Of a stretch of DNA of 64,000 nucleotides, positions 1-64,000 are shown one piece after another. A program made the translations under genes and the position numbers. The stretch covers positions 1-64,000 of the forward strand of contig NZ_WMIG01000016.1 of assembly GCF_009711205.1 (NCBI RefSeq), in the 5' to 3' direction. Within the stretch, counting starts at the first letter, position 1; every line of letters begins with the position of its first letter. Origin of the DNA: Paracoccus litorisediminis (GTDB taxonomy: Bacteria; Pseudomonadota; Alphaproteobacteria; Rhodobacterales; Rhodobacteraceae). Under the pieces are notes generated by a model, which was not told the DNA's origin, did not search any database, and was given only the letters and a program-made list of their open reading frames with translations.

Positions 1-57
1 CGGTGCCGACAGGCTAGGAAACGTGGTCATGCCACAAGGGTCAGACGTCGCGCACTA

Positions 58-93
58 CCCCGTCACTGACCCGGGCCGGGGCCGGTGACGGGG
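58..93. other. GC-rich hairpin in intergenic DNA
   Basis: A 9-bp perfect inverted repeat (CCCCGTCAC at 58-66 against GTGACGGGG at 85-93) encloses a GC-rich loop. It has no T-run on either strand, so it is not a clear intrinsic terminator. It lies upstream of the decayed IS3-family element and may belong to a gene left of the window. Nothing else is recognisable in bases 1-196. Confidence 0.3.
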
Positions 94-196
94 CCAGTTT
101 AGCAGAGCGCAGATACAGAAGGGTCAGGACCCATTGATTTCAGCAGGTCGACACGATCTGCAGTTGCACCGGTTCGGTTCCGGTCTTGCGATAGCG

Positions 197-1330
197 ATGC
201 TCGGCAAGGAGACTGGATATGGCAGCGATGAGTTCAAGCGGGCCGCGGTTCGCATCTGGCTCACCATCGGCCTGACATCGCGTCAGGTTGCGTCCGATCT
301 TTGGGTTGGACTGTCGACGCCTGGCAAATGGATCCGGGCGACTTATGCGCGAGAACGAACGGCTGCGCAAAGAGAACCGGGTATTCCGGGATTTGAGCCG
401 GATCAGAAAACAGTCCAGGGAACTGTTTTCCCGGCGAAAGAGGGAAGTATTAAAAAAGGTGACTCAGTTCTTCGCGGCTCAAAAGCCGCGAGGTTTGAGT
501 TTATTGCCACATATCGTGGCAGCCTTCCGCGCAGTCTCTTGTGGCGGTTGATGGGCGTGACAGACCGTGGGTTATGCGCTTGGCGGCATCGGCGGTCATC
601 GCAACGCCAGCGACGAGACGTGGTGATCCTTGCTCATGTCCGCGACCAGCAATGCCTGAGCCTGAGCAGCTATGGCAGATCGCGCATGAAGGAGGAACTG
701 AACGAACTGGGCTTGCGGGTGGGGCAACGTCGCATGGGCCGCCGAATGCGCCAGAACGGTATCTGGATTGTCCGCAGCCGCAAGTTCCAGCGCACCGGTG
801 AGCGGGCCAGACCAGAAATGGGTCGGTGACATCACCGTCGCCATTGTCGCTTGGACCAATGACGCAACAGCGGCAACTCTGGGCGCGCGAGGACTGGGTC
901 TATCTGGCAGCCATCACCGACCTGTTTTCAAGGCGTGTTATCGGACGGGCAATCAGCAGCCGGATAAAGCAGGACGTGGCGATCAGGGTGCTGAACATGG
1001 CAATCGCACTGCACGTGTCCGCCACTAGGTTGCATTCATATCACCGATCGCGGCTCGCAATACTGCGCTCACGAATACCAGGAGCTTCCGTGCAGCCATG
1101 GTTTCAAAGTGTCGGTGAGCGGCAAGGGTAATTGTTTTGACAACTGCGGCAGTCCAAAGCTTCTTCAACCCCCTGAAGGCCGGGCTGGTCTGGCGACGCG
1201 ACTGGTACGACGTGATTTCGAGATCGCCCTCTTCGAATACATCAACGACTTCTACAACCCGCGCCGCAAACACTTGGCCTCGGGTTGGAAATCACCCGCG
1301 GCTTTCGGAGAAAAGGGCCGCATAACATGA
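197..1330 (+). pseudogene. Decayed IS3-family transposase (orfA + orfB)
   Basis: Pieces of an IS3-family transposase appear in order but in different frames. An OrfA-like helix-turn-helix segment starts at 197 (FKRAAVRI...LTSRQVASDL...STPGKWI). An OrfA leucine-zipper-like tail (ENERLRKENRVFRD) follows at about 350-450. The OrfB start is near 480-830 (LSSYGRSRMKEEL, RRMGRRMRQNGIWIVRS). The catalytic core is PDQKWVGDI, then DLFSRRVIGRAI, TDRGSQYCAHEY, SVSGKGNCFDN, and the end is FEYINDFYNPRRKH...GWKSPAAF. Several frameshifts separate these pieces, and about 20 codons seem to be missing near 805 between the HTH_21 region and the DDE core. The element therefore cannot make an intact transposase. 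Family identity rests on the conserved OrfB motifs. I could not define terminal inverted repeats. Confidence 0.8.
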
Positions 1331-1666
1331 GAATTTGGCCGGAAACGAAACCGGGATAGCTCCAATTTGGCCATCATTCTCCCATCCCATTCTCCGATTT
1401 TTGCGCAGAGGCTTCAGATGGGGGACTGTGACATTCTTGAACTGCCTATGTGAGACATTTGAGCTTTGTCGACACGCTCAACGAAGGGGCGAGAGGTTCA
1501 GCGCAGGGGTAGGGGCTTTGATCGCCGTATTGCTGCGCGCACAGCGTGCGTGGCCGTGGGGTTTCCGCGACGAACTTGTCCCATATGGCCTCCTTCCATT
1601 CCTTGGAAAGGACTGCGCCATCAGACTATGGGATCAAACACCTAGCAACCGTTCGTGCCTCGGAGC

Positions 1667-1689
1667 CCCGCTGGCCAATGGCCAGCGGG
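1667..1689 (-). terminator. Hairpin just downstream of acnB
   Basis: A perfect 10-bp inverted repeat (CCCGCTGGCC / GGCCAGCGGG) with a 3-base loop lies 23 bases past the acnB stop codon. It could end acnB transcription or stabilise its mRNA. There is no clear U-tract on the minus strand, so the terminator call is tentative. The rest of 1331-1711 shows no gene that I can support. Confidence 0.45.
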
Positions 1690-1711
1690 ACGGAGGTTGG
1701 CAGCGAAGCGA

Positions 1712-4501
<2,790 letters not shown>

Positions 4502-4589
4502 GACGATCCCTACGTAAAAGTGCCGGAAGAACTGACGCACAGGACCGCGTGATGGTCCGGTTAGCGGCGGCAGCTCAATTGTATGCGGC

Positions 4590-4616
4590 AGTATACCAAT
4601 TCCGTTTTGGTCGCAA
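4590..4616 (-). promoter_or_regulatory. Possible acnB promoter
   Basis: Read on the minus strand, a TATACT -10-like hexamer (4595-4590) sits 15 bases after a TTGCGA -35-like hexamer (4616-4611), about 90 bases upstream of the acnB start. The -10 match is good, but the spacer is short and the -35 is weak, so this is a candidate only. Confidence 0.35.
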
Positions 4617-4839
4617 GCGGGTGCCCTTGTAGAACTAATCGATGTGAGGATTTGTCACGCGAACCCTGTGGGTTAGGAGCCCGGAAGGATTTCTGTTTGT
4701 TGATGAGCGACTTAAAGGCGGTCTGCTGAGGGTTCCGGATCGTGCGGCCTTGAGCGGGACTATCCCTGACGCATTTTTGTCAGCGGAATCGGACTGTAGC
4801 TCGCGCGTGAGGGGTTGGCAGCTTTTGCGGGGGCTGGAA

Positions 4840-5035
4840 AAGACTGCAGCATGTACCCGCAGGCGGTAGCTCGTGCCTCCGATCTGGGCGCTTCCCGTTC
4901 AAGCATGGCCTCCGCCGACGATACCGCAGGTTAGCCACCACATCATTGCGGTGCGTGACCACCGAAAAGCTGGCCCGTTCGTCCAGCGCCGCCTCGGCGA
5001 TGCGAACCTTCTCAGCCGTGCTCCATGGATATGCG
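4840..5035 (-). pseudogene. Transposase OrfA scrap (IS66/IS3-like helix-turn-helix)
   Basis: On the minus strand a short frame reads STAEKVRIAEAALDE, then RASFSVVTHRNDVVANL and an arginine-rich RYRRRR. This follows the W-S-x-x-E-K-x-R-I...V-x-x-R-x-x-V-x-x-x-L...W-R-R pattern of transposase OrfA helix-turn-helix domains (IS66/IS3 type). It has no proper start, and the reading continues into nonsense, so it is a remnant at most. The remainder of 4620-5238, between acnB and tRNA-Leu, shows no other gene I can support. Confidence 0.4.
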
Positions 5036-5238
5036 CAAGTGTCCGATCAGAACGGGTGGCGTAGCCCCGGAAGCTCAGCCTTAGTTCTACCGGTTGAGGC
5101 GCTAAGGGGGCGCTTATTGTTCTCGCTACGAATGCCCGCCTGACACAATTGAACGAACAAAGCCCGCAGCAGGAATGTTGCAAAGGTCTCTTGCGCCCGC
5201 CACATGATGTGCGATAAAGCCAAGCGCAGCAATACTTT

Positions 5239-5322
5239 GCCCGAGTGGCGGAATGGTAGACGCAGCGGATTCAAAATCCGCCGTAGCAATACATGTCGGT
5301 TCGAGTCCGACCTCGGGTACCA
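5239..5322 (+). tRNA. tRNA-Leu (anticodon CAA)
   Basis: This is a class II tRNA of 84 bases with CCA encoded. The acceptor stem GCCCGAG pairs with CTCGGGT, starting with a G-U pair. The anticodon stem GCGGA/TCCGC encloses the loop TTCAAAA, giving anticodon CAA at 5272-5274, which reads UUG leucine codons. A short variable arm and a TTCGAGTCC T-loop region are present. It lies 140 bases upstream of the original dusA start. It is not the prophage attachment site, which is in dusA itself. Confidence 0.95.
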
Positions 5323-5462
5323 TATCGCAAGCAAACACGCAGATGGAAATCTGCATGGCGCGTCGCAAGTCGCGCCTTTTGCATTCCGACCGAACCCGCG
5401 ACAATCCGACCGCAGGCACCCGTATCCAGACGGACCCAGTCGTATCAGACAGTGAGACCCGA

Positions 5463-5552
5463 ATGCAGAACGGCGAAAATTCAGGGGCTTCCGGGGTGGT
5501 GACCGCAGCACGGCTCTCGGTCGCGCCCATGATGGATTGTGGCGACAAGTAA
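5463..5552 (+). pseudogene. dusA': Detached original 5' end of dusA
   Basis: An ATG at 5463 opens a frame reading MQNGENSGASGVVTAARL then SVAPMMD, after which it runs into phage sequence and stops at 5552. SVAPMMD-W-T-D is the conserved N-terminus of tRNA-dihydrouridine synthase A. The rest of that gene sits 43 kb away at 48616 onwards, where the same SVAPMMD codons continue into WTDRNCRMVHRM. These 25 or so codons are therefore the host's original dusA start, cut off by prophage integration. Confidence 0.88.
5514..5539. other. Prophage attachment site, left junction (attL)
   Basis: The 26 bases starting CTCTCGGTCGCGCCCATGAT match 48616-48641 at 22 positions. They encode the same LSVAPMMD residues of DusA. 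Host dusA lies to the left and phage DNA to the right. Such imperfect repeats inside dusA are the known hallmark of dusA-specific integrases. The exact crossover point within the repeat cannot be read from this sequence alone. Confidence 0.85.
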
Positions 5553-5618
5553 AAAAATGAGCCATTGCACTTGGTTAGCAATGGCTCAATTAGCGTAAGC
5601 AAATTGTAAGCAATATTC

Positions 5619-5894
5619 TCAGCGTGATAGTGCCTTTGCTTCCTTGCGTGCCGCCGACGCTTTTGCGTCGATGAACTGGGCAAGATCAGTCAGATGGACC
5701 ATCCTGGCGCCTTTCTGGCTGCTCTCCATTCGGACTAAAGGCAGCGCGATTTCGCCGCTTGCTATCTTCCGCAGGAAGACGGGCAGGGTCAGGGGTGCAA
5801 AGAAGTCGCGGCAAACTACATCGGCGCCGATCATAGCGCGCCCCTCGTACTGGGCCATGAGCAGCCAGATCGTACTGATGCCCTGATTCCCCAT
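5619..5894 (-). CDS. PrtN-like pyocin-activator family regulator
   Basis: This 91-aa protein shows the PrtN family pattern: WLLMAQYEGRAMIGADVVC near the start, then RDFFAPLTLPVFLRKIASG, IALPLVRMESSQK, and GARMVHLTDLAQFIDAKA. PrtN activates pyocin genes after DNA damage in Pseudomonas. Family members in alphaproteobacterial prophages are usually short DNA-binding regulators of unknown target. The start at 5894 has an AGGAGGG site 7 bases upstream and overlaps the upstream stop as TGATG. It is the last gene of the leftward early operon. A role in lytic-gene activation is inferred from the family, not shown. Confidence 0.8.
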   Translation of the reverse strand: MGNQGISTIWLLMAQYEGRAMIGADVVCRDFFAPLTLPVFLRKIASGEIALPLVRMESSQKGARMVHLTDLAQFIDAKASAARKEAKALSR

Positions 5895-6106
5895 CAAGCA
5901 GCCCTCCTAATCTCTTCCGCGCAGGCCTTTGCCAGAGCGTCGCGGCATTCTGCGCAGCAATCGATCATCTCCGACCCGAAGGAATCGGTTTCGCCCAGGA
6001 TGCGAGCGATGGCCGGACGGTCGGGGTGATCGTCGCACATTGTGCCGGGCGGAACGGGAGGGCGCGCGCCGGGCAGGGTGCTGATGGGTCCGGTAACATC
6101 AGCCAT
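5894..6106 (-). CDS. Small cysteine-rich phage protein, unknown function
   Basis: This 70-aa product is not recognised. It carries CDDHPD and later CCAEC, spacing that could bind a metal ion, followed by a charged helix (RDALAKACAEEIRRAA). The start ATG at 6106 overlaps the end of the DUF5131 gene by 8 bases, and the stop overlaps the PrtN-like gene, so it sits in a tightly coupled operon. A longer in-frame extension upstream is antisense-like shadow sequence and was not used. Confidence 0.6.
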   Translation of the reverse strand: MADVTGPISTLPGARPPVPPGTMCDDHPDRPAIARILGETDSFGSEMIDCCAECRDALAKACAEEIRRAA

Positions 6107-7112
6107 GACGCACCTTCGGCATCTCGTCCCAGGTGCGACCGTCCAGCAGGCGGCCAGCGGCCTTCTTGCCCACCTTCCGCATTGACCAACCGGCGCCGCC
6201 TTTGTCGTTGGCGTTGCCGGATCCAAAGGTTCCGTCCGGCCAGTAAGTGATATCGCCCGCCTGGAGGGGCAAAAGTTTTTCGGCCCATGCCCACTCACCC
6301 CATTGCTTGAAATGGAACGTCGCTCCCGCTGCCTGACACTGGTCGCGGAGCGACCGCGCCCAACCCGGGTGCATCGGCCGGGCTTCGGGCCCGCTTTCGC
6401 CGCCGACGATCACAAGATGGATCATCCCGCAGAGATCGACATAGGTTCGGTCACGATCAGTGAAACCCGGTCCATCCCAACTGCCGGCAGGCATCCAAAG
6501 CTTTCCGCGCAACGCGTCCTGATAGGTTGGCGCATTGCCTATGACCTCACCATAGGGCAGCGACGTCAGGTCGACCGGCGCAAGCAGCGGCTCCATGCTG
6601 AGGAACCGCACCTTGGCCGCAACCGCCAGCAACTTGGGAATATCGCGGTCGGCTTCGGCCTGGTTGACCACGGTGCAGCCCAGCCAGACATTCGAATAGA
6701 GCCGGTCGAAGTCGAACGGCACCGGCAGCATGTCGGCGATGTTGCCCGGCCGCTTGGTCAGCAGCATCCAGTCCAGATTCGGCGTTGCCTCGATAAGCCG
6801 CCAGAGGTCGGCCCGCCATTCTGGCAGGATCGAGGGATGATTGTCGAAAACGTCCGCGAGGCTGGCGCAGAACACGCGGTGCCGTTCGCCAGCTTTGGCA
6901 GCGGCCCGGTTCCAAGACAGCGGTTTACGCCAGTTTGCCGCGCTAGTCCGCGTCCGGGCGGAGTGCGTTCCCCAGCGGGTTTCGCTCTGCTGGAGCCCAC
7001 GTGCATCCCATGCCTCGGCATAGCAATGGTCGCAGCCCGGTCCGACCTTCTGGCATCCGATCCACGGATTGAAGGTGTGGTGGGTCCATTCGATGTTACT
7101 GTTCTCAGCCAT
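6099..7112 (-). CDS. Phage Gp37/Gp68 family protein (DUF5131)
   Basis: This 337-aa protein begins NSNIEWTHHTFNPWIGC and continues GPGCDHCYAEAW, the conserved N-terminus of the Gp37/Gp68 (PF07505, DUF5131) family. The C-x-x-x-x-x-x-C-x-x-C cysteine cluster (WIGCQKVGPGCDHCYAE) resembles a radical-SAM-type iron-sulfur site. Further family motifs are LLTKRPGNI, NVWLGCTV, RFLSMEPLLAPVDL and VIVGGESGPEARPMHPGWAR. The substrate is unknown. The gene is common in phage early regions next to DNA-modifying genes. Start: MAENSN at 7112, nine codons inside a longer open frame. Confidence 0.85.
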   Translation of the reverse strand: MAENSNIEWTHHTFNPWIGCQKVGPGCDHCYAEAWDARGLQQSETRWGTHSARTRTSAANWRKPLSWNRAAAKAGERHRVFCASLADVFDNHPSILPEWRADLWRLIEATPNLDWMLLTKRPGNIADMLPVPFDFDRLYSNVWLGCTVVNQAEADRDIPKLLAVAAKVRFLSMEPLLAPVDLTSLPYGEVIGNAPTYQDALRGKLWMPAGSWDGPGFTDRDRTYVDLCGMIHLVIVGGESGPEARPMHPGWARSLRDQCQAAGATFHFKQWGEWAWAEKLLPLQAGDITYWPDGTFGSGNANDKGGAGWSMRKVGKKAAGRLLDGRTWDEMPKVRHG

Positions 7113-7338
7113 GGTGCGCCCCGCGGCTAAGCTCGGCATCGCGCAGCGTAGTGGCCTGATCGATCACATTGTCCGGCCACCCAAACTGCGGGTTCTGCAG
7201 CACAAGTCGCCAATCCAATGAACCCGAGGCGGGCATCGGCGACACTCTGGCTGGCGATAACCAGCTGGGGCTATCGCATTCGAAACCCTGCCACGCGACA
7301 TAGGGACTAATATGGTGTGTAATGGGGCGGTCATTCAT
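7105..7338 (-). CDS. Hypothetical phage protein
   Basis: This 77-aa product starts MNDRPITHHISPYVAWQGFE and has no motif I recognise. It begins 4 bases inside the end of the ParB-like gene and ends 8 bases inside the DUF5131 gene, consistent with translational coupling in the leftward operon. Composition and codon use look like its neighbours. Confidence 0.55.
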   Translation of the reverse strand: MNDRPITHHISPYVAWQGFECDSPSWLSPARVSPMPASGSLDWRLVLQNPQFGWPDNVIDQATTLRDAELSRGAHHG

Positions 7339-8171
7339 ACCTCGCGTCCCTCTCTGCGCATTAGCATCGAGAAGAACTCGCGCCGTGCCGTTGCCTTGGG
7401 CTTGCCTTCCTGTTCTGCCAGCCGATCTGCTGCTTCGATAACGAGCCATGGGCGCTTGGCCCGCAGCACGTCGAGATAGAAGCCCCGATCACGGGAGTTC
7501 TCTGCGCACGCGGCCAGCCAAGGTGTGAGAAGGGTGTCGGTGAAATTCGCAACTGCCTCGGGATCATATTCCATCAGGGCAGCTAGACCGTTCGTCACAG
7601 CCTCGTGGTGGCCCGACTGGATGAGGTTTCGGATCAACCCGACGGCAAAGACCTGGCCAGCCCGCTTGTCATTCTTGGAGACGTTGTTGCGCGTCATCAA
7701 TTCGCAGCCCGCAGCCGAAAGGGCATCGCGGCAAGCGACGGCCCATTCTTCGCCCGCAGTAAGCGCTGCGCGATAGACGACATGACCACTGACGCGGATC
7801 TGGCGGGTGTTGATCTCGATGAAGGCCAGCGCCTGTTCGTCAGGCGCAACAAGGGCCACCATGGCGGGGATCGCCTCGATTCCGCACAGGGCGGCGGCAT
7901 GGGCGCGGTGCTGTCCGTCAATCACGGCGTAGTGCCCGCCCTCCACCGGCGCAACCAACACGGGCGAAAACCGTGACCAGCGGAATTCCCGCGCGATGCG
8001 CTTGATCGAGGCCCAGTTGTTCGTGCTGAGCGGACGTTGATAGCGGTCATCGATGACCAAGTCGCCGATCTTGACCCACATCAGCTGGGGCGCAGGTTGC
8101 GGGGTAAGTTCAAGCATTTCCATGCCTGCGACATCTATAGCGCGCAGGTCGGGGCGGATTGTTACGTTCAT
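7335..8171 (-). CDS. ParB-like nuclease-domain protein
   Basis: This 278-aa protein has a ParB/sulfiredoxin-type N-terminal fold (residues about 30-120): VKIGDLVIDDRYQRPL, a mid-segment FSPVLVAPVEGGHYAVIDGQ, then HRAHAAALCGIEAIPAMV. The GQHRAHAA segment is the usual ParB-like catalytic/nucleotide-binding box. The C-terminal 150 residues are helical and unassigned. Phage ParB-like proteins are often found beside DNA methyltransferases and regulators. The actual activity (CTPase, nuclease or DNA binding) cannot be decided here. It overlaps the upstream gene by 4 bases. Confidence 0.78.
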   Translation of the reverse strand: MNVTIRPDLRAIDVAGMEMLELTPQPAPQLMWVKIGDLVIDDRYQRPLSTNNWASIKRIAREFRWSRFSPVLVAPVEGGHYAVIDGQHRAHAAALCGIEAIPAMVALVAPDEQALAFIEINTRQIRVSGHVVYRAALTAGEEWAVACRDALSAAGCELMTRNNVSKNDKRAGQVFAVGLIRNLIQSGHHEAVTNGLAALMEYDPEAVANFTDTLLTPWLAACAENSRDRGFYLDVLRAKRPWLVIEAADRLAEQEGKPKATARREFFSMLMRREGREV

Positions 8172-8443
8172 GAGAAGCGAACCCCCGTGATCCGTTCTGC
8201 GCCGGGGGCGTCAGCATCGCAGAAAACCCAAGTTTCTTCGTCAGACCCGTTCTGTATCCACATGGCCTGCACGGTGAAGTTATCGAGGTCGAGTTCGGTC
8301 TCCACGAAACCCTCATAGTAGGCCGCAGCGTCCGTGATGCGTTCGCGGGTGATGGTCGCTGGCGGCACATCCCCCCAGGCAAAACAAGCCCAGGGCTGGC
8401 CGTTGTCGTCAGTGAAGAATTCAAAGCGATGCGCCGTGTTCAT
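8168..8443 (-). CDS. Hypothetical acidic phage protein
   Basis: This 91-aa product starts MNTAHRFEFFTDDNGQPWAC. It is acidic with several aromatic residues and has no recognised domain. Its start overlaps the MT-A70 stop by 4 bases, and its stop overlaps the ParB-like start by 4 bases. That chain of ATGA-type overlaps argues that it is a real gene. Confidence 0.6.
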   Translation of the reverse strand: MNTAHRFEFFTDDNGQPWACFAWGDVPPATITRERITDAAAYYEGFVETELDLDNFTVQAMWIQNGSDEETWVFCDADAPGAERITGVRFS

Positions 8444-9102
8444 GCGACTTCTCCAAACTTTTGGAATTCATTGCCCCAATTCGACCAGCCGGGGCGGCGC
8501 TGGCGGCTGAACAGTTCCAGCCGGCGGGCGTCAGGCATCAGCTTTTCAGCAGCTGCGAATGCTTCATCGGGCTTGCGGGAATGCTCGCGCAGCGGCCCCT
8601 CGATCACCGATCGGACAGAGCGGGTGGTCTTTGGCGCACCACGGGTGCCGATCAGGAAGGGCTCGCCCGCGCAACGCAGGATGTAACCGGTCCCGAAAGC
8701 CAGCTTGCCGCGCTTGGTTCGCTTGGCCCAATGCCCCGCGGTCTTGAAAGCGAAGCCCCATGCCTCGAGGACGTGGATCCCTTCACGCAGCATCGGGTTG
8801 GTGGCCCAGAGCCACAGGACAGCGTGATCAGCTGCCAGAACGCTGACCGGCATGGCCGCGATGACGGCAAGATCCATGCCGCCGTACTGCGCCTTGGCGT
8901 TCTTCTCTTCGCCCCGATCTGAGTAGTTGTCGAACGACCACGGCGGATCCGCCATGATCAGGTCGAAGCCACCGGCGGGACGCAGGTCATAGAAGGCTTG
9001 GATCAGCCCGGCCGTATTAGGAAAAGGCCCCCGGTCCGAGCAGAGACCGGGGGCAGTCATGCCCGGCAGGACAAGCGACTGTCTGGCGGGCGAATGGGTC
9101 AT
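8440..9102 (-). CDS. MT-A70 family adenine-N6 DNA methyltransferase
   Basis: This 220-aa protein carries the DPPW catalytic tetrad (IMADPPWSFDNYSDRG) of the MT-A70 family. It is followed by VLWLWATNPMLREGIHVLE, WGFAFKTAGHWAK and TGYILRCAGEPFLIGTRG, all typical of phage-encoded MT-A70 enzymes. The likely reaction is S-adenosylmethionine-dependent N6 methylation of adenine in DNA, possibly protecting phage DNA from host restriction. The start MTHSPARQ at 9102 overlaps the upstream gene by 4 bases; the frame is open further upstream but lacks support. No partner endonuclease is nearby, so it appears to be an orphan methylase. Confidence 0.88.
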   Translation of the reverse strand: MTHSPARQSLVLPGMTAPGLCSDRGPFPNTAGLIQAFYDLRPAGGFDLIMADPPWSFDNYSDRGEEKNAKAQYGGMDLAVIAAMPVSVLAADHAVLWLWATNPMLREGIHVLEAWGFAFKTAGHWAKRTKRGKLAFGTGYILRCAGEPFLIGTRGAPKTTRSVRSVIEGPLREHSRKPDEAFAAAEKLMPDARRLELFSRQRRPGWSNWGNEFQKFGEVA

Positions 9103-9341
9103 GAGAAAAGGACCGCGAGCATCGATCCAGCGGCGGCGATCACCATCAGAGCCAGGCACATTCCGGCACCGATAAGGATGGTCACCAGCCGATTCAGGAC
9201 GCGCTTCTGGCGTGTCGTAAGGACGAGCACGTCCATTCCTTCGTCTGGCGACATGTCGTCGGCCGAGAGGTGGAAATCAGCTGCGGCGCGGCCCGAGGCG
9301 AAAGGGTGACGGTCCTGGTGCTCGCTGTTCAGTCGCGTCAT
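9099..9341 (-). CDS. Small single-pass membrane protein
   Basis: This 80-aa protein has a soluble N-terminal half and a C-terminal hydrophobic helix (LVTILIGAGMCLALMVIAAA, residues about 54-74) preceded by RQKRVLNR. This predicts one membrane segment with the positive side inside. No family is recognised. It overlaps its neighbours by 4 bases at each end. The start MTRLNSEHQDRHP lies far inside a longer open frame whose upstream part is antisense-like. Confidence 0.6.
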   Translation of the reverse strand: MTRLNSEHQDRHPFASGRAAADFHLSADDMSPDEGMDVLVLTTRQKRVLNRLVTILIGAGMCLALMVIAAAGSMLAVLFS

Positions 9342-9529
9342 CGCTTGTTCCCCCGGCCGGTTGCCGGGCGACGGCGCTGGATCACGGTGAAACCAAACGC
9401 GCTGGCCGCGACCTTGAAGGCCAGCAGTCGGACGCTGGCCGGGACAGCTGCTGCTTGCTCGGGATTGGCGATGATGTCGCGCGCGGCCTTGATCGCGACC
9501 TGGTCGAGAGGAAGGGAAGGGGTTCGCAT
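9338..9529 (-). CDS. Hypothetical protein, first gene of the leftward operon
   Basis: This 63-aa product begins MRTPSLPLDQVAIKAARDI and ends in an arginine-rich tail (TVIQRRRPATGRGNKR). The start at 9529 is chosen because GGAG lies 6 bases upstream; ATGs at 9541 and 9565 are also in frame. It is the first gene after the leftward promoter at 9565-9593. Function unknown; the basic tail would suit nucleic-acid binding, but that is only a guess. Confidence 0.55.
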   Translation of the reverse strand: MRTPSLPLDQVAIKAARDIIANPEQAAAVPASVRLLAFKVAASAFGFTVIQRRRPATGRGNKR

Positions 9530-9564
9530 GACGCGCTCCATCCAGTGCGTTTCGGATGGAAACA

Positions 9565-9593
9565 AAAATGAATGTCAGGAATATTCCTGTCAA
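9565..9593 (-). promoter_or_regulatory. Leftward early promoter with embedded operator
   Basis: Read leftwards: a perfect TTGACA -35 (9593-9588), then the palindrome GGAATATTCC (9587-9578) inside a 17-base spacer, then CATTTT as a weak -10 (9570-9565). The wider 20-base symmetry spans 9573-9592. The same arrangement occurs at 10129-10166. A half-site-like TAGGAATTTT lies at 9610-9619. Repressor bound here would block RNA polymerase on the early operon. The 9594-9778 gap up to the repressor gene holds nothing else I can support. Confidence 0.75.
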
Positions 9594-9778
9594 TCCTTAA
9601 AATTCTTGTTAGGAATTTTCATACTGCGACATCAGTCGGTGTGGGCGCGGGTCTGCATTGCCGAGATGCTGGGATTTCGGGCTGAGTTTACTGCTTGCTT
9701 TGGAGATCGCATTGGAAAACGTTGATAGGTTTGCCAAACTGTTGGCATCAATGACCGACCAGGAATTTGATCGATTGA

Positions 9779-10078
9779 TTACTCTTTTGCTGAGCTCGGA
9801 CCAGCTATCATCGCAGCCATGTCAAGCCAGCCTTGCTGGCGATCCGGAGGAAGGCCGCGAAATGCTTCGATCAGCGCCCGCTCGGCTGTTGTCCGATCGT
9901 CGGAAAGCAGGTCAGTAATCTCCACCTCGAGGGCGGTGGAGAGCTTGCGAAGGATGCGCAGCGTCACCCCATCGAAGCCGTTCTCGATCTTTGAGATCAT
10001 CGACTGCTCGACTTTAGCCATTTCGGCCAGCTCTGCTTGACTGAGGCCGCGGTCGCGGCGAATGCGCTGAAGGTTCAT
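9779..10078 (-). CDS. XRE-family phage repressor (CI-like)
   Basis: This 99-aa protein has an N-terminal helix-turn-helix of the XRE/Cro-CI family (residues 2-60): IRRDRGLSQAELAEMAKVEQ, SMISKIENG, LRILRKLSTALEVEI. The C-terminal 40 residues (AERALIEAFRGLPPDRQQGW) form a short helical dimerisation-type tail rather than a LexA/CI peptidase domain. Induction therefore would not follow the classic RecA self-cleavage route. It is divergent from the Cro-like gene, with the shared operator region between them. The role as lysogeny repressor is inferred from position, family and operators. Confidence 0.82.
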   Translation of the reverse strand: MNLQRIRRDRGLSQAELAEMAKVEQSMISKIENGFDGVTLRILRKLSTALEVEITDLLSDDRTTAERALIEAFRGLPPDRQQGWLDMAAMIAGPSSAKE

Positions 10079-10120
10079 GGGCGCATGATCCTTCTGTCCG
10101 CAAGGATAATCAAACCAGCC

Positions 10121-10166
10121 TCAGGAATAAAATGCTTGACGGGAATATTCCTGACAATCATATAAT
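10121..10166. promoter_or_regulatory. Divergent promoters sharing one operator
   Basis: The palindrome GGAATATTCC (10142-10151) is the spacer of two back-to-back promoters. Rightwards: TTGACG -35 (10136-10141), and TATAAT (10161-10166) or the overlapping CATATA (10159-10164) as -10, driving the Cro-like gene. Leftwards: TTGTCA -35 (10157-10152) and CATTTT -10 (10134-10129), driving the repressor. A second site-like sequence, TCAGGAATAAAATG (10121-10134), overlaps the leftward -10. The geometry matches the promoter at 9565-9593, so one protein probably controls all three. Confidence 0.75.
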
Positions 10167-10171
10167 TTGGT

Positions 10172-10432
10172 ATGGTCACACTCGATATCCATCTCCTGCA
10201 GTCTGGCGAGAAGCAGGCAGACTTCGCCCAGCGGGTTCAGGTCCGCCAAGGGACGATTTCGAAGCTGTGTCGGCGCCAGATGACTCCAAGTCTCAGGCTC
10301 GCGCAAAGAATTGAGCGAGCGACGGGTGGAAAAGTCCCTGTGTCGGTCTGGGTGTCGAGTGAAGCCATTGTTGCCGAACGTCCGGATATTCCGGCCCCAA
10401 CCATCGAGCATCCCCATGTCCCAACCTCTTAA
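10172..10432 (+). CDS. Cro-like helix-turn-helix protein
   Basis: This 86-aa protein has an HTH near its N-terminus (residues 13-45): EKQADFAQRVQVRQGTISKL then CRRQMTPSLRLAQRIERATG. This is the length and layout of a Cro repressor. The start ATG at 10172 lies only 5 bases after TATAAT, so the transcript may start at or next to the start codon (leaderless). It is the first gene of the rightward operon, and its end overlaps the next gene's start. Function is inferred from fold and position. Confidence 0.72.
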   Translation: MVTLDIHLLQSGEKQADFAQRVQVRQGTISKLCRRQMTPSLRLAQRIERATGGKVPVSVWVSSEAIVAERPDIPAPTIEHPHVPTS

Positions 10433-10751
10433 TACCCCTGACTCGCGTCAGGCTGCCTCGGCACGAATTCAAATGTCCCGTGACAGGATTTTTGACGGTC
10501 GTGCCCGCACGGCTGCGGCAGCGCGCCGTGCCCATACCAGCCATGGCCCGGATCGCGACGCGTTCATGCGTCGTTGGTCGCTGCTGATGATCGCCAGCTT
10601 CGGGTCGCGCGAAGAGTGCGCTGTCCATTTCGGTGTGGCCTTTCAGACCGCCTGCAACTGGTTCGATGCGATCAACCGTCCCTATGGCGATGTCGTCGCC
10701 CATGCGGTCGAAACGCTGCCCCGATATTTCGAGATCATGCAGGTACGGTGA
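10416..10751 (+). CDS. Putative DNA-binding phage protein
   Basis: This 111-aa protein starts MSQPLNTPDSRQAASARIQM. After a basic stretch (RTAAAARRAHTSHGPDRDAF) it has FGSREECAVHFGVAFQTACN followed by WFDAINRPYG, which resembles a helix-turn-helix with a recognition helix. In the rightward early operon after the Cro-like gene this would suit a second regulator or a replication accessory protein. No named family is claimed. Confidence 0.6.
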   Translation: MSQPLNTPDSRQAASARIQMSRDRIFDGRARTAAAARRAHTSHGPDRDAFMRRWSLLMIASFGSREECAVHFGVAFQTACNWFDAINRPYGDVVAHAVETLPRYFEIMQVR

Positions 10752-10918
10752 TGGAATACGGGCTTTCAGGTTGCCCGGGGCGGGGATGGAGGAGGGGGCG
10801 CAGCACCTGTCCTCACGGAACCCGTCACGATCCTTGTTCGCCTCGGGCGGGAATGACCGGGATCGTGGAACCTGCGGCTGGCCCGGCCGAGAGCTGCTTC
10901 GGTAGCGGGGCGAAAATT

Positions 10919-10989
10919 TCATCAGCCTCATTCCTCCTCCCTAGAGGCTGATGAAGAGGGCGCGGCGGGCCCACCACGCCGCCGCGCCC
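10919..10989. other. Tandem perfect hairpins between early genes
   Basis: Two adjacent inverted repeats, each with an 11-bp perfect stem: TCATCAGCCTC/GAGGCTGATGA (10919-10929 with 10944-10954) and GGGCGCGGCGG/CCGCCGCGCCC (10958-10968 with 10979-10989). They lie in the 264-base gap between two early genes. Neither is followed by a T-run, so a classical terminator is unlikely. An antiterminator target, an mRNA-processing site or a small RNA are all possible. Confidence 0.5.
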
Positions 10990-11015
10990 ATCCATTTCAA
11001 CCAAGGGATCACAGC

Positions 11016-11345
11016 ATGAATGTTCTGACTGAATATCGCGATGTGCACGCCATGCCGGTGAGTGGGGTGGTTTCGGTCCGCGCACGCTTTTCAATGCTCG
11101 CCGTCGCCTATGGCGCCAAAGCCGCTACCGTCGCTCCGGAGGCGATCGACCAGGCTGGTGCGTTGGTTTTTCAGACCTTCGGCCCCGATCACGACCTGAC
11201 GCGCGAGATGGAGCACTTCATCGACACCGTCACCGAAGGCAATGGCCGTCCAGAACTTTGGAACGATGCCGGGGATCGATTGCTTCGCGCTGTCCATCGC
11301 ACGACCTGGTGCGGCGCGCCGGCGAGGGTCGATGTCGATGGCTGA
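11016..11345 (+). CDS. Hypothetical phage early protein
   Basis: This 109-aa product starts MNVLTEYRDVHAMPVSGVVS. It contains RARFSMLAVAYGAKAATVAP and an acidic middle (FGPDHDLTREMEHFIDTVTE). No domain recognised. It follows the hairpin pair, and its stop overlaps the next gene as ATGGCTGA, pointing to co-translation with the two following small genes. Confidence 0.58.
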   Translation: MNVLTEYRDVHAMPVSGVVSVRARFSMLAVAYGAKAATVAPEAIDQAGALVFQTFGPDHDLTREMEHFIDTVTEGNGRPELWNDAGDRLLRAVHRTTWCGAPARVDVDG

Positions 11346-11655
11346 AGCGGCGCGCCTATCAGTCTACGATCAAACCCTGATCGCCGCCCTTGAGGTGCTG
11401 TCGCGTCCAGTGCTGGTCGACAGGTCCTATCTGGACGATGTGGTCGCGATTCTGCGCGATGTCGTGCGTTACGCCTCGCGCGAACAAGTTCGGCTGATGC
11501 CGTTGATCCAGGCCGCTGAGCAATTCCTGACCTACCGCCCCTTGCATCCTGGATATTACGGCGGTCTGCACGACCGAGCCTGTAAGGAGATGAACGCCTG
11601 GGACCGGCAGCGACTGGCTGATGGTTGGGATGCCATTCGAGGGCGTGCAGCATGA
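11338..11655 (+). CDS. Hypothetical phage early protein
   Basis: This 105-aa, mostly helical product (MAEAARLSVYDQTLIAALEV ...) is not recognised. The ATG at 11338 is preferred to one at 11332 because GAGGG lies 9 bases upstream and the start overlaps the previous stop. The conserved-looking aromatic motif YRPLHPGYYGGLHDRACKEM near the C-terminus may be useful for finding homologues. Confidence 0.55.
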   Translation: MAEAARLSVYDQTLIAALEVLSRPVLVDRSYLDDVVAILRDVVRYASREQVRLMPLIQAAEQFLTYRPLHPGYYGGLHDRACKEMNAWDRQRLADGWDAIRGRAA

Positions 11656-11960
11656 GTGTTGGCCTCACCTCGATCCAACGCATGGTTGTTGGGCATCTGG
11701 ATAGCCTTGAACCCGCGTTTGGTCCCAAAGCAGATGTGACCATCGTCGAGGAGCTGTGCCGCGGCACCTCGATCTCGGCCATCGCCAAGCAGATTGGATG
11801 CTCCGCAGATGATGTGGTCGCACGTTGGCAGCAGATGCTGTTTCCCGCCATCACCACGGATCACGGCGCGCTGACGATCGATGGACGGCGTGACCTGATC
11901 ATCGCGGTCCGGGCGCGAGAACAGCAAGTTATGCAGCCGTGGCAGGAGGCTAGTCTTTGA
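11652..11960 (+). CDS. Putative helix-turn-helix phage protein
   Basis: This 102-aa product starts MSVGLTSIQRMVVGHLDSLE. Residues about 33-60 (CRGTSISAIAKQIGCSADDV followed by VARWQQM) read as a helix-turn-helix of the sigma-like/homeodomain type. Start overlaps the previous stop (ATGA). It ends in convergent overlap (11 bases) with a small minus-strand gene. A regulatory role is possible, but no family is claimed. Confidence 0.58.
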   Translation: MSVGLTSIQRMVVGHLDSLEPAFGPKADVTIVEELCRGTSISAIAKQIGCSADDVVARWQQMLFPAITTDHGALTIDGRRDLIIAVRAREQQVMQPWQEASL

Positions 11961-12279
11961 TGATCGGCCTCTCCAGCTTGGTTATCAGATACTCAAGTGC
12001 CATCAGCTCGCGCGCGATGTCCTTGTCGGTCGGATCGCCCTCATCGCTAGCACTTTGCAAATGCCGCATGAACGACCTCTCTCGTTCAGCGGCATCGCGC
12101 ATATCCTCGACGACAATTTCCCGCGTGCCTGGAAACATGTATTCAAGCGTGTCCACCAGCGTAAGGACTGCAATCTCCAGAGCGCTGGTCGCGCGTCTGT
12201 TGCGATGGTGCAGACCATTTAATGTGTCGAGGTCGTCAGCCATTTCCGCGGCTGCTTTGTCGCTCGCTTTCTCATCCAT
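11950..12279 (-). CDS. Hypothetical helical protein on the opposite strand
   Basis: This 109-aa acidic, helical product starts MDEKASDKAAAEMADDLDTL and ends ELMALEYLITKLERPIIKD. It is the only minus-strand gene in the rightward replication block and sits between the helix-turn-helix gene and the primase. Its own promoter must lie in the short gap near 12280-12318. The sequence reads as a genuine protein (regular hydrophobic spacing, few rare residues). Function unknown; an independently expressed lysogenic gene is conceivable. Confidence 0.5.
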   Translation of the reverse strand: MDEKASDKAAAEMADDLDTLNGLHHRNRRATSALEIAVLTLVDTLEYMFPGTREIVVEDMRDAAERERSFMRHLQSASDEGDPTDKDIARELMALEYLITKLERPIIKD

Positions 12280-12318
12280 CCCGTCACGTCCTTTTTGTTG
12301 GCATAGGGTGGGTGCATC

Positions 12319-13455
12319 GTGAACCATGATCACCGTTTGACCGAGGCAAAAGCTCTGTTGATGGCAGATGTCGTTGCGCGGCTGGAACTGGCCGGGTTGG
12401 TCCGCGCCGGCGGTGAGCTGGTCGGGCCATGCCCGCAATGCGGTGGGCGGGACCGGTTCGGCATCAACCTGCAGACGGGGCAATTCCTGTGCCGCAAGGA
12501 ATGTGGGCCGATCGCCAAGGGTGATCAGATCGCCTTGGTGCAGCATGTCATGGGTATGGATTTCCGGGCCGCACTGGAATGGCTGTGTGGCCCGGCCGAG
12601 GGCCTGACAGAGGCCGAGCGTATCGAGCGCCAGCGCAAGGCCGAGGACAATCGGCGCAGGCAAGACGGTATATCGCGTCAGCGGCGCGAGGATTCTATCC
12701 GCGCGGCACGCGAGATCTGGTTTGCCGCGCGCTCGGCCGAGGGCACTGCCGTTCGCCAATACCTGACTTTACGCGGAATCAGCCCGGACCTGTTCCCAAC
12801 GCTGCCACAAACTGTCCGTTTCGACCCAACCGCCCGCTATACGATCCCTGCGGATCGTCCCGGCCAGTGGGATGTAATCCATGTTGGTCCCGCCATGATC
12901 TGCGCGGTGGTCGATGCCGCGGGTCGGGTCACAGCTGTCCACCGTACCTGGCTGGATCTGGACCAGCCCAAGGGCAAGCTGATCCTGCCGGACCCCCGCC
13001 AGAAGGGCGAGACCTTGCCGGCCAAGAAGGTGCTGGGATCGAAGAAGGGCGGTGCAATCCGCTTCATTACCCCCAGAGGCTGCGACACCATGATCATGGC
13101 CGAGGGGGTCGAGACGACCCTTTCCGCCCTGATCGCGGATGCGGCTCCGCAGGCCACCGCCTATTGGTGCGGCGTTGATCTGGGCAACATGGCCGGCCGC
13201 ATGCAGCGTGGCCCCGGCCTGAAATTCGCCGGTCTTCCCGACCTGGACGATTCCGAAGCATGGCTGCCGCCCGAATGGGTCCGGCACCTGATCTTCGTCA
13301 AGGACGGCGACAGCGACCCCAAGCTGACGACCGCCAAGCTCAAGGCCGGCCTGCGCCGCGCCATGATCAAGCGACCCCGTTTGCGCGGGTCGATCGTCCA
13401 TGCCGGGGAGGGCAGGGACCTCAACGATATCCTGATGGGACAGAAAGATGAGTAA
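12319..13455 (+). CDS. Phage primase: zinc-finger and Toprim domains
   Basis: This 378-aa protein has an N-terminal zinc ribbon (CPQCGGRDRFGINLQTGQFL then CRKEC, residues about 38-60) as in phage primase-helicases. The middle linker is rich in charged residues. The C-terminal Toprim domain shows the acidic MIMAEGVETTLSALI box (about 255) and LIFVKDGDSDPKL (about 325). It probably lays down RNA primers for phage replication together with the helicase two genes downstream. The start is GTG at 12319; an ATG at 12361 is the alternative. Confidence 0.85.
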   Translation: MNHDHRLTEAKALLMADVVARLELAGLVRAGGELVGPCPQCGGRDRFGINLQTGQFLCRKECGPIAKGDQIALVQHVMGMDFRAALEWLCGPAEGLTEAERIERQRKAEDNRRRQDGISRQRREDSIRAAREIWFAARSAEGTAVRQYLTLRGISPDLFPTLPQTVRFDPTARYTIPADRPGQWDVIHVGPAMICAVVDAAGRVTAVHRTWLDLDQPKGKLILPDPRQKGETLPAKKVLGSKKGGAIRFITPRGCDTMIMAEGVETTLSALIADAAPQATAYWCGVDLGNMAGRMQRGPGLKFAGLPDLDDSEAWLPPEWVRHLIFVKDGDSDPKLTTAKLKAGLRRAMIKRPRLRGSIVHAGEGRDLNDILMGQKDE

Positions 13456-13639
13456 CGCGATTGAGGATTCTGCGCACCTCAAGACCCTTCTAAAGGCTGC
13501 CCGTGTCGCGCATCAGAGACTGGTATTCGCCGGCGACCACGCCAACGACCTCGGGTTGGCAAGCCGCGCATCGGCGGACTATGCCGCAGCCGAAAAGCTC
13601 GGGCAGGCCATTGCTCGCTTCGAAAGTTCCAAACCATGA
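13448..13639 (+). CDS. Small protein between primase and helicase
   Basis: This 63-aa helical product starts MSNAIEDSAHLKTLLKAARV. It overlaps the primase stop by 8 bases and the helicase start by 4 bases, so it is locked into the replication operon. No family recognised. Its size and place suggest an accessory factor of the replication proteins, but this is inferred only from position. Confidence 0.55.
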   Translation: MSNAIEDSAHLKTLLKAARVAHQRLVFAGDHANDLGLASRASADYAAAEKLGQAIARFESSKP

Positions 13640-15486
13640 CCGATGATCGCGATGATAATGCCGTCGGGCAGGTCCGGGCGGTGATGCAGAATGCCGAGGA
13701 TGTCGATCTGCCCGAGGGCATGGGTGATTTTCCCGATGACGATCCGGGCATCCCGGATGACTATGTTCCCCCGCCGCCCCCTCCCGAGGATCGCGGGCCC
13801 GACGATGACGAGCCCGAGCATCCGGTTTCGCAGGCATCACGACAGCCGCTGAACGACATCGGCAATGGGCACCGGTTCCGCATCCATTTTGGCGAGAACA
13901 TCTTGTTCGTCTCGCAGGTCGGATGGTTCGTTTGGGACGGCGCGCGCTGGAAACGGGATCCAGAAATCAGCCGCGACTGTTCGCCCCTGATCCGGGGCAG
14001 GGCGCATGGCATGACTGACTTGATCGAACAGGAGGTCGATTTCCTGCAACCGTCCAAGCGCGATCGGCAGCTGCTGATCGAGGAGCGAAAGTTGCGGACC
14101 CGTCGCATTGAGATCGAGGCCATCGCCGACTTTGCCGGCAATGAAGAGCTGATATCCGAGTTGGGCGAGATCGGCGCAAGGCTGCGAGCGATCGATGGCG
14201 CGCTGAAGACGCATAAAAGCCTGATCGGGCGCCGCATGACCCACGCCAAGAACGCTGGCAACAGTGGCCCCATGTCCAACATGATTGCCGAGGCCCGCGT
14301 GATGCTGGCCCATGCGGTCGATGAGATGGACAAGGGCGATCTGGACGTGAACACGCTGTCGGGCGTGCTGCGTTTCACGCGCGTCGCCGGCGATCCCGCA
14401 AATGGCATGTCGCCGATGGCCGATGTCGAACTGGTCGCGCATGATCGAGGCCAGCTGCTGACCAAGGTCATGCAAGTGGTGTATGACCCGGATGCGAAAT
14501 GTCCGCGGTTCGATGAATTCCTGAGCCAGATCCAGCCCAATATCGAGATGCGCAGATTCCTGCAGCGCTGGTTCGGCCTGTCCATGTCCGGTCTTGATAT
14601 CCAGAAGCTGGCCTTCTTTCACGGCGGCGGCGCCAACGGCAAATCCGTCTTGGTCGATCTGATGGCGCAGATGATGGGCGACTATTCCGCCACCGCCAAG
14701 ATTGAGAGTCTGACCGGCAAGAACAAGAAGAGCGGCTCGGACTCCCAGCCGGACCTGATCCCGCTGATCGGGGCGCGGCTGGTGCGCACCTCAGAACCAG
14801 AAGAGGGTGAGCGCCTGCAGGAGGGTCTGGTCAAGGCCCTGACCGGTGGCGAACCAATGATGGTCCGTGCGCTCTATACCGATATGATCACCTTCCAGCC
14901 GATCTTCAAACTGACCATCTCAGGCAACCACCTGCCGGATATCCGCGGCGGTGATGACGGGATCTGGCGCCGACTGATGCTGGTCACCTTCCCGGTCCAG
15001 ATCGCGGAGAAGAAGCGGATCCCGAAAAAGGAACTGGACGATCTGCTGTGGCAGGAACGCTCCGGGATCCTCAACTGGCTGGTGCAGGGCCTGCTGGATT
15101 ATCTGGAGGGCGGGCTGCGCGAGCCGGAAGAGGTCTCTGCGGCCACCGATGGCTATCGCAAAGACAGTGACCCGATCGGCACCTTCTTGGCGGATGCGAC
15201 GGTCGTCACAGGCTACGAGCGCGACTTCATGACCGGCAAGGAACTGAACGAGGCGTTCAACTTCTGGATCGAGGAGCGTGGCGAGTCCCGATGGGGTCTT
15301 CGCACCGTATCTTTGCGAATGAAGGCGAAAGCGGATAGCTTCCGCCATCCCGACACGCAGAAGACCTTCGCGCATGGAAAGAGCGGGGTCACCGGCTATC
15401 GGGGCATCCGCCTCTCCGAGGAGTTCGCAGCCCGACAGCGCGCGGCCGAGGCTCAGAACAGCCAGAGCGGTTGGGTGCCGCGATGA
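13636..15486 (+). CDS. P4-type phage/plasmid primase-helicase (SF3/D5)
   Basis: This 616-aa protein starts with an acidic, proline-rich linker (residues 20-60), then a D5_N-like region (HFGENILFVSQVGWFVWDGA; ...WKRDP). Next is the superfamily 3 helicase core: Walker A FHGGGANGKSVLVDLMAQMM (about 330), RLVRTSEPEEGERLQEG (Walker B region), TGGEPMMVRALY and the sensor-1-like KLTISGNHLPDIRGGDDGIW ... RRL. The C-terminus (YRKDSDPIGTFLAD...) is the usual DNA-binding tail. It likely unwinds the phage origin. The repeat-rich stretch starting just downstream may be that origin. Confidence 0.9.
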   Translation: MTDDRDDNAVGQVRAVMQNAEDVDLPEGMGDFPDDDPGIPDDYVPPPPPPEDRGPDDDEPEHPVSQASRQPLNDIGNGHRFRIHFGENILFVSQVGWFVWDGARWKRDPEISRDCSPLIRGRAHGMTDLIEQEVDFLQPSKRDRQLLIEERKLRTRRIEIEAIADFAGNEELISELGEIGARLRAIDGALKTHKSLIGRRMTHAKNAGNSGPMSNMIAEARVMLAHAVDEMDKGDLDVNTLSGVLRFTRVAGDPANGMSPMADVELVAHDRGQLLTKVMQVVYDPDAKCPRFDEFLSQIQPNIEMRRFLQRWFGLSMSGLDIQKLAFFHGGGANGKSVLVDLMAQMMGDYSATAKIESLTGKNKKSGSDSQPDLIPLIGARLVRTSEPEEGERLQEGLVKALTGGEPMMVRALYTDMITFQPIFKLTISGNHLPDIRGGDDGIWRRLMLVTFPVQIAEKKRIPKKELDDLLWQERSGILNWLVQGLLDYLEGGLREPEEVSAATDGYRKDSDPIGTFLADATVVTGYERDFMTGKELNEAFNFWIEERGESRWGLRTVSLRMKAKADSFRHPDTQKTFAHGKSGVTGYRGIRLSEEFAARQRAAEAQNSQSGWVPR

Positions 15487-15522
15487 CCCCGCACCCCAAT
15501 CACCCTCATCAATCGATCTGGC

Positions 15523-15892
15523 GGGCCTACGGGCCCGTCACGCGTATCTGGGCCATGGGTTCGATGTTGGGCCTGACGGGCGTGAGACGCCCAAGGGGTG
15601 GGCTTGAGACTTCTCCGGGGTCAGGGGGTGCTACATGCGCAACATCAACGGCTTAGACCTCGATTTTGGGCCTGACGGGCTCGACGGGCCGGAAAAATCG
15701 CCATGTACCCGCGCGCGTAATTCAGCGGGGTCTGGGGGAAAACTGCTCTTACGCAAAGGGTAAAAACTCAAGCCCTTCAAGCCCGTCAGACCCAAAAAAG
15801 TAGTCTAACCCATTGAATATCAACAAACGAATGAATGGGTTTCCTGTCTTTTCTCAAGCCCAACTCTCAATCCTTCAAGCCCGTCAAGCCCA
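15523..15892. repeat. Iterated GGGCCTGACGGGC motifs; origin candidate
   Basis: A 21-base direct repeat with one mismatch (15561-15581 and 15660-15680) has the core GGGCCTGACGGGC. Inverted versions follow at 15775-15790 (CTTCAAGCCCGTCAGACCC) and 15873-15891 (CTTCAAGCCCGTCAAGCCC), plus looser copies at 15523-15540 and 15681-15690. Spacing of about 99 bases recurs between both pairs. The stretch lies directly after the primase-helicase and before the late genes, where phage origins or replication-initiator sites often sit. The origin function is inferred. Confidence 0.55.
15635..15763 (+). CDS. Possible 42-aa protein inside the repeat region
   Basis: An ATG at 15635 with AGGGGG 6 bases upstream opens a 42-codon frame (MRNINGLDLDFGPDGLDGPE ...). 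The FGPDG residues are encoded by the second copy of the 21-base repeat. The frame ends at TAA 15761. The good ribosome site is the only real support; the peptide has no known relatives that I recognise and may be spurious. Confidence 0.35.
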   Translation: MRNINGLDLDFGPDGLDGPEKSPCTRARNSAGSGGKLLLRKG

Positions 15893-16689
15893 AGTCAGAA
15901 ACAGCGAACCCTACAGACAGTGAGATAAGTGAAATGAACCACAAAATGTTGATTTCGGCAGACAAGGTGGAACAAGGTAGGGCGTTGGTTTCGGCGGCCC
16001 AGGCGGCGCGGCAGGCGCGTCAAGCTGAGGAAGCGGCGCGGTTAGCCGAAATCCGCGATGCTGGCGCGATCCCCGAGGAATGCGGTCCTGACATTGCCCC
16101 GGCCCCGGCACGCGGTGGCTTCGTCCTTGAGCGCGTCCGCCATCTTGAGGGGGCAACGATCGACGATCTGGTCGAAACCAGCCGTGGCTATGTTCGCAAA
16201 TCTCCGGTCCGTTGCGCCGACGCGTTCGATCTCATGATTGCCGCTGCGCTGCGAGGCAAGAGGGACATGCCTCTCTCGCCAGGCCAGATTGCTATGGGGC
16301 GCCGCTACGCAGCCCTGGTCGAAATTTCCGCAACGGATGGCACCAAGCTATCGTGTCTCGACAGTTCGGGAGGCGGCGGCGACAGCATGGACTGGATGGA
16401 TCGCCATCTGGATATTGGTCGTGAACTCGATCTCTTGCGGGGGCGCATCGGGCATGGGGTTGCCATGGCTGTGCGCCGGGTGCGTCCGACAGCGCGGGGC
16501 GCTGAACAGCGCGGCCCGATCATGGATCGTGTATTGGTCGATATGGTCTGCCTCAAAGGCTGCACTTTGGATCAGGTGCTGATGAGCCATGGTTGGTCAG
16601 CGAAGGGTGATCACCGGAAAGCCGTCTCACACGCACTGGGCGAGACGCTAGACCGCATGATCGGCTATAGGATGCAAAAAACTTCTTGA
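15835..16689 (+). CDS. Hypothetical protein before the packaging genes
   Basis: The frame encodes 284 aa. Residues 50-85 are an alanine/arginine helix (AAQAARQARQAEEAARLAEI). The C-terminal part (CLKGCTLDQVLMSHGWSAKG ...) ends in a helix-turn-helix-like segment. The start is uncertain: an internal ATG at 15934 would leave the repeat copy at 15873-15891 outside the gene, and the ATG at 15835 has only a weak ribosome site. Position just before a terminator and the HNH/terminase genes is where late-gene activators often lie, but I do not claim that function. Confidence 0.55.
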   Translation: MGFLSFLKPNSQSFKPVKPKSETANPTDSEISEMNHKMLISADKVEQGRALVSAAQAARQARQAEEAARLAEIRDAGAIPEECGPDIAPAPARGGFVLERVRHLEGATIDDLVETSRGYVRKSPVRCADAFDLMIAAALRGKRDMPLSPGQIAMGRRYAALVEISATDGTKLSCLDSSGGGGDSMDWMDRHLDIGRELDLLRGRIGHGVAMAVRRVRPTARGAEQRGPIMDRVLVDMVCLKGCTLDQVLMSHGWSAKGDHRKAVSHALGETLDRMIGYRMQKTS

Positions 16690-16736
16690 CTGCTTAGGTC
16701 CGTCTGTGAGACAGAATTCACTATTATCGAGAAGTG

Positions 16737-16773
16737 CGCCCGCAGGGATCAACCCTAGCGGGCGTTCTCATTT
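16737..16773 (+). terminator. Intrinsic terminator after the replication block
   Basis: The stem CGCCCGC-AGGG pairs with CCCT-A-GCGGGCG (16737-16764) with a single bulged base, a 5-base loop and a following GTTCTCATTT. It lies 48 bases past the preceding stop and would separate early/replication transcripts from the late operon. Confidence 0.6.
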
Positions 16774-16778
16774 CGATC

Positions 16779-16856
16779 TCACAGCATGCCAATCGCATGA
16801 AGCGTGAGAATGACTGCGGTCGGCAGCCCGATCAAAATTGCCCTCATGATGGCCAT
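16779..16856 (-). CDS. Possible 25-aa hydrophobic peptide
   Basis: On the minus strand an ATG at 16856 follows a strong GGAGGAGGA ribosome site (16869-16861, spacing 4). It encodes a 25-residue peptide starting MAIMRAILIGLPTAVILTLH that would form one short membrane helix. The gene is antisense to the leader between the replication-block terminator and the HNH gene. Small hydrophobic peptides of this shape include type I toxins and phage membrane peptides; neither is shown here. Confidence 0.4.
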   Translation of the reverse strand: MAIMRAILIGLPTAVILTLHAIGML

Positions 16857-16893
16857 CTCATCCTCCTCCGGCTCATCCACGAGAAGAACCAAG

Positions 16894-17289
16894 ATGAAGT
16901 TGATCTGTTCCAACCGAGAGGGATCACATTTGGCACGGCTCAAGCAGCTCGCTCCGCGTGTCGGCTCGATGTCGTCCCGCGTCGCATCCATTGGCGCAGG
17001 CCCTGACCGCCTGAAGCGACGCGACCAGATCGTCCATTGGCGTAAGTGGTACAAGACAGCCGAATGGCAACGGCTGCGCTGGTCCTGCATCTCCGCCGCT
17101 CTGTTCACCTGCGTGCGGTGTCACCGTGTCGAAGATAGCCCCGCACTGGTGGCCGACCATATCGTGCCGCATCGGGGCGCGCGTGACCTGTTCTTTGACC
17201 CGGCCAACCTGCAATGCCTGTGCAAGGCATGCCACGACGGTGCCAAGCAGCGCGAGGAGCGGCAGGGTCGGTCGGATTGGCCCGTCTGA
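16894..17289 (+). CDS. HNH endonuclease next to terminase
   Basis: This 131-aa protein has a zinc-binding HNH fold: CVRCHRVEDSPALVADHIVP then NLQCLCKACHDGAKQ (residues about 75-115), with two C-x2-C pairs and the D-H-I catalytic histidine. HNH proteins directly upstream of terminase are needed for DNA cutting in HK97-type packaging, which suits this position. The start at 16894 (MKLICSNREGSHLARL) is preferred to an upstream in-frame ATG because GAGAAG lies near it. Confidence 0.85.
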   Translation: MKLICSNREGSHLARLKQLAPRVGSMSSRVASIGAGPDRLKRRDQIVHWRKWYKTAEWQRLRWSCISAALFTCVRCHRVEDSPALVADHIVPHRGARDLFFDPANLQCLCKACHDGAKQREERQGRSDWPV

Positions 17290-17371
17290 CCCCGAAATAG
17301 GGGGGTGGGTCAAAGTCCGTGGCCCTTCCGGCCCTAGACCCGCGTCCCCCTCATCTGGAGATTTTTTTCTG

Positions 17372-17860
17372 ATGGCAGAGGTTTTCGACCTGTTCGGAAA
17401 CCCCGTTGAGGCGGGGACCGGCAAACCCGGGCGCCCCCGTAAAGAGGCGACGCCGGAAGATCGTAATAAAGTCAAACTATTGTTGGCGGTGGGCTGGAAC
17501 AACGAGCGGATTGCCAGTGTCCTGCACATGTCGTTGCCGACTTTTCGGCGCAATTTTTTTCAGGAGCTGAAGTTCCGCGACGTGGCCCGCGACATGCTGG
17601 ATGCAAGGCGCATCGAGCTGGCAATGAAAGCAGCCGGGTCTGGAAACGTCGGCGCCATGCGTCAGCTGGACCGTCTTCTCGATCGCTTCGATCAGATGGA
17701 AGCCGAGCGGACCTATGCCCGCAGCCGCAAGGACGAAGATAAAGACCTGACGAAGGAAAAGGTCGGCAAGAAGGTTCTAGACGACAAGATGGCGCTCGAT
17801 GCCGACGCCGCGTTGATGGAAGAACTCGAACTGGAGACACGCCAGAATGTTCGACACTGA
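17372..17860 (+). CDS. Terminase small subunit
   Basis: This 162-aa protein has an N-terminal GRPRKEATPEDRNKVKLLLA, then a helix-turn-helix (GWNNERIASVLHMSLPTFRR), a helical middle and a charged C-terminal tail. This is the layout of phage TerS proteins that bind the packaging site. Its end overlaps the large subunit by 14 bases. GGAG lies 12 bases before the ATG, separated by a T-rich stretch. The identity rests on the DNA-binding motif and position. Confidence 0.78.
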   Translation: MAEVFDLFGNPVEAGTGKPGRPRKEATPEDRNKVKLLLAVGWNNERIASVLHMSLPTFRRNFFQELKFRDVARDMLDARRIELAMKAAGSGNVGAMRQLDRLLDRFDQMEAERTYARSRKDEDKDLTKEKVGKKVLDDKMALDADAALMEELELETRQNVRH

Positions 17861-19553
17861 GGCGCTGCCGCGCTTCGCCTGCCCGGACTGGTGGGAGAAG
17901 CTGCAGGCAGGCCAGGTGCCGATGGCGGACATCCCCGTCAACCCGCGGAAAAAAGCCAAGCTGCTGGCCTTCTTCAACCGGCTTCGATTGCCGGATGTGC
18001 CGGGCAACCCGACCATGGCAGAGGCGTGCGGGGAATGGTTCAAGACCATCCTCGTGGTGTTCTTCGCCAGCGAAGACCCCGAGACTCATCGCGAGATCGT
18101 CTGGGAACTGCTTTGCATGGTCCCCAAGAAGAACTCGAAATCCACCTATGTGGCGGCGCTGGCTCTGACCGCGCTCTACATGGAGGAAGCCCCAAACCGG
18201 CAGATGCTGCTGGTTGGGCCGAGCCAGAACATCTCGGAGCGCCTGTTCTCGCAGGCGCAGGGGATGATCGATCTGGACGAGAAGCTGAAGCTGATCTTCA
18301 AGGTACAGGATCATCTGAAGACGATCACCCGGCGCAAGACTGGCACCGCCCTGGATGTGAAGACCTTCGATACCTCGATCGTGACCGGCGAAATCCCGGT
18401 CCTGACGATCATCGACGAGTTGCACGAGCTGGGCAAGAAGGCCAAAGCCGCGAAGGTGATGCAGCAGATCCGCGGCGGCGGCATCACCAAGGTGCGCGGC
18501 AAGGTGCTGATGATCACCACACAGTCGGACGAAATGCCGACGGGCATCTGGGAATCCGAACTGAAGAAGGCGCGGGCCATCCGCGACGGCAAGGCCGGGC
18601 CGTCACCGATCATGCTGCCAATCTTGTACGAATTCCCTGTGAAGTGTCAGTTGGAGGAGACGTTCTGGCGAAGCCGGGCGAACTGGCGGCTGGTGCTGCC
18701 GAACCTCGGCCTCTCGATCGACGCCGAAGCCCTTGAGGACGATTACGAGAATAACGGCAAGGTCTCGAAACAGGCCGAGCAGATCTGGGCAAGCCAGCAT
18801 CTCAACATCGAGATCGGTGTTGGTCTCGGCGGTGATGCCTGGTCCGGTGCGGTGCATTGGGAAGGGGCGGGCAATCCGGGCCTGACGCTCGATCAGTTGC
18901 TCGACGAATGCGAGGTCTGCACGATCGGCGTGGACTGGGGCGGGGCCGATGACCTGGCCGCACTCGCGGTGATCGGCCGGCGGAAGGTCGACAAGGTCTG
19001 GCTCCTCTGGGTCAGGGCCTGGGCGCGAAAGACCGTCTTCAAGCAGCGCCCCAAGATTGCCGATGCGCTTCGCGGCTTCGAGGAGGATGGCGACCTTTCC
19101 GTCGTCGCAAGCCCCGAGCAGCAAGCGGCGGAAGCGGCCGCGATCTGCGCCATGGTGAAACAGAGCGGGAAGCTACCCGAATCCGGTGGCATCGGCCTCG
19201 ATGTCGCGGGTGTGGCCCTGCTGCTCGATGCGCTGGAGGAACAGCAGATGTCATCTCCGCTGGTCCAGTCGGTCCGGCAGGGCTGGGCGCTGCAGCCCGC
19301 CGTGACAACCGTCGCCCTGAAACTGGAATCGCTCCGGCTGCTGCATGCTGATCAGTCGATCATGGCCTGGGCGGTCGGCAACGCCAAACAGGAGCTCAAG
19401 GGGAACAACTACATGGTGACGAAAGAGGTCTCGGGTGCCGGGAAGATCGATCCCCTGATGGCCGCCTTCGATGCCGCCATGCTCATGTTCAACAATCCAC
19501 AGCCCTCGGGTTCGATCGAGGGCTTCTTGGCCAACCCCATCATGGTGATCTGA
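17847..19553 (+). CDS. Terminase large subunit
   Basis: This 568-aa packaging motor shows a Walker A variant MVPKKNSKSTYVA (residues about 91-103), the coupling region LLVGPSQNISERLF, Walker B VLTIIDELHE (D190-E191) and the motif-III-like VLMITTQSD. The C-terminal nuclease domain starts at VDWGGADDLAALAV (about 355) with later acidic residues (GIGLDVAGVALLLDALEEQQ). This is a full-length Terminase_1-type protein. It drives ATP-dependent DNA packaging and cuts concatemers at the portal. Confidence 0.93.
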   Translation: MFDTEALPRFACPDWWEKLQAGQVPMADIPVNPRKKAKLLAFFNRLRLPDVPGNPTMAEACGEWFKTILVVFFASEDPETHREIVWELLCMVPKKNSKSTYVAALALTALYMEEAPNRQMLLVGPSQNISERLFSQAQGMIDLDEKLKLIFKVQDHLKTITRRKTGTALDVKTFDTSIVTGEIPVLTIIDELHELGKKAKAAKVMQQIRGGGITKVRGKVLMITTQSDEMPTGIWESELKKARAIRDGKAGPSPIMLPILYEFPVKCQLEETFWRSRANWRLVLPNLGLSIDAEALEDDYENNGKVSKQAEQIWASQHLNIEIGVGLGGDAWSGAVHWEGAGNPGLTLDQLLDECEVCTIGVDWGGADDLAALAVIGRRKVDKVWLLWVRAWARKTVFKQRPKIADALRGFEEDGDLSVVASPEQQAAEAAAICAMVKQSGKLPESGGIGLDVAGVALLLDALEEQQMSSPLVQSVRQGWALQPAVTTVALKLESLRLLHADQSIMAWAVGNAKQELKGNNYMVTKEVSGAGKIDPLMAAFDAAMLMFNNPQPSGSIEGFLANPIMVI

Positions 19554-19554
19554 C

Positions 19555-20796
19555 ATGGATAGGCCGCAGGGCATCATCGACAGGTTTGGTCGGCCCATGG
19601 CGGCGCTGTCGGATCTGACCAAGGACCAGCGCCTGACCATTCAGGGCGGGGACCTTGGCTATTACGTGGCCAGCAACGCATCCGGCAAGGTCGTCACCTT
19701 GTCCGCCGCGCTGACCATTTCGGCGGTCTGGGCCTGTATCGTGCGTAGCGCCCAGGCGATGGCATCGCTGCCGCTGGACCTGTTTCGCAAAACCTCGACC
19801 GGGCGCCAGTCGCAGGATGGCGCGCTGGCCGACCTGCTCGGCCTCTCGCCCAACCTCGACCAGACGCCGGTTGAGTTCTGGGAGGGCATGTTTTCCTGGA
19901 TGCTGACCAGCGGGAATGCCTATGCCGAGATCGACTGGATCAACGGGCGGCCGTCCTCGCTGATGCCCATCCCCTCGACCCACGTCACCCCGATCCGGAA
20001 CAAGGTGAACAATCTCTTGTCCTACGAGGTGCGCGAGGTCGGTAGTTCGCGTGTCCGCACCGTCGCGCGCCAGGACATGTTCCATCTGAAGGGCTGGGGC
20101 TTCGGTGGGGACGAGGGCATGTCGCCGATCCGCTGGGGGACGCAATCCCTCGGCGCGGCAATGGCGGCGGATGAGGCTTCGGCCAAGATGTTCGGCTCGG
20201 GCATGCAGGCTTCGGGCGTTCTGAAGGCCAATCAGCAGATCAGAGACGGGCAGCGCGCCCAACTGCAGGAGCTGATGCAGCAATATGCCGGATCGAACCG
20301 GGCAGGAAAGATCATGATCCTGGAAGCGGGAATGGACTTCCAGCAGCTGACGCTGAACCCTGACGACGCCCAGATGCTGGAAACGCGCCGCTTCTCGATC
20401 GAGGAGGTTTGCCGGTGGTTTGGCGTGCCGCCGATCGTCATCGGTCACTCGGCAGAGGGCCAGACCATGTGGGGCACAGGGGTCGAGCAGATCTTCCTGT
20501 CCTGGATGCAACTGGGCATCAACCCGCTCCTGAAAAAGGTCGAGCAGCGGATCCGCAAACAGCTGATCCCGCTCCGCGATCAGCGCGACGTCTATGCCGA
20601 GTTCAACCGCGAAGCCATGCTGCAGATGGACAGCAAGGCCAAGGCCGAGTTCCTGCGCGCCATGACCACGAACGGGATCATGACCCGTGATGAGGCCCGC
20701 GACAAATTGAACCTGGAGCGCCGTGGCGGGGTCGCAGACGAGCTGATGGTGCAGACGGCGATGTCGCCGATCGATCTCCTCAACGAAAGGATCTGA
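19555..20796 (+). CDS. Portal protein (HK97 family)
   Basis: This 413-aa protein has typical portal motifs: ALTISAVWACIVRSAQAMAS near residue 55, LPLDLFRKT, LLSPNLDQTPVEFWEGM-like text at about 100, WMLTSGNAYAEI, PIRWGTQSLGAAMAADEASA at about 180, and RRFSIEEVCRWFGVPPIVIG at about 280. It forms the dodecameric DNA channel at one head vertex. The gene starts one base after the terminase stop and is followed immediately by the protease, the standard HK97 order. Confidence 0.93.
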   Translation: MDRPQGIIDRFGRPMAALSDLTKDQRLTIQGGDLGYYVASNASGKVVTLSAALTISAVWACIVRSAQAMASLPLDLFRKTSTGRQSQDGALADLLGLSPNLDQTPVEFWEGMFSWMLTSGNAYAEIDWINGRPSSLMPIPSTHVTPIRNKVNNLLSYEVREVGSSRVRTVARQDMFHLKGWGFGGDEGMSPIRWGTQSLGAAMAADEASAKMFGSGMQASGVLKANQQIRDGQRAQLQELMQQYAGSNRAGKIMILEAGMDFQQLTLNPDDAQMLETRRFSIEEVCRWFGVPPIVIGHSAEGQTMWGTGVEQIFLSWMQLGINPLLKKVEQRIRKQLIPLRDQRDVYAEFNREAMLQMDSKAKAEFLRAMTTNGIMTRDEARDKLNLERRGGVADELMVQTAMSPIDLLNERI

Positions 20797-20797
20797 A

Positions 20798-21667
20798 ATG
20801 GCCAAGAACCATATGCCGGTCGCGCATTTCGGTGTGCGGCCAGATGACGTGCGCGCCGAATGCGCCCCGCCGAAGGCCTTCGACAAGTGGCAGCCAGAAC
20901 TGCGCGCAAAGGCCGAGGCCTCAGGCGACGCCGGGCCATTTGTTATCGATGTGATGGATGTCATCGGCGAGAGCTGGGATGGGTATGGGATCACGGCGCG
21001 CCGCGTCGGAGCACTGCTGCGGAACGCAGGCGACCGGGCGATCGTGGTCAACATCAACAGCCCCGGTGGCGACGTGTTCGAGGGTTTGGCGATCTACAAC
21101 CTGCTGCGAGGCCACGCGGGTGAGGTGACGGTGCGGGTGGTCGGCCTTGCAGCCTCGGCCGCCTCGGTGATCGCAATGGCGGGCGACCGTGTCGAAATCG
21201 CGCGCGCCGGTTTCCTGATGATCCACAACACCTGGGTCTTCGCTATCGGTGATCGTCACGACCTGACCACGGTCGCGGGGCAGCTCGGGGCGTTCGATGA
21301 GGTCATGGCGGAGCTCTATGCGCTGCGCACCAAGATGGACGTGGACGAGATCGGCAAGTTGATGGACCGCGAGACCTGGATCTCGGGCCGGGCCGCCATC
21401 GACCAGGGCTTTGCCGACGAACTGCTTTCCGCCGATGCGATCGAGGCGTCCGAAAGCGCCAAGGCCAAGGCCGGTGAGGTCAAGGCTGTCTCCGAATTTG
21501 CATTCATGGCCCGCAAGGCGGGCTATTCGCGCTCGCAGGCCAATGCCCTGCGCAACCGACTGACCAGCAAGCCGGGCGCTGCTGATGACGACATGCCGCG
21601 CGCTGTCGAGACCATGGCCAACCTGACCGGGTGGGCCAAATCCCTTACGGCCAACAAGGAGAACTGA
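20798..21667 (+). CDS. ClpP-type prohead protease
   Basis: This 289-aa protein has a ClpP/S49-like peptidase domain (residues about 40-210). Motifs are VVNINSPGGDVFEGLAIYN, the nucleophile region VGLAASAASVIAMAGDRVEI and the histidine in FLMIHNTW. The C-terminal 80 residues are variable. Phage versions cut scaffold/capsid precursors during head maturation. There is no separate scaffold gene, so the N-terminal helix of the capsid protein probably serves that role, as in HK97. Confidence 0.9.
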   Translation: MAKNHMPVAHFGVRPDDVRAECAPPKAFDKWQPELRAKAEASGDAGPFVIDVMDVIGESWDGYGITARRVGALLRNAGDRAIVVNINSPGGDVFEGLAIYNLLRGHAGEVTVRVVGLAASAASVIAMAGDRVEIARAGFLMIHNTWVFAIGDRHDLTTVAGQLGAFDEVMAELYALRTKMDVDEIGKLMDRETWISGRAAIDQGFADELLSADAIEASESAKAKAGEVKAVSEFAFMARKAGYSRSQANALRNRLTSKPGAADDDMPRAVETMANLTGWAKSLTANKEN

Positions 21668-21668
21668 C

Positions 21669-22886
21669 ATGGCCTTCGACATGGAACAGGCGTTCGGCGA
21701 GTTCAAAGCCGAATTCGACAAGGTCACCGACAAGATCAACAAGAGCGCCCAGTCCGCCCTGGACGAGGCGAAGCGGCTTGGCGGCCTGACCGATGATACC
21801 AAGGCGAGCGTGGACAAGGCGCTGGCCGAACAGGGTGAACTGAGGGGCCGTCTGGACGAAATCCAGGCCTCGGCTCGCGAGCTGGAGCAGCGGTTTGCCA
21901 GCGGCGCTCGGGGAGGCGCGGGCGCAGCGAAATCGCTCGGTCAGATGGTCATGGACGAGGCCACGGACAAGATCCGGGCATTGGCGAAGAGTGGCGTGCA
22001 AGGCGACCAGTCCCTGGGCGTTTTCAACGCGATCACCTCGCTGCCAGGTTCCGGCGGTCCGCTTCTGCCCGAACGCCGGGAAAGCGAGATCATTGCGCCG
22101 CCGGACAAGAAGCTGGTGGTGAAAGATCTGATCACCGTCGGACAGACCGACCAGCCGCTGATCAAGTTCTTCCGTGAGGTTTCCCGCACCGGTGCCGCTG
22201 GGATCGTGCCGGATAACGGCACCACCGTGAAGCCGCTGATCGACAAGACCTGGGGGTCGGAATCGGAGGAGGTTCGCACCATTGCCGGTCGAATGGAGAT
22301 CCACAAGCATATGCTGGACGACATTCCGGCACTGCGGACCGACATCGATACGACGCTGACCTACGAGGTCAATAAGGTCGAGAACGCCCAGATCCTCGCG
22401 GGCGACGGTACCGGCGAGAACATGTCGGGCCTGATCACCAATGCCACGGCCTACGGCCAGACCGCCCGGGAGCCGGGTGCCGGTGCGACCATTCTGGACC
22501 GCCTGCGCCTGGCTATTCTTCAGGTTGCCGCCGCCGGTTATGTCGTCGACGCCAACGTCCTGAATATCTGGGACTGGGCCGCGGCCGAGATTCTGAAGGA
22601 TACCACGGGCCGTTATATCTTTGGCAATCCTTTCAACGACACGGCGACCCCGCGTCTCTGGGGACGTCGCATCGTCGATACCGAAGATATGCCCGAGGGC
22701 GACTTCCTGACCGGCGCGTTCAAAATGGCCGCGACCTATTACGAACGCCAGGGGATCGAGATCCTGCTGTCGTCGGAGAACCGCGATAACTTCGACAAGA
22801 ACATGCTGACTGTTCGCGGTGAAAAGCGCGGCGTGGTCGCGGTCAAGCGCCCGCTGGCGCTCTGCTACTACACCCCGACCCCCTGA
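21669..22886 (+). CDS. Major capsid protein (HK97 fold)
   Basis: This 405-aa protein has an N-terminal coiled-coil, charged delta domain (residues 1-90, e.g. FGEFKAEFDKVTDKINKSAQ), expected to act as scaffold and be removed by the protease. The mature fold follows with GPLLPERRESEI, VAAAGYVVDANVLNIWDWA and a C-terminal RDNFDKNMLTVRGEKR / GVVAVKRPLALCYY, hallmarks of HK97-type capsids. This is the most abundant virion protein if the prophage is induced. Confidence 0.92.
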   Translation: MAFDMEQAFGEFKAEFDKVTDKINKSAQSALDEAKRLGGLTDDTKASVDKALAEQGELRGRLDEIQASARELEQRFASGARGGAGAAKSLGQMVMDEATDKIRALAKSGVQGDQSLGVFNAITSLPGSGGPLLPERRESEIIAPPDKKLVVKDLITVGQTDQPLIKFFREVSRTGAAGIVPDNGTTVKPLIDKTWGSESEEVRTIAGRMEIHKHMLDDIPALRTDIDTTLTYEVNKVENAQILAGDGTGENMSGLITNATAYGQTAREPGAGATILDRLRLAILQVAAAGYVVDANVLNIWDWAAAEILKDTTGRYIFGNPFNDTATPRLWGRRIVDTEDMPEGDFLTGAFKMAATYYERQGIEILLSSENRDNFDKNMLTVRGEKRGVVAVKRPLALCYYTPTP

Positions 22887-22948
22887 TGACCCTGCCGGGC
22901 GCGGCAGAGGTCGCGCCCGCTCCATCCCCGTACAGAAGGAATTCTGAC

Positions 22949-23572
22949 ATGCCGAAATTGAAAGCCCTCCGCGGCTCGATCGGGATCTATGGCCGGGTCA
23001 AGGCCAATGGCATCGTTGAGGTTGAGGAGAAGGACGCCGACAAACTGCTGAAAAGCAAGCGCTTCGTCCGGGCCACCGATGCGGATATCGCTGCAGCCGA
23101 AAAGGCTCAGCAGGACTTTCTGGCGGTGAACATGACCGGCGTCACGCCTGGGTTCGCGCCCGTGGCTGTACCCAAGGCCGCCGACCGCCTGCAGGCCATG
23201 ATCGAAGGCGGTGCCATTTCCAAGGAAAAGGCGCAGGAACTGCTCGCGCTCCAGATCGATCTTTCCGACGACGAGGTGAAGGCTGGTCTTCAAAGCTGGA
23301 TTGATGAGCGCCGCGCAGAAGTCATGGTTCTGCAGGCCGATTTGACCACCCGCGACGCGGAACTTAACGATCGGGAGAAGGCCCATGCCGAAGCGGTTGC
23401 TGCCCATGAAGCCGAAGTCCAGCGCGTGGCAGACCTGGTGGCAGATCTCGACAAGCGCGAGCAGGCGATCGCTCAGGCATCTCGCGCCGCACAGCCGCCC
23501 GCCGCCGATGCGAAGAGCGCGCCCGAGGCGGACCAGGCCAAGGAAGACCATAAGGGCAAGGCGGCAAAATGA
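22949..23572 (+). CDS. Head-region protein with coiled coil, unknown role
   Basis: This 207-aa protein starts MPKLKALRGSIGIYGRVKAN (AAGGA site upstream). Residues 1-45 look like a small beta domain (VKANGIVEVEEKDADKLLKS). The second half is a long charged coiled coil (LTTRDAELNDREKAHAEAVA ...) with an alanine/proline-rich tail. It lies between capsid and connector genes, so a head-decoration or head-completion role is likely. No family is claimed. Confidence 0.65.
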   Translation: MPKLKALRGSIGIYGRVKANGIVEVEEKDADKLLKSKRFVRATDADIAAAEKAQQDFLAVNMTGVTPGFAPVAVPKAADRLQAMIEGGAISKEKAQELLALQIDLSDDEVKAGLQSWIDERRAEVMVLQADLTTRDAELNDREKAHAEAVAAHEAEVQRVADLVADLDKREQAIAQASRAAQPPAADAKSAPEADQAKEDHKGKAAK

Positions 23573-23946
23573 TCGTCGATCTGCTCGAGCTTAAAGGCCA
23601 CCTGCGCGTCGATCCCGGGAACCATGACGAGGACGACGATATCGAGTCCTATGGTCTTGCGGCCGAGGTCCAGGTGCAGCATTGGCTCGGGCGGCCAATT
23701 TATGCCACTGCCGTGGAAATGCCCGCCAGCGGGTCGTCTCTCTTTGACCCGTATCAGATGGTGGCCGACCAGGCGGTGAAGGTGGCAATCAAGCAGCTGG
23801 TCGGGCGCTTCTATGGCCCGGATCGCGAAGCCGCCGGCAGCACGGCCGAGGATGCGGTCCTACCCGCCTCGGTGCGCTCGCTCCTCGCAGGGCATCGTGT
23901 CTTCCACAAGGTAATTGAAACGCCGTCGCCGTCGGTGGCGGAATGA
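23569..23946 (+). CDS. Head-tail connector (gp6-like)
   Basis: This 125-aa protein starts MIVDLLELKGHLRVDPGNHD followed by EDDDIESYGLAAEVQVQHWL, the pattern of HK97 gp6-like connector proteins, which form a ring under the portal. The start overlaps the preceding stop (ATGA), and the end overlaps the next gene by 4 bases. Confidence 0.82.
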   Translation: MIVDLLELKGHLRVDPGNHDEDDDIESYGLAAEVQVQHWLGRPIYATAVEMPASGSSLFDPYQMVADQAVKVAIKQLVGRFYGPDREAAGSTAEDAVLPASVRSLLAGHRVFHKVIETPSPSVAE

Positions 23947-24272
23947 CGACGATTGGAGAGTTGAACAGGCGTGCCACCTTCCTGCGTCCCATCAAGGACC
24001 GCGATGCCGACGGCAAGGTCATCCAGTCCTACATCCCGGTATTCGAGGCGTGGGCGAATGTGCGCTGGCTACGCGGCGGCGAGAGCGTGATGCAGTCACG
24101 TCTGGCCAGCCGCAGCCCCGCGATCGTCACCATTCGCGCACATGTGGCGGCGCGGGAGGTCACCAGCGAATGGCGCGTCCAGATCGAGGGGCGCGCGTTC
24201 GAGATTAAGGAAGATCCGCGCGAGAGCGATGACCGGGCATTTCTCGAACTGCTGGTGGAGCGTATCGCATGA
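23943..24272 (+). CDS. Head closure / head-tail adaptor protein
   Basis: This 109-aa beta-rich protein (LNRRATFLRPIKDRDADGKV, FEAWANVRWLRGGE, WRVQIEGRAFEIKEDPR) matches the phage head-tail joining family (SPP1 gp16-like). It would seal the connector after packaging. It is embedded in the overlapping gene chain between connector and tail-completion genes. Confidence 0.8.
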   Translation: MTTIGELNRRATFLRPIKDRDADGKVIQSYIPVFEAWANVRWLRGGESVMQSRLASRSPAIVTIRAHVAAREVTSEWRVQIEGRAFEIKEDPRESDDRAFLELLVERIA

Positions 24273-24667
24273 GGGCTGGCCGTACGCTCCGCCGCATCGT
24301 GATGGATCGGATCATCGCTCATGTGCCGGATCTCGGCGGTCGCGTCTTCGATATGGCGACAAAGGGTGTCGACCATCCTTATGCCACGCTCGGGCCGTCC
24401 TATTGGGTCGATGACAGCACCGAATGCATCGATGCGCGCGAAACCACCCTGCAGGTCGATCTCTGGCACGACTCCAGCAGCAAGGGCGAGCTGGAAGACC
24501 TGGTGGATGATGTGACTGCGGCATTGAAGGGGTGGGCTGATACCGTTTCGCTGACCATGCACCCGGTTGAGATTTCGCTGGTACAGATCATGGACGATCC
24601 GGACGGCGTGTCGGTCCATGGCGTCATCCAGATCGAGGCGATGGTGGAAGCCGATGGCAACCCTTAG
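24269..24667 (+). CDS. Tail completion/terminator protein (DUF3168)
   Basis: This 132-aa protein shows DUF3168 features: YATLGPSYWVDDSTECIDAR, TTLQVDLWHDSSSKGELEDL, then a C-terminal VSVHGVIQIEAMVEAD. Family members cap the tail tube at the head-proximal end. Overlaps of 4 and 14 bases link it to its neighbours. Here it precedes the gp10-like gene rather than following it as in HK97. Confidence 0.8.
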   Translation: MRAGRTLRRIVMDRIIAHVPDLGGRVFDMATKGVDHPYATLGPSYWVDDSTECIDARETTLQVDLWHDSSSKGELEDLVDDVTAALKGWADTVSLTMHPVEISLVQIMDDPDGVSVHGVIQIEAMVEADGNP

Positions 24668-25094
24668 TCCGCGCATCGTCGCGAAGCTTAAGCAGATCCC
24701 AGCGGTTGCCGTCGAGGCTGCGCGGCTTGCGATGGAAGAGGGCGCCGATCAGATTGTTGCCGACATGCGTGTCAATGCGCCGAAAGGGAAGACGCGCAAG
24801 CTAGTCAATAGCATCGGCTGGACATGGGGCGACCTGCCTCCCGGCACGTTCATGATTGATGAGATCAGGAGCGGGCGGAACCAAGGCGATCAATACGCGA
24901 CGCTGCGGATCAAATTTTATGCTGGCGCGGGTGAGGGGTTCTATGCGCGTTTCCATGAGTTCGGGACCAAGGACGGCAAGACCCCGGCGCGACCGTTCTT
25001 TTACCCGGTCTGGAAGCAACACCGGGCCAAATACCGCGCATTGATCCGAAAGAGAGTGCGGGACGCGATCAAGGCGGCCTGGGCGAATGGCTAA
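24654..25094 (+). CDS. HK97 gp10-family tail-joining protein
   Basis: This 146-aa protein has APKGKTRKLVNSIGW (residues about 42-56) and the signature FYARFHEFGTKDGKTPARPF at about 100, followed by a basic C-terminal helix. This is the HK97-gp10 / minor tail joining family. The ATG at 24654 lies inside the end of the preceding gene. Confidence 0.85.
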   Translation: MATLSPRIVAKLKQIPAVAVEAARLAMEEGADQIVADMRVNAPKGKTRKLVNSIGWTWGDLPPGTFMIDEIRSGRNQGDQYATLRIKFYAGAGEGFYARFHEFGTKDGKTPARPFFYPVWKQHRAKYRALIRKRVRDAIKAAWANG

Positions 25095-25284
25095 GGCGAT
25101 CTTCACCGGCGATTTCCACTACACCAGCATGACGCGCAACGCCGGCTGGTCGGCATATCCGTCGCCGGAAGTGCAGTATTTTCCGCGCGAATTCATCGAC
25201 GCCGCCGTGAAAGCGGGCCGTGCGCAAGAGGTTTTGCCCTCCGTCCGCAAGGACCGGGCGGAAATGGCCAGCAAGGGCCGATAA
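25087..25284 (+). CDS. Small tail-region protein, unknown
   Basis: This 65-aa product starts MAKAIFTGDFHYTSMTRNAG and ends in a basic tail. It overlaps the gp10-like stop by 8 bases, and a strong terminator follows it. No family recognised; position suggests a virion-assembly accessory protein. Confidence 0.6.
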   Translation: MAKAIFTGDFHYTSMTRNAGWSAYPSPEVQYFPREFIDAAVKAGRAQEVLPSVRKDRAEMASKGR

Positions 25285-25320
25285 ATCGGGCGACTGAGTT
25301 TCAGGCCCTTCAACCTATCA

Positions 25321-25346
25321 GCCGCCACTTTTGGGGCGGCTTTTTT
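25321..25346 (+). terminator. Intrinsic terminator between head and tail genes
   Basis: GCCGCC and GGCGGC form a stem around ACTTTTGG, followed at once by TTTTTT. This is a classical rho-independent terminator, ending 14 bases before the tail-tube start codon. It may reduce read-through so that head and tail genes are expressed at different levels, or be suppressed by a phage antiterminator. Confidence 0.85.
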
Positions 25347-25360
25347 ATGGAGAGAACCCA

Positions 25361-25807
25361 ATGCCTGCTCCGATTACCGAGAAATTCGAGCAGATGACGC
25401 TCGAGATCACCGATGACGGCACTGCGTGGCGCAAGATCTGCGGCCTTGTCGGCGTCACCATCACCCGCACCGCGGCGTTTGACACGTCCGAGGTTCCGGC
25501 CGATTGCGATGACGAATCCCTTCCGCTGAAGGTCGAGCGCGCCATCCGCACGATCGAGGTTTCGGTCTCGGCCGAGGGCGTCTGGGCACAGCAGTCGCAT
25601 GAGGACATCCAGGACTGGTTCTATTCCGGCCAAACCATGGATATCCGCGTCGGCCATCAGAACGCGGCGACCGGTGACACCCAATACGAAATGGGGCCAG
25701 CGCTGCTGACCACGCTGACGAACCAGCGCACCAAAGGCCAGAAGGTTTCGGCCTCGCTGGAAATCCAGTTCGACGGCACGCCGACCCGTGCGGCTAAGGC
25801 CGCCTGA
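25361..25807 (+). CDS. Major tail (tube) protein
   Basis: This 148-aa protein starts MPAPITEKFEQMTLEITDDG; mid-region VERAIRTIEVSVSAEGVWAQ and QDWFYSGQTMDIRVGHQN match phage tail tube proteins of the GTA/HK97 kind. It would polymerise into the long tail. The next gene starts at the same base where this one ends (TGATG). Confidence 0.85.
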   Translation: MPAPITEKFEQMTLEITDDGTAWRKICGLVGVTITRTAAFDTSEVPADCDDESLPLKVERAIRTIEVSVSAEGVWAQQSHEDIQDWFYSGQTMDIRVGHQNAATGDTQYEMGPALLTTLTNQRTKGQKVSASLEIQFDGTPTRAAKAA

Positions 25808-26196
25808 TGCAACCTGTCACAATCCGCTGGCCGGGCGGGGAACATGATTTCAGGCTCGGGATTGCCGAGCTTGAGGTCATCCAGCAGAAAACCGACTGTG
25901 GCCCGGAATACCTGCTGATGAAGATCAGCGCCGGGCGCTGGTCGCATGTCGATCTGATCGAGGTCATCCGCAACGGCCTGATTGGCGGCGGGATGGCGGC
26001 GGCGGAAGCGCTCAGCACAGTCCGCAATGCCTTCGAGCTGCATCCTATGATCCGGTTCAAGGTACCCGCCACCGCGATCTTGTCAGCCTGCCTCTACGGC
26101 CCTCCGGATGATCCGGTGGGGGAGGATATGCCGGTGGAGCCGACACCGGGGTCAGAAACAACGGCAAGTGGAAATTCAGCACCTATTACGGGTTAG
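25807..26196 (+). CDS. Tail assembly chaperone, first part (GTA gp-type)
   Basis: This 129-aa protein (IRWPGGEHDFRLGIAELEVI, QQKTDCGPEYLLMKISAG, VIRNGLIGGGMAAAEALSTV) belongs to the gene-transfer-agent/phage tail assembly chaperone family (Phage_TAC_11 type). It lies between tail tube and tape measure, where siphophages make two chaperones from one start by frameshift. Its last 20 codons are low-complexity (PVEPTPGSETTASGNSAP), while the -1 frame over the same bases becomes protein-like. Confidence 0.82.
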   Translation: MQPVTIRWPGGEHDFRLGIAELEVIQQKTDCGPEYLLMKISAGRWSHVDLIEVIRNGLIGGGMAAAEALSTVRNAFELHPMIRFKVPATAILSACLYGPPDDPVGEDMPVEPTPGSETTASGNSAPITG

Positions 26197-26369
26197 GCGC
26201 GGCCATGGGGTTCTCCCCGGCGCAGGTCGGGCAAATGACCCCATGGGAGTTCATGGCCTGCCTTGAAGGGTTTGGCCGGGCCAACGGCTGGAAGCCGGGC
26301 GGCGGTGGCGGTGCGGCAGACGCCATCACCGATGAACAATTGGCGGCTTTGGGTATCGAGGGATTCTAA
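26112..26369 (+). CDS. Tail assembly chaperone, -1 frame extension
   Basis: In the -1 frame relative to the preceding gene, the sequence is open from 26112 to TAA at 26367. It reads NNGKWKFSTYYGLGAAMGFS, then PAQVGQMTPWEFMACLEGF and a glycine-rich tail. This is the pattern of the second tail-chaperone product (the T part of lambda G-T). There is no ATG or GTG start in the frame before 26205, yet the protein-like text begins upstream of it, so expression by -1 frameshift within 26112-26196 is likely. The slip site is not certain: GTGGGGGAG near 26116 and TCAGAAACA near 26152 are candidates. If translated alone from ATG 26205, it would be 54 aa. Its stop overlaps the tape-measure ATG (TAATG). 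Confidence 0.7.
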   Translation, partial: SGGGGYAGGADTGVRNNGKWKFSTYYGLGAAMGFSPAQVGQMTPWEFMACLEGFGRANGWKPGGGGGAADAITDEQLAALGIEGF

Positions 26370-28636
26370 TGGCGCAAGAGCCTGATCTTGTCATTTCCGC
26401 AGGGTTTTCCGACGCCCAGTTGGTCAAAGAGGCCAATAGAGTCGTCGAGATCTACCGCAAGAAAGGCGAGGAAGCCCAGAAAGCCTTCGTCGATGCGCAG
26501 GGCAAGGTCACCGACACCCAAGCCATGCGGGCGCATGTCAAGGAACTCGACAATCTGCAGAAGGCGTATGACCCGGTCTACCGTTCAGCGAAACAGTACG
26601 AGGCCGAAGTTGAGCGGTTGAACCGTGCGCTGAAGGTAGGGGCAGTCACGCAGGATCAGTATAACGAAAAGGTGTCGGAGGCTGCACGCAAGATGCAGGC
26701 TGCGGGTGCCAGCATCGAAACTGCAACCAAGCGCGGCAGTGGCGGTATCCAGAACTTCGCCTTTCAGGTCCAGGACTTTGCGGTCCAGGTATCGAACGGT
26801 ACGGCGGCATCCACGGCCCTCGGCCAACAGCTTCCCCAGCTCCTCGGCGGATTCGGCGCGCTCGGCGCGGTTCTGGGCGCAGTGGTCGCGGTTGGCGTGC
26901 CTCTGGCCGCGTCGTTCTTCTCGGCGGGCGAGGAAGCTGTTGAGTTGGACAAGACGATCAAGGAATTGACTACCGGGTTAGAGGCATTGCGCGAAGCCCA
27001 GGCGAATGCCGCCATGCCAGTCGAGGCGCTGACCGAGAAATACGGAGCCCTGGCTGATGAAATGGCGCGGGTGTTCCAGAACCAGCTTGCGATTGCGGCG
27101 CAAGAACTGGACGCCATGGGCAGTTCGATCGAGAAGGCCATCGCCGCGACCGCCGATCTCGATGGCATGGTGCGGCAGTTCGATGCACTCAAAGAGGCCT
27201 CGGATCGTGGCGTCCTGACCTATGACGAATATCTCGGTGCGCTGCGCGATCTTGAACTGCAGTTTGGGTTCACTGCAGCACAGGCGCTCCAGTACGAGAA
27301 CCTGATGGAGGCGGTCGCATCTGCTGATGGGCCCGAGCAGCAGGCACAGGCATGGCTGGCGGTAAATGACTGGATTGAGGCGAACCGCGACTCGCTGGCG
27401 GCACAGGGCGTCGCTGTCGATGACCTGATCAAGCAGACCAATGATCTGGCGGCAGGCTACGGCGATGCGCATGCGGCCGCCAGTGACATCGCGGCGGCTG
27501 CCGATGCCGGTGCTGTGGCTACCGACAACTGGGCGGCGGCGGCGGCTAATCTTGCTGCAAATCTGGAGGGTGCGGCCGGCGCTGCAGGTCGCGCGGCGGC
27601 GGCAGTTGGGGCTGCCATTGCCGCACAAAATCAGCAGGCCGGATTGGGCAGTGTTACAGGCCTTGATCCCTTCTCCGCTTCGTCAGGTCGGGCGCTGACG
27701 GCGGCGGCTGGCGGTAGCAATATTGCGCAGCAAGGCGAATTCGACCGGAATTGGCTGGTTCAGGTCGAGGCGCAGGAAAAGGCGCTGAAGGCCGCAGAAC
27801 GGGCGTCTGGCCGCCGGAGTGGTGGTTCCGGTCGAAAGGGCCGCAAATCTGGTGGTGGGCGTGAGAAAGAGCCGACCGATATCTTCGAAAGCGCCGTGCA
27901 GGACATCGCGAACCTAGAACGCCAGATCACACTGATCGGCAAATCCACCGAGGAAACCGCACGGATGCGGGCACAATGGGAAATGCTCGATGCCGCGAAG
28001 AAGGCGGGCATTCCGGTTACGGACGAAGTCAACGCGCAGATCGAGGCCCAGGCTGCGCAGGTCGGGCAGATGACGCTCGCGTTGGAGCAGGCGGAGGTGG
28101 CCCAGCGGCAGTTTGACGACGCGATGGACGGGATTGCCGATGCTTTCACCAATGCCTTGGTCGAAGGTGAAAGCTTGCGCGAAGGGCTGGCCGATGTGTT
28201 CAAGGGCATCGCAGCCGATCTGCTCAAATCCGGCATTCGACAGGCGATGATGTCATCATTCGGTGGAATCGGCGGGTTTGGTGCGCTCTTCGGCGGTGGC
28301 GATCCTCTGGCATCAGCATTGAGCGGTGCTGGCCTCAGCCCAGTCCAGTCTTTCGATGGCGGCGGATTTACCGGCCATGGCGCGCGGTCAGGAGGGCTGG
28401 ACGGGAAAGGTGGACGCCTTGCGGTCGTGCACCCAAACGAGACAATCCTCGACCATACCAAGGGGCAGGGGATGGGCGGCCTGACCGCTTCCTTCGCCCC
28501 GAGCATCCACCTGAACCCGGGCGTGACGCAGGCCGATTTGGCAATGGCGATGGCGGCGGCGCGGCGGGAATATGAGCAGAAGTTCCTGCCATTGCTGCGC
28601 AAAAACCTGCCCAAACATAAAGAGCGGTATGCCTGA
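26369..28636 (+). CDS. Tape measure protein
   Basis: This 755-aa protein has the usual long helical layout. The N-terminal region (residues 1-120) is coiled coil. A hydrophobic stretch follows at about 155-190 (LLGGFGALGAVLGAVVAVGV), then an alanine-rich helix with GAAGAAGRAAAAVGAAIAAQ. The C-terminal lambda-type segment reads FTNALVEGESLREGLADVFK, GIAADLLKSGIRQAMM, then FDGGGFTGHGARSGGLDGKG and RLAVVHPNETILDH. It fixes tail length and helps DNA entry. At this length the tail would be roughly 110 nm by the usual 1.5 Å per residue rule. Confidence 0.9.
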   Translation: MAQEPDLVISAGFSDAQLVKEANRVVEIYRKKGEEAQKAFVDAQGKVTDTQAMRAHVKELDNLQKAYDPVYRSAKQYEAEVERLNRALKVGAVTQDQYNEKVSEAARKMQAAGASIETATKRGSGGIQNFAFQVQDFAVQVSNGTAASTALGQQLPQLLGGFGALGAVLGAVVAVGVPLAASFFSAGEEAVELDKTIKELTTGLEALREAQANAAMPVEALTEKYGALADEMARVFQNQLAIAAQELDAMGSSIEKAIAATADLDGMVRQFDALKEASDRGVLTYDEYLGALRDLELQFGFTAAQALQYENLMEAVASADGPEQQAQAWLAVNDWIEANRDSLAAQGVAVDDLIKQTNDLAAGYGDAHAAASDIAAAADAGAVATDNWAAAAANLAANLEGAAGAAGRAAAAVGAAIAAQNQQAGLGSVTGLDPFSASSGRALTAAAGGSNIAQQGEFDRNWLVQVEAQEKALKAAERASGRRSGGSGRKGRKSGGGREKEPTDIFESAVQDIANLERQITLIGKSTEETARMRAQWEMLDAAKKAGIPVTDEVNAQIEAQAAQVGQMTLALEQAEVAQRQFDDAMDGIADAFTNALVEGESLREGLADVFKGIAADLLKSGIRQAMMSSFGGIGGFGALFGGGDPLASALSGAGLSPVQSFDGGGFTGHGARSGGLDGKGGRLAVVHPNETILDHTKGQGMGGLTASFAPSIHLNPGVTQADLAMAMAAARREYEQKFLPLLRKNLPKHKERYA

Positions 28637-29325
28637 TGGTCGAGTTGATCGAATGGGACCACGACATCGTCCGCCATCTGGATGTGTCGTATTTCATCCA
28701 ATGGACCAGCCGGGAGGCCGGGGCCAATCTGGCCGGGGTGTCGCAGATCCTGACGCCGATGATGGGCGTCTGGCGTGTGGATATCACCATGCCGCGTGAG
28801 TTCGACGGCACGCGGCTGAAGCAGTTCGAGGCGCTCGTCTCGCAGATGCGGGGGCGCTACAACGTCGCCAACTTGCCGGTCTGCGATCCTTATAAATACG
28901 ACGCGGGCGTCAGCCCCCGTCAGTACCCTTTCGATGATGGTCAATGGTTCTCGGATGGCACGGGTTTTTCGGACGGCACCGGCGGTGTGCAACCGCTCAT
29001 TCTGACCGCCGACGTCGCCATCGGTGCCAACCAGCTTTACCTCGATCTGACCAACCCGGTGCGTCCGGCTCCGCGGGTTGGCGATCACTTCAGCTCCGGT
29101 GGCTTTCTGTACCGGGTGGTTGCCCGCAACAGCGCGGGATGGGTCAAATTCGAGCCTTCCGCACGCGCCGCCATGGCCACCGGCAACGCCCCCAACTTCT
29201 CGGCACCGCGCTTCTATGGCCGCTTCATTGACGACAGCCAGGGCCAGCGCACGCGCGAGTTCCTGCGCTGGGGGTCCAGCATCACCCTGTCCTTCGTCGA
29301 AGCCTTCGATCGGAGCTTCACATGA
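28636..29325 (+). CDS. Distal tail protein, unassigned
   Basis: This 229-aa protein (IEWDHDIVRHLDVSYFIQWT, MMGVWRVDITMPREFDGTRL, LRWGSSITLSFVEAFDRSFT) is beta-rich and lies directly after the tape measure, the position of the distal tail / baseplate hub protein. The start overlaps the tape-measure stop (TGATGG). I do not recognise a named family. Confidence 0.7.
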   Translation: MVELIEWDHDIVRHLDVSYFIQWTSREAGANLAGVSQILTPMMGVWRVDITMPREFDGTRLKQFEALVSQMRGRYNVANLPVCDPYKYDAGVSPRQYPFDDGQWFSDGTGFSDGTGGVQPLILTADVAIGANQLYLDLTNPVRPAPRVGDHFSSGGFLYRVVARNSAGWVKFEPSARAAMATGNAPNFSAPRFYGRFIDDSQGQRTREFLRWGSSITLSFVEAFDRSFT

Positions 29326-29894
29326 CGCCTGCGCTTGCCGCCTTCCTCGACACCGACCCGGAAGTGGTGCCGCTGGTCCGGCTGTTTCACCTGAACTTCG
29401 GCTCGGTCCAGTATTACCTGAACGAGACGGAAGTGCCGTTGACCTTCGACGGTCAGCTCTGGCAGCCATCCTATGGCTGGATCGGGGCCGATCCGATCTC
29501 GATCGAGGCCAGCCCGTTCGAAGCGAATGCGGCCTATTACACGGTCTGGAATGTCGGCACCAAGCAAGGCGCGGACCTGGCCTATGAGGCCCTGAACAAT
29601 CCGGCCAGCTGGTCGGGCAAGAGCGTGCGCCAGCTTTGGGCGGTGCGCGGCTTTCCGAATGACGCCATCGTCATGCATGTCGGCCGCATCGTCGACGTGA
29701 CCCCGCGCGAGAATGTCGGGCTGGCCGAGATCCGCATCCGGGCGGAGACGCTGGCGGCCTCGCGCAATTACACGCCGCTGGGCGAATACACGCCCCGCGA
29801 CCAGGCACGGCGCTATCCCGGCGTGGTCGATCGTGGCCTCGATTATGTCGCCGCCATGCCCGGCAAGAAGATCAAGGGCTGGCTGCGCGGCTGA
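29322..29894 (+). CDS. Tail tip protein, DUF2163/DUF1833-like
   Basis: This 190-aa protein (VVPLVRLFHLNFGSVQYYLN, EVPLTFDGQLWQPSYGWIGA, DVTPRENVGLAEIRIRAETL) ends with YTPRDQARRYPGVVDRGLDY, a tail seen in phage/GTA baseplate proteins of the DUF2163/DUF1833 kind. It begins 4 bases inside the preceding gene and ends at the start of the peptidase-like gene. A structural hub role is likely; the exact family is uncertain. Confidence 0.68.
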   Translation: MTPALAAFLDTDPEVVPLVRLFHLNFGSVQYYLNETEVPLTFDGQLWQPSYGWIGADPISIEASPFEANAAYYTVWNVGTKQGADLAYEALNNPASWSGKSVRQLWAVRGFPNDAIVMHVGRIVDVTPRENVGLAEIRIRAETLAASRNYTPLGEYTPRDQARRYPGVVDRGLDYVAAMPGKKIKGWLRG

Positions 29895-30262
29895 TGCAGC
29901 AGCTTGATGATTACGTCCAGCGCACGGCCTTGCTGCCGTGGGAATGGGGCGTGCAGGACTGCACCATCTGGGTGGCGGACTGGTGCCTGCTGCGCTGGGG
30001 CTTCGATCCGGCGTGCCGGTTCCGGGGGCGTTACCGCAGTGCCGCCGGCGCCCATCACCTGACGGCTTGCGGGCTGGTGGTGCGGGTGGGGCCGGAGATC
30101 CCGCTGCCGCGCAAACCGGTCGCGGGCGACGGCGATCCGGGCGTCATCGACATCACCGGCCGCCAGGTTGCGGCCATCAGGTCGGGCAGCCACTGGCTGT
30201 TTCGGACCCCGCGCGGCGTCGGCATGGCGCGGCGCGACGCAATCGCAATTTGGGGTGAATGA
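29894..30262 (+). CDS. Tail-associated DUF6950/NlpC-like protein
   Basis: This 122-aa protein has WEWGVQDCTIWVADWCLLRW (cysteine at about residue 22 as likely nucleophile), FRGRYRSAAGAHHL and VIDITGRQVAAIRSGSHWLF. This matches the DUF6950 family, related to NlpC/P60 cell-wall peptidases. Tail-tip copies are thought to help local peptidoglycan opening during DNA entry. Whether this one is active is uncertain, because a clear catalytic histidine after the cysteine is not obvious. Confidence 0.72.
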   Translation: MQQLDDYVQRTALLPWEWGVQDCTIWVADWCLLRWGFDPACRFRGRYRSAAGAHHLTACGLVVRVGPEIPLPRKPVAGDGDPGVIDITGRQVAAIRSGSHWLFRTPRGVGMARRDAIAIWGE

Positions 30263-32308
30263 ATGCCACAGGTAGGAGCTTGGGTCGCGACGGCGCTGCT
30301 CGGGTCGGCGGCGGCAGCCGGTGCCGCCGGTGCCGTGGTCGCCGGGCTGGTCAACCTGGCGGTCAGCGCCGTGATCAGCATGGCGGTGGCCAAGATCAAC
30401 GCGCCGAAGGGGCCTCGCCCCTCGGAGCTCACCACGGAGCTGAAGTCCAGCAACGCCAAGCGGATTCGACATCTGGGCCGGGTCCGGGCCAGCGGCACGG
30501 TGGTTTTCTACGAATGGGCGGATGTCGGCTTCACCCGGCGGCTGTTCAAGCTGATCGCGGTGGCGGATGGCGGCATGACCAATGTCGTGCGCTGGTATCT
30601 GGATGGCCAGCCGGTCAGTGTCGATGCCGATGGCTATGTGACCACGGCGCCGTGGAACAAGGGCAATATCCGCCTGCGCTACCGCAAGGGCTTGGTGAGC
30701 GATGAGTGGGACGGTGGGAACTGGGCAGAGATGCGCAGCGCCTTTCCGGGCTACTGGACCACCGATCACCGGCTGCGCGGCATCGGCACCCTTCTCGCCA
30801 CCTTCGATGATGTGGACGGCGAGGACATTGCCGAGGTCTATTCCGGCGGCGAACCGGAAGTCTCGGCGCTGATCGACGGCGCCCCCTGCTACTGGATCCC
30901 GTCCGACGATTTTGCCCATAGCCGCAACCCGGCGCGCCAGCTTTGCGATGTGCTGGTCAATCCGACCTTCGGCCCGCTGGCGGCAGCCGATATCAATACT
31001 GGCTCTTTGGCCGGCGCGCGGGCGGTCGCGGTCGAGGAGATTGCCACGGCTGGCGGGACCCGCGAGCGCTACCAGTCTGGCATCAGCTTCGCGATGTCCG
31101 ATCCGTTCAAGGATGTCGCCCAGAAACTGCTCGATGCCATGGGCGGTCGCGCCTGGATCGATACCGATGGCCGGCTGAAGGTCGAGGCAGGCGCATGGAC
31201 CCCGCCGACGGTCACCATCCTTGAGCGCCACATTGTCGAGATGGAATACGGGGCAGGGACCGAACGCATCAAGCGCGTCACCAGCCTGCAGCCGACCTAT
31301 GTCGCGCCCGAGGTGCGTTGGCAGGAAACCGTCGCCGATATCTGGGAGGATACCGACGCCATTGCCAAATGGGGCGAGGGCGAGCCCAAGGGCGTCGACC
31401 TGCTGGCCGTGCAGCATCACGGCCAGGCGCGGCATCTGTGCAAGCAGATGCTGGCCCGGATGAACCCGGCCCGGCGCATGACCCTGACCCTGCGCGCCTT
31501 TGGCTTGCGGCTGCTGGGGGAGCCGTGGGTGGCGGTGCATATCCCCCGCCTCGGGCTGAGCAATACCCCGTTCTGGGTCGATAGCTGGGGCTTTGACGGC
31601 ACCAATGTCACGGTCGAACTGATCGAGGCCGATCCGGCGTCGTTCAGCTGGAGTGCGGCGCAGGATGGCGAGCCTCCGACCGAGGCGGAGGAATTCGACC
31701 GCGCCACCCTGACCTTCAGCACGACGGTCGACAGCCTGACCGTCGTCACCGACGACGGCGCGCCCTATCTCCGCGTCTCCGGGACCTATGCCGCCTCCTG
31801 GGGCTATATCGGCATGATCCAGTTCCGCCGCACCGGGTCGAGCGAATGGACCGATGGCATCCGCGAGACCGCCGCCAGCGGGCAATATCGCTACCGCACC
31901 CCGCCACTGGCCGATGGCGGCACCTATCAGCTCCGCAGCTATGTCGCGCCCGGCGGGCAGACCTGGAAGCAGAAATCCACCCCGGTCGTGGTCTCGGATA
32001 TCGACATCGTCGCCAATGCGACCGCCCCCGATGCCCCGGTGGTGATCTCGGAGAGCGGCACATCCGGGGGCACGCTGTCGGTCACCTTCGGCCCCGATCT
32101 CGGGGTCAATTATCGCCGCACCGGGCTTTATCGCGGCCCGGTCGGCACCCCCTTTGGTTCGGCGGCTTTCGTCAAGTGGACCTACGCCACCTCGGCGGAA
32201 GTGACGATGACCGACGCCATTCCGGGCGGTGGCGCGCGCTACTGGCTGCAGTCCGAGAACCAATCTGGCGTCCCCTCGGCTGCGGCCTTGGTCGGCAATT
32301 TTTCCTAA
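30263..32308 (+). CDS. Tail tip / host specificity protein
   Basis: This 681-aa protein starts with a hydrophobic glycine/alanine segment (ATALLGSAAAAGAAGAVVAG), as in phage central tail-tip proteins. The body resembles J-like proteins (KRIRHLGRVRASGTVVFYEW, AYWIPSDDFAHSRNPARQLC-type region, KRVTSLQPTYVAPEVRWQET). The last 180 residues are fibronectin-III-like beta domains (GGTYQLRSYVAPGGQTWKQK). It forms the tail tip that carries fibres and helps choose the host. Confidence 0.82.
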   Translation: MPQVGAWVATALLGSAAAAGAAGAVVAGLVNLAVSAVISMAVAKINAPKGPRPSELTTELKSSNAKRIRHLGRVRASGTVVFYEWADVGFTRRLFKLIAVADGGMTNVVRWYLDGQPVSVDADGYVTTAPWNKGNIRLRYRKGLVSDEWDGGNWAEMRSAFPGYWTTDHRLRGIGTLLATFDDVDGEDIAEVYSGGEPEVSALIDGAPCYWIPSDDFAHSRNPARQLCDVLVNPTFGPLAAADINTGSLAGARAVAVEEIATAGGTRERYQSGISFAMSDPFKDVAQKLLDAMGGRAWIDTDGRLKVEAGAWTPPTVTILERHIVEMEYGAGTERIKRVTSLQPTYVAPEVRWQETVADIWEDTDAIAKWGEGEPKGVDLLAVQHHGQARHLCKQMLARMNPARRMTLTLRAFGLRLLGEPWVAVHIPRLGLSNTPFWVDSWGFDGTNVTVELIEADPASFSWSAAQDGEPPTEAEEFDRATLTFSTTVDSLTVVTDDGAPYLRVSGTYAASWGYIGMIQFRRTGSSEWTDGIRETAASGQYRYRTPPLADGGTYQLRSYVAPGGQTWKQKSTPVVVSDIDIVANATAPDAPVVISESGTSGGTLSVTFGPDLGVNYRRTGLYRGPVGTPFGSAAFVKWTYATSAEVTMTDAIPGGGARYWLQSENQSGVPSAAALVGNFS

Positions 32309-32322
32309 TCACGAGGGCAGTA

Positions 32323-35256
32323 ATGTCATTCACCTCCGAATCGAACGCCGCATATGTGAATGGCGCGCCGGTGTCCAAGGCCAGCATCCGAACGCTCTGG
32401 GCTGCCGTTGATGGCATCGTCACCAACGGCGGCAAGGTGTTCTATACCCGTGCTGAAGCTGTATCATTCGGACAGGTCAATCTGCCCAGCATCATCAGCC
32501 GGATTCTGGTGGCCAACAGCGACTATCTTGAAGTGCGCGGGGCAGGTGCCACAGACGATCAGTTGTTCATCACTTTCCCCAATTGGGGGGTCTTGGCACG
32601 CTTCCCCCGGAAAGAGTTTATCGAGGCTATGAGCAGCGCAGGGGATACCCTATCGCTCAATACCTCAAGCTCAACCGCGCAGAACTTGGTTGCAACGATA
32701 CCCTCTGCCCAAGCGCACATCTCAATGGGCAGTGTCGGGGTCAGGGTGGTTTTCGGATGGGTGACCTCAAACACGGGGGCCGATCCTACCATTACCATTG
32801 GCTCCGATGTTTGGACCATCAAAAGCCGTTCAGGGGCGGCTTTGGCGGCTGCTGATCTGGTGGGTGGGTCTCGATACACCGCTACCGTCGCGCATGTGGC
32901 CAACAAGCTTCTTCGGCTGGCCCCGGCGGTCCAGATTGCTGACATCAACGGCTTGGTAGCTTCGTTTGTCGCTCAGAACAACACAAGCGTTGCCGGAGAT
33001 ACCATTGCTCTGGTTAACGATACCACCAGTGCCAATGCGCTGACCTGCTCTATTCCAGCGGCCCAAGCACACATTCCATTCAACGTAACCAATCAGCGTA
33101 GCCAGGTGACTTGGCCAAACACGAATACATCCGCTGATCCGACGATCACTCTCGGCGGTCTAATTTACACCCTGAAGAACCGCGACGGAAATGCGCTCGC
33201 TGCTGGCGACCTGCAAGGGGGGCGGCGGCTCACCTTGGTCAATACCCATACCACCAACCGCATTCTGCGAGTGGTAGAGGCGTTGCAACAGGCCGATATC
33301 AACGGCCTCGCTCCGAAGCTCACGTCACTGACCAATGCCAGCAATCAGGGCGACACGGCCACGCTGCGAACCTCGGCGGGCGGCACGGCACAGGCCATCA
33401 CATGCACGCTTGAAAGCGGCCAGTCCACAATGGCGTTTCAGCTATTCACGGCGTTTGAGTTCACCTGGACGACGACAAATACAGGCCCTGATCCGACGAT
33501 CACGCTGGCGTCGCTGGCTTACACGATCAAGAACTGTGATGGTAACGCGCTGGCTGCCGGAGATCTAAAGGGCGGCGTCCGGTATCGGGCGTGGTTGTCG
33601 AACACATCGACCCGAGTTCTACGATTGATCGGCGTGACCAGTTTTGCCGATTTGAACGGCACGGTATCGTTCGGCATTGGGGAGGTCCTTGAGGACGGTT
33701 CTCGCGATCTGCTGACCATCACACAAGACGCGACCGAAAGCGGCACCCCCGAGACCCGCGCCCTGATCCGCGCCGAGGCTGATGGATTGAACCTGCGGGC
33801 ATCGCTTGGAATGCTGCAAGACCTGTTCGACCGGGCGCGGCTGGCTGGGCTGCTGAACGGTGACAGCGGGTCGGAGTATTCCGCGGGGTTGGACTACCTG
33901 CCTGCAGCTGCCACGATGCTTGATCGTCGCGTTGCGGGTGTCACCCAAAAAGTAGGAGATGCCGGGATCGGCGCCGCGGCGCGATATACCGACACGGCCC
34001 ACAATGGCGCTTGGTCATGGCTCTATGAACGTTGCTCTATAGTCATCGCTCTTGGTCAGTCCAACGGGCTACAGCCGATTATGCTTGGCCCGCTGGAATA
34101 CAACACGGCCAAAACACCGGCACATGTGTTGATGCCGAACGATCAGTCCGGCACGGCTGGTCAGGGGGGCCTGCGGGGATGGGACGGGCTGGTTCCAACG
34201 GTCTCGTTCACGGCATTGGTTCCCGCCGTGTCGAACGGGGCGCAATCCAGTGCTGAAGCCTTCGCTTCAGCGGCCAATGCGCTTGATCCTCGTGGCGCGC
34301 AACTCTGGCTGGCCGGCAACGAAAGCGTCGGGGGCGCGGGCTTGCGAGGCACCACCGCATCCACTTGCATCTGGAAAACCACGACTGAGGTTCGTGCCAA
34401 TGCCCGCACGAATACGATCAACAAGGTCACCCAGATGATCGCGCTTTCTCCGGTTCCGCCTTCGCAAATTGTGCTGATGCTTACCCACGGGGAAACCAAC
34501 CGCCGCGATCCGATGGAGGAATACCGCGACGATCTGGTGGCCTACATGAACGATGTTGAGGCCGATCTGGCCTTTACCGGCTTGCCCATCTTGTGGCTGG
34601 TTGATCAGGTCGGGGGCAACAACACCGCAGGTGGCAACGACAACGGTAGCGACTGGCCGTCCAAGCGGGCGCTTTTCGAAGCTTGTGCTATCAAGAAGGC
34701 GGCGGAAAGCAACTGCATCATGATCGGCCCCCGTTATCACCTGAAAATGGGTACAGCCGCTGGTGGTGCGCCCGATACCATCCACCATGGTTATCATGAG
34801 CAAATCCGCCTGCGCGAGATGCACGCTGCGGCCTATGTCGCATGGGTGCGCGGGGTAGACTGGTATGCCGCCACGCCGGTATCGGCAGTGCGGACGGGCC
34901 AGACTGTCGTCGTCAGTTACGACAGCATCACGCCGCTGGTGATCGACCCCGATATGCTTGATTCGGGAGTTGCTGAGGTCAATCATGGGTTCTTCATCAA
35001 CCAAGGCGCCGGAACCCTTATCACTTCGGTTGAGCAAGCAGGTCCTCGCAGCTTCCGCTTGACCCTTGATCGGGTGCCGCCCGCCGATGCCCGCGTGGCA
35101 ATGACCTGGCGTCGTCCCGCGGTGGGCGAAGCTGATACCCGGTATACCGTAGGGGCTGGCTCTATCCGGGAAGCTTGGTCTCAGATGGGACCTATATCGG
35201 GCGATGCGATCTATCGTCCCATGATTTCCCTTCCTATTAACATCACCGTGGAGTGA
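32323..35256 (+). CDS. Tail fibre with three repeats and SASA-type esterase domain
   Basis: This 977-aa protein is modular. Residues 1-100 form an attachment region. Three degenerate repeats of about 105 aa lie at roughly 105-210, 222-330 and 340-445, each with ADPTIT, then WTIKSRSG/YTLKNRDG/YTIKNCDG + ALAA-DL-GG and a closing ADING/ADLNG. The linker is 450-570. A carbohydrate-esterase-like domain (about 570-850) has GQSN (Ser580), HGETN (722-726) and a D-x-x-H-H-x-x-H region (PDTIHHGYHEQIRLREM, about 817-833), as in SASA/SGNH acetylesterases. The C-terminal 120 residues form a beta domain. It probably binds and deacetylates surface polysaccharide. Start at 32323; the frame is open far upstream, but that part is a shadow of the tip gene. 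Confidence 0.82.
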   Translation: MSFTSESNAAYVNGAPVSKASIRTLWAAVDGIVTNGGKVFYTRAEAVSFGQVNLPSIISRILVANSDYLEVRGAGATDDQLFITFPNWGVLARFPRKEFIEAMSSAGDTLSLNTSSSTAQNLVATIPSAQAHISMGSVGVRVVFGWVTSNTGADPTITIGSDVWTIKSRSGAALAAADLVGGSRYTATVAHVANKLLRLAPAVQIADINGLVASFVAQNNTSVAGDTIALVNDTTSANALTCSIPAAQAHIPFNVTNQRSQVTWPNTNTSADPTITLGGLIYTLKNRDGNALAAGDLQGGRRLTLVNTHTTNRILRVVEALQQADINGLAPKLTSLTNASNQGDTATLRTSAGGTAQAITCTLESGQSTMAFQLFTAFEFTWTTTNTGPDPTITLASLAYTIKNCDGNALAAGDLKGGVRYRAWLSNTSTRVLRLIGVTSFADLNGTVSFGIGEVLEDGSRDLLTITQDATESGTPETRALIRAEADGLNLRASLGMLQDLFDRARLAGLLNGDSGSEYSAGLDYLPAAATMLDRRVAGVTQKVGDAGIGAAARYTDTAHNGAWSWLYERCSIVIALGQSNGLQPIMLGPLEYNTAKTPAHVLMPNDQSGTAGQGGLRGWDGLVPTVSFTALVPAVSNGAQSSAEAFASAANALDPRGAQLWLAGNESVGGAGLRGTTASTCIWKTTTEVRANARTNTINKVTQMIALSPVPPSQIVLMLTHGETNRRDPMEEYRDDLVAYMNDVEADLAFTGLPILWLVDQVGGNNTAGGNDNGSDWPSKRALFEACAIKKAAESNCIMIGPRYHLKMGTAAGGAPDTIHHGYHEQIRLREMHAAAYVAWVRGVDWYAATPVSAVRTGQTVVVSYDSITPLVIDPDMLDSGVAEVNHGFFINQGAGTLITSVEQAGPRSFRLTLDRVPPADARVAMTWRRPAVGEADTRYTVGAGSIREAWSQMGPISGDAIYRPMISLPINITVE

Positions 35257-35259
35257 ACC

Positions 35260-35940
35260 ATGCCAGTTCCAGTCGCCGCTCCGACAGGGGTAGACCTCTC
35301 GGGGGCTGCGCTTCCGGTCAGACTGACCATTCCCCAGAAACTCTCCGCCATCGCGGGCTTCGTTGGGGCTTGGTACACCCCAGAATACTCAGCGGGTTCT
35401 TGGCCCGCTAAGTATGGCGCGGGCATATCCACTGCGGTGAGTGCGGTAGTACCCGCGAAGGTATTCAAAAATATTGGAGGTGCATCAACCAGATGTGTGG
35501 GCATGACCGGGGTCAACACGTTGCAGGCGGCGGGGACGTTCACGAGCGGGATGAGCCTTTCGCTTGCCCTCAACCTGGTGATCGAGACGGGGGCGGCTCA
35601 ATACCTGCTCGGCGGTGCCCCTGGCTGGAACCTGAACTGGCGCAATTCCGACAAGATGCTGCGGATCAACAGCACCGATCTGGCGGTTGTGAATAACGGC
35701 AACAGGATCATCATCATGTATCAAGGCGCATCGGAAATCGCCGTAGAGGTCGACAATATCATTGTCGGGACTGTGCCCATGGCGGGCGCACCGATCACGT
35801 CCCTTGCAATCGGCAACCGCCAAATCAGCGACCAGACTGGCGGGTTAGTCGGCGCGGTCTATCGCTATGCGCTCGCCACTGCGGATCTGCGCGGCACCGA
35901 CGATGAGGGCCTGTTCCGCGAGATTATGACTAGTTTCTAG
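35260..35940 (+). CDS. Second fibre/receptor-binding protein candidate
   Basis: This 226-aa protein starts MPVPVAAPTGVDLSGAALPV. The main body (MSLSLALNLVIETGAAQYLL, NRIIIMYQGASEIAVEVDNI, ITSLAIGNRQISDQTGGLVG, AVYRYALATADL) has the strand pattern of concanavalin/LamG-like lectin folds. It lies 3 bases after the fibre gene and is likely a co-expressed fibre tip or accessory. No family name is certain. Confidence 0.6.
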   Translation: MPVPVAAPTGVDLSGAALPVRLTIPQKLSAIAGFVGAWYTPEYSAGSWPAKYGAGISTAVSAVVPAKVFKNIGGASTRCVGMTGVNTLQAAGTFTSGMSLSLALNLVIETGAAQYLLGGAPGWNLNWRNSDKMLRINSTDLAVVNNGNRIIIMYQGASEIAVEVDNIIVGTVPMAGAPITSLAIGNRQISDQTGGLVGAVYRYALATADLRGTDDEGLFREIMTSF

Positions 35941-36125
35941 CGCTTTTTCGGCTGGATCGGGATGAGAATTTCCCGCGCGACGACAGCGGCGGCCCGCCAT
36001 TGTTGGCGTTCCCCATCGCTGACCATCCCCCACGGCAACACAATCCCGCTGCTGTCCTGCTCCAATTTGCCGTGCGCTTCATAAAGACGTGCTGCAACAA
36101 AGTCGTTTTGGGAATCGGTGGTCAT
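35937..36125 (-). CDS. Small hypothetical protein opposite the tail genes
   Basis: This 62-aa product starts MTTDSQNDFVAARLYEAHGK and ends VAREILIPIQPKKR. It runs against the tail operon and overlaps the lectin-like gene's end by 4 bases. The LYEAH...ERQQWRAAA pattern is seen in small phage proteins of unknown role. It is probably expressed separately from the late operon. Confidence 0.5.
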   Translation of the reverse strand: MTTDSQNDFVAARLYEAHGKLEQDSSGIVLPWGMVSDGERQQWRAAAVVAREILIPIQPKKR

Positions 36126-36186
36126 GACAGCTCCCAAATGCACCTGCAGATGATGTGGGCGAGTCGTCGGAAAACGCATTCTATTT

Positions 36187-36212
36187 GGCCTTCCCGAGGG
36201 GCGGCTTTTTTT
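36187..36212 (+). terminator. Probable terminator at the end of the tail operon
   Basis: GGCCTTCCC and GGGGCGGC form an imperfect stem followed by seven T residues, in the gap after the tail genes and before the membrane-protein cargo gene. Confidence 0.55.
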
Positions 36213-36236
36213 GTGACCAACTCACGCGGAGACGTC

Positions 36237-36833
36237 ATGACGCAAACCATCGAGAGCAAGGGACAGCGCATCGTCCCGACCCTCGGATTCTTCCTCGATC
36301 GCCTGTGGGTCTGGCTTACTGGCATTGCCTTTTGGCTAGTGGGCGCCGTGGTGCTGGCCGTTTTTACGCCGTTTTGGGACAACGCTCGGGCGGTCTGGGA
36401 CAGCCCGGCGATGCTGAGCGCGCTGCAGAAGGATGTGCTTGCGCTGCGCACTGAGTTGGCGGCCGCGACAGGCGACAACCGGGTCATCCGCCAGCCGCCA
36501 GGCCTCAGCTATGTCACCGAGCCGGTGCGTATGGGTGAGCCGGTGATCCTCAACCTGGTGATCGAACGCACGGAACTGGGCGCGCAATGTCATTTCCTAT
36601 CCGGCCAGTCGTTGTTCACCGAGGCGGGTGGGGTGATCACTCCCGGATCCGAGATGGAGCCGTCGCGCCAGATCAGCGAAGAGCTGACCCGGCTTCGGGT
36701 CAAGCTGATCCCGCCCGACACACTGCGACCGGGCCGGATCGAGCTCTATATTGCGTTGGAATACGATTGCGACGGCCGCAAGGTCTACGACCGTACTGAC
36801 GTTGTAACTTATACGCTCTTGCCGCACACTTAG
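36237..36833 (+). CDS. Inner-membrane protein of unknown function (cargo)
   Basis: This 198-aa protein has a membrane helix at about residues 24-46 (LWVWLTGIAFWLVGAVVLAV). A periplasmic-type beta-rich domain follows (VTEPVRMGEPVILNLVIERT, DTLRPGRIELYIALEYDCDG), with two cysteines. It sits behind its own terminator-separated promoter region, outside the virion operon. Position and topology would fit a lysogenic-conversion or superinfection-exclusion protein, but there is no family evidence. Confidence 0.6.
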   Translation: MTQTIESKGQRIVPTLGFFLDRLWVWLTGIAFWLVGAVVLAVFTPFWDNARAVWDSPAMLSALQKDVLALRTELAAATGDNRVIRQPPGLSYVTEPVRMGEPVILNLVIERTELGAQCHFLSGQSLFTEAGGVITPGSEMEPSRQISEELTRLRVKLIPPDTLRPGRIELYIALEYDCDGRKVYDRTDVVTYTLLPHT

Positions 36834-37003
36834 AAGGTTCAGAGGCGAGGAAGCGATCTGGTCTTGTCTCCTCGCGTCAACTTTTTTGCAGCAACACTAC
36901 CAGCGTATCCTCGGATAAGTTAGAACGCGTATTCGATGTAGTGACGTGCTCATGAGTTAGGCGTTCCTGCGAACAAGGCAACGATAGTGGACTTGGAAGC
37001 AGT

Positions 37004-38596
37004 ATGAAATTTTTCAATTTCAAGAAGCATGCTGGTATAAGGTTTCTTCACCCGCCGACAGATTTTTTATCTCCTCGCCCCTTGGGTAATGTGGTGGCGC
37101 ATAACATTACCACAAACGAACGCAGAAGGATTCTCCTTGATACCCATATAAACGATTACTATTGGCATCGACGCATGTCATGTGGGTATCAGTTGAGTAC
37201 CCTCTTGGCTGAGATATCTAACCCAGGTATAGAAAAGAAGTTTTTATCGTCGGATGGCCTAGTAGTCCTAAATGGCGCTGCCGGCGATAGGGCGAGAAAT
37301 GCCTTAAAAAGGAAAGCTAACGACCCAGCGCTGATTGCAAATTACCTCAAAGACAATTGGATTGAATTGCAGGACCCGGTATCTGTGCCCGTATCCAGTG
37401 GCTTTCGTGGTGAGTGCGTTATTGAGGCCAAGAATTATTTTAACTTCTTTCACTTCATGACGGAGAGTTTGCATAAAGTTTCATCCCTGGATGGTATTGA
37501 TGCATCAATTGATTCGGTTCGTTTCATTTCTAAATCTAAGGAAGTGAAGCCTTTCGTTGAGAGTTGGGTGCGTGAAGCCGGACTGAGTAATGATTTTCCT
37601 GTCAGTTTGACGGAAATAAAGCCGTCGGAAAGTTTTGGATCGAGTATTGTAACTCCTCTCTCTGCAAAGCACCTACTCTACCAGCTTTCTGGGTCACATC
37701 ACGATGCGATCGAGGCAACAAAGCCAGCTGGCAGAACTTGGGATGGCTATGACGCCCGTCCTCACCCAGTAAAGATTTTGGCGACGAATTCTTTCGACGA
37801 CACGCTCTACTCTTTCCGTAGAAGAATGATCGATCTGGCTATGCGGCATGTGGAACGGAAATGGTCTTCAAGAATTTATGCAATTCGCTCCAGTGCTTTG
37901 TTGCGCTCTAGAAAAATGGAAGGTGAGGAAGATCTGATTGTCGAACTCACCAAGAATGGTTTCGAAGTAGTTTGTTTCGAGAACATGTCTCCTTTGGAGC
38001 AAGTCAAGTGCGTGAGCGGCGCAAGGTGTGTGGTGATGCAGCACGGCGCCGGTATGTCTAATATGATCTTTGCCCGTGAGAACGCACACTTCTTTGAGAT
38101 TGGAACTTACCAGACCGCTCTTGCACGGTGGGGAGACTTTATTTCTCTCAGTCATGTTTCTGGATGCAATTATCATCATATATTTTCCAATATGGACTTC
38201 GCTGACGATTTTGACCCTGTATTTGCGAGGGATGGCCTCATTGCGCCTAAACTTGACGGTGTTTCTATTGAGAGGATAGTCCATATTATTAAGTCCAGTT
38301 TGAGCGATAAGAGGTCTGGAATTCTTTTGGGCCTAGAGCGACATTTTAATTACTATGTTTCTCGGCGTGCCTACAGGCACGCGTTTCGACTGCTTGACGC
38401 TAACGCTTCTTTCTTCGATAATATTGGCGATTATTGGATGTTAAGAGGTAGATTAAATGAATTGTCATCACACACCGAAAGTTCTATAGATAATTTTTAT
38501 CGTGCTTGGGATTTGTCGGGTAGTGAATCGGCGTGGGTTCAATTCATGAGGCTTTCGAGTGAGAGTGATCCGCGGAGGAAGTTGAGAAACTCATAG
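37004..38596 (+). CDS. Glycosyltransferase family 61 protein (DUF563)
   Basis: This 530-aa protein has the GT61 core in its middle: FRGECVIEAKNYFNFFHFMT (about residue 135), IYAIRSSALLRSRKMEGEED (about 290), and FENMSPLEQVKCVSGARCVV then MQHGAGMSNMIFA (about 330-355). It probably transfers a sugar onto cell-surface polysaccharide. The C-terminal 100 residues are a helical extension. Base composition is visibly more AT-rich than the phage genes around it, suggesting recent acquisition. Its own terminator (38686) follows. As prophage cargo it may change the host O-antigen or capsule. Confidence 0.85.
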   Translation: MKFFNFKKHAGIRFLHPPTDFLSPRPLGNVVAHNITTNERRRILLDTHINDYYWHRRMSCGYQLSTLLAEISNPGIEKKFLSSDGLVVLNGAAGDRARNALKRKANDPALIANYLKDNWIELQDPVSVPVSSGFRGECVIEAKNYFNFFHFMTESLHKVSSLDGIDASIDSVRFISKSKEVKPFVESWVREAGLSNDFPVSLTEIKPSESFGSSIVTPLSAKHLLYQLSGSHHDAIEATKPAGRTWDGYDARPHPVKILATNSFDDTLYSFRRRMIDLAMRHVERKWSSRIYAIRSSALLRSRKMEGEEDLIVELTKNGFEVVCFENMSPLEQVKCVSGARCVVMQHGAGMSNMIFARENAHFFEIGTYQTALARWGDFISLSHVSGCNYHHIFSNMDFADDFDPVFARDGLIAPKLDGVSIERIVHIIKSSLSDKRSGILLGLERHFNYYVSRRAYRHAFRLLDANASFFDNIGDYWMLRGRLNELSSHTESSIDNFYRAWDLSGSESAWVQFMRLSSESDPRRKLRNS

Positions 38597-38685
38597 GTTT
38601 CCCAAGTTGAGGCGAGTCAGCTAACTCGATTTTTTCTTTCAGCTCGATCATCTTAGCATATTCACCTTGTTTCTAAACCACATCG

Positions 38686-38712
38686 GCCCCGCCAGCGTGC
38701 GGGGCTTCTCTA
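38686..38712 (+). terminator. Intrinsic terminator after the GT61 gene
   Basis: GCCCCGC and GCGGGGC form a perfect 7-bp stem with a 6-base loop, followed by TTCTCTATT. It isolates the glycosyltransferase transcript from the HNH gene. The 38713-39027 stretch is open in one frame, but its text is not protein-like and has no ribosome site. Confidence 0.75.
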
Positions 38713-39027
38713 TTGGGGTATTAGCTATCAATCATTATGATTGGTGGTAGCGATGCGGACAAAGCTGCCGCTCGCCGCAAGGTGCATGTAATGCAGGACG
38801 CGGACACACCCGGTTTTGCTGTAATTTGCATGAAGGGTTGTTACAGCCGTGTTTGCTCGAGGAAAGGCGACCTCACAATTGACAGCCAGCACAGCTTGGA
38901 AGATCATGCGCCAGCGTTTCAGAATGGACGACAGGGCCTGGCGCTTCGATTCATGCCTGCCGCAAAGAAACCGGCGCCGGGCCATGGGTCTAAAGAATGC
39001 CGAGGCGACGATACACTGGAGAGTGTA

Positions 39028-40032
39028 ATGCCTTTCTTAGCTTTCCCAGCGCCATCAAATGGCGTCGATCTGGGGCTATTGGAAATCTATGATCGAGAAA
39101 TCAAAGTCGCGTATCGCGGTGAGACTTATCTTGTGCGTGATAACGGCGCTGTGCATCGACGTCGAAGATCTCGGCAGAAAGTACGAGCACTTGATGAGGC
39201 TTGGAGCTTTGGCCGTCAGACCCTTTCGACGGGCTATCTGAACTTGGCAGGCGTGCCGGTGCATCGCATCGTATGCACTGCGTTCCAAGGCGATCCTCCA
39301 TCGGACCAGCACGTCGTCGATCACATTGACACCAACCGAGCCAACAACCGGCCGGAGAACTTGCGTTGGGTGACACGGCTGGAGAACGTCTTGCTCAACC
39401 CGATTTCGGCACGACGCATCGAGCTAGTCTACGGGTCAATCGAAGCGTTCTTCGAGGATCCCGGGCGTCTTCAGAGCGACAAGCAATATCCTGACATATC
39501 GTGGATGCGAACTGTTTCAAAGGAGGAAGCGGCCAGCGCAAAGGGGCGCCTTGAAGCATGGGCCTTGAGCGGCGATGTACCTAGCGGTGGCGCGCTCGGT
39601 GAATGGCTCTATGGTACCCGTGAACGCGCTGATTTCGAACCGGAACCAGAGGAGTACGAGTCGCTTTCACCGTCTGTTGTACAGGTGCGTTGGAAAGTAC
39701 CAACCGAGTTCCCGGAATGCCCTAAAGCTGTATCGGATGATGCGCTGGCCGAGTATGCGTCGGCTCTCTACTTTGGTCGTGTCTTCGCGTGCAACGACAT
39801 CTATCAGAGCGTCGTGGTTCAGTGCGGCATGGCAGATGATGGCCTTGTTGTCCTTACCCATAATCCTAGCGAGAATGCGGCCAAATCATGGGCCGTGGCC
39901 CACGTAGCGATCTGCGGTGAGTTCTTTTACCATCGCAATGAGCACCAATACTTTTCGCTTCAGGGTGCGCTGAAAGCCTTCTGCGAGCTTACTGGCGACA
40001 GCTACGACGAATGTATTGACGACTACTGCTGA
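39028..40032 (+). CDS. HNH endonuclease with a long unknown C-terminal domain
   Basis: This 334-aa protein starts MPFLAFPAPSNGVDLGLLEI (GGAGAG upstream). Residues 20-60 (YLVRDNGAVHRRRR) look NUMOD4-like. The HNH_3 motif is VHRIVCTAFQGDP...VVDHIDTNRANNRPENLRWV (about 76-115). The remaining 200 residues are acidic and unassigned (e.g. YASALYFGRVFACNDIYQSV, DSYDECIDDYC at the end). HNH_3/NUMOD proteins are often homing endonucleases. The fused C-terminal domain and the Imm8-type gene downstream leave a toxin or defence role open. No signal peptide. Confidence 0.78.
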   Translation: MPFLAFPAPSNGVDLGLLEIYDREIKVAYRGETYLVRDNGAVHRRRRSRQKVRALDEAWSFGRQTLSTGYLNLAGVPVHRIVCTAFQGDPPSDQHVVDHIDTNRANNRPENLRWVTRLENVLLNPISARRIELVYGSIEAFFEDPGRLQSDKQYPDISWMRTVSKEEAASAKGRLEAWALSGDVPSGGALGEWLYGTRERADFEPEPEEYESLSPSVVQVRWKVPTEFPECPKAVSDDALAEYASALYFGRVFACNDIYQSVVVQCGMADDGLVVLTHNPSENAAKSWAVAHVAICGEFFYHRNEHQYFSLQGALKAFCELTGDSYDECIDDYC

Positions 40033-40265
40033 TAACTCATTTGGGATAAGGGCTGCGCGAATTTGGCCCAGTCCTTCGAACCTCACTTCGCTGTCGAATG
40101 GTCTCTCAGGCTCAAGCTCAACTGTCAGAGACGACTGTCCGTTAAGGGCTCGAAGCGGCACGCGCGCGATGCGACCTGAAGCTTCCGGTCACTTGCAAGA
40201 GTTGCTCAAGCTGGGGCACAAGTGCAATCAATAGATGGATTGCACCGAGGACCGAGAGGCCAAGA

Positions 40266-40673
40266 ATGCGAGCGAGTATAAAAAGCTTAGACATAGAGGG
40301 GCTTGATGATCCTGAAGCCTGGCCGGAAGATATAGAATACTTTGCCGCCTTGATCGTCATGACTATCGGTCCTGATTACGAAGACGCTGGCGAGTTTTTC
40401 AGTTGCACTGTGTGTTCACCGCTTTGGTTCGCTGAGAACGTGCTGAAAACTAAGCGGCTGGATCCCTCACATGAAGATATCCAGCACCCTCCAAAGTTCG
40501 GAAGGCACTATCTCTTCGCGACCAGGTTCAATGAAAAGTTGATCGTTGAAGCTGTGCGTCACTGGGTGACGAGCCAAGAAGGCGTAGACTGGCAAGATCT
40601 CGCTGTGCGCCTATCGCGTAATCTGGCTTGGGAGTTTGAAGACTACAGAGAATATGTAGAAGCGCCTCAGTAG
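40266..40673 (+). CDS. Imm8-family immunity protein
   Basis: This 135-aa protein fits the Imm8 pattern: an N-terminal SIKSLDIEGLDDPEAWPED with FAALIVMTIGPDYEDAGEFF, then SCTVCSPLWFAENVL, GRHYLFATRFNEKLIVEAVR, and a final RLSRNLAWEFEDYREYV. Imm8 proteins neutralise toxins of polymorphic toxin systems. The gene has a GAGAGG site and lies 233 bases after the HNH gene. The matching toxin is not obvious: either the HNH protein is its target or the gene is an orphan left after rearrangement. Confidence 0.82.
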   Translation: MRASIKSLDIEGLDDPEAWPEDIEYFAALIVMTIGPDYEDAGEFFSCTVCSPLWFAENVLKTKRLDPSHEDIQHPPKFGRHYLFATRFNEKLIVEAVRHWVTSQEGVDWQDLAVRLSRNLAWEFEDYREYVEAPQ

Positions 40674-40680
40674 GTAATCG

Positions 40681-40833
40681 ATGTCGGGGACGGGCGCGAC
40701 TTTCCACGTTGGGCTCGACGAGGCACGGCGCGATGCGGAAGAAGCGGCCGTTCGTCGCGAGGGTCTCGTCGGCAGCGGCCTCGTAAACAACTCTAACGAA
40801 GCTGTTGATTCGTCAGAGTTTCCGAGAGCCTAG
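40681..40833 (+). CDS. Short fragment or small gene after the immunity gene
   Basis: An ATG 8 bases after the Imm8-type stop opens a 50-codon frame (MSGTGATFHVGLDEARRDAE, EAAVRREGLVGSG). It has no recognised motif and ends next to a rearrangement breakpoint. It may be the remains of a larger gene cut by insertion-sequence activity. Confidence 0.3.
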   Translation: MSGTGATFHVGLDEARRDAEEAAVRREGLVGSGLVNNSNEAVDSSEFPRA

Positions 40834-41025
40834 TAGCCGATGGAAGGCCAACTCCAACTCCCCACGAATCTCGTAGAATTGGTCGGTACCAACGTTGCCA
40901 ATTACAAAGCCGTCGTGAGGGTCGGCATGTCCCAGAACGCTGATGCCGACGACATACGAGTAAATGTCAAAGGTCATCTCCCTTATCTCTCGGTCAACCT
41001 CTGTGCCTGCAAAGAAGTTGATAGC

Positions 41026-41226
41026 AAGGCCGCTGTAAAGCCATTGCGATAGCGGCCCGGCCTCAAAGCCGACCCGGCGATAATGCCCGTCAAACTCGCC
41101 GAGCAGCGCAGCGATGGCCGAGGGTTCGCTTTCGACCTTCGCCTCCCTCAGATCCTGACCCGCGCCATCCATCACACAGACGCTCTTGGTGCGAACCGAA
41201 ACATCCAAGCCGACAAACAGGTCCAT
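41026..41226 (-). pseudogene. Truncated IS110-family transposase (N-terminus only)
   Basis: The first 67 or so residues of an IS110-type DEDD transposase are present: MDLFVGLDVSVRTKSVCVMD, then FDGHYRRVGFEAGPLSQWLY and SGL. The similarity stops at about 41026. The reading frame continues in unrelated sequence (MTFDIYSYVVGISVLGHADP) to 40813, making a chimeric frame. The catalytic C-terminal half is absent. This marks a deletion or recombination point between cargo and phage late genes. Confidence 0.75.
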
Positions 41227-41344
41227 GACAGTGCCTCCTGAATACATGAGCAGGAGTCTGCCCGGATAACCGCCGACTTGTCACCCCGCCGCGGAAAGCA
41301 GCGGGACGGCCCGCAAATCATCCCATCTTTTTCATGGAGAACCC

Positions 41345-41608
41345 ATGCCTGCAAACCGCTTCAGCGCCTTCACCCATGGCACCAACGCCCCGGCACTCGG
41401 CGCCTTTGCCGTGACCCCCAGCGATAGCGCCGACCTGGCCGAAGCCATCCGCGCCGTGACCATCAATGTCGGCGGGACACTGTCATTCATCGGTCTGGAC
41501 GGCGTGATCTACACCACTGCGGCGCTGCCCGCTGGCACCTATGCCATGAGTGCCGGTCGTATTCGTGCCACCGGCACCACGGCGACCGGTATTACGGGCT
41601 GGGTCTGA
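41345..41608 (+). CDS. Spike base protein, RCAP_rcc01079-like
   Basis: This 87-aa beta-rich protein (MPANRFSAFTHGTNAPALGA, RAVTINVGGTLSFIGLDGVI, GTYAMSAGRIRATGTTATGI) resembles the spike base protein family named after the Rhodobacter capsulatus gene transfer agent gene rcc01079. It would anchor a spike or fibre on the virion. It overlaps the glycine-rich fibre gene by 1 base. Confidence 0.75.
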   Translation: MPANRFSAFTHGTNAPALGAFAVTPSDSADLAEAIRAVTINVGGTLSFIGLDGVIYTTAALPAGTYAMSAGRIRATGTTATGITGWV

Positions 41609-42507
41609 TGTTTGTCGGGCTCGGACTGGGGCTGGGGGTCACACCGCCCAGCATGACTGCAGAGGTGCTCCCCACCATCACGGTCAGCGGCGGCCTTATC
41701 ACATCCTTCTCGCGGGACGGCGTCGACTACAACCAGATCACGTTCCACCAATCGGGGTCATGGCTGGTTGAGGGCGTCGCCGCCCTTGCGGCCGAGATCG
41801 GCTGGAAGCGGGCTCTGGGCGCCGGGGCCGCCACCGGCGCCCGCAGCACCAACTCGATCTATCTGCCCGGACCGGGAGGGGCAGGCGGGTTGATTGATGA
41901 TGACCCGATCGGGCCTCTTGTCGACGGAACCTATACCGTCGAAATCGGCGCGGCCGGGCCGGCGATTGCCACCGCCGTCAACATCGCCAATCAGGGCTCA
42001 GACAGCACCCTGTCGCATCCGGGTGGCCTTGTCGAAACGGCGACAGGCGGTGGATATGGCGCCATCTCCGGATCTTATGCCAACGCTGGTCCGGGCGGGT
42101 CTGGGGGCGGCGCACGGGCTCAGACCAACGCGACCGGGACCAATACGAACTTCGGCACCGGGGTTGATGGTCAGGGGTATCGCGGCGGCTCGGCGAATAG
42201 CAGCTCCACCGCGGGAAATGCCGCATCGGGAGGGTCCGGCGGTGCGGGTGGTCCGGGTGGAAACGCCGCCGCCGGGGTGGCCGGGGCCGCTGGCCTGGGC
42301 GTCGAGCTGGATTGGCTGGCGGTTCCAACCATCGTCTGCGCTGGTGAGCGTGGCATCTTGCTCTCGGAATCCGGCATCGCTTCTGAGGACAAGACTCTCG
42401 GCTCAGGCTCAAGGGGAGCGCTGAGCGCCAATGTCGGCAAGGCAGGTGACGGGTTCCTGTTTGTTCGGGTTCGCGCCGACCAGGTCACGGTGAGGATGGC
42501 CGCATGA
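41608..42507 (+). CDS. Glycine-rich spike/fibre protein
   Basis: This 299-aa protein has an N-terminal beta region (TITVSGGLITSFSRDGVDYN), then WLVEGVAALAAEIGWKRALG. A glycine-rich middle and tail follows (GPGGSGGGARAQTNATGTNT, ASGGSGGAGGPGGNAAAGVA), like the adhesins and spike tips that form glycine-helix bundles. It probably forms a trimeric receptor-binding spike on the spike base protein encoded just upstream. Confidence 0.75.
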   Translation: MFVGLGLGLGVTPPSMTAEVLPTITVSGGLITSFSRDGVDYNQITFHQSGSWLVEGVAALAAEIGWKRALGAGAATGARSTNSIYLPGPGGAGGLIDDDPIGPLVDGTYTVEIGAAGPAIATAVNIANQGSDSTLSHPGGLVETATGGGYGAISGSYANAGPGGSGGGARAQTNATGTNTNFGTGVDGQGYRGGSANSSSTAGNAASGGSGGAGGPGGNAAAGVAGAAGLGVELDWLAVPTIVCAGERGILLSESGIASEDKTLGSGSRGALSANVGKAGDGFLFVRVRADQVTVRMAA

Positions 42508-42686
42508 TCTATGTCGCGCACATTCAATTCGGGATCGTGGCGCAGGTCACCGTCGAGCCGGATGATTGCCCGCCCGCACCGGATCACGTCGTCATCGGTC
42601 CCGACAATATCGTCGGGGTCGGCTGGACTTGGGATGGCAGCGTGTTCGCACCGCCGAACCCACCCACCAACGAAATCCCCGAATAA
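42504..42686 (+). CDS. Small protein after the spike gene
   Basis: This 60-aa acidic product (MIYVAHIQFGIVAQVTVEPD, VVIGPDNIVGVGWTWDGSVF, AP) has the WTWDGSVF pattern seen in short phage proteins that follow tail fibre genes, often annotated as fibre accessory proteins. The start overlaps the spike gene by 4 bases. A good terminator follows. Confidence 0.65.
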   Translation: MIYVAHIQFGIVAQVTVEPDDCPPAPDHVVIGPDNIVGVGWTWDGSVFAPPNPPTNEIPE

Positions 42687-42694
42687 CCCTATCC

Positions 42695-42720
42695 GGCCCG
42701 CCTCGCGCGGGCCTTTTCAT
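42695..42720 (+). terminator. Intrinsic terminator before the lysis genes
   Basis: GGCCCGC/GCGGGCC stem (42695-42701 with 42707-42713), 5-base loop, then TTTTCATTTT. It separates spike genes from endolysin and holin. Confidence 0.85.
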
Positions 42721-42735
42721 TTTCAGAGGACTGGA

Positions 42736-43476
42736 ATGGATCGGATCATCATGCACTGGTCCGCCGGCACGCATGCCGTGTCGGCACTGGACCGCCAGCA
42801 CTATCACTATGTCATCGACGGCTCCGGCATTGTCGTCGAAGGCGACCACGCCCCCGAGGACAATCTCGGTCCGTTGGTGTCGGGGCACTATGCGGCGCAC
42901 ACCCTCAATTGCAACACCGGCTCGATCGGGATCGCGCTGGCGGGTATGGCCCGTGCGGACGATAGGCCCTTCACGGCGGGGCCGTGGCCGATCACCGAGG
43001 TGCAGGTGGCGGCGCTGGTCCAGCTCTGCGCCGGGCTGTGCCGCCGTTACCAGATCCCGGTCAAGCGCGAGACTGTGATTTCACATGCCGAGGTCCAGCC
43101 GACGCTGAAGATCGCGCAGCGGGGCAAGTGGGACATCGCCTGGCTGCCCGGCATGACCAAGCCCGGCAATCCCGTCGAGGTCGGCGACATCATCCGGGCC
43201 CGGATCCGCGAGGCGATGGGGGTGGTCATCCCCTCTGGACCACTGAGCCCGGTGCCAGACGTTCCGCCGACCCTGCAGCGCGGTGACGTGGGCGAGCCGG
43301 TGCGCCGGGCCCAAGCCTTGCTGACCGCCAAGGGCTTCAACCTCGGACAGATCGACGGCGATTTCGGCCCGAAGACTCGCGCCGCCGCGGTCGCATTCCA
43401 GCGCGCCTCCAGATTGCGCGAGACCGGCAACATCGATGCGGCGACCTGGGCCGCCCTGCTTCTGAAAGGAAACTGA
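42736..43476 (+). CDS. Endolysin: N-acetylmuramoyl-L-alanine amidase
   Basis: This 246-aa lytic enzyme has an N-terminal amidase_2-type zinc fold (residues 1-145). Motifs are MHWSAG (His7), HYVIDGSGIVVEGDH, LNCNTGSIGIALAGM and ISHAEV with a later lysine (LKIAQRGKWDIAW). The C-terminal peptidoglycan-binding domain (about 170-240) reads RGDVGEPVRRAQALLTAKGF, then IDGDFGPKTRAAAVAFQ. It degrades the wall at the end of the lytic cycle. No signal peptide, so release depends on the holin downstream. Confidence 0.92.
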   Translation: MDRIIMHWSAGTHAVSALDRQHYHYVIDGSGIVVEGDHAPEDNLGPLVSGHYAAHTLNCNTGSIGIALAGMARADDRPFTAGPWPITEVQVAALVQLCAGLCRRYQIPVKRETVISHAEVQPTLKIAQRGKWDIAWLPGMTKPGNPVEVGDIIRARIREAMGVVIPSGPLSPVPDVPPTLQRGDVGEPVRRAQALLTAKGFNLGQIDGDFGPKTRAAAVAFQRASRLRETGNIDAATWAALLLKGN

Positions 43477-43478
43477 TC

Positions 43479-44003
43479 ATGATGCTTTTCTTCTTGCTGG
43501 CCCTTGTGGCCCTTGCGGCTATCGCGCTTTTGCTGTGGACCATCCGCGCGCCTCGCGTGTGGCCGCTGGCCATGATGATACTCGCCGTGGTGGCGATGCC
43601 CTTGCGGGCCTCGGCCGCGACGCTGGACACTTTCCTGACGGCGGCAACACCCGGCCTGCTCGAAATGATCGGGCTGGTGATCGCTGCCATCATCGCCTGG
43701 GGGACCAAGAAGGCGCGTGAGAAATGGGGGATCGAGATCGAGGCCAATTATCGCGAAGGGCTGCAATCCGCATTGCTGACCGGCGCGCGGCTGGCACTGG
43801 CCCGTCAGCTGACCGGTTCGGCGGCGATCCAGATCATTCTTGATCATGTGCGCGATGTCGGTGCACCGGATGCCGTCAGGCACTTCGACCTCGATGCCGG
43901 AACTCTGACCAACTTGGCCGAGGCAAAGCTCGAGCAGGTCAAGTTCCAAGCAACAAAAAATGGCTTGGAGTTGGCCAACACGATGAAAGATCGCGCATTT
44001 TAG
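43479..44003 (+). CDS. Phage holin
   Basis: This 174-aa protein has two to three hydrophobic segments: LFFLLALVALAAIALLLWTI (1-22), PLAMMILAVVAMPLRASAA (28-46), and PGLLEMIGLVIAAIIAWGTK (58-78). An amphipathic soluble domain follows. The layout and place next to the endolysin support a holin or pinholin role, controlling lysis timing. The start is ATG 43479, 2 bases after the endolysin stop. Confidence 0.78.
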   Translation: MMLFFLLALVALAAIALLLWTIRAPRVWPLAMMILAVVAMPLRASAATLDTFLTAATPGLLEMIGLVIAAIIAWGTKKAREKWGIEIEANYREGLQSALLTGARLALARQLTGSAAIQIILDHVRDVGAPDAVRHFDLDAGTLTNLAEAKLEQVKFQATKNGLELANTMKDRAF

Positions 44004-44188
44004 TTTTGTGACCTGAGGTTGCCGCAGTATGATATGAACTGAAACTATCGTTCCGCACGTGGCGTCAGAGGTTTGGACGTGAGGGAGGTTTTTGGGGGCC
44101 TCACCTTCAGCTCACGAAAGCGAAAAAGGATACTGCAATAGCATCCTCGAGCTTGAGTATAGACGCCCCCCTTCCGCCACTTGCTACG

Positions 44189-45925
44189 CTACACTCGGTC
44201 CGGTGGAAGTAAGGTCCGAGCGAGATCATTCGCGAGCGCCGGTCTATTAGCTGTTCGCAAAGCAGATATTGCGCGCTCTCTCAGCGTATGGCTCGGATGT
44301 TGTGTCAGCTTGTGGACTAAGCCATCTAAGTATCGCCGGTACTGGCGAGCTGTACGGTATTGAGAATAAAATTTAGCGACCGACATATCTCCCGTTGCAC
44401 AACTTTTTACAAAACCTGACAAAATTCCCACCTGTCGCATATATTGTGCAGTAAAGTGCCCTGAATATCTTGCTTTTAATAAGGTCACATTTGACCCTTC
44501 CAGTAACCCCGCGTGGCGTCGATCCTCCTCGAGAAGTGGGTCAAAAACAATCCAAGCATGCTTAGCACTTCGTAGTTCTGACCCCGCATCAGCGAATAAT
44601 CCTGACCAGTCCGCTGCAGTTCCTGAAGGATATCTATTGTCCCAATCAATTTTCTCTGGATCTAGTGTGGCCTGAGGTGAGAATGCAATTACTGTGCATC
44701 CTGGCGAAATTGATGAGAAAGCACAGGCTGCATAAGCTCCCATAGATGTCCCAGAGAAGATTACCTGCTTGAACTTTTTGAAAAAGCCACGCTCCGCAAG
44801 ATTATGTAACTCATCATGCAACCGGGGAATGCGATACCAGTTTGGCCGATAGCAAAGCACTCCCAAACTTGACCATTCCATCTTCTTGGCAAAAGCATAA
44901 CCCCAAGGATCGCGATATTTTGTTGACGCCCGGACACTTGCTAAATTGTCGAAGCTTACATACAGAACTTTTCCACTTCTGTATGTGTGTTGAAGTGCGA
45001 ATAGATCGTCAGAGATTAAGAATCCTCGGCGATTTTTAGTGGTTAGAAGGTCATTAAGCCATTGGGGGTCTTGTGATTCATGATTGAGCGCATTTTTCTC
45101 GGTATTTTTGTTATTCAAGCCAGCTATTTCCCTACTTTCATCCGTTAGAAAAGGGAAGTTCTTCTCAATGGAACGGTTAATTTCTTCGCTTGACATCATA
45201 ACCATTCCACGGTGCTTTATAGTCGCCGCCGTAAACTGCGTATCGTTGGTCCCGTTATGCGTCACCAAAGAAAGCCGGTTTTCGATGACTACCGTTGGGA
45301 ATCTCGTCGCCATGCCAAAGTGGCCGAATTCGTAAATGCTCTTGCTGGGATGTCGAATTGCGGCGCCGGCGCTCATGAATTCAACTGGCCAGTGATATAC
45401 ACCGTCCTGCTTGCCGCCGACAGAGCTGTACATGACTCCGCGAATACTTGCGACAAATACACCCTCGGCATTCATGCGTGTTGCGGTGAATTCGCGCATT
45501 GCTTCAATAAAATCGATGCATACGCAATCGTCATCATCTAAGCGAAACTGTAAAGTTTGTGAATACTTTATATTAAGTTCGCGAAATACAATTCGTTGCG
45601 CTTCATGTACGGATATGACTGGGAAGAAACGTAAAGTAACCTGCGGAATATTTTCGCATAGCGCTTTAAGTCTATCTTTAAATTCTGTCGGCATTAGGTC
45701 AGAGGAAAGGACCAAGAAGCGGAAGTTCTGGTCCGTTTGTGCCCGTAGCGATGCTAGAGTCAAAAGCTCGAAAGTTTTTAGTCTGGCCTCCATCCTGTCG
45801 CGAGAAAATAAATGTGCTGCGCGCTCGGTCAGAAGAATTTGGGCTTCTTCTTCTGACTTACCTTGGAATGCTTTCCAATCACCCTTTCCCAACAAGGAGA
45901 ATCGGCATATGCCAACGATGTTCAT
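44189..45925 (-). CDS. Glycosyltransferase fused to an alpha/beta-hydrolase-like domain
   Basis: This 578-aa protein starts MNIVGICRFSLLGKGDWKAF (AGGA site). Residues 1-290 match the putative rhamnosyltransferase family (PF11316 type), with the acidic LQFRLDDDDCVCIDFIEAM (DDDD at 130-133) as the nucleotide-sugar/metal site. Residues about 300-530 hold a hydrolase-like domain with a G-x-S-x-G elbow (IFSGTSMGAYAACAF, Ser394) and VTLLKARYSGHFTAQYM (possible His490). The C-terminal 50 residues are helical. The gene is AT-richer than the phage and runs opposite to the lysis genes. A role in changing host surface glycans is inferred from the family and cargo position. Confidence 0.78.
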   Translation of the reverse strand: MNIVGICRFSLLGKGDWKAFQGKSEEEAQILLTERAAHLFSRDRMEARLKTFELLTLASLRAQTDQNFRFLVLSSDLMPTEFKDRLKALCENIPQVTLRFFPVISVHEAQRIVFRELNIKYSQTLQFRLDDDDCVCIDFIEAMREFTATRMNAEGVFVASIRGVMYSSVGGKQDGVYHWPVEFMSAGAAIRHPSKSIYEFGHFGMATRFPTVVIENRLSLVTHNGTNDTQFTAATIKHRGMVMMSSEEINRSIEKNFPFLTDESREIAGLNNKNTEKNALNHESQDPQWLNDLLTTKNRRGFLISDDLFALQHTYRSGKVLYVSFDNLASVRASTKYRDPWGYAFAKKMEWSSLGVLCYRPNWYRIPRLHDELHNLAERGFFKKFKQVIFSGTSMGAYAACAFSSISPGCTVIAFSPQATLDPEKIDWDNRYPSGTAADWSGLFADAGSELRSAKHAWIVFDPLLEEDRRHAGLLEGSNVTLLKARYSGHFTAQYMRQVGILSGFVKSCATGDMSVAKFYSQYRTARQYRRYLDGLVHKLTQHPSHTLRERAISALRTANRPALANDLARTLLPPDRV

Positions 45926-46069
45926 CCTGACTTCCTGCGCATTACGTGTTGAGCTTAGGCAATAGATTCCAAATCCTATGGCGTCGTTTCGCTGGACGCA
46001 ATCTGGTTCCCTGACCGTAAGTGTACGCTTGCGATCCTCTTCATTCCGGAAGGGTGGTTCGGCCGCTTT

Positions 46070-46192
46070 GCATGTCTGAAAGGACCACGGCTGCGGCCTG
46101 CCAACGGCGGTTTGGAACCGCTGGTGATTATAGAGTGCTGCTGCGTGCGCCATCGTTGCTAGAGAGCGGCGGAGCGATACCGCCCACTGATG
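46070..46192 (-). pseudogene. Transposase C-terminal scrap (IS481/IS3-like)
   Basis: The minus-strand text HQWAVSLRRSLATMAHAAAL then YNHQRFQTAVGRPQPWSFQT resembles the end of an integrase-core transposase, where W-x-x-x-Y-N-x-x-R-x-x-x-A-L-G-x-x-T-P is typical. No catalytic core is nearby. It reads in frame with the downstream glycosyltransferase gene, but that gene has its own start. Confidence 0.45.
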
Positions 46193-46618
46193 GCGCGCGC
46201 GGCCTGAGACCCTGCCTCCGTGGCGAGAAGAAAGGCAATAATGTTTCAAGGACCTCCGCAGGCGTTCAGTGAAGACGTTGTCGATTCTGCAGCACTTGTC
46301 ATTCGAGTTCGGGTCCCGATCCGCTTCACGAGACGGATGGCCTCCGGCTTGTTCGGTAAGCGTCAGGCCAGCACGTTGCAGGATATTCTTCTCTGTTTCG
46401 CCCGCCGGCTGGTGGTCGAAGGAGGAGCGCGAGATCGAGGAGCTGAGCGAATCGGAGCCCCGATCGACAACGTCGGAGGGTCCCGCTCAATCATCCCGGT
46501 CGGCATTGTCTCTCGGACCGATTGCGTTCCGATATCTCACCACTTGCCCGTCCACGGTTTGCGCGGTCAAGCCAAAAAAAATGTTGCCGACGGCATTCAC
46601 CCGCGCTCTCCGGCCCGT

Positions 46619-46756
46619 GGAATTCAATGACTTCTTCCACTGGTGGTTCATCGACACGCCGACTTCGGCAGCCAGCTCCGGCTCGGTGTACACGCCCTTC
46701 ACTGCTTCCAGCGGCATGCTCGCCGTGAAGTCGCGGCATCGTTTCTGAGCTTTAAC
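46619..46756 (-). pseudogene. IS3-type OrfA scrap
   Basis: The minus-strand text RCRDFTASMPLEAVKGVYTE followed by PELAAEVGVSMNHQWKKSL follows the IS3 OrfA pattern (F-x-A-x-x-x-L-E-A-V-K-G...E-L-A-x-x-x-G-V...Q-W-K-K). No OrfB follows. The whole 45926-46970 stretch appears to be a graveyard of insertion-sequence pieces without an intact gene. Confidence 0.55.
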
Positions 46757-46823
46757 ATTTCTGCTCCCTGTACTAGTGGACCAGAACACGTCGGATCGTA
46801 GTTTCCGTCCCTGTCCGAGTTCC

Positions 46824-46845
46824 GGCGAGTAGCTCAGTTGGAGGC
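46824..46845 (+). other. tRNA-like 5' fragment
   Basis: GGCGAGTAGCTCAGTTGGAG reproduces the acceptor 5' strand and D-arm of a bacterial tRNA (GTAGCTCAGTTGG is the standard D-arm). The sequence then departs, and no anticodon or T arm follows. It may be a remnant of a tRNA end carried by an earlier integrated element. Confidence 0.4.
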
Positions 46846-46970
46846 GTTGACTAGTGAAATGAAGGGAGCTTATTGCTAAGCTATGTGCCGCCAGTCGGCT
46901 TGATAGTAGCTACGTCTAGGATCCCCGAGTTATAGGTATTTCTTTGAAAAGACATCATGTTGAAGAATTA

Positions 46971-47255
46971 ATGGCATCCCTTGATCAGCTTGTGCGCCAA
47001 GGCTGGGTGGAGATTAAACTTTGGCAGCTCTTGGAATGGTATGAAGTCGAAGAGCTGGGATCAGAAGTCTTCGGGGACGTTCAGGAACGATATTTCTCAA
47101 TCGGCGGTGACGCCGACCTCCATGTATACGATTCCGGGAATTTCCTCTTGGTCAAAAACGATAGGCTGATGTCTTTGACAACGAAGCTATCTGAGTTGAG
47201 ACGTGCACAGGACGACAGTGTTGTAGAATTTCCTACAAAAATGCCGACGCAGTAA
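46971..47255 (+). CDS. Orphan hypothetical gene next to the integrase
   Basis: This 94-aa product starts MASLDQLVRQGWVEIKLWQL (GAAGAA upstream; a TTG at 46944 is an in-frame alternative). It has the alternating pattern of a small alpha/beta protein (ERYFSIGGDADLHVYDSGNF, LLVKNDRLMSLTTKL). It is AT-richer than average and lies between IS scraps and the integrase. No family recognised; small immunity or conversion proteins often look like this. Confidence 0.5.
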   Translation: MASLDQLVRQGWVEIKLWQLLEWYEVEELGSEVFGDVQERYFSIGGDADLHVYDSGNFLLVKNDRLMSLTTKLSELRRAQDDSVVEFPTKMPTQ

Positions 47256-47358
47256 CCTTTGGGAGGAGAGAGGTTTCCGCAGATGCGCTTGCAGGGGGTT
47301 GGAGCGCATTGCGATCGTAATGCGGATGAGGATCGGCGTTGGCTCGGGTATTATGACG

Positions 47359-48459
47359 CTATTGCCTAGCAACGCCGCCTGATTTCCGGGTGATTGCATC
47401 GAGCCAACTCCAGCCCGCCCATTTGTCGCCGGTCGTTCTCAAATGCGTATACCGCTGCAAGCTTTGCCAGCTTCTGTGACCCGATACGCTCGCTGCCTGC
47501 GGGATCGTTCGACCCATCTCGAACTGACGTGAGACACCTTCGTGCCTCAGGTCGTGAAAGTTCAAATCTGCGATGCCTGTGACCTTGGTTGCCCGGGTAA
47601 AGTTGGTGCTGATGGACCGGTGATTGTAAGGGAAGATGCGCTCGCAGTCTCGGGTCATCATCGCATCTATGATCCGTTCGGCCTCGGGCGGTAGATCGAC
47701 CCAGATATTGTTCCCATCCTTCTCGCCCGGATGCTTCATGTCGCGGACTAAGACGCGGCCCGGTTCGAGATCCTCCCAACGCAGGGACGTTATTTCCTCT
47801 TGGCGGCGGCTGGAGAAAAGGGCGAATGCGCAGATCATGTGCATCGGCATGGATCCACGCCGGCGGGCCTGCTCCTCAAAGTAAGCCATGATCCTGTCCA
47901 TCTCGTCGATAGTCGGTCGCCGCTCGCGCTTCTTGGACTTTGCGGTCAGGCCGAGGCGTCGGCATACCGCCACGGCCGCGTCCATCTCAACGCTGTTGAG
48001 CTTCATATTCCATGCAGGCGCGGCGATTGCGAAGATAGCTGACAGGTGAGACAGATAGTTGGCCGCGGTCTGAGGCTGGCGACCGCCGGCGTTCAGGAAC
48101 TGCGCGAACGCGACAATGTCTTTCGATGTTATCTGTTCGCATGACATCGCGGCGATGTCGTGGTTCTTGATCGCGGCAAGAACTTGCCCCTTTGTTTTTC
48201 CGATCTTCCTGGTGCTCGTCTTGAGATACTCATTTATTGCATCTGCGAGCGTGGCACCATTTCCCTTGATACGAGATAGCTGCTCAAATCCCCCGGGCTT
48301 CTTCAGCTCAGCTGCTTTGCGCTTTAGCCAAGCCTCAGCGGCGGGGCGACGGTCGAACGACGACGACGCTGAGGCTTTCTTGCCGTCTCGCATTATCCGG
48401 ACCTGTGCGGTATACACGATACTGCCGTCTTTTAGCCGGCGTTCGGTTATGGTTCCCAC
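47359..48459 (-). CDS. int: Tyrosine integrase (dusA-specific)
   Basis: This 366-aa site-specific recombinase has an N-terminal arm-binding/core-binding region (residues 1-165) and a catalytic domain. The first catalytic arginine is in CAFALFSSRRQEEITSLRWE (about 220), the HxxR box in LNFHDLRHEG (about 305), the second histidine in VSGHRSWQSL and the nucleophile in QRYTHL (Tyr about 338). It starts at GTG 48459, about 160 bases from the right attachment site, and is read away from dusA. It would insert and, with an unidentified excisionase, remove the prophage. Confidence 0.92.
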   Translation of the reverse strand: MGTITERRLKDGSIVYTAQVRIMRDGKKASASSSFDRRPAAEAWLKRKAAELKKPGGFEQLSRIKGNGATLADAINEYLKTSTRKIGKTKGQVLAAIKNHDIAAMSCEQITSKDIVAFAQFLNAGGRQPQTAANYLSHLSAIFAIAAPAWNMKLNSVEMDAAVAVCRRLGLTAKSKKRERRPTIDEMDRIMAYFEEQARRRGSMPMHMICAFALFSSRRQEEITSLRWEDLEPGRVLVRDMKHPGEKDGNNIWVDLPPEAERIIDAMMTRDCERIFPYNHRSISTNFTRATKVTGIADLNFHDLRHEGVSRQFEMGRTIPQAASVSGHRSWQSLQRYTHLRTTGDKWAGWSWLDAITRKSGGVARQ

Positions 48460-48504
48460 GATTTGCTAAAGCCTCGCTCGATTCTTGCTAACGCTAAGCA
48501 AATC
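48460..48504. repeat. Inverted/direct TTGCTAA repeats upstream of integrase
   Basis: GATTTGCTAAAGC (48460-48472) and CGCTAAGCAAATC (48492-48504) are imperfect inverted copies, with a further TTGCTAACGC at 48485-48494. They lie between integrase and the right attachment core, where integrase or excisionase arm sites are expected. They also cover the integrase start, so binding could regulate int. Confidence 0.45.
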
Positions 48505-48510
48505 AGAAAT

Positions 48511-49590
48511 ATGAACCCACTAAAACCAGCAAAAACAGGACAGAACGGAAGGCTCAGGAAGTTGCTTAATCAGGCGGCGAAGATCGATTTAATCAAAGAA
48601 AACAACGCCGCGTTGCTTTCGGTCGCACCGATGATGGACTGGACCGACCGCAACTGCCGGATGGTCCATCGCATGCTGTCGCGCCGCGCGTTGCTTTATA
48701 CCGAGATGGTGACGGCTCAGGCCATCATCCATGGTGAGCGGGGGCGGCTGTTGGATTACGACGCGGTCGAGCATCCCTTGGCGCTGCAACTGGGTGGGTC
48801 CGAACCGGCTCTGCTGGCCGAGGCCACGCGTATCGCCTCGGACTGGGGTTATGATGAGATCAACCTGAATGTCGGCTGTCCCAGCGACCGCGTGCAATCG
48901 GGTTGTTTCGGCGCGGTGCTGATGACCATGCCGCAACTGGTCGCGGATTGCGTGCAGGCGATGCAGAAGGTCAGCCCGGTCGAGATCACGGTGAAATGCC
49001 GCATCGGCGTCGACGATCAGAACCCCGAGGAAGTGCTGCCCGCCTTTATCGCGCTGATGCGTGACAGCGGTGTGCGCCGCCTGTCGATCCACGCCCGCAA
49101 GGCATGGCTGCAGGGTCTGTCCCCGCGTGAGAATCGCGAGATCCCGCCGCTGGACTATCCGCTGGTTCACCGCATGAAGGCGCAGTTCCCCGATCTGCAT
49201 CTGTCGATCAATGGCGGCATCGCCTCGATGGATGAGGTGCGGGGCCATCTGCAGGTCATGGACGGCGCAATGGTCGGTCGCGCGGCCTATCACCAACCGT
49301 GGGACATTCTGGGGCAGGCGGACCTGTTATGGGGCGATGAGCCCACATTCACCAATCCCTTCGACGCAGCCATCGCCATGCGGCCGGTGATCGACGCGCA
49401 TGTAACGAATGGCGGAAGGCTGCATCAGTTCGGGCGCCACATGCTGGGCATGTTCCATGGCCGCCCCGGCGCGCGGGGCTGGCGCAGGTTGCTGTCCGAG
49501 GGCGCGTCCAAGGCCACGGACCGGGCCTCGGCGCTGGCGGTCTATGATGCCGCGCTGGCCGAGGTAGCAGCCGGGGCCGAAGCGGCTTAA
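48511..49590 (+). CDS. dusA: tRNA-dihydrouridine(20/20a) synthase, with phage-supplied 5' end
   Basis: This 359-aa flavoenzyme reduces uridine 20/20a in tRNA D-loops. Family motifs are LSVAPMMDWTDRNCRMVHRM, ALQLGGSEPALLAEAT, EINLNVGCPSDRVQSGCFGA (catalytic cysteine in GCPSDRVQSGCFG), VTVKCRIG-type EITVKCRIGVDD, LSIHARKAWLQGLSPRENRE and SINGGIASMDEVRGHL. Everything before SVAPMMD (about 38 codons from ATG 48511) comes from phage DNA. The native first 25 codons lie at 5463. ATG 48511 has no good ribosome site; TTG 48463 is an in-frame alternative. The body is intact, so function is probably kept. The stop overlaps mazG's stop (TTAA). Confidence 0.93.
   Translation: MNPLKPAKTGQNGRLRKLLNQAAKIDLIKENNAALLSVAPMMDWTDRNCRMVHRMLSRRALLYTEMVTAQAIIHGERGRLLDYDAVEHPLALQLGGSEPALLAEATRIASDWGYDEINLNVGCPSDRVQSGCFGAVLMTMPQLVADCVQAMQKVSPVEITVKCRIGVDDQNPEEVLPAFIALMRDSGVRRLSIHARKAWLQGLSPRENREIPPLDYPLVHRMKAQFPDLHLSINGGIASMDEVRGHLQVMDGAMVGRAAYHQPWDILGQADLLWGDEPTFTNPFDAAIAMRPVIDAHVTNGGRLHQFGRHMLGMFHGRPGARGWRRLLSEGASKATDRASALAVYDAALAEVAAGAEAA
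48616..48641. other. Prophage attachment site, right junction (attR)
   Basis: CTTTCGGTCGCACCGATGAT and the next six bases repeat 5514-5539 with four mismatches, inside codons for LSVAPMMD of dusA. Phage DNA lies to the left and the dusA body to the right. The mismatches fall at synonymous or near-synonymous positions, so either crossover point restores a DusA-like reading frame. Confidence 0.85.
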
Positions 49591-50426
49591 GCGCGCTCGG
49601 CGGCCTTGGCCGCGTCCCAAAGCGCGTCCATCTCGGCCAGATCGCTGTCCTCGGGGCGGCGGCCGTCGGCGGCAAGCGCCGCCTCGATCGAGCGGAAGCG
49701 ACGGGTGAATTTGGCATTGGCCAGCCGCAGGGCCTCTTCGGGGTCGATGTTCAGATGCCGGGCCAGATTCGCCATGACGAACATCAGGTCGCCGAATTCC
49801 TCGGTCTGGTGGGCGTGGTCCATGCTGTCGCCCGCCTCGACCAGTTCGGTGGCCTCTTCCTGGATCTTGGCCAGAACGTCCTGCGGGCCCGGCCAGTCAA
49901 AGCCCACGCGGGCGGCACGGTTCTGCAGCTTGACCGCGCGGGTCAGCGCGGGCAGGCCAAGCGCCACGCCGTCCAAGACGCCTTTTTCGGCTTTCGCGGC
50001 GCGCTCTCGGGCCTTGATCTCCTCCCAATCCTTGATCTGTTGGGCGGCAGATTTGTCGCGGGATTCGTCGCCAAAGATATGCGGATGGCGGTCGATCATC
50101 TTGTCCGAGATGCTGGCCACCACGTCCGAAAATCCGAACATCCCGGCTTCCTCTGCCATCTGCGCATGGAAAACCACCTGCAGCAGCAGATCGCCCAACT
50201 CTCCGGGCAGCTCGTCCCAGGCTTCGCGGGCGATGGCATCGGCGACTTCATGGGCCTCTTCGATGGTATAGGGGGCGATGGTCGCGAAATTCTGTTCGAT
50301 GTCCCACGGGCAGCCGGTCTGGGGATCGCGCAGCGCCGCCATGATCGCCAGAAGCCGGGGAATTCCGGTTTCATCCGCCAGTGTCGGGCGGTCGGCCAGC
50401 GCCGGGTGCAATGCTTGATCTGCCAT
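49587..50426 (-). CDS. mazG: Nucleoside triphosphate pyrophosphohydrolase MazG
   Basis: This 279-aa cytoplasmic enzyme hydrolyses NTPs/dNTPs to NMPs. Two MazG folds are visible. The N-terminal one has LRDPQTGCPWDIEQNFATIA, YTIEEAHEVADAI and ELPGELGDLLLQVVFHAQMA (E-x-x-E...E-x-x-D metal motif). The C-terminal one has KIQEEATELVEAGDSMDHAH and TEEFGDLMFVMANLARHLNI. Length is standard. The start at 50426 is preferred to upstream in-frame ATGs because GGAAGGG precedes it. It converges with dusA and shares its stop bases. Confidence 0.94.
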   Translation of the reverse strand: MADQALHPALADRPTLADETGIPRLLAIMAALRDPQTGCPWDIEQNFATIAPYTIEEAHEVADAIAREAWDELPGELGDLLLQVVFHAQMAEEAGMFGFSDVVASISDKMIDRHPHIFGDESRDKSAAQQIKDWEEIKARERAAKAEKGVLDGVALGLPALTRAVKLQNRAARVGFDWPGPQDVLAKIQEEATELVEAGDSMDHAHQTEEFGDLMFVMANLARHLNIDPEEALRLANAKFTRRFRSIEAALAADGRRPEDSDLAEMDALWDAAKAAERA

Positions 50427-50630
50427 GGTCGGCCCTTCCTGATCCTGCGTAATGCCGGGTTTTCTCTGACCTGCCACAGGTGCCTCGTCATGTCCACGCC
50501 GGGGCGGTCTGACAGATGGCGCAGATGTCATGCCGGGGTTTCTTGCCATCCCCCGGCCACGCGGCTACGGTGCGCGCCAATTCCGCCGGGGGGACCTCCC
50601 GGAGAACGCCTGTGAAAAAGGGATCAACCC

Positions 50631-50960
50631 ATGTTCGTGACCCCCGCCTATGCCCAAGCCGCCGCTCCGTCGGGCGCTGCCAGCATCGCGTCCTTCCTGC
50701 CGCTGATCCTGATCTTCGTGATCATGTATTTCCTGATGATCCGCCCGCAGCAGAAGCGTCTTAAGGAACATCGCGCCATGGTCGAGGCGGTCAAAAAGGG
50801 CGACGAAGTCATCACCCAGGGCGGTCTGATCGGCAAGGTCACCGCAGTGCGCGACAACGAGCTGGAAGTCGAAATCGCGCCGGGCGTCAAGTCGCGCGTC
50901 GTGCGCTCGACCATCACCGGCGTCGTGAACAAGACCGCTTCGGTCGCCGCGAACAACTGA
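50631..50960 (+). CDS. yajC: Preprotein translocase subunit YajC
   Basis: This 109-aa single-pass membrane protein has the helix FLPLILIFVIMYFLMIRPQQ (residues about 21-40) ending in the hallmark RPQQKR. The cytosolic domain MVEAVKKGDEVITQGGLIGK and ...VTAVRDNELEVEIAPGVKSRV follows. It associates with SecDF. It opens the yajC-secD-secF operon, 13 bases before secD. Confidence 0.96.
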   Translation: MFVTPAYAQAAAPSGAASIASFLPLILIFVIMYFLMIRPQQKRLKEHRAMVEAVKKGDEVITQGGLIGKVTAVRDNELEVEIAPGVKSRVVRSTITGVVNKTASVAANN

Positions 50961-50973
50961 GTTACCTGCCCAG

Positions 50974-52638
50974 ATGCTTCAGATCCCCGCCTGGAAACGT
51001 GTGCTGATCCTGGGGCTGATCGCCCTGGGTCTGCTCTATGCTGTGCCGAACCTGTTCTATAACCGGGTCGAGCAGCACAATGACGCCATTGCCAACATGG
51101 AAAGATCCGGCGTCGAGACGCCCGAGGATCTGGCTGCCAAGGCCGGTTGGCCGAACTGGATGCCCTCGGGACTGGTCAATCTTGGCCTCGACCTGCGTGG
51201 GGGTGCCCACCTTCTGGGTGAAGTCCATGTGGCGGATGTCTACAAGGCGCGGATGGACAGCCTGTGGCCGGAACTGCGCGACGCTCTGGTCGCGCAGCGT
51301 GAGACGATCGGCGCCGTGCGCCGTGTCACCGCGCCCGACGGCCAGCTGATCATCGAGATCGGCAATGCCGACCAGATCGCCAAGGCAGTGGAAATCGCCC
51401 GCGGCATGGCGACGCCCGTCACCTCGATCAGCGGCGCGGGCTCGACCGATCTGGACATCAAGGGCAGCGGCAACCGCCTGACGGTGCAACTGTCCGATGC
51501 CGAAAAGGCCGCGACCGACGACCGCACCGTTCAGCAATCGCTGGAAATCATCCGTCGCCGTATCGATGAGGTCGGCACGCGCGAACCCACGATCATGCGT
51601 CAGGGCGCGGACCGCATCCTGATTCAGGTTCCGGGGATCGGCTCGGCCGAGGAACTCAAGCAGCTGATCGGCACGACCGCCAAGCTGACCTTCAACCCGG
51701 TCGTCAGCCGCGGCACGGATGCCAATGCACGTCCGGCGGCGGGGCAGGTGGTTCTGCCCTCGCTGGATGAGCAGGGCATTTACTACACGCTGGAGCAGAA
51801 TCCCGTCGTCACCGGCGAGGATCTGACCGATGCCCGCCCCAGCTTTGACCAGAACGGCCAGCCCTCGGTTGACTTCCGCTTCGGTCCGGCTGGTGCGAAA
51901 CGCTTCGGGGCCTATACCTCGGCCAATATCGGCCAGCCCTTCGCCATCGTTCTGGACAATCAGGTGATTTCGGCACCGGTCATCCGGCAGGCGATCACCA
52001 CCGGTTCGGGCCAGATCTCGGGCTCGATGGATGTCGAGGGTTCGACCCGTCTGGCCGTGCTGCTGCGCGCAGGCGCACTTCCGGCCGAGATGACCTTCCT
52101 TGAGGAACGGACCATCGGTCCGGAACTGGGGCAGGATTCGATCGATGCCGGACGGCTGTCCTCGATCATCGCCACTGGCGCGGTCGTGGCCTACATGATC
52201 GCAAGCTATGGGCTGTTCGGGGTCTTCGCCTCGGTCGCGGTGATCCTGAACGTCATCCTGATCCTGTCGATCATGTCGATGATGGGTGCGACGCTGACGC
52301 TGCCGGGCATTGCTGGGATCGTGCTGACCGTCGGTACCGCGGTCGACGCCAACGTCATCATCTACGAACGCATCCGCGAGGAACTGCGTCGCGGCAAGCG
52401 CGTGGCCAAGGCCATCGACGACGGCTTCAACGAGGCGATGTCGGCGATCATCGACGCCAACGTGACCTCGTTCATCGCGGCCATGGTGATGTTCTTCCTT
52501 GGCTCGGGGCCGGTGAAGGGCTTTGCGGTCACGCTGACCATCGGCCTTGTCACCTCGGTCTTCACGGCGATCTTCCTGACCCGCCTGCTGATCGTGTTCT
52601 GGCTTGACCTGCGCAAGCCGAAGCAACTTGTTCTGTAA
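50974..52638 (+). CDS. secD: Protein translocase subunit SecD
   Basis: This 554-aa RND-type membrane protein has a first helix at residues 7-25, a large periplasmic P1 domain (GLDLRGGAHLLGEV, EIIRRRIDEVGTREPTIMRQ, then ADRILIQVPGI), and five C-terminal helices with GLFGVFASVAVILNVILILS, LTLPGIAGIVLTVGTAVDAN and VIIYERIREELRRGK. It uses the proton gradient to pull exported proteins through SecYEG. The motif D-A-N-V-I-I-Y-E-R is intact. Confidence 0.97.
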   Translation: MLQIPAWKRVLILGLIALGLLYAVPNLFYNRVEQHNDAIANMERSGVETPEDLAAKAGWPNWMPSGLVNLGLDLRGGAHLLGEVHVADVYKARMDSLWPELRDALVAQRETIGAVRRVTAPDGQLIIEIGNADQIAKAVEIARGMATPVTSISGAGSTDLDIKGSGNRLTVQLSDAEKAATDDRTVQQSLEIIRRRIDEVGTREPTIMRQGADRILIQVPGIGSAEELKQLIGTTAKLTFNPVVSRGTDANARPAAGQVVLPSLDEQGIYYTLEQNPVVTGEDLTDARPSFDQNGQPSVDFRFGPAGAKRFGAYTSANIGQPFAIVLDNQVISAPVIRQAITTGSGQISGSMDVEGSTRLAVLLRAGALPAEMTFLEERTIGPELGQDSIDAGRLSSIIATGAVVAYMIASYGLFGVFASVAVILNVILILSIMSMMGATLTLPGIAGIVLTVGTAVDANVIIYERIREELRRGKRVAKAIDDGFNEAMSAIIDANVTSFIAAMVMFFLGSGPVKGFAVTLTIGLVTSVFTAIFLTRLLIVFWLDLRKPKQLVL

Positions 52639-52650
52639 GGGGGCGGCACA

Positions 52651-53637
52651 ATGGCATTTCGTCTGAAACTGGTCCCTGATGAGACCCATATCAACTTCTT
52701 CCAATGGCAATGGCTGACCTTTGGGGTTTCGGCCTTTGCCATGGTCGCCTCGGTCGTTATCACGCTGGTGATGGGGCTGAACTTCGGCATCGACTTCAAG
52801 GGCGGCACCACCATCCGCACCGAGACGACGACCGCCTTCGAGGTTGGCGACTATCGGGAGGCGCTGAACAACCTGAACCTGGGCGACGTCTCGATCACCG
52901 AGGTCTTCGATCCCAGCTTTGGCGCAACCAAGCACGTGGCCATGGTTCGTATCGGCACGACCGAGGAAACCGGCTCGGTCACGCCTGAACAGCTGAACCA
53001 GGTCGAGGCCGCGCTGAAGACGGTCGATCCGAATGTCAGCTTTGCCTCGGTCGAATCGGTCGGCCCGAAGGTCTCGGGTGAGCTGATCCAGACCGCGGTC
53101 TATGCGGTGGTCGCGGCGTCGCTGGCGATCATGTTCTACATCTGGCTGCGCTTCGAATGGCAATTCGCCATCGGGGCCGTGGTCTCGATCCTGCATGATG
53201 TGCTGCTGACCGTTGGTCTGTTCTCGCTGTTCCAGCTGAAGTTCGACCTGACCACCATCGCGGCGCTGCTCACCACGCTGGGCTTCTCGGTCAACGATAC
53301 GGTCGTGGTGTTCGACCGCCTTCGCGAGAACCTGATCAAGTACAAGACCATGCCCTTGATCGACGTGATGAACCTGACCTGCAACGAGACCCTGTCGCGG
53401 ACCATCATGACGGCGGTGACGACGGGTATCGCGCTGACCGCCATGCTGATCTTTGGCGGCGATGTCGTGCGAGAATTCGTCATCGCCATGCTGTGGGGCG
53501 TGCTGGTCGGCTGCTATTCGACCATCTATGTCGCGAAAAACATCGTGCTGTGGCTGGGTGTGAAGCGTGACTGGTCCAAGCCCGATCCGAAGGAAAAGCA
53601 GGACGAGATCCCCGCCGCCTTCCGGGACGCGCCCTGA
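52651..53637 (+). CDS. secF: Protein translocase subunit SecF
   Basis: This 328-aa partner of SecD has FGIDFKGGTTIRTETTTAFE early, then SIVDV-type EVFDPSFGATKHVAMVRI. Helices include LAIMFYIWLRFEWQFAIGAV and LTTIAALLTTLGFSVNDTVV with VFDRLRENL (the D-x-x-x-V-F-D-R-x-R-E motif). Twelve bases after secD, and its stop overlaps the next start (TGATG). Confidence 0.97.
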   Translation: MAFRLKLVPDETHINFFQWQWLTFGVSAFAMVASVVITLVMGLNFGIDFKGGTTIRTETTTAFEVGDYREALNNLNLGDVSITEVFDPSFGATKHVAMVRIGTTEETGSVTPEQLNQVEAALKTVDPNVSFASVESVGPKVSGELIQTAVYAVVAASLAIMFYIWLRFEWQFAIGAVVSILHDVLLTVGLFSLFQLKFDLTTIAALLTTLGFSVNDTVVVFDRLRENLIKYKTMPLIDVMNLTCNETLSRTIMTAVTTGIALTAMLIFGGDVVREFVIAMLWGVLVGCYSTIYVAKNIVLWLGVKRDWSKPDPKEKQDEIPAAFRDAP

Positions 53638-53993
53638 TGTCGGTGATGACACCCACCGAATTTCTCGGGGCCGTGCCGATTGACGGCTATGGCCCCGGGT
53701 TCTTCCGCGTCGGCGGCAAGGTCCATCGCGGCGCGATCCTGGTCACGCCCGATGGCGTGCAACCCTGGGGCGGTCTGGATGATCCGGTACCGCTTCTGGC
53801 GCTGAAGGGTTCGGTCGACGTGTTGTTCATCGGCATGGGTAGCGACGTGGCCTTTCCGCCGCGCGAATTGACCGCGGCACTGGAAGAAGCAGGCGTCATG
53901 CCCGAGCCGATGAGTTCGGCTTCGGCTGCCCGCAGCTACAACGTCACGCTGTCCGAGGGCCGGCGCGTGGCCTGTGCGCTTCTGCCGCTATGA
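53637..53993 (+). CDS. Mth938-like domain protein
   Basis: This 118-aa protein ([76 protein letters not shown]) fits the Mth938/Xcc1710-like family (DUF498). Function is unknown, although related domains occur in a mitochondrial complex I assembly factor. It links the sec and ccm genes by overlaps at both ends and is frequently found there in alphaproteobacteria. Confidence 0.88.
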
Positions 53994-54622
53994 GCCTGAT
54001 CTCGGTCCGTGGACTGGCCGTCGCCCGCGGCGGGTTGCGCGTGATCGAGGGTTTGGATTTTGAACTTGGGGCCGGACAGGCGATTGTCCTGCGAGGCCCC
54101 AATGGTGCGGGCAAGACGACGCTGCTGCGCTGTCTGGCAGGCCTGCAACCCGCCGTCACGGGCCGGATCGAGTGTCAGTCCGACAGTATCGCCTATGCCG
54201 GACATGCCGACGGGCTGAAGCCCGCGCTGACGGTGACCGAAAATCTGGAATTCTGGTCGGCGGTCTTTGGTGGACCGGACATTGCCCCGGCGCTGGCAGC
54301 GATGAACCTGACCGATCTGGCCGCACGCCCGGCTCATGCTCTGTCTGCCGGGCAGAAACGGCGTCTGGGGCTGGCGCGTCTGATGGTGACGGGCCGCCCT
54401 GTCTGGCTGCTGGATGAACCTACCGTATCGCTGGACCAAGGTTCAGTAGCGCTGTTCGCGACCATGTTGCGCGATCATCTGGCCCAAGGTGGGGCCGCGC
54501 TGATCGCCACCCATATCGATCTGGGATTGCCCGAAGCGCAGGTGCTGGATCTTGCGCCTTACCGCGCCCGACCGGGCCTGCGGCAGGACCGCCCCGCAGG
54601 ATTCAACGAGGCCTTCGCATGA
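53990..54622 (+). CDS. ccmA: Heme exporter ATP-binding protein CcmA
   Basis: This 210-aa ABC ATPase has Walker [12 protein letters not shown] (residues about 34-44), signature [15 protein letters not shown] and Walker [16 protein letters not shown]. With CcmB it drives release of holo-CcmE from CcmC in cytochrome c maturation (System I). Start overlaps the preceding gene by 4 bases, and ccmB overlaps its end by 4 bases. Confidence 0.95.
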
Positions 54623-55275
54623 AGGCGCTGCTGCTGCGCGATCTGCGGCTGGCGGTGCGCGCGGGCGGCGGCTTTGGCCTGTCGCTGGTGTTTTTCCTGA
54701 TCCTGTGCACGCTGGTTCCGTTTGGTGTGGGTGCCGAGGGCGGGCAACTGTCCCGCATCGCGCCCGGCATCCTGTGGGTCGGCGCGCTGTTGGCCTGCCT
54801 GCTGTCGCTCGACCGTATTTTCGCGCTGGACCACGAGGATGGCAGCCTTGATCTGCTGGCGACCGCACCCCTGCCGCTGGAAGGGGCCGTCGCGATCAAG
54901 GCCTTGGCGCATTGGCTGACCACCGGCCTGCCGCTGGTCGTCTTTGCACCGTTGCTGGGCGTGCTGCTGCATCTTCCGACGGCAGCCTATCCGCTGCTGG
55001 TCCTGTCGCTTGCGCTGGGGACGCCTGCGCTGTCGATGCTGGGGGCATTCGGTGCGGCGATCACCGTCGGGCTGCGGCGCGGCGGTCTGCTTCTGTCGTT
55101 GCTGGTGCTGCCGCTTTATGTGCCGACGCTGATCTTCGGGGCCGAGGTGGTGCGGCGCGGTGCTGTGGGCGCGGACCCGACGACCCCGTTGGTCTTTCTG
55201 GCGGGTATCACGCTGGCCACGCTGGCGCTGGTGCCTTTTGCCGCCGCCGCGGCCCTGCGGGTCAATCTGAGGTGA
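54619..55275 (+). CDS. ccmB: Heme exporter membrane protein CcmB
   Basis: This 218-aa protein has six hydrophobic helices, starting with [20 protein letters not shown] and ending with [20 protein letters not shown]. Family motifs are [37 protein letters not shown] and [20 protein letters not shown]. It is the membrane partner of CcmA. Confidence 0.95.
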
Positions 55276-55326
55276 GGAGGAAACCGGCCTGTTGAGCGGA
55301 CCCGCTGGACAGGCTAGGGAGGACAC

Positions 55327-56052
55327 ATGTCGATCTGGGAATATGCCAACCCCGTCAAGTTCTTGCGCGCCTCGGGCGTGGTCCTGCCATGGATCGTGGC
55401 GGGGGCAGCCATCTGCACCGTTGGCGGGCTGGTCTGGGGGTTCCTGACGCCCGAGGATTACCGGCAGGGATCAACGGTCAAGATCGTGTTCCTGCATGTG
55501 CCCGCCGCGCTGATGGCGATCAATGCATGGCTGATGATGCTGGTCGCCTCGTTGATCTGGCTGATCCGCCGTCACCATGTCAGCGCGCTGGCTGCCAAGG
55601 CCGCCGCCCCGGTCGGCGCAGTCATGACGCTGATCGCGCTGATCACCGGCGCGATCTGGGGCCAGCCGATGTGGGGGACATGGTGGGAATGGGATCCGCG
55701 GCTGACCTCTTTCCTTGTGCTGTTCCTGTTCTATCTGGGCTACATGGCGCTGTGGGAGGCGATCGAGGACCCTGACAGTGCCGCCGACCTGACCGGGCTT
55801 TTGTGCCTTGTCGGCTCGGTCTTTGCGCTGCTGTCGCGCTATGCGGTGAATTTCTGGAACCAGGGCCTGCATCAGGGCGCGTCGCTGTCCGTCGCGCCGG
55901 GCGAGCGGATGTCAGCGGTCTATCGCTACCCGCTTTACGTCTCGATGCTGGGCTTCTTCCTGTTGTTCCTCGCGCTGGTCCTGATCCGCACGCGGACCGA
56001 AATCCGCCGTCGTCGCCTTGCCGCCCTTCTGGCCCGAGAGAACCGCGCATGA
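55327..56052 (+). CDS. ccmC: Heme lyase/transfer protein CcmC
   Basis: This 241-aa protein has six helices and the periplasmic tryptophan-rich WWD motif GQPMWGTWWEWDPRLTSF (about residues 115-132). Heme-binding histidine regions are HVPAALMAINAWLMM and NQGLHQGASLSV. It loads heme onto CcmE. A strong AGGGAGGA site precedes the ATG after a 51-base gap from ccmB. Confidence 0.95.
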   Translation: MSIWEYANPVKFLRASGVVLPWIVAGAAICTVGGLVWGFLTPEDYRQGSTVKIVFLHVPAALMAINAWLMMLVASLIWLIRRHHVSALAAKAAAPVGAVMTLIALITGAIWGQPMWGTWWEWDPRLTSFLVLFLFYLGYMALWEAIEDPDSAADLTGLLCLVGSVFALLSRYAVNFWNQGLHQGASLSVAPGERMSAVYRYPLYVSMLGFFLLFLALVLIRTRTEIRRRRLAALLARENRA

Positions 56053-56192
56053 TCGAGCTTGGCAAATACGCAAATACCGTGATGTCGGCCTATGGGATCA
56101 GTCTGGTCCTGCTGGCCGCCATCATCTTGCAGACATGGCGCGCCAATGCCCGCGCCCGCCGCGATCTTGAGGAGCATGAATCCCGTGGCTAG
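56049..56192 (+). CDS. ccmD: Heme exporter protein CcmD
   Basis: This 47-aa single-helix protein starts MIELGKYANTVMSAYGISLV, continues LLAAIILQTWRANARARRDL, the family pattern, with a basic cytosolic tail. It stabilises the CcmABC complex. Start overlaps ccmC by 4 bases, and its last codons overlap ccmG. Confidence 0.92.
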   Translation: MIELGKYANTVMSAYGISLVLLAAIILQTWRANARARRDLEEHESRG

Positions 56193-56724
56193 GTTTTCCC
56201 CGTTGATCGCCCTGCCACCCTTGGCCTTTGGCGCGCTGGCCGTGCTGTTCCTGTTCGGCATGCAGCGCGACAACCCCGATGAGCTGCCCTCGGCGCTGGT
56301 CGGGCGCGAGGCACCTGCGGTCGGTGCCACGACCCTGCCGGGCAAGACCCAGCTGACCGACGCGATGCTGCGCGAACCGGGGATCAAGATCGTGAACTTC
56401 TGGGCCAGCTGGTGCCCGCCCTGCCGGGCCGAGCATCCGACGCTGACGGAGCTTGCCAAGGACATCCCGGTCTACGGCGTCGACCTGAAGGACCCCGAGG
56501 CCAATGCCACCGCCTTCCTGTCCGAGCATGGCGATCCCTTCCGGGCGCTGGCGACCGACCCGCGCGGTCGCATCGCCATCGACTGGGGCGTCACCGCGCC
56601 GCCCGAAACCTTCATCATCGACGGCGAAGGGCGTATCCTTTACCGCCATGTCGGACCGCTGATCCGCGAGGATTACACCAACCGCTTCCTGCCCGAGCTG
56701 GAAAAGGCCCGCGCAGCGCAGTGA
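56176..56724 (+). CDS. ccmG: Thiol:disulfide interchange protein CcmG/DsbE
   Basis: This 182-aa periplasmic thioredoxin is anchored by an N-terminal helix (LIALPPLAFGALAVLFLFGM). The active site WASWCPPCRAEHPTLTEL is at about residue 75-92, followed by TAPPETFIIDGEGRILYRHV with the conserved cis-proline region. It reduces the heme-binding cysteines of apocytochrome c. GAGGAG lies just before ATG 56176, which is inside ccmD. Confidence 0.95.
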   Translation: MNPVARFSPLIALPPLAFGALAVLFLFGMQRDNPDELPSALVGREAPAVGATTLPGKTQLTDAMLREPGIKIVNFWASWCPPCRAEHPTLTELAKDIPVYGVDLKDPEANATAFLSEHGDPFRALATDPRGRIAIDWGVTAPPETFIIDGEGRILYRHVGPLIREDYTNRFLPELEKARAAQ

Positions 56725-56780
56725 ACCACCCCAAACTGCGTGATTTTTACCGCCGCAGGGGTATTTAGGAAACGGAGAAG

Positions 56781-56852
56781 CCCGCAACTTGGCGCGGGGG
56801 TCCGAGACATCTTTCCAAGCCTGCCCGGCGCGGCTAAGACGACCGGGCAGGC
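56781..56852 (+). promoter_or_regulatory. Hairpins in the hisC leader
   Basis: A weak stem (CCCGC/GCGGG, 56781-56785 with 56794-56798) is followed by a perfect 10-bp stem GCCTGCCCGG/CCGGGCAGGC (56819-56828 with 56843-56852). The second ends 12 bases before the hisC ATG, right next to its AAGAGG ribosome site. No leader peptide rich in histidine is visible. A ccm-operon end or a translation control element are the likely readings. Confidence 0.4.
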
Positions 56853-56864
56853 AAGAGGCCAGAC

Positions 56865-57971
56865 ATGTCGCAGAACGAACCGAGCATCGCCCCGCAACCC
56901 GGAATCATGGAAATCTCTCTTTATCAGGGGGGTGCGTCCAAGATCGCCGGTGTGGAAAACGTCACCAAGCTATCCTCGAACGAGAACCCTTTCGGGCCCT
57001 CGGACAAGGCGCGCGAGGCCATTGTCCGCGCCGCCCATGCGCTGCATCGCTATCCGAATACCGATCATGCCAGCCTGCGCAACGCCATTGGCGAAGTCCA
57101 TGGGCTTGATCCCGACCGCATCATCTGCGGCGTGGGCTCAGATGAGATCATCCACTTCCTGTGTCAGGCCTATGCCGGGCAGGGCAGCGAGGTGCTGTTC
57201 ACCGAGCATGGTTTCCTGATGTATCGCGTCAGCGCCCTTGCCGCTGGTGCGACCCCGGTCGCCGTGCGCGAACGTGACCGCGTTACCGATGTCGATGCGC
57301 TGATCGCCGCCGCTACTCCGAACACGCGGCTGATCTTTGTCGCCAATCCGAACAACCCGACCGGCACCATGGTCGGCCTGCCCGAGCTGGAGCGGCTGGC
57401 CCGTGCCGTGCCGCAGGCCATTCTGGTGATCGACGCGGCCTATGCCGAATATGTCGAGGATTACGATGGCGGTGCCGAGCTGGCGACGCGGCTGCCCAAC
57501 GTGGTGATGACCCGGACATTCTCGAAGATCTACGGTCTGGGCGGCCTGCGGATCGGCTGGGGCTATGGCCCGCGCGAGATCATCGACGTGCTGAACCGCA
57601 TTCGCGGACCGTTCAACCTGTCGTCGGCGGCGCTGGACGCTGCCGAGGCCGCGATGCGCGACCGCGATCATGTCACCCGCTGCCAGACCGAGAACGCCCG
57701 CATGCGCGCCTGGCTGGCCGAAGCTTTGACCGAGAAGGGCGTGCCCTCGGATACGTCCTGCGCGAACTTTATCCTGGCACGCTTTGCCGATGTCGACACG
57801 GCCTTGGCCTGTGACGAGGCGTTGAAGGCGCAGGGGCTGATCGTGCGTCAGGTCGCCGGTTACGGTTTGCCGAATTGCCTGCGCATCACCGTCGGCGATG
57901 AGGCCTCGTGCCGGCGGGTGGCGCATGTCATCGGCCAGTTCATGGCCGAACGCGCGGGGGCGCCGGCATGA
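56865..57971 (+). CDS. hisC: Histidinol-phosphate aminotransferase
   Basis: This 368-aa PLP-dependent class I/II aminotransferase has [74 protein letters not shown] and the PLP lysine in [20 protein letters not shown]. It converts imidazole-acetol phosphate to histidinol phosphate and may also make aromatic amino acids. It overlaps tyrC by 4 bases; this hisC-tyrC pairing suggests a shared role in tyrosine/phenylalanine synthesis. Confidence 0.94.
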
Positions 57972-58903
57972 GCTTTCTATACGACCGCGTGGCCCTGATC
58001 GGTTTGGGGCTGATCGCGGGTTCGATGGCGCTGGCCATGCGTGAGCAGGGCCTTGCGCGCGAGATCGTCGGCCATGCCCGCAGCGCTGATACGCGCGCGA
58101 CAGCGCTGGAAATCGGGCTGGTCGATCAGGTCTTTGAGACCGCCGCTGAGGCGGTCGAGGGTGCGGATCTGGTGGTGCTGGCAGTTCCCGTCGGTGCGAT
58201 GGCCGCCGTAGCCGAGGAAATCGCGCCGCGGTTGAAGCCCGGCGTGACGGTGACGGATGTGGGCTCGGTCAAGCAGGCGGTGGTGACGGAAGTCTTGCCG
58301 CATCTGCCCGAGGGCGTGCATTTCATTCCCGGTCACCCGCTGGCCGGGACCGAGCATTCCGGCCCGCGCGCTGGCTTCGCCACGCTGTTTCGCAATCGCT
58401 GGTGGCTGTTCACCCCGCTTGAGGGTGCCGATGAGCAGGCCGTGTCGCGGCTGGAGTCTCTGGTTCAGGCCATGGGCGCCAAGACCGAGCGCATGGACGC
58501 CGCGCATCACGATCTGGTTCTGGCCGTTACCAGCCATACGCCGCATTTGATCGCCTATACGATGGTCGGCGTCGCCGATCACCTCAAGCGCGTGACCGAA
58601 AGCGAAGTGGTGCAATATTCGGCAGCGGGCTTCCGGGATTTCACCCGGATCGCGGCATCGGACCCGACCATGTGGCGCGATGTCTTTTTGCAGAACAAGG
58701 ATGCCGTTCTGGATATCCTTGGCCGCTTCACCGAGGAGTTGTTCGTGCTGCAGCGTGCCATCCGCATGGGCGACGGCCAGCACCTGTTCGACTACTTCAC
58801 CCGCACCCGCGCGATCCGTCGCGGCATCATCGAGGCCGGGCAGGATACCTCGGCCCCGGATTTCGGCCGCAGCCAGCCGGGCGGCGAAAACGCCAAAAGC
58901 TAG
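57968..58903 (+). CDS. tyrC: Prephenate/arogenate dehydrogenase family protein
   Basis: This 311-aa protein has an N-terminal NAD(P) fold with [19 protein letters not shown] (G-x-G-x-x-x-G), [51 protein letters not shown] and a helical dimer domain with [20 protein letters not shown]. It oxidises prephenate or arogenate for tyrosine synthesis. Start overlaps hisC (ATGA); the stop shares CTAG with the convergent DUF2125 gene. Confidence 0.92.
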
Positions 58904-59958
58904 GGCCGCATCAGTGGCGCTGGCCCCAGCGGAATGGGGCCAAGGCTGATCCGGCCATCTGCGAAAGTCAGCGGCAGGCGCAGCTCGCCTTCTTGCGGGG
59001 CGGGGTAAAGCGTGCCCTCCATCGGCAGGGCCGAGACGGTGCGGATCATCGTCCGGCCCAGCATCACCGCGGCATGGGGGATCATCCCGGCCTCGGACGC
59101 GGTTTGCAGCATGGCCTGCGCATCCGTCGTATACAGCGCAATCGCACCGCTGGCATAGCCGTTGGCATCGGCTTTAAGCATGCCCACCATACGCGCGGTC
59201 AGCCCTTTGACCTGCAGATCGGCATTGTCGATGCGGATACCTGTTGGGAAGGGCGTCGGCGGCGTTTGCAGTGCCTTGATGGTCGGCATCGCATCCAGCC
59301 AGACCCGCCCCTTGCCCCTGATCGAGACCGGATCGGCAATGCGGATCGTACCTGCCAGACCCGGCAACGGTGGCAGGGCAGCGGGGATCAGGTCCTTGAG
59401 GTTCCAGTCAATGTCATAGGCCGTGCGCGATCCTTGCGGCGCATCGTATTCAAGAGCAGTCATTCGGCCACGGACGGTAAGCCCGGCCGCCAGCGGGGTT
59501 TCGTCCAGCGTCAGCGGCCCGATCGAAATCCCCGCCCGACCGGGGGCGAAGCCTGACAGGACCAGAAAGCGGATGCTGGCACGCGGATCGGTCAGGCCCA
59601 GTTCATGCGGACCGCTGCCCAGATCAATCATCGCCTTCGGAGCCAGTTCCAGCCGCGCGGTCATCGGCGCAAAGGGCGGGACCGACAGCGACGCCTCGGG
59701 CATCACGACGATGGCGGCGGGCAGGTCCAGACGCGGTTCCGTTATCCGGACGCCGATGCGGGTGGGATCGTGCAGCCCGCGGACCTCGGTCATCGTGAAC
59801 CCGGTTCCGGCGCTGGCAAGCTGACTGATCTGATGGGCCATGAAGGCCTGGATGCCGTTCCAGATGGCGGCGAAAAGCGCCACGATGACTGTCGCCAAGA
59901 TGATGAACTTGCGCAATTTCCCCTCGTGCCTTTGTGGACGGCTTGGAACCAGGTCCAT
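58900..59958 (-). CDS. DUF2125 domain protein
   Basis: This 352-aa protein has an N-terminal membrane anchor (LRKFIILATVIVALFAAIWN, residues 15-34) and a long periplasmic beta-rich body (FTMTEVRGLHDPTRIGVRIT, IVVMPEASLSVPPFAPMTAR, LTVRGRMTALEYDAPQGS), the pattern of the alphaproteobacterial DUF2125 family. Function unknown; an envelope role is suggested by topology only. It is divergent from chaC with 46 bases between start codons. Confidence 0.85.
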   Translation of the reverse strand: MDLVPSRPQRHEGKLRKFIILATVIVALFAAIWNGIQAFMAHQISQLASAGTGFTMTEVRGLHDPTRIGVRITEPRLDLPAAIVVMPEASLSVPPFAPMTARLELAPKAMIDLGSGPHELGLTDPRASIRFLVLSGFAPGRAGISIGPLTLDETPLAAGLTVRGRMTALEYDAPQGSRTAYDIDWNLKDLIPAALPPLPGLAGTIRIADPVSIRGKGRVWLDAMPTIKALQTPPTPFPTGIRIDNADLQVKGLTARMVGMLKADANGYASGAIALYTTDAQAMLQTASEAGMIPHAAVMLGRTMIRTVSALPMEGTLYPAPQEGELRLPLTFADGRISLGPIPLGPAPLMRP

Positions 59959-60004
59959 CCTGTCCTAAGTCTGACAAAAGCGGAAGTGCGCTGGGAAGTG
60001 GTTG

Positions 60005-60574
60005 ATGGGACGACGCGATCATTGGGTCTTTGCCTATGGCTCGCTGATGTGGGACCCCGGTTTTCCGGTGGCGGAATCGCTCGGCGCGCGCCTTGAGGGG
60101 TTTCGCCGCACCTTTTGCCTGCGCTCGGTCGTTTATCGCGGCACGGTAGATGCGCCGGGGCTGGTGCTGGGTCTGGACGAAGAGCACGATGCATCGTGCC
60201 TTGGACTGGCGCTGCGGGTCGATGAGCGCGACTGGCCCGAGACCTTGGCCGGCCTGCGCGAGCGCGAGCTGACCACCAATGCCTATGAGGAGCGCGCCCT
60301 GCCGCTGCAGCTGTCCGATGGGCGCCGGATCGAGGCCATCGGATATGTCATCCGGCGCGATCATGACCAATATGCGGGCGGCCTTGCGCTGGATGAGCAG
60401 GCGCGGATCATTGCCCATGCGCATGGCGGGCGCGGTCCCAATTCCGATTACCTTTTCAACACCGCCTCGCATCTGGCCGAAATGGGGGTCGAGGACATCG
60501 ATATGGATGCACTGGCGCGACTCGTTCGCGACATGATTGCGCATCGGCAGTGCAAAGCGGCGAAACCTGATTAA
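60005..60574 (+). CDS. chaC: ChaC-like gamma-glutamylcyclotransferase
   Basis: This 189-aa enzyme starts with RRDHWVFAYGSLMWDPGFPV, the Y-G-S-L substrate loop. RLEGFRRTFCLRSVVYRGTV, then LPLQLSDGRRIEAIGYVIRR and AHAHGGRGPNSDYLFNTASH complete the ChaC pattern. It cleaves glutathione or gamma-glutamyl peptides to 5-oxoproline. ATG 60005 is preferred to an adjacent TTG at 60002. Confidence 0.9.
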   Translation: MGRRDHWVFAYGSLMWDPGFPVAESLGARLEGFRRTFCLRSVVYRGTVDAPGLVLGLDEEHDASCLGLALRVDERDWPETLAGLRERELTTNAYEERALPLQLSDGRRIEAIGYVIRRDHDQYAGGLALDEQARIIAHAHGGRGPNSDYLFNTASHLAEMGVEDIDMDALARLVRDMIAHRQCKAAKPD

Positions 60575-60661
60575 GTCTTTGCCCGCAAATGTTTCCTTGG
60601 TGCTTGCATCGCGGCGCACTGACTTTACACTCTGCCCCAAAGACATAATGAGGGCGCGGAC

Positions 60662-62317
60662 TTGTCCCAGGCCGAGAGTGACGAAACTGGCGCGGAAATT
60701 CCGCTGGATGGTGACAACAATCCCGCGCGCGGGGGACGGGCGGCGCGCCTGACGGCGACACGCCAGCGCCGCGACGGGCAGCAGGCGGCCGAGCCGCATT
60801 TCTCGCAGCCGGTGCGACAGGTCGTGCTGATGCTGATCGTGCTGGCGCTGGTCGGTATCGGCGGCTGGTTCGCCTATGGCAACATCCTTCCGATCTTTGC
60901 CGCGAACCCGCTGCTGAACGGCACGATCCTGTTCGTTTTTGCCTTTGGCGTGCTGACCTGCTTCTGGCAGGTGGCGCAACTGATCAACTCGGTCAGCTGG
61001 ATCGAGCGCTTTGCCGCGGGCAAGCTGGGCTATGCCGCACATGATCAGGCCCCGGCCCATTCCGCGCCGCGTCTGCTGGCTCCCTTGGCGCAACTGCTGG
61101 GCTCGCGCGGGCCGGTGGGAACGTCGATCACCACGGAATCCTCGCGCTCGATCCTGGAATCGGTGGCGACCCGTATCGATGAGGCGCGGGACATCACGCG
61201 CTATCTGGGCAACCTGCTGATCTTCCTTGGTCTTCTGGGGACGTTCTACGGCTTGGCGACCACCGTTCCCGCGATTGTCGACACGATCCGCACCCTTTCC
61301 CCCGAACAGGGCGATTCGGGGGTCGAGGTCTTTGACAAGCTGATGCATGGGCTGGAAACGCAGCTTGGCGGCATGGCCACGGCCTTTTCCAGCTCGCTTC
61401 TGGGTCTGGCCGGGTCGCTGGTCGTTGGTCTGCTGGAACTGTTCGCCAGCCACGGCCAGAACCGTTTCTATCGTGAGCTTGAAGAGTGGCTGTCCAGCTT
61501 TACCCGCATCGGTTTTTCGGGCAGCGAGGGCGGCCTGAATGACGCGCATCTGGCCGAATTCATGGTGGGTGTGCAGACGCAATTGGCCGATCTGCAGGAT
61601 TTCTACGTCACCCGCGACGAATTGCGCGACCAAGAGGCAACCGCCGCCGACGCGCGCTCACTGACGCTGGCGGGCGGGGTGGAAAAGCTGACGGCGCTGA
61701 TCGGATCGGACCGCGACGCGCTGGCAACCGAACTGGGCGCGGAACGTCAGGCCCAGACCGAAAGTCATTGGCGGCTAAGCGAAATTCTTGAGCGGCTGTC
61801 CGACCAGCAGCAACGGCTGGTCGATGCTTCGACGAGTTCGATGACGGTCGGCTCTCGGTTGGTCGATATGAGCGCCGCGCTGGAACGCAGCCTGTCGCGC
61901 CTGACCGAAGGGCAGGATGAGATGGTCTCATTGGCGCGGCAAAACCCGGTCATGCAGTTGCCTGACGAATTCTCGCAGGCCTTGGCGCGGATTACCGAAG
62001 GGCAGCATCGTCTGGCATTGATGGCACAGGCTCCGGCGCAGGTTGCGGAAAGCGACCCTGCACAGAATGCCAACCTGATGCGCGCCCTGAATCGGCTTGC
62101 GGACGGACAGGCGCGGATGATCGAACTGGCGGAAACCAAGCCTGCTCCGCAGGATGACCCCGAAGCGCGGATGCGCCTGCGCTCGATCGACGTGCAACTG
62201 GGGCGGCTGCTTGAGGAAACCGCCAGCGGCCGCGATGGGCTGATCGCCGAATTGCGTGAGGATATGGCCGCCCTGACCCGCGCCATCCGCGGGCTGGAGG
62301 GGCGTGATGGGGCTTAG
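60662..62317 (+). CDS. MotA/TolQ/ExbB-type proton channel-like protein
   Basis: This 551-aa membrane protein starts at TTG 60662 (GAGGG upstream). Helices lie at about 52-75 (VLMLIVLALVGIGGWFAYGN), 85-105 (LLNGTILFVFAFGVLTCFWQ), 180-200 (LLIFLGLLGTFYGLATTVPA) and 240-260 (FSSSLLGLAGSLVVGLLELF). The region at 180-260 resembles the MotA/TolQ/ExbB core. A 290-residue helical, probably cytosolic tail follows. It overlaps the OmpA-type partner by 11 bases, so the two likely form one ion-driven envelope machine. The substrate is unknown. It resembles ZorA in layout, but no Zorya effector genes are adjacent. Confidence 0.8.
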   Translation: MSQAESDETGAEIPLDGDNNPARGGRAARLTATRQRRDGQQAAEPHFSQPVRQVVLMLIVLALVGIGGWFAYGNILPIFAANPLLNGTILFVFAFGVLTCFWQVAQLINSVSWIERFAAGKLGYAAHDQAPAHSAPRLLAPLAQLLGSRGPVGTSITTESSRSILESVATRIDEARDITRYLGNLLIFLGLLGTFYGLATTVPAIVDTIRTLSPEQGDSGVEVFDKLMHGLETQLGGMATAFSSSLLGLAGSLVVGLLELFASHGQNRFYRELEEWLSSFTRIGFSGSEGGLNDAHLAEFMVGVQTQLADLQDFYVTRDELRDQEATAADARSLTLAGGVEKLTALIGSDRDALATELGAERQAQTESHWRLSEILERLSDQQQRLVDASTSSMTVGSRLVDMSAALERSLSRLTEGQDEMVSLARQNPVMQLPDEFSQALARITEGQHRLALMAQAPAQVAESDPAQNANLMRALNRLADGQARMIELAETKPAPQDDPEARMRLRSIDVQLGRLLEETASGRDGLIAELREDMAALTRAIRGLEGRDGA

Positions 62318-63719
62318 CCGCAGGGGAAGCGAGCGGTTCTCGGCCAATATCTGGCCGGGTTTCGTTGACGCCATGTCGACGCTGCTGCTGGTGCTGATCT
62401 TTGCGCTGACCATCTTCATGGTGCTGCAATCGGTGCTGCGCCAACGCATCACCTCGCAGGACAGCGAATTGCAGCAACTGGGCGATCGGGTGGCCGCGCT
62501 GAGCACGGCGCTGTCCAGCACCGAGGATCGGGCGGAAACGCTGGACCGCGATCTCGCCTCGGAACGGACAAGGTTGCGCGCCTCAGAAGCCGCCGTCGCA
62601 CAGGCTCGCACCGAAATCGACGCCCAGACCGAGGCTGCGCGTCTTGCCGCCGCCCGCCGCGAAGCGCTTGAGGCGCTATTGACCGATTTGCGTCGCAAGG
62701 ATGCCGACACCACGGCGGTGTTGGGCGACACGCAGAAAAAACTTTCTGATGCAGAGGCCGCCCGGCTGGTCGATGCCGCAGCAGCCAAGGCCCTGCAGGA
62801 ACGGCTGGACAAGTCCGATACCGAATTGACCGCGACGACGCTGGCACTGGATGAGGCCCGCAAGAAGGCCGAGGAAACCCTGACCCTTCTTGCCGCTGCC
62901 GATGCCGCAAAAAAAGAATTGGGCGACAAGCTGGGCACGCAGACCAGCGAGGCTGAAAAGCAGGCCGGTTTGCTGGCTTTGGCGCAGCAGAAGTTGTCAA
63001 CGCAAGAGGCGCTTTCGACCGAGGATCAGCGCCGCGTGGCGCTGCTGAACCAGCAGGTCGCGCAGTTGAACGACCAGTTGGGCAGCCTGCAATCGGTGCT
63101 GCAAGTGGCTAGCGACGACAAGCGCGAGATTGATCTGAAGGTCGAGGATCTGGGCAAGCAGCTGAACGTTGCTCTGGTCCGCGCCGCTGAAGAGGAACGC
63201 AAGCGTCGCGGCCTTGAGGAAGAAGCCCGCAGCAAGGCCGAGGCCGAGGCCAAGGATCTTGCCCGCTACCGCTCGGAGTTCTTTGGCCGCCTGTCGCAGA
63301 TTCTGGCCGGGCGCGAGGGTGTCCGTGTCGTTGGCGACCGCTTTGTCTTTTCATCGGAAGTGCTGTTTCCGGCGGGCGAGGCGACGCTGTCGCCCGAGGG
63401 TGAAACACAGGTCGCCCGCGTGACCGAACAGTTGAAGCAGATCTCGGGTGAAATCCCCAGCGAGATCGACTGGATCATTCGTGTCGACGGCCATACCGAC
63501 AGCCAGCCGTTGTCGGGGCAGGGGCGCTATCGCGACAACTGGGAACTCAGCCAGGCCCGCGCCTTGTCGGTCGTGCGCTATATGGTCGACCAGCTTGGCT
63601 TCCCGGCGGGCCGTCTGCTGCCGGCGGGTTTTGCCGATACCCGTCCTGTCAGTTCGGGGACCGACCCGGCGTCGCTCGCCGCGAACCGCCGGATCGAGCT
63701 GAAGTTGACCGAGCGTTAA
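62307..63719 (+). CDS. OmpA/MotB-type peptidoglycan-binding protein
   Basis: This 470-aa protein has an N-terminal helix with a MotB-like acidic residue (FVDAMSTLLLVLIFALTIFM, residues about 17-38), a long coiled coil (50-320), and a C-terminal OmpA domain. The domain reads SSEVLFPAGEATLSPEGETQ, IRVDGHTDSQPLSGQGRYRD, NWELSQARALSVVRYMV and FADTRPVSSGTDPASLAANR. ATG 62307 follows GGAGGGG and is preferred to GTG 62304. It would anchor the channel protein upstream to the cell wall. The stop shares TTAA with the convergent gene. Confidence 0.87.
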   Translation: MGLSRRGSERFSANIWPGFVDAMSTLLLVLIFALTIFMVLQSVLRQRITSQDSELQQLGDRVAALSTALSSTEDRAETLDRDLASERTRLRASEAAVAQARTEIDAQTEAARLAAARREALEALLTDLRRKDADTTAVLGDTQKKLSDAEAARLVDAAAAKALQERLDKSDTELTATTLALDEARKKAEETLTLLAAADAAKKELGDKLGTQTSEAEKQAGLLALAQQKLSTQEALSTEDQRRVALLNQQVAQLNDQLGSLQSVLQVASDDKREIDLKVEDLGKQLNVALVRAAEEERKRRGLEEEARSKAEAEAKDLARYRSEFFGRLSQILAGREGVRVVGDRFVFSSEVLFPAGEATLSPEGETQVARVTEQLKQISGEIPSEIDWIIRVDGHTDSQPLSGQGRYRDNWELSQARALSVVRYMVDQLGFPAGRLLPAGFADTRPVSSGTDPASLAANRRIELKLTER

Positions 63720-64000
63720 GTGCGCGGATCGACCATCGTGTAAAGGTCGGGAAAACGGTTCAGGTAGCGGATCATCGGACCCGCCGCCTTCCATTGCCGG
63801 AACAGGGCCGAACGCAGCGTATCGGCCCCCGGCCAATGGCGACGGGTGGCCTCGGAGACCTGCGGGGCATCGGGAAAATGGCGGCTGAGAACCTGACCAA
63901 AGGCCTCGCGCATGCGCATGGGCACGATGCCTTGCGACCGATCCAGCCAAGGTTTGCGCGTGCCGATGAAATGGATCAGGCAGGGGTCCGCCATCGCCGT
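63716..64000 (-). CDS. Partial gene, probable glycosyltransferase C-terminus
   Basis: The last 94 or so codons are visible before the window edge: DPCLIHFIGTRKPWLDRSQG then IVPMRMREAFGQVLSRHFPD. The IHFIGTRKPW segment is typical of family 8-like glycosyltransferase ends (H-F-x-G-x-x-K-P-W). The start is outside the window; the frame is still open at 64000. Confidence 0.6.
   Translation of the reverse strand, partial: TAMADPCLIHFIGTRKPWLDRSQGIVPMRMREAFGQVLSRHFPDAPQVSEATRRHWPGADTLRSALFRQWKAAGPMIRYLNRFPDLYTMVDPRT

Follow-up and report, generated by a model that had tools for sequence, protein, structure and literature searches.

The stretch of DNA analysed here (the window; 64,000 nucleotides of Paracoccus litorisediminis contig NZ_WMIG01000016.1, positions 1 to 64,000) holds a temperate phage integrated in a Paracoccus-like genome, together with its immunity switch. 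We consider it likely, with a probability of about 0.78, that this switch is lambda-like, with the operator placed in both lytic promoters, a separate promoter for the repressor gene, additional half-sites and two leaderless regulator genes. As read from sequence, it is predicted to work like a reduced lambda switch. Having a repressor with its own adjoining promoter, it would be nearer to classic lambda than was initially assumed, and the lysis-lysogeny control region that it gives for Paracoccus phages is both compact and conserved.

The prophage and its regulator genes

When 10 proteins were scanned against Pfam and PHROGs, a large terminase, an MT-A70 methyltransferase and excisionase-family proteins were identified. 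The CI-like repressor (9779..10078, minus strand; 99 aa) matched Pfam HTH_3 over residues 3-57 (4e-13), and the Cro-like protein (10172..10432, plus strand; 86 aa) matched the same family (2.3e-6). The two genes are divergent, with a 93-bp region between them. The best phage-record match of the pair was the annotated CI-like/Cro-like pair of Paracoccus phage Pthi1, with 63% identity for the repressor and 53% for the Cro-like protein. The repressor had HTH matches only, with no peptidase family among its Pfam matches; no S24 self-cleaving domain was found, and the PHROGs matches shown were regulators matched over the HTH part. In alignments the recognition helices of repressor and Cro were alike, both reading Q-x-x-(I/V)-S-(K/R).

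Sequences resembling the start of dusA were recognised by eye at both prophage ends (about 5514-5539 and 48616-48641), as was an integrase-like ORF at 48459-47359. The integration site probably lies within dusA, which the consulted part of the literature gives as a known phage integration target. The dusA-like end repeat is imperfect, and no exact attachment repeat of at least 13 bp was present between the two end stretches compared. A PrtN-like protein (pyocin activator/excisionase family) is encoded near the left end (5619-5897, minus strand). An ARAGORN call of tRNA-Gln at 12943-13033 (minus strand) falls within an ORF that looks primase-like by eye and is possibly spurious.

Relatives of the regulator pair were collected by profile searches, with the best 80 of 93 kept. 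The fetched loci held 101 repressor-cro pairs, which were reduced to 45 distinct regions once repeat fetches of one phage had been merged; L009, L032 and L040 had no usable pair. We counted the 32 regions in which E was below 1e-18 for both proteins; the other 13, L010 and L035 among them, were dropped because at least one of the two proteins did not reach this limit. The closest set comprised 11 phages, or 9 when three near-identical ones were merged. The window is counted as one of the 32 phages, of these 11, and of the 12 in which left sites were located.

A probable shared operator in the two lytic promoters

The motif TTGAC[A/G]-GGAATATTCC-TG occurs twice in the window, once in the early-left promoter and once in the cro promoter. 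The original prediction had the motif recurring three times; the motif is real, but there are two sites, one of which had been read in both directions. Exact copies of GGAATATTCC were found at 9578-9587 and 10142-10151 and nowhere else in the window. With one mismatch allowed, the bare 10-mer gave 4 matches against 1.56 expected, which is statistically unremarkable (at least 4 in 6 of 100 shuffles). Across the whole genome GGAATATTCC lies in 11 places, two of them within the prophage, and the four other genomic copies that were viewed (L001-L004) had no TTGAC directly 5' of them. GGAATATTCC alone is not rare, and for this reason the extended motif was used to assess significance. When 3 or fewer mismatches were allowed, the 18-mer TTGACAGGAATATTCCTG matched only the two sites, each on both strands, against an expectation of 0.02 matches. 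A window scan with the 20-bp form TGWCAGGAATATTCCTGWCA gave 0 and 1 mismatches at the two sites and 5 at the next best place elsewhere, so that no third copy of this form exists within the window. A terminator-like call at 9589-9576 (minus strand) is the palindrome itself and was not accepted as a terminator.

The early-left promoter (9565..9593, minus strand) consists of TTGACA at 9593-9588, the palindrome, seven further bases and CATTTT at 9570-9565, with a 17-bp spacer; the letters bear out the prediction for it in full. Palindrome scans of the window placed the left operator, TGTCAGGAATATTCCTGTCA, at 9573..9592. The first gene of the left operon (9338..9529, minus strand; 63 aa, no family found) has a normal ribosome-binding site, and the MT-A70 methyltransferase gene was located in the same operon. 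The left sites of 12 phages were located by a pattern holding TTGACAGGAATATTCC (its own variant in one phage), by which TTGACA is imposed; a free view came from a search anchored on the core alone, in which TTGACA stood 5' of the left core in all 11 phages found, with a 12th found by eye. CATTTT was present in 12 of 12.

The early-left 5' leader (9564-9536, minus strand) could form a hairpin, CCATC[C/G]...[C/G]GATGG, that ends at the GGAG ribosome-binding site. It is found at the same place in 10 of the 11 other phages, L020 being the one without it, and in one phage it starts with GCATC. One pair is changed on both sides, C-G in 5 phages and G-C in 6.

The cro promoter (10136..10164, plus strand) has TTGACG at 10136-10141, a 17-bp spacer and CATATA at 10159-10164, ahead of the ATG at 10172. 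The cro operator, TTGACGGGAATATTCCTGACAA, spans 10136..10157, and the palindrome centre lies between 10146 and 10147. The predicted end point at 10166 implies an alternative -10 box on the plus strand, TATAAT at 10161-10166, with a spacer of 19 bp and not 17. Among the nine merged relatives TTG was kept in 8 in one register, and xAxxxT was seen in 6 at 19 bp and in 1 at 17 bp; the xATA of CATATA was kept at 17 bp, and the -7 T was kept in 6 of 9 at 19 bp. According to the consulted part of PMC8407463, most promoters of Alphaproteobacteria are without T at -7, which CATATA as the cro -10 box would fit. A TTG was present 35-37 nt before the cro ATG in 32 of 32 phages, a distance partly imposed by a search range of 31-42 nt upstream. 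The three near-identical phages have an ATAATATTCC core, and in them both the TTGAC of the cro -35 box and the palindrome lie one base off.

A strict sigma-70 scan of 9400-10500 called none of the three claimed promoters, and promoters were judged by alignment across phages in its place. That the operator stands at the start of the spacer and is common to the early-left and cro promoters, as originally proposed, is supported by conservation across phages and by the joint change of the core described below. It is very probable that the phage regulators share this palindrome as their operator. The palindrome centre falls between the -35 and -10 boxes, some 25 bp before the points where the cro and early-left transcripts are expected to start, a position that fits repression by blocking of the polymerase.

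Position of the repressor promoter

A conserved promoter was found directly at the start codon of the repressor gene (10085..10113, minus strand), with TTGATT at 10113-10108, a 17-bp spacer, GATCAT at 10090-10085 and 6 nt to the ATG. The pattern TTGnnn-N17-nAnnAT-N6-ATG was present in all 11 closest phages, with the -35 TTG at 10113-10111 and the A, A and T of the -10 box within 10090-10085 (minus strand). When the three near-identical phages were counted once, this was the only one of 708 registers with 9 of 9; none of 1000 column shuffles reached 9, and six reached 8 (spacers 16-18). A looser form (TTG, 16-18 bp, xAxxxT, 5-7 nt, start codon) was present in 28 of 32 phages against 0.8 expected from shuffles that preserve base composition only, the relatives not being independent. 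The exact 17/6 form was present in 20 of the 32, and the pattern was missing in 4.

The repressor promoter had been predicted at 10157-10129, on the other face of the cro palindrome, so that one bound dimer would switch both genes at once. TTGTCA (10157-10152) and CATTTT (10134-10129) are present in the window at the 17-bp spacing. However, this -35 TTG was kept in only 2 of the 32 and 2 of the 11 phages, the window being one of the two, and the placement is not supported. In the merged set TTG was seen in 2 of 9 and the -10-like xAxxxT in 7 of 9. The conserved promoter abuts the repressor ATG and, on its other side, stops about 23 bp short of the palindrome (which is to its right); since it lies outside the palindrome, the two genes need not be switched by the same dimer. 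Counted from the repressor start, the palindrome (10136-10157) covers about -58 to -79, and the repressor promoter would not have to be blocked by a dimer bound to it. We therefore regard it as quite improbable that the repressor is transcribed from the palindrome's other face and shut off along with cro, although the window letters and the -10 count agree with it: the promoter at the ATG is far better conserved, and a lysogen that shut its repressor with the same dimer would need a finely balanced negative feedback.

Both repressor promoters might also work, one over the palindrome and one leaderless at the ATG, by analogy with PY54, in which, according to the consulted part of the report, two cI promoters were found and the upstream one was more than 10-fold more active than the other. 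The same letters and the xAxxxT of 7 in 9 would agree with this, and a second, weak repressor promoter over the palindrome is possible; but the -35 box of the upstream promoter is not conserved here, and we judge the arrangement unlikely.

Auxiliary half-sites

A half-site, CAGGAAT (10122..10128, plus strand), lies 18 bp from the equivalent half of the cro palindrome. CRRGAAT was present at this position in all 11 closest phages, 18-19 bp from the palindrome, and conservation over 10122-10129 amounted to 1.80 bits per base, compared with 0.48 in the spacer of the repressor promoter. At the early-left promoter an upstream half-site pair, ATTCCTAACAAGAAT (9602..9616, minus strand), has its GAAT end 19 bp from the palindrome centre, and GAAT was found at this position in 12 of 12 phages. 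Over all 32 phages the peak of half-site similarity was modest. The control region had been called simpler than lambda's; each promoter does have one full palindrome, but both also have the conserved extra half-site 18-19 bp upstream.

Relative to the repressor start, the half-site at 10122-10128 covers about -44 to -50. Should it form one half of a site with its centre at 10128/10129, arithmetic puts this centre at about -50 relative to the start of the repressor transcript and -43 relative to that of cro; relative to the left start, the left half-site has a similar position, -44. The half-site may serve cooperativity, activation or Cro.

By eye, L070, L091, L092 and L097 have one more copy of the half-site upstream of cro (GGGTATA and similar), which overlaps the -10 box of cro about 15 bp past the palindrome half. 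The distant phages L080, L082 and L138 have a different operator layout at cro, with repeated GCGTATA-like half-sites upstream and no clear palindrome at the -35 box.

Conservation and joint change of the operator core

In the genus scan of 125 genomes, the phage's own included, a repressor homologue (E <= 1e-12) was found in 10. The pattern TTGACRGGAATATTCCTG was present in 9 of the 125, all of them among these 10, and each copy lay within a few hundred bases of the repressor homologue. The tenth genome, G509 (44% identity), had no exact copy of TTGACRGGAATATTCCTG, and a reversed control pattern was absent from all 125 genomes. Members of the genus have control regions identical to those in named Paracoccus records, which points to Paracoccus as the genus of the host. 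Family-wide, the repressor was found at E <= 1e-12 in 3 of 394 genomes, again including its own. A scan of viral contigs gave 19 pattern stretches, 10 of which (on 9 contigs) were of this Paracoccus prophage's type; the other 9 had no repressor or Cro hit and were taken as unrelated. In all 11 closest phages the distance from repressor to cro ATG was 94 bp and gap-free, while pairwise identity of the 93-bp region fell to 34%, indicating a gap-free footprint.

The two-site pair is conserved in related prophages, and in distant relatives the core is changed on both arms. The core at the cro -35 box was a perfect 10-bp palindrome in 17 of the 32 phages, of four kinds that differ by changes matched on both arms (GGAATATTCC in 11, GGTATATACC in 3, TGAATATTCA in 2 and CGAATATTCG in 1). 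The other 15 were imperfect at that register, including the 3 close phages with ATAATATTCC; the most distant ones had no palindrome at the cro -35 box. An identical core was found at the left and cro sites in 12 of the 32, the left copy lying downstream of the repressor, on the opposite strand and right after TTGAC. In L070, L076, L091 and L092 the left operator, also right after TTGAC, shared with cro the same core other than GGAATATTCC, and the 26-30 other cores tried all matched the left site less well. The four perfect core kinds, together with these four phages in which the two sites share a changed core, give a basis on which to begin deciphering the recognition code of the two regulators.

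In 20 of the 32 phages, the 1.56-1.57 kb examined contained no exact second core. L048 and L078 had one-mismatch copies only, that of L048 at the auxiliary place. L031 and L095 had one-mismatch left copies after TTGACT and TTGATC; these and the one-mismatch left copy of L081 were rejected, some cores of other phages matching equally well (12 of 26 for L031, 7 of 19 for L081 and 4 of 19 for L095).

With such similar recognition helices, either protein could bind the palindrome, and Cro might be the only one to do so, with the repressor acting through the half-sites. We give this a slim chance. The left operator is far from the repressor promoter and would need the repressor for its off state in the lysogen; moreover, L012, L016 and L046 have a perfect left palindrome and a degenerate one at cro.

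Leaderless signature of both regulator genes

A Shine-Dalgarno-like tetramer was found before cro in only 1 of the 32 phages and before the repressor in 3, compared with 12 of 12 before the first left gene, indicating that both regulator genes look leaderless and the left operon does not. Taken with the promoter spacing, these counts form a strong sequence signature for cI and cro mRNAs that start at the AUG. In the window cro (ATG at 10172) is probably leaderless. The window's repressor is among the three with a Shine-Dalgarno-like sequence (AGGA, 10 nt before the ATG) and is probably leaderless too.

Proposed mechanism and known systems

From these results we infer which protein would bind which site, where transcripts would start and the sign of regulation at the repressor promoter. 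The 20-bp palindrome TGWCAGGAATATTCCTGWCA, present once each in the cro and early-left promoters, would supply the -35 box with its outer part and start the spacer with its core. A repressor dimer on it would sterically block RNA polymerase at both lytic promoters. Transcribed from its own promoter outside the palindrome, the repressor gene could stay on in the lysogen while cro is off. Repressor or Cro probably makes a second contact, weaker or cooperative, at the half-sites (10122-10128, between the cro and repressor promoters, and that upstream of the early-left promoter); such a contact could lock repression or adjust the activity of the repressor promoter. The cro and repressor mRNAs would begin at the AUG or within a base or two of it.

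Lambda and 434 have a divergent repressor and cro with a shared operator in both lytic promoters. Like them, the temperate prophage carries HTH repressor and Cro genes in divergent orientation and, by its letters, the same operator in both lytic promoters; the 434 repressor was a weak profile match of the repressor alignment (2.9e-5). Unlike lambda, with its three full sites, it has one full palindrome and one half-site per promoter, and its 99-aa repressor lacks the C-terminal S24 domain of the lambda type. C proteins of restriction-modification systems are small HTH-only regulators for which leaderless transcripts are known, and C.BclI was the best solved-structure profile match of the repressor alignment (1.2e-10), with C.AhdI also among the matches. 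In contrast to C-protein controllers, the repressor is paired in the prophage with a Cro-like gene that stands among phage genes. C-protein controllers have a linked restriction endonuclease/methyltransferase operon; the left operon of the prophage contains the MT-A70 methyltransferase gene, and no endonuclease was among the 10 proteins scanned. The lambda cI gene is transcribed as a leaderless mRNA, as stated in the consulted part of the PY54 paper; in the prophage cro also appears leaderless by its signature, which differs from lambda.

In PY54 immB, as far as that part of the paper goes, cI and cro are divergent, both mRNAs were leaderless by RACE and Cro binds a single operator. PY54 is thus a published precedent for leaderless cI and cro genes with a single Cro site. 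Cro there occupies OR3, as much as 40 bp away from the cro promoter, and is thought to repress cI and not itself. The operator of the prophage is not of this kind, beside the repressor gene, but lies inside the cro promoter, overlapping its -35 box and spacer. In the literature search, a leaderless repressor/Cro system in Alphaproteobacteria appeared in no title or abstract start among the matches listed. The consulted part of a preprint on Phaeobacter prophages (PMC13345283) states that these lack cI/Cro homologues, and the words "operator" and "leaderless" are absent from it.

It is possible, as a tentative extension, that such switches form a widespread class in which the operator doubles as the lytic -35 boxes, a second contact is provided by a half-site in fixed position at about -44 and both regulators are leaderless. 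If so, the lysis-lysogeny choice in this class would be sensitive not only to repressor dose but also to how well the cell can initiate translation on leaderless mRNAs.

The words "operator" and "promoter" are absent from the main text of the Pthi1 paper. Its consulted part describes Pthi1 as an active phage and reports CI- and Cro-like HTH proteins for the set of Paracoccus phages under study, with an S24 domain in only one CI, that of another phage. In its sequence, Pthi1 (vB_PthS_Pthi1, MK291444) agrees with the prophage in the homologous repressor and Cro, the 94-bp spacing, the presence of both operators and the arrangement of the promoters.
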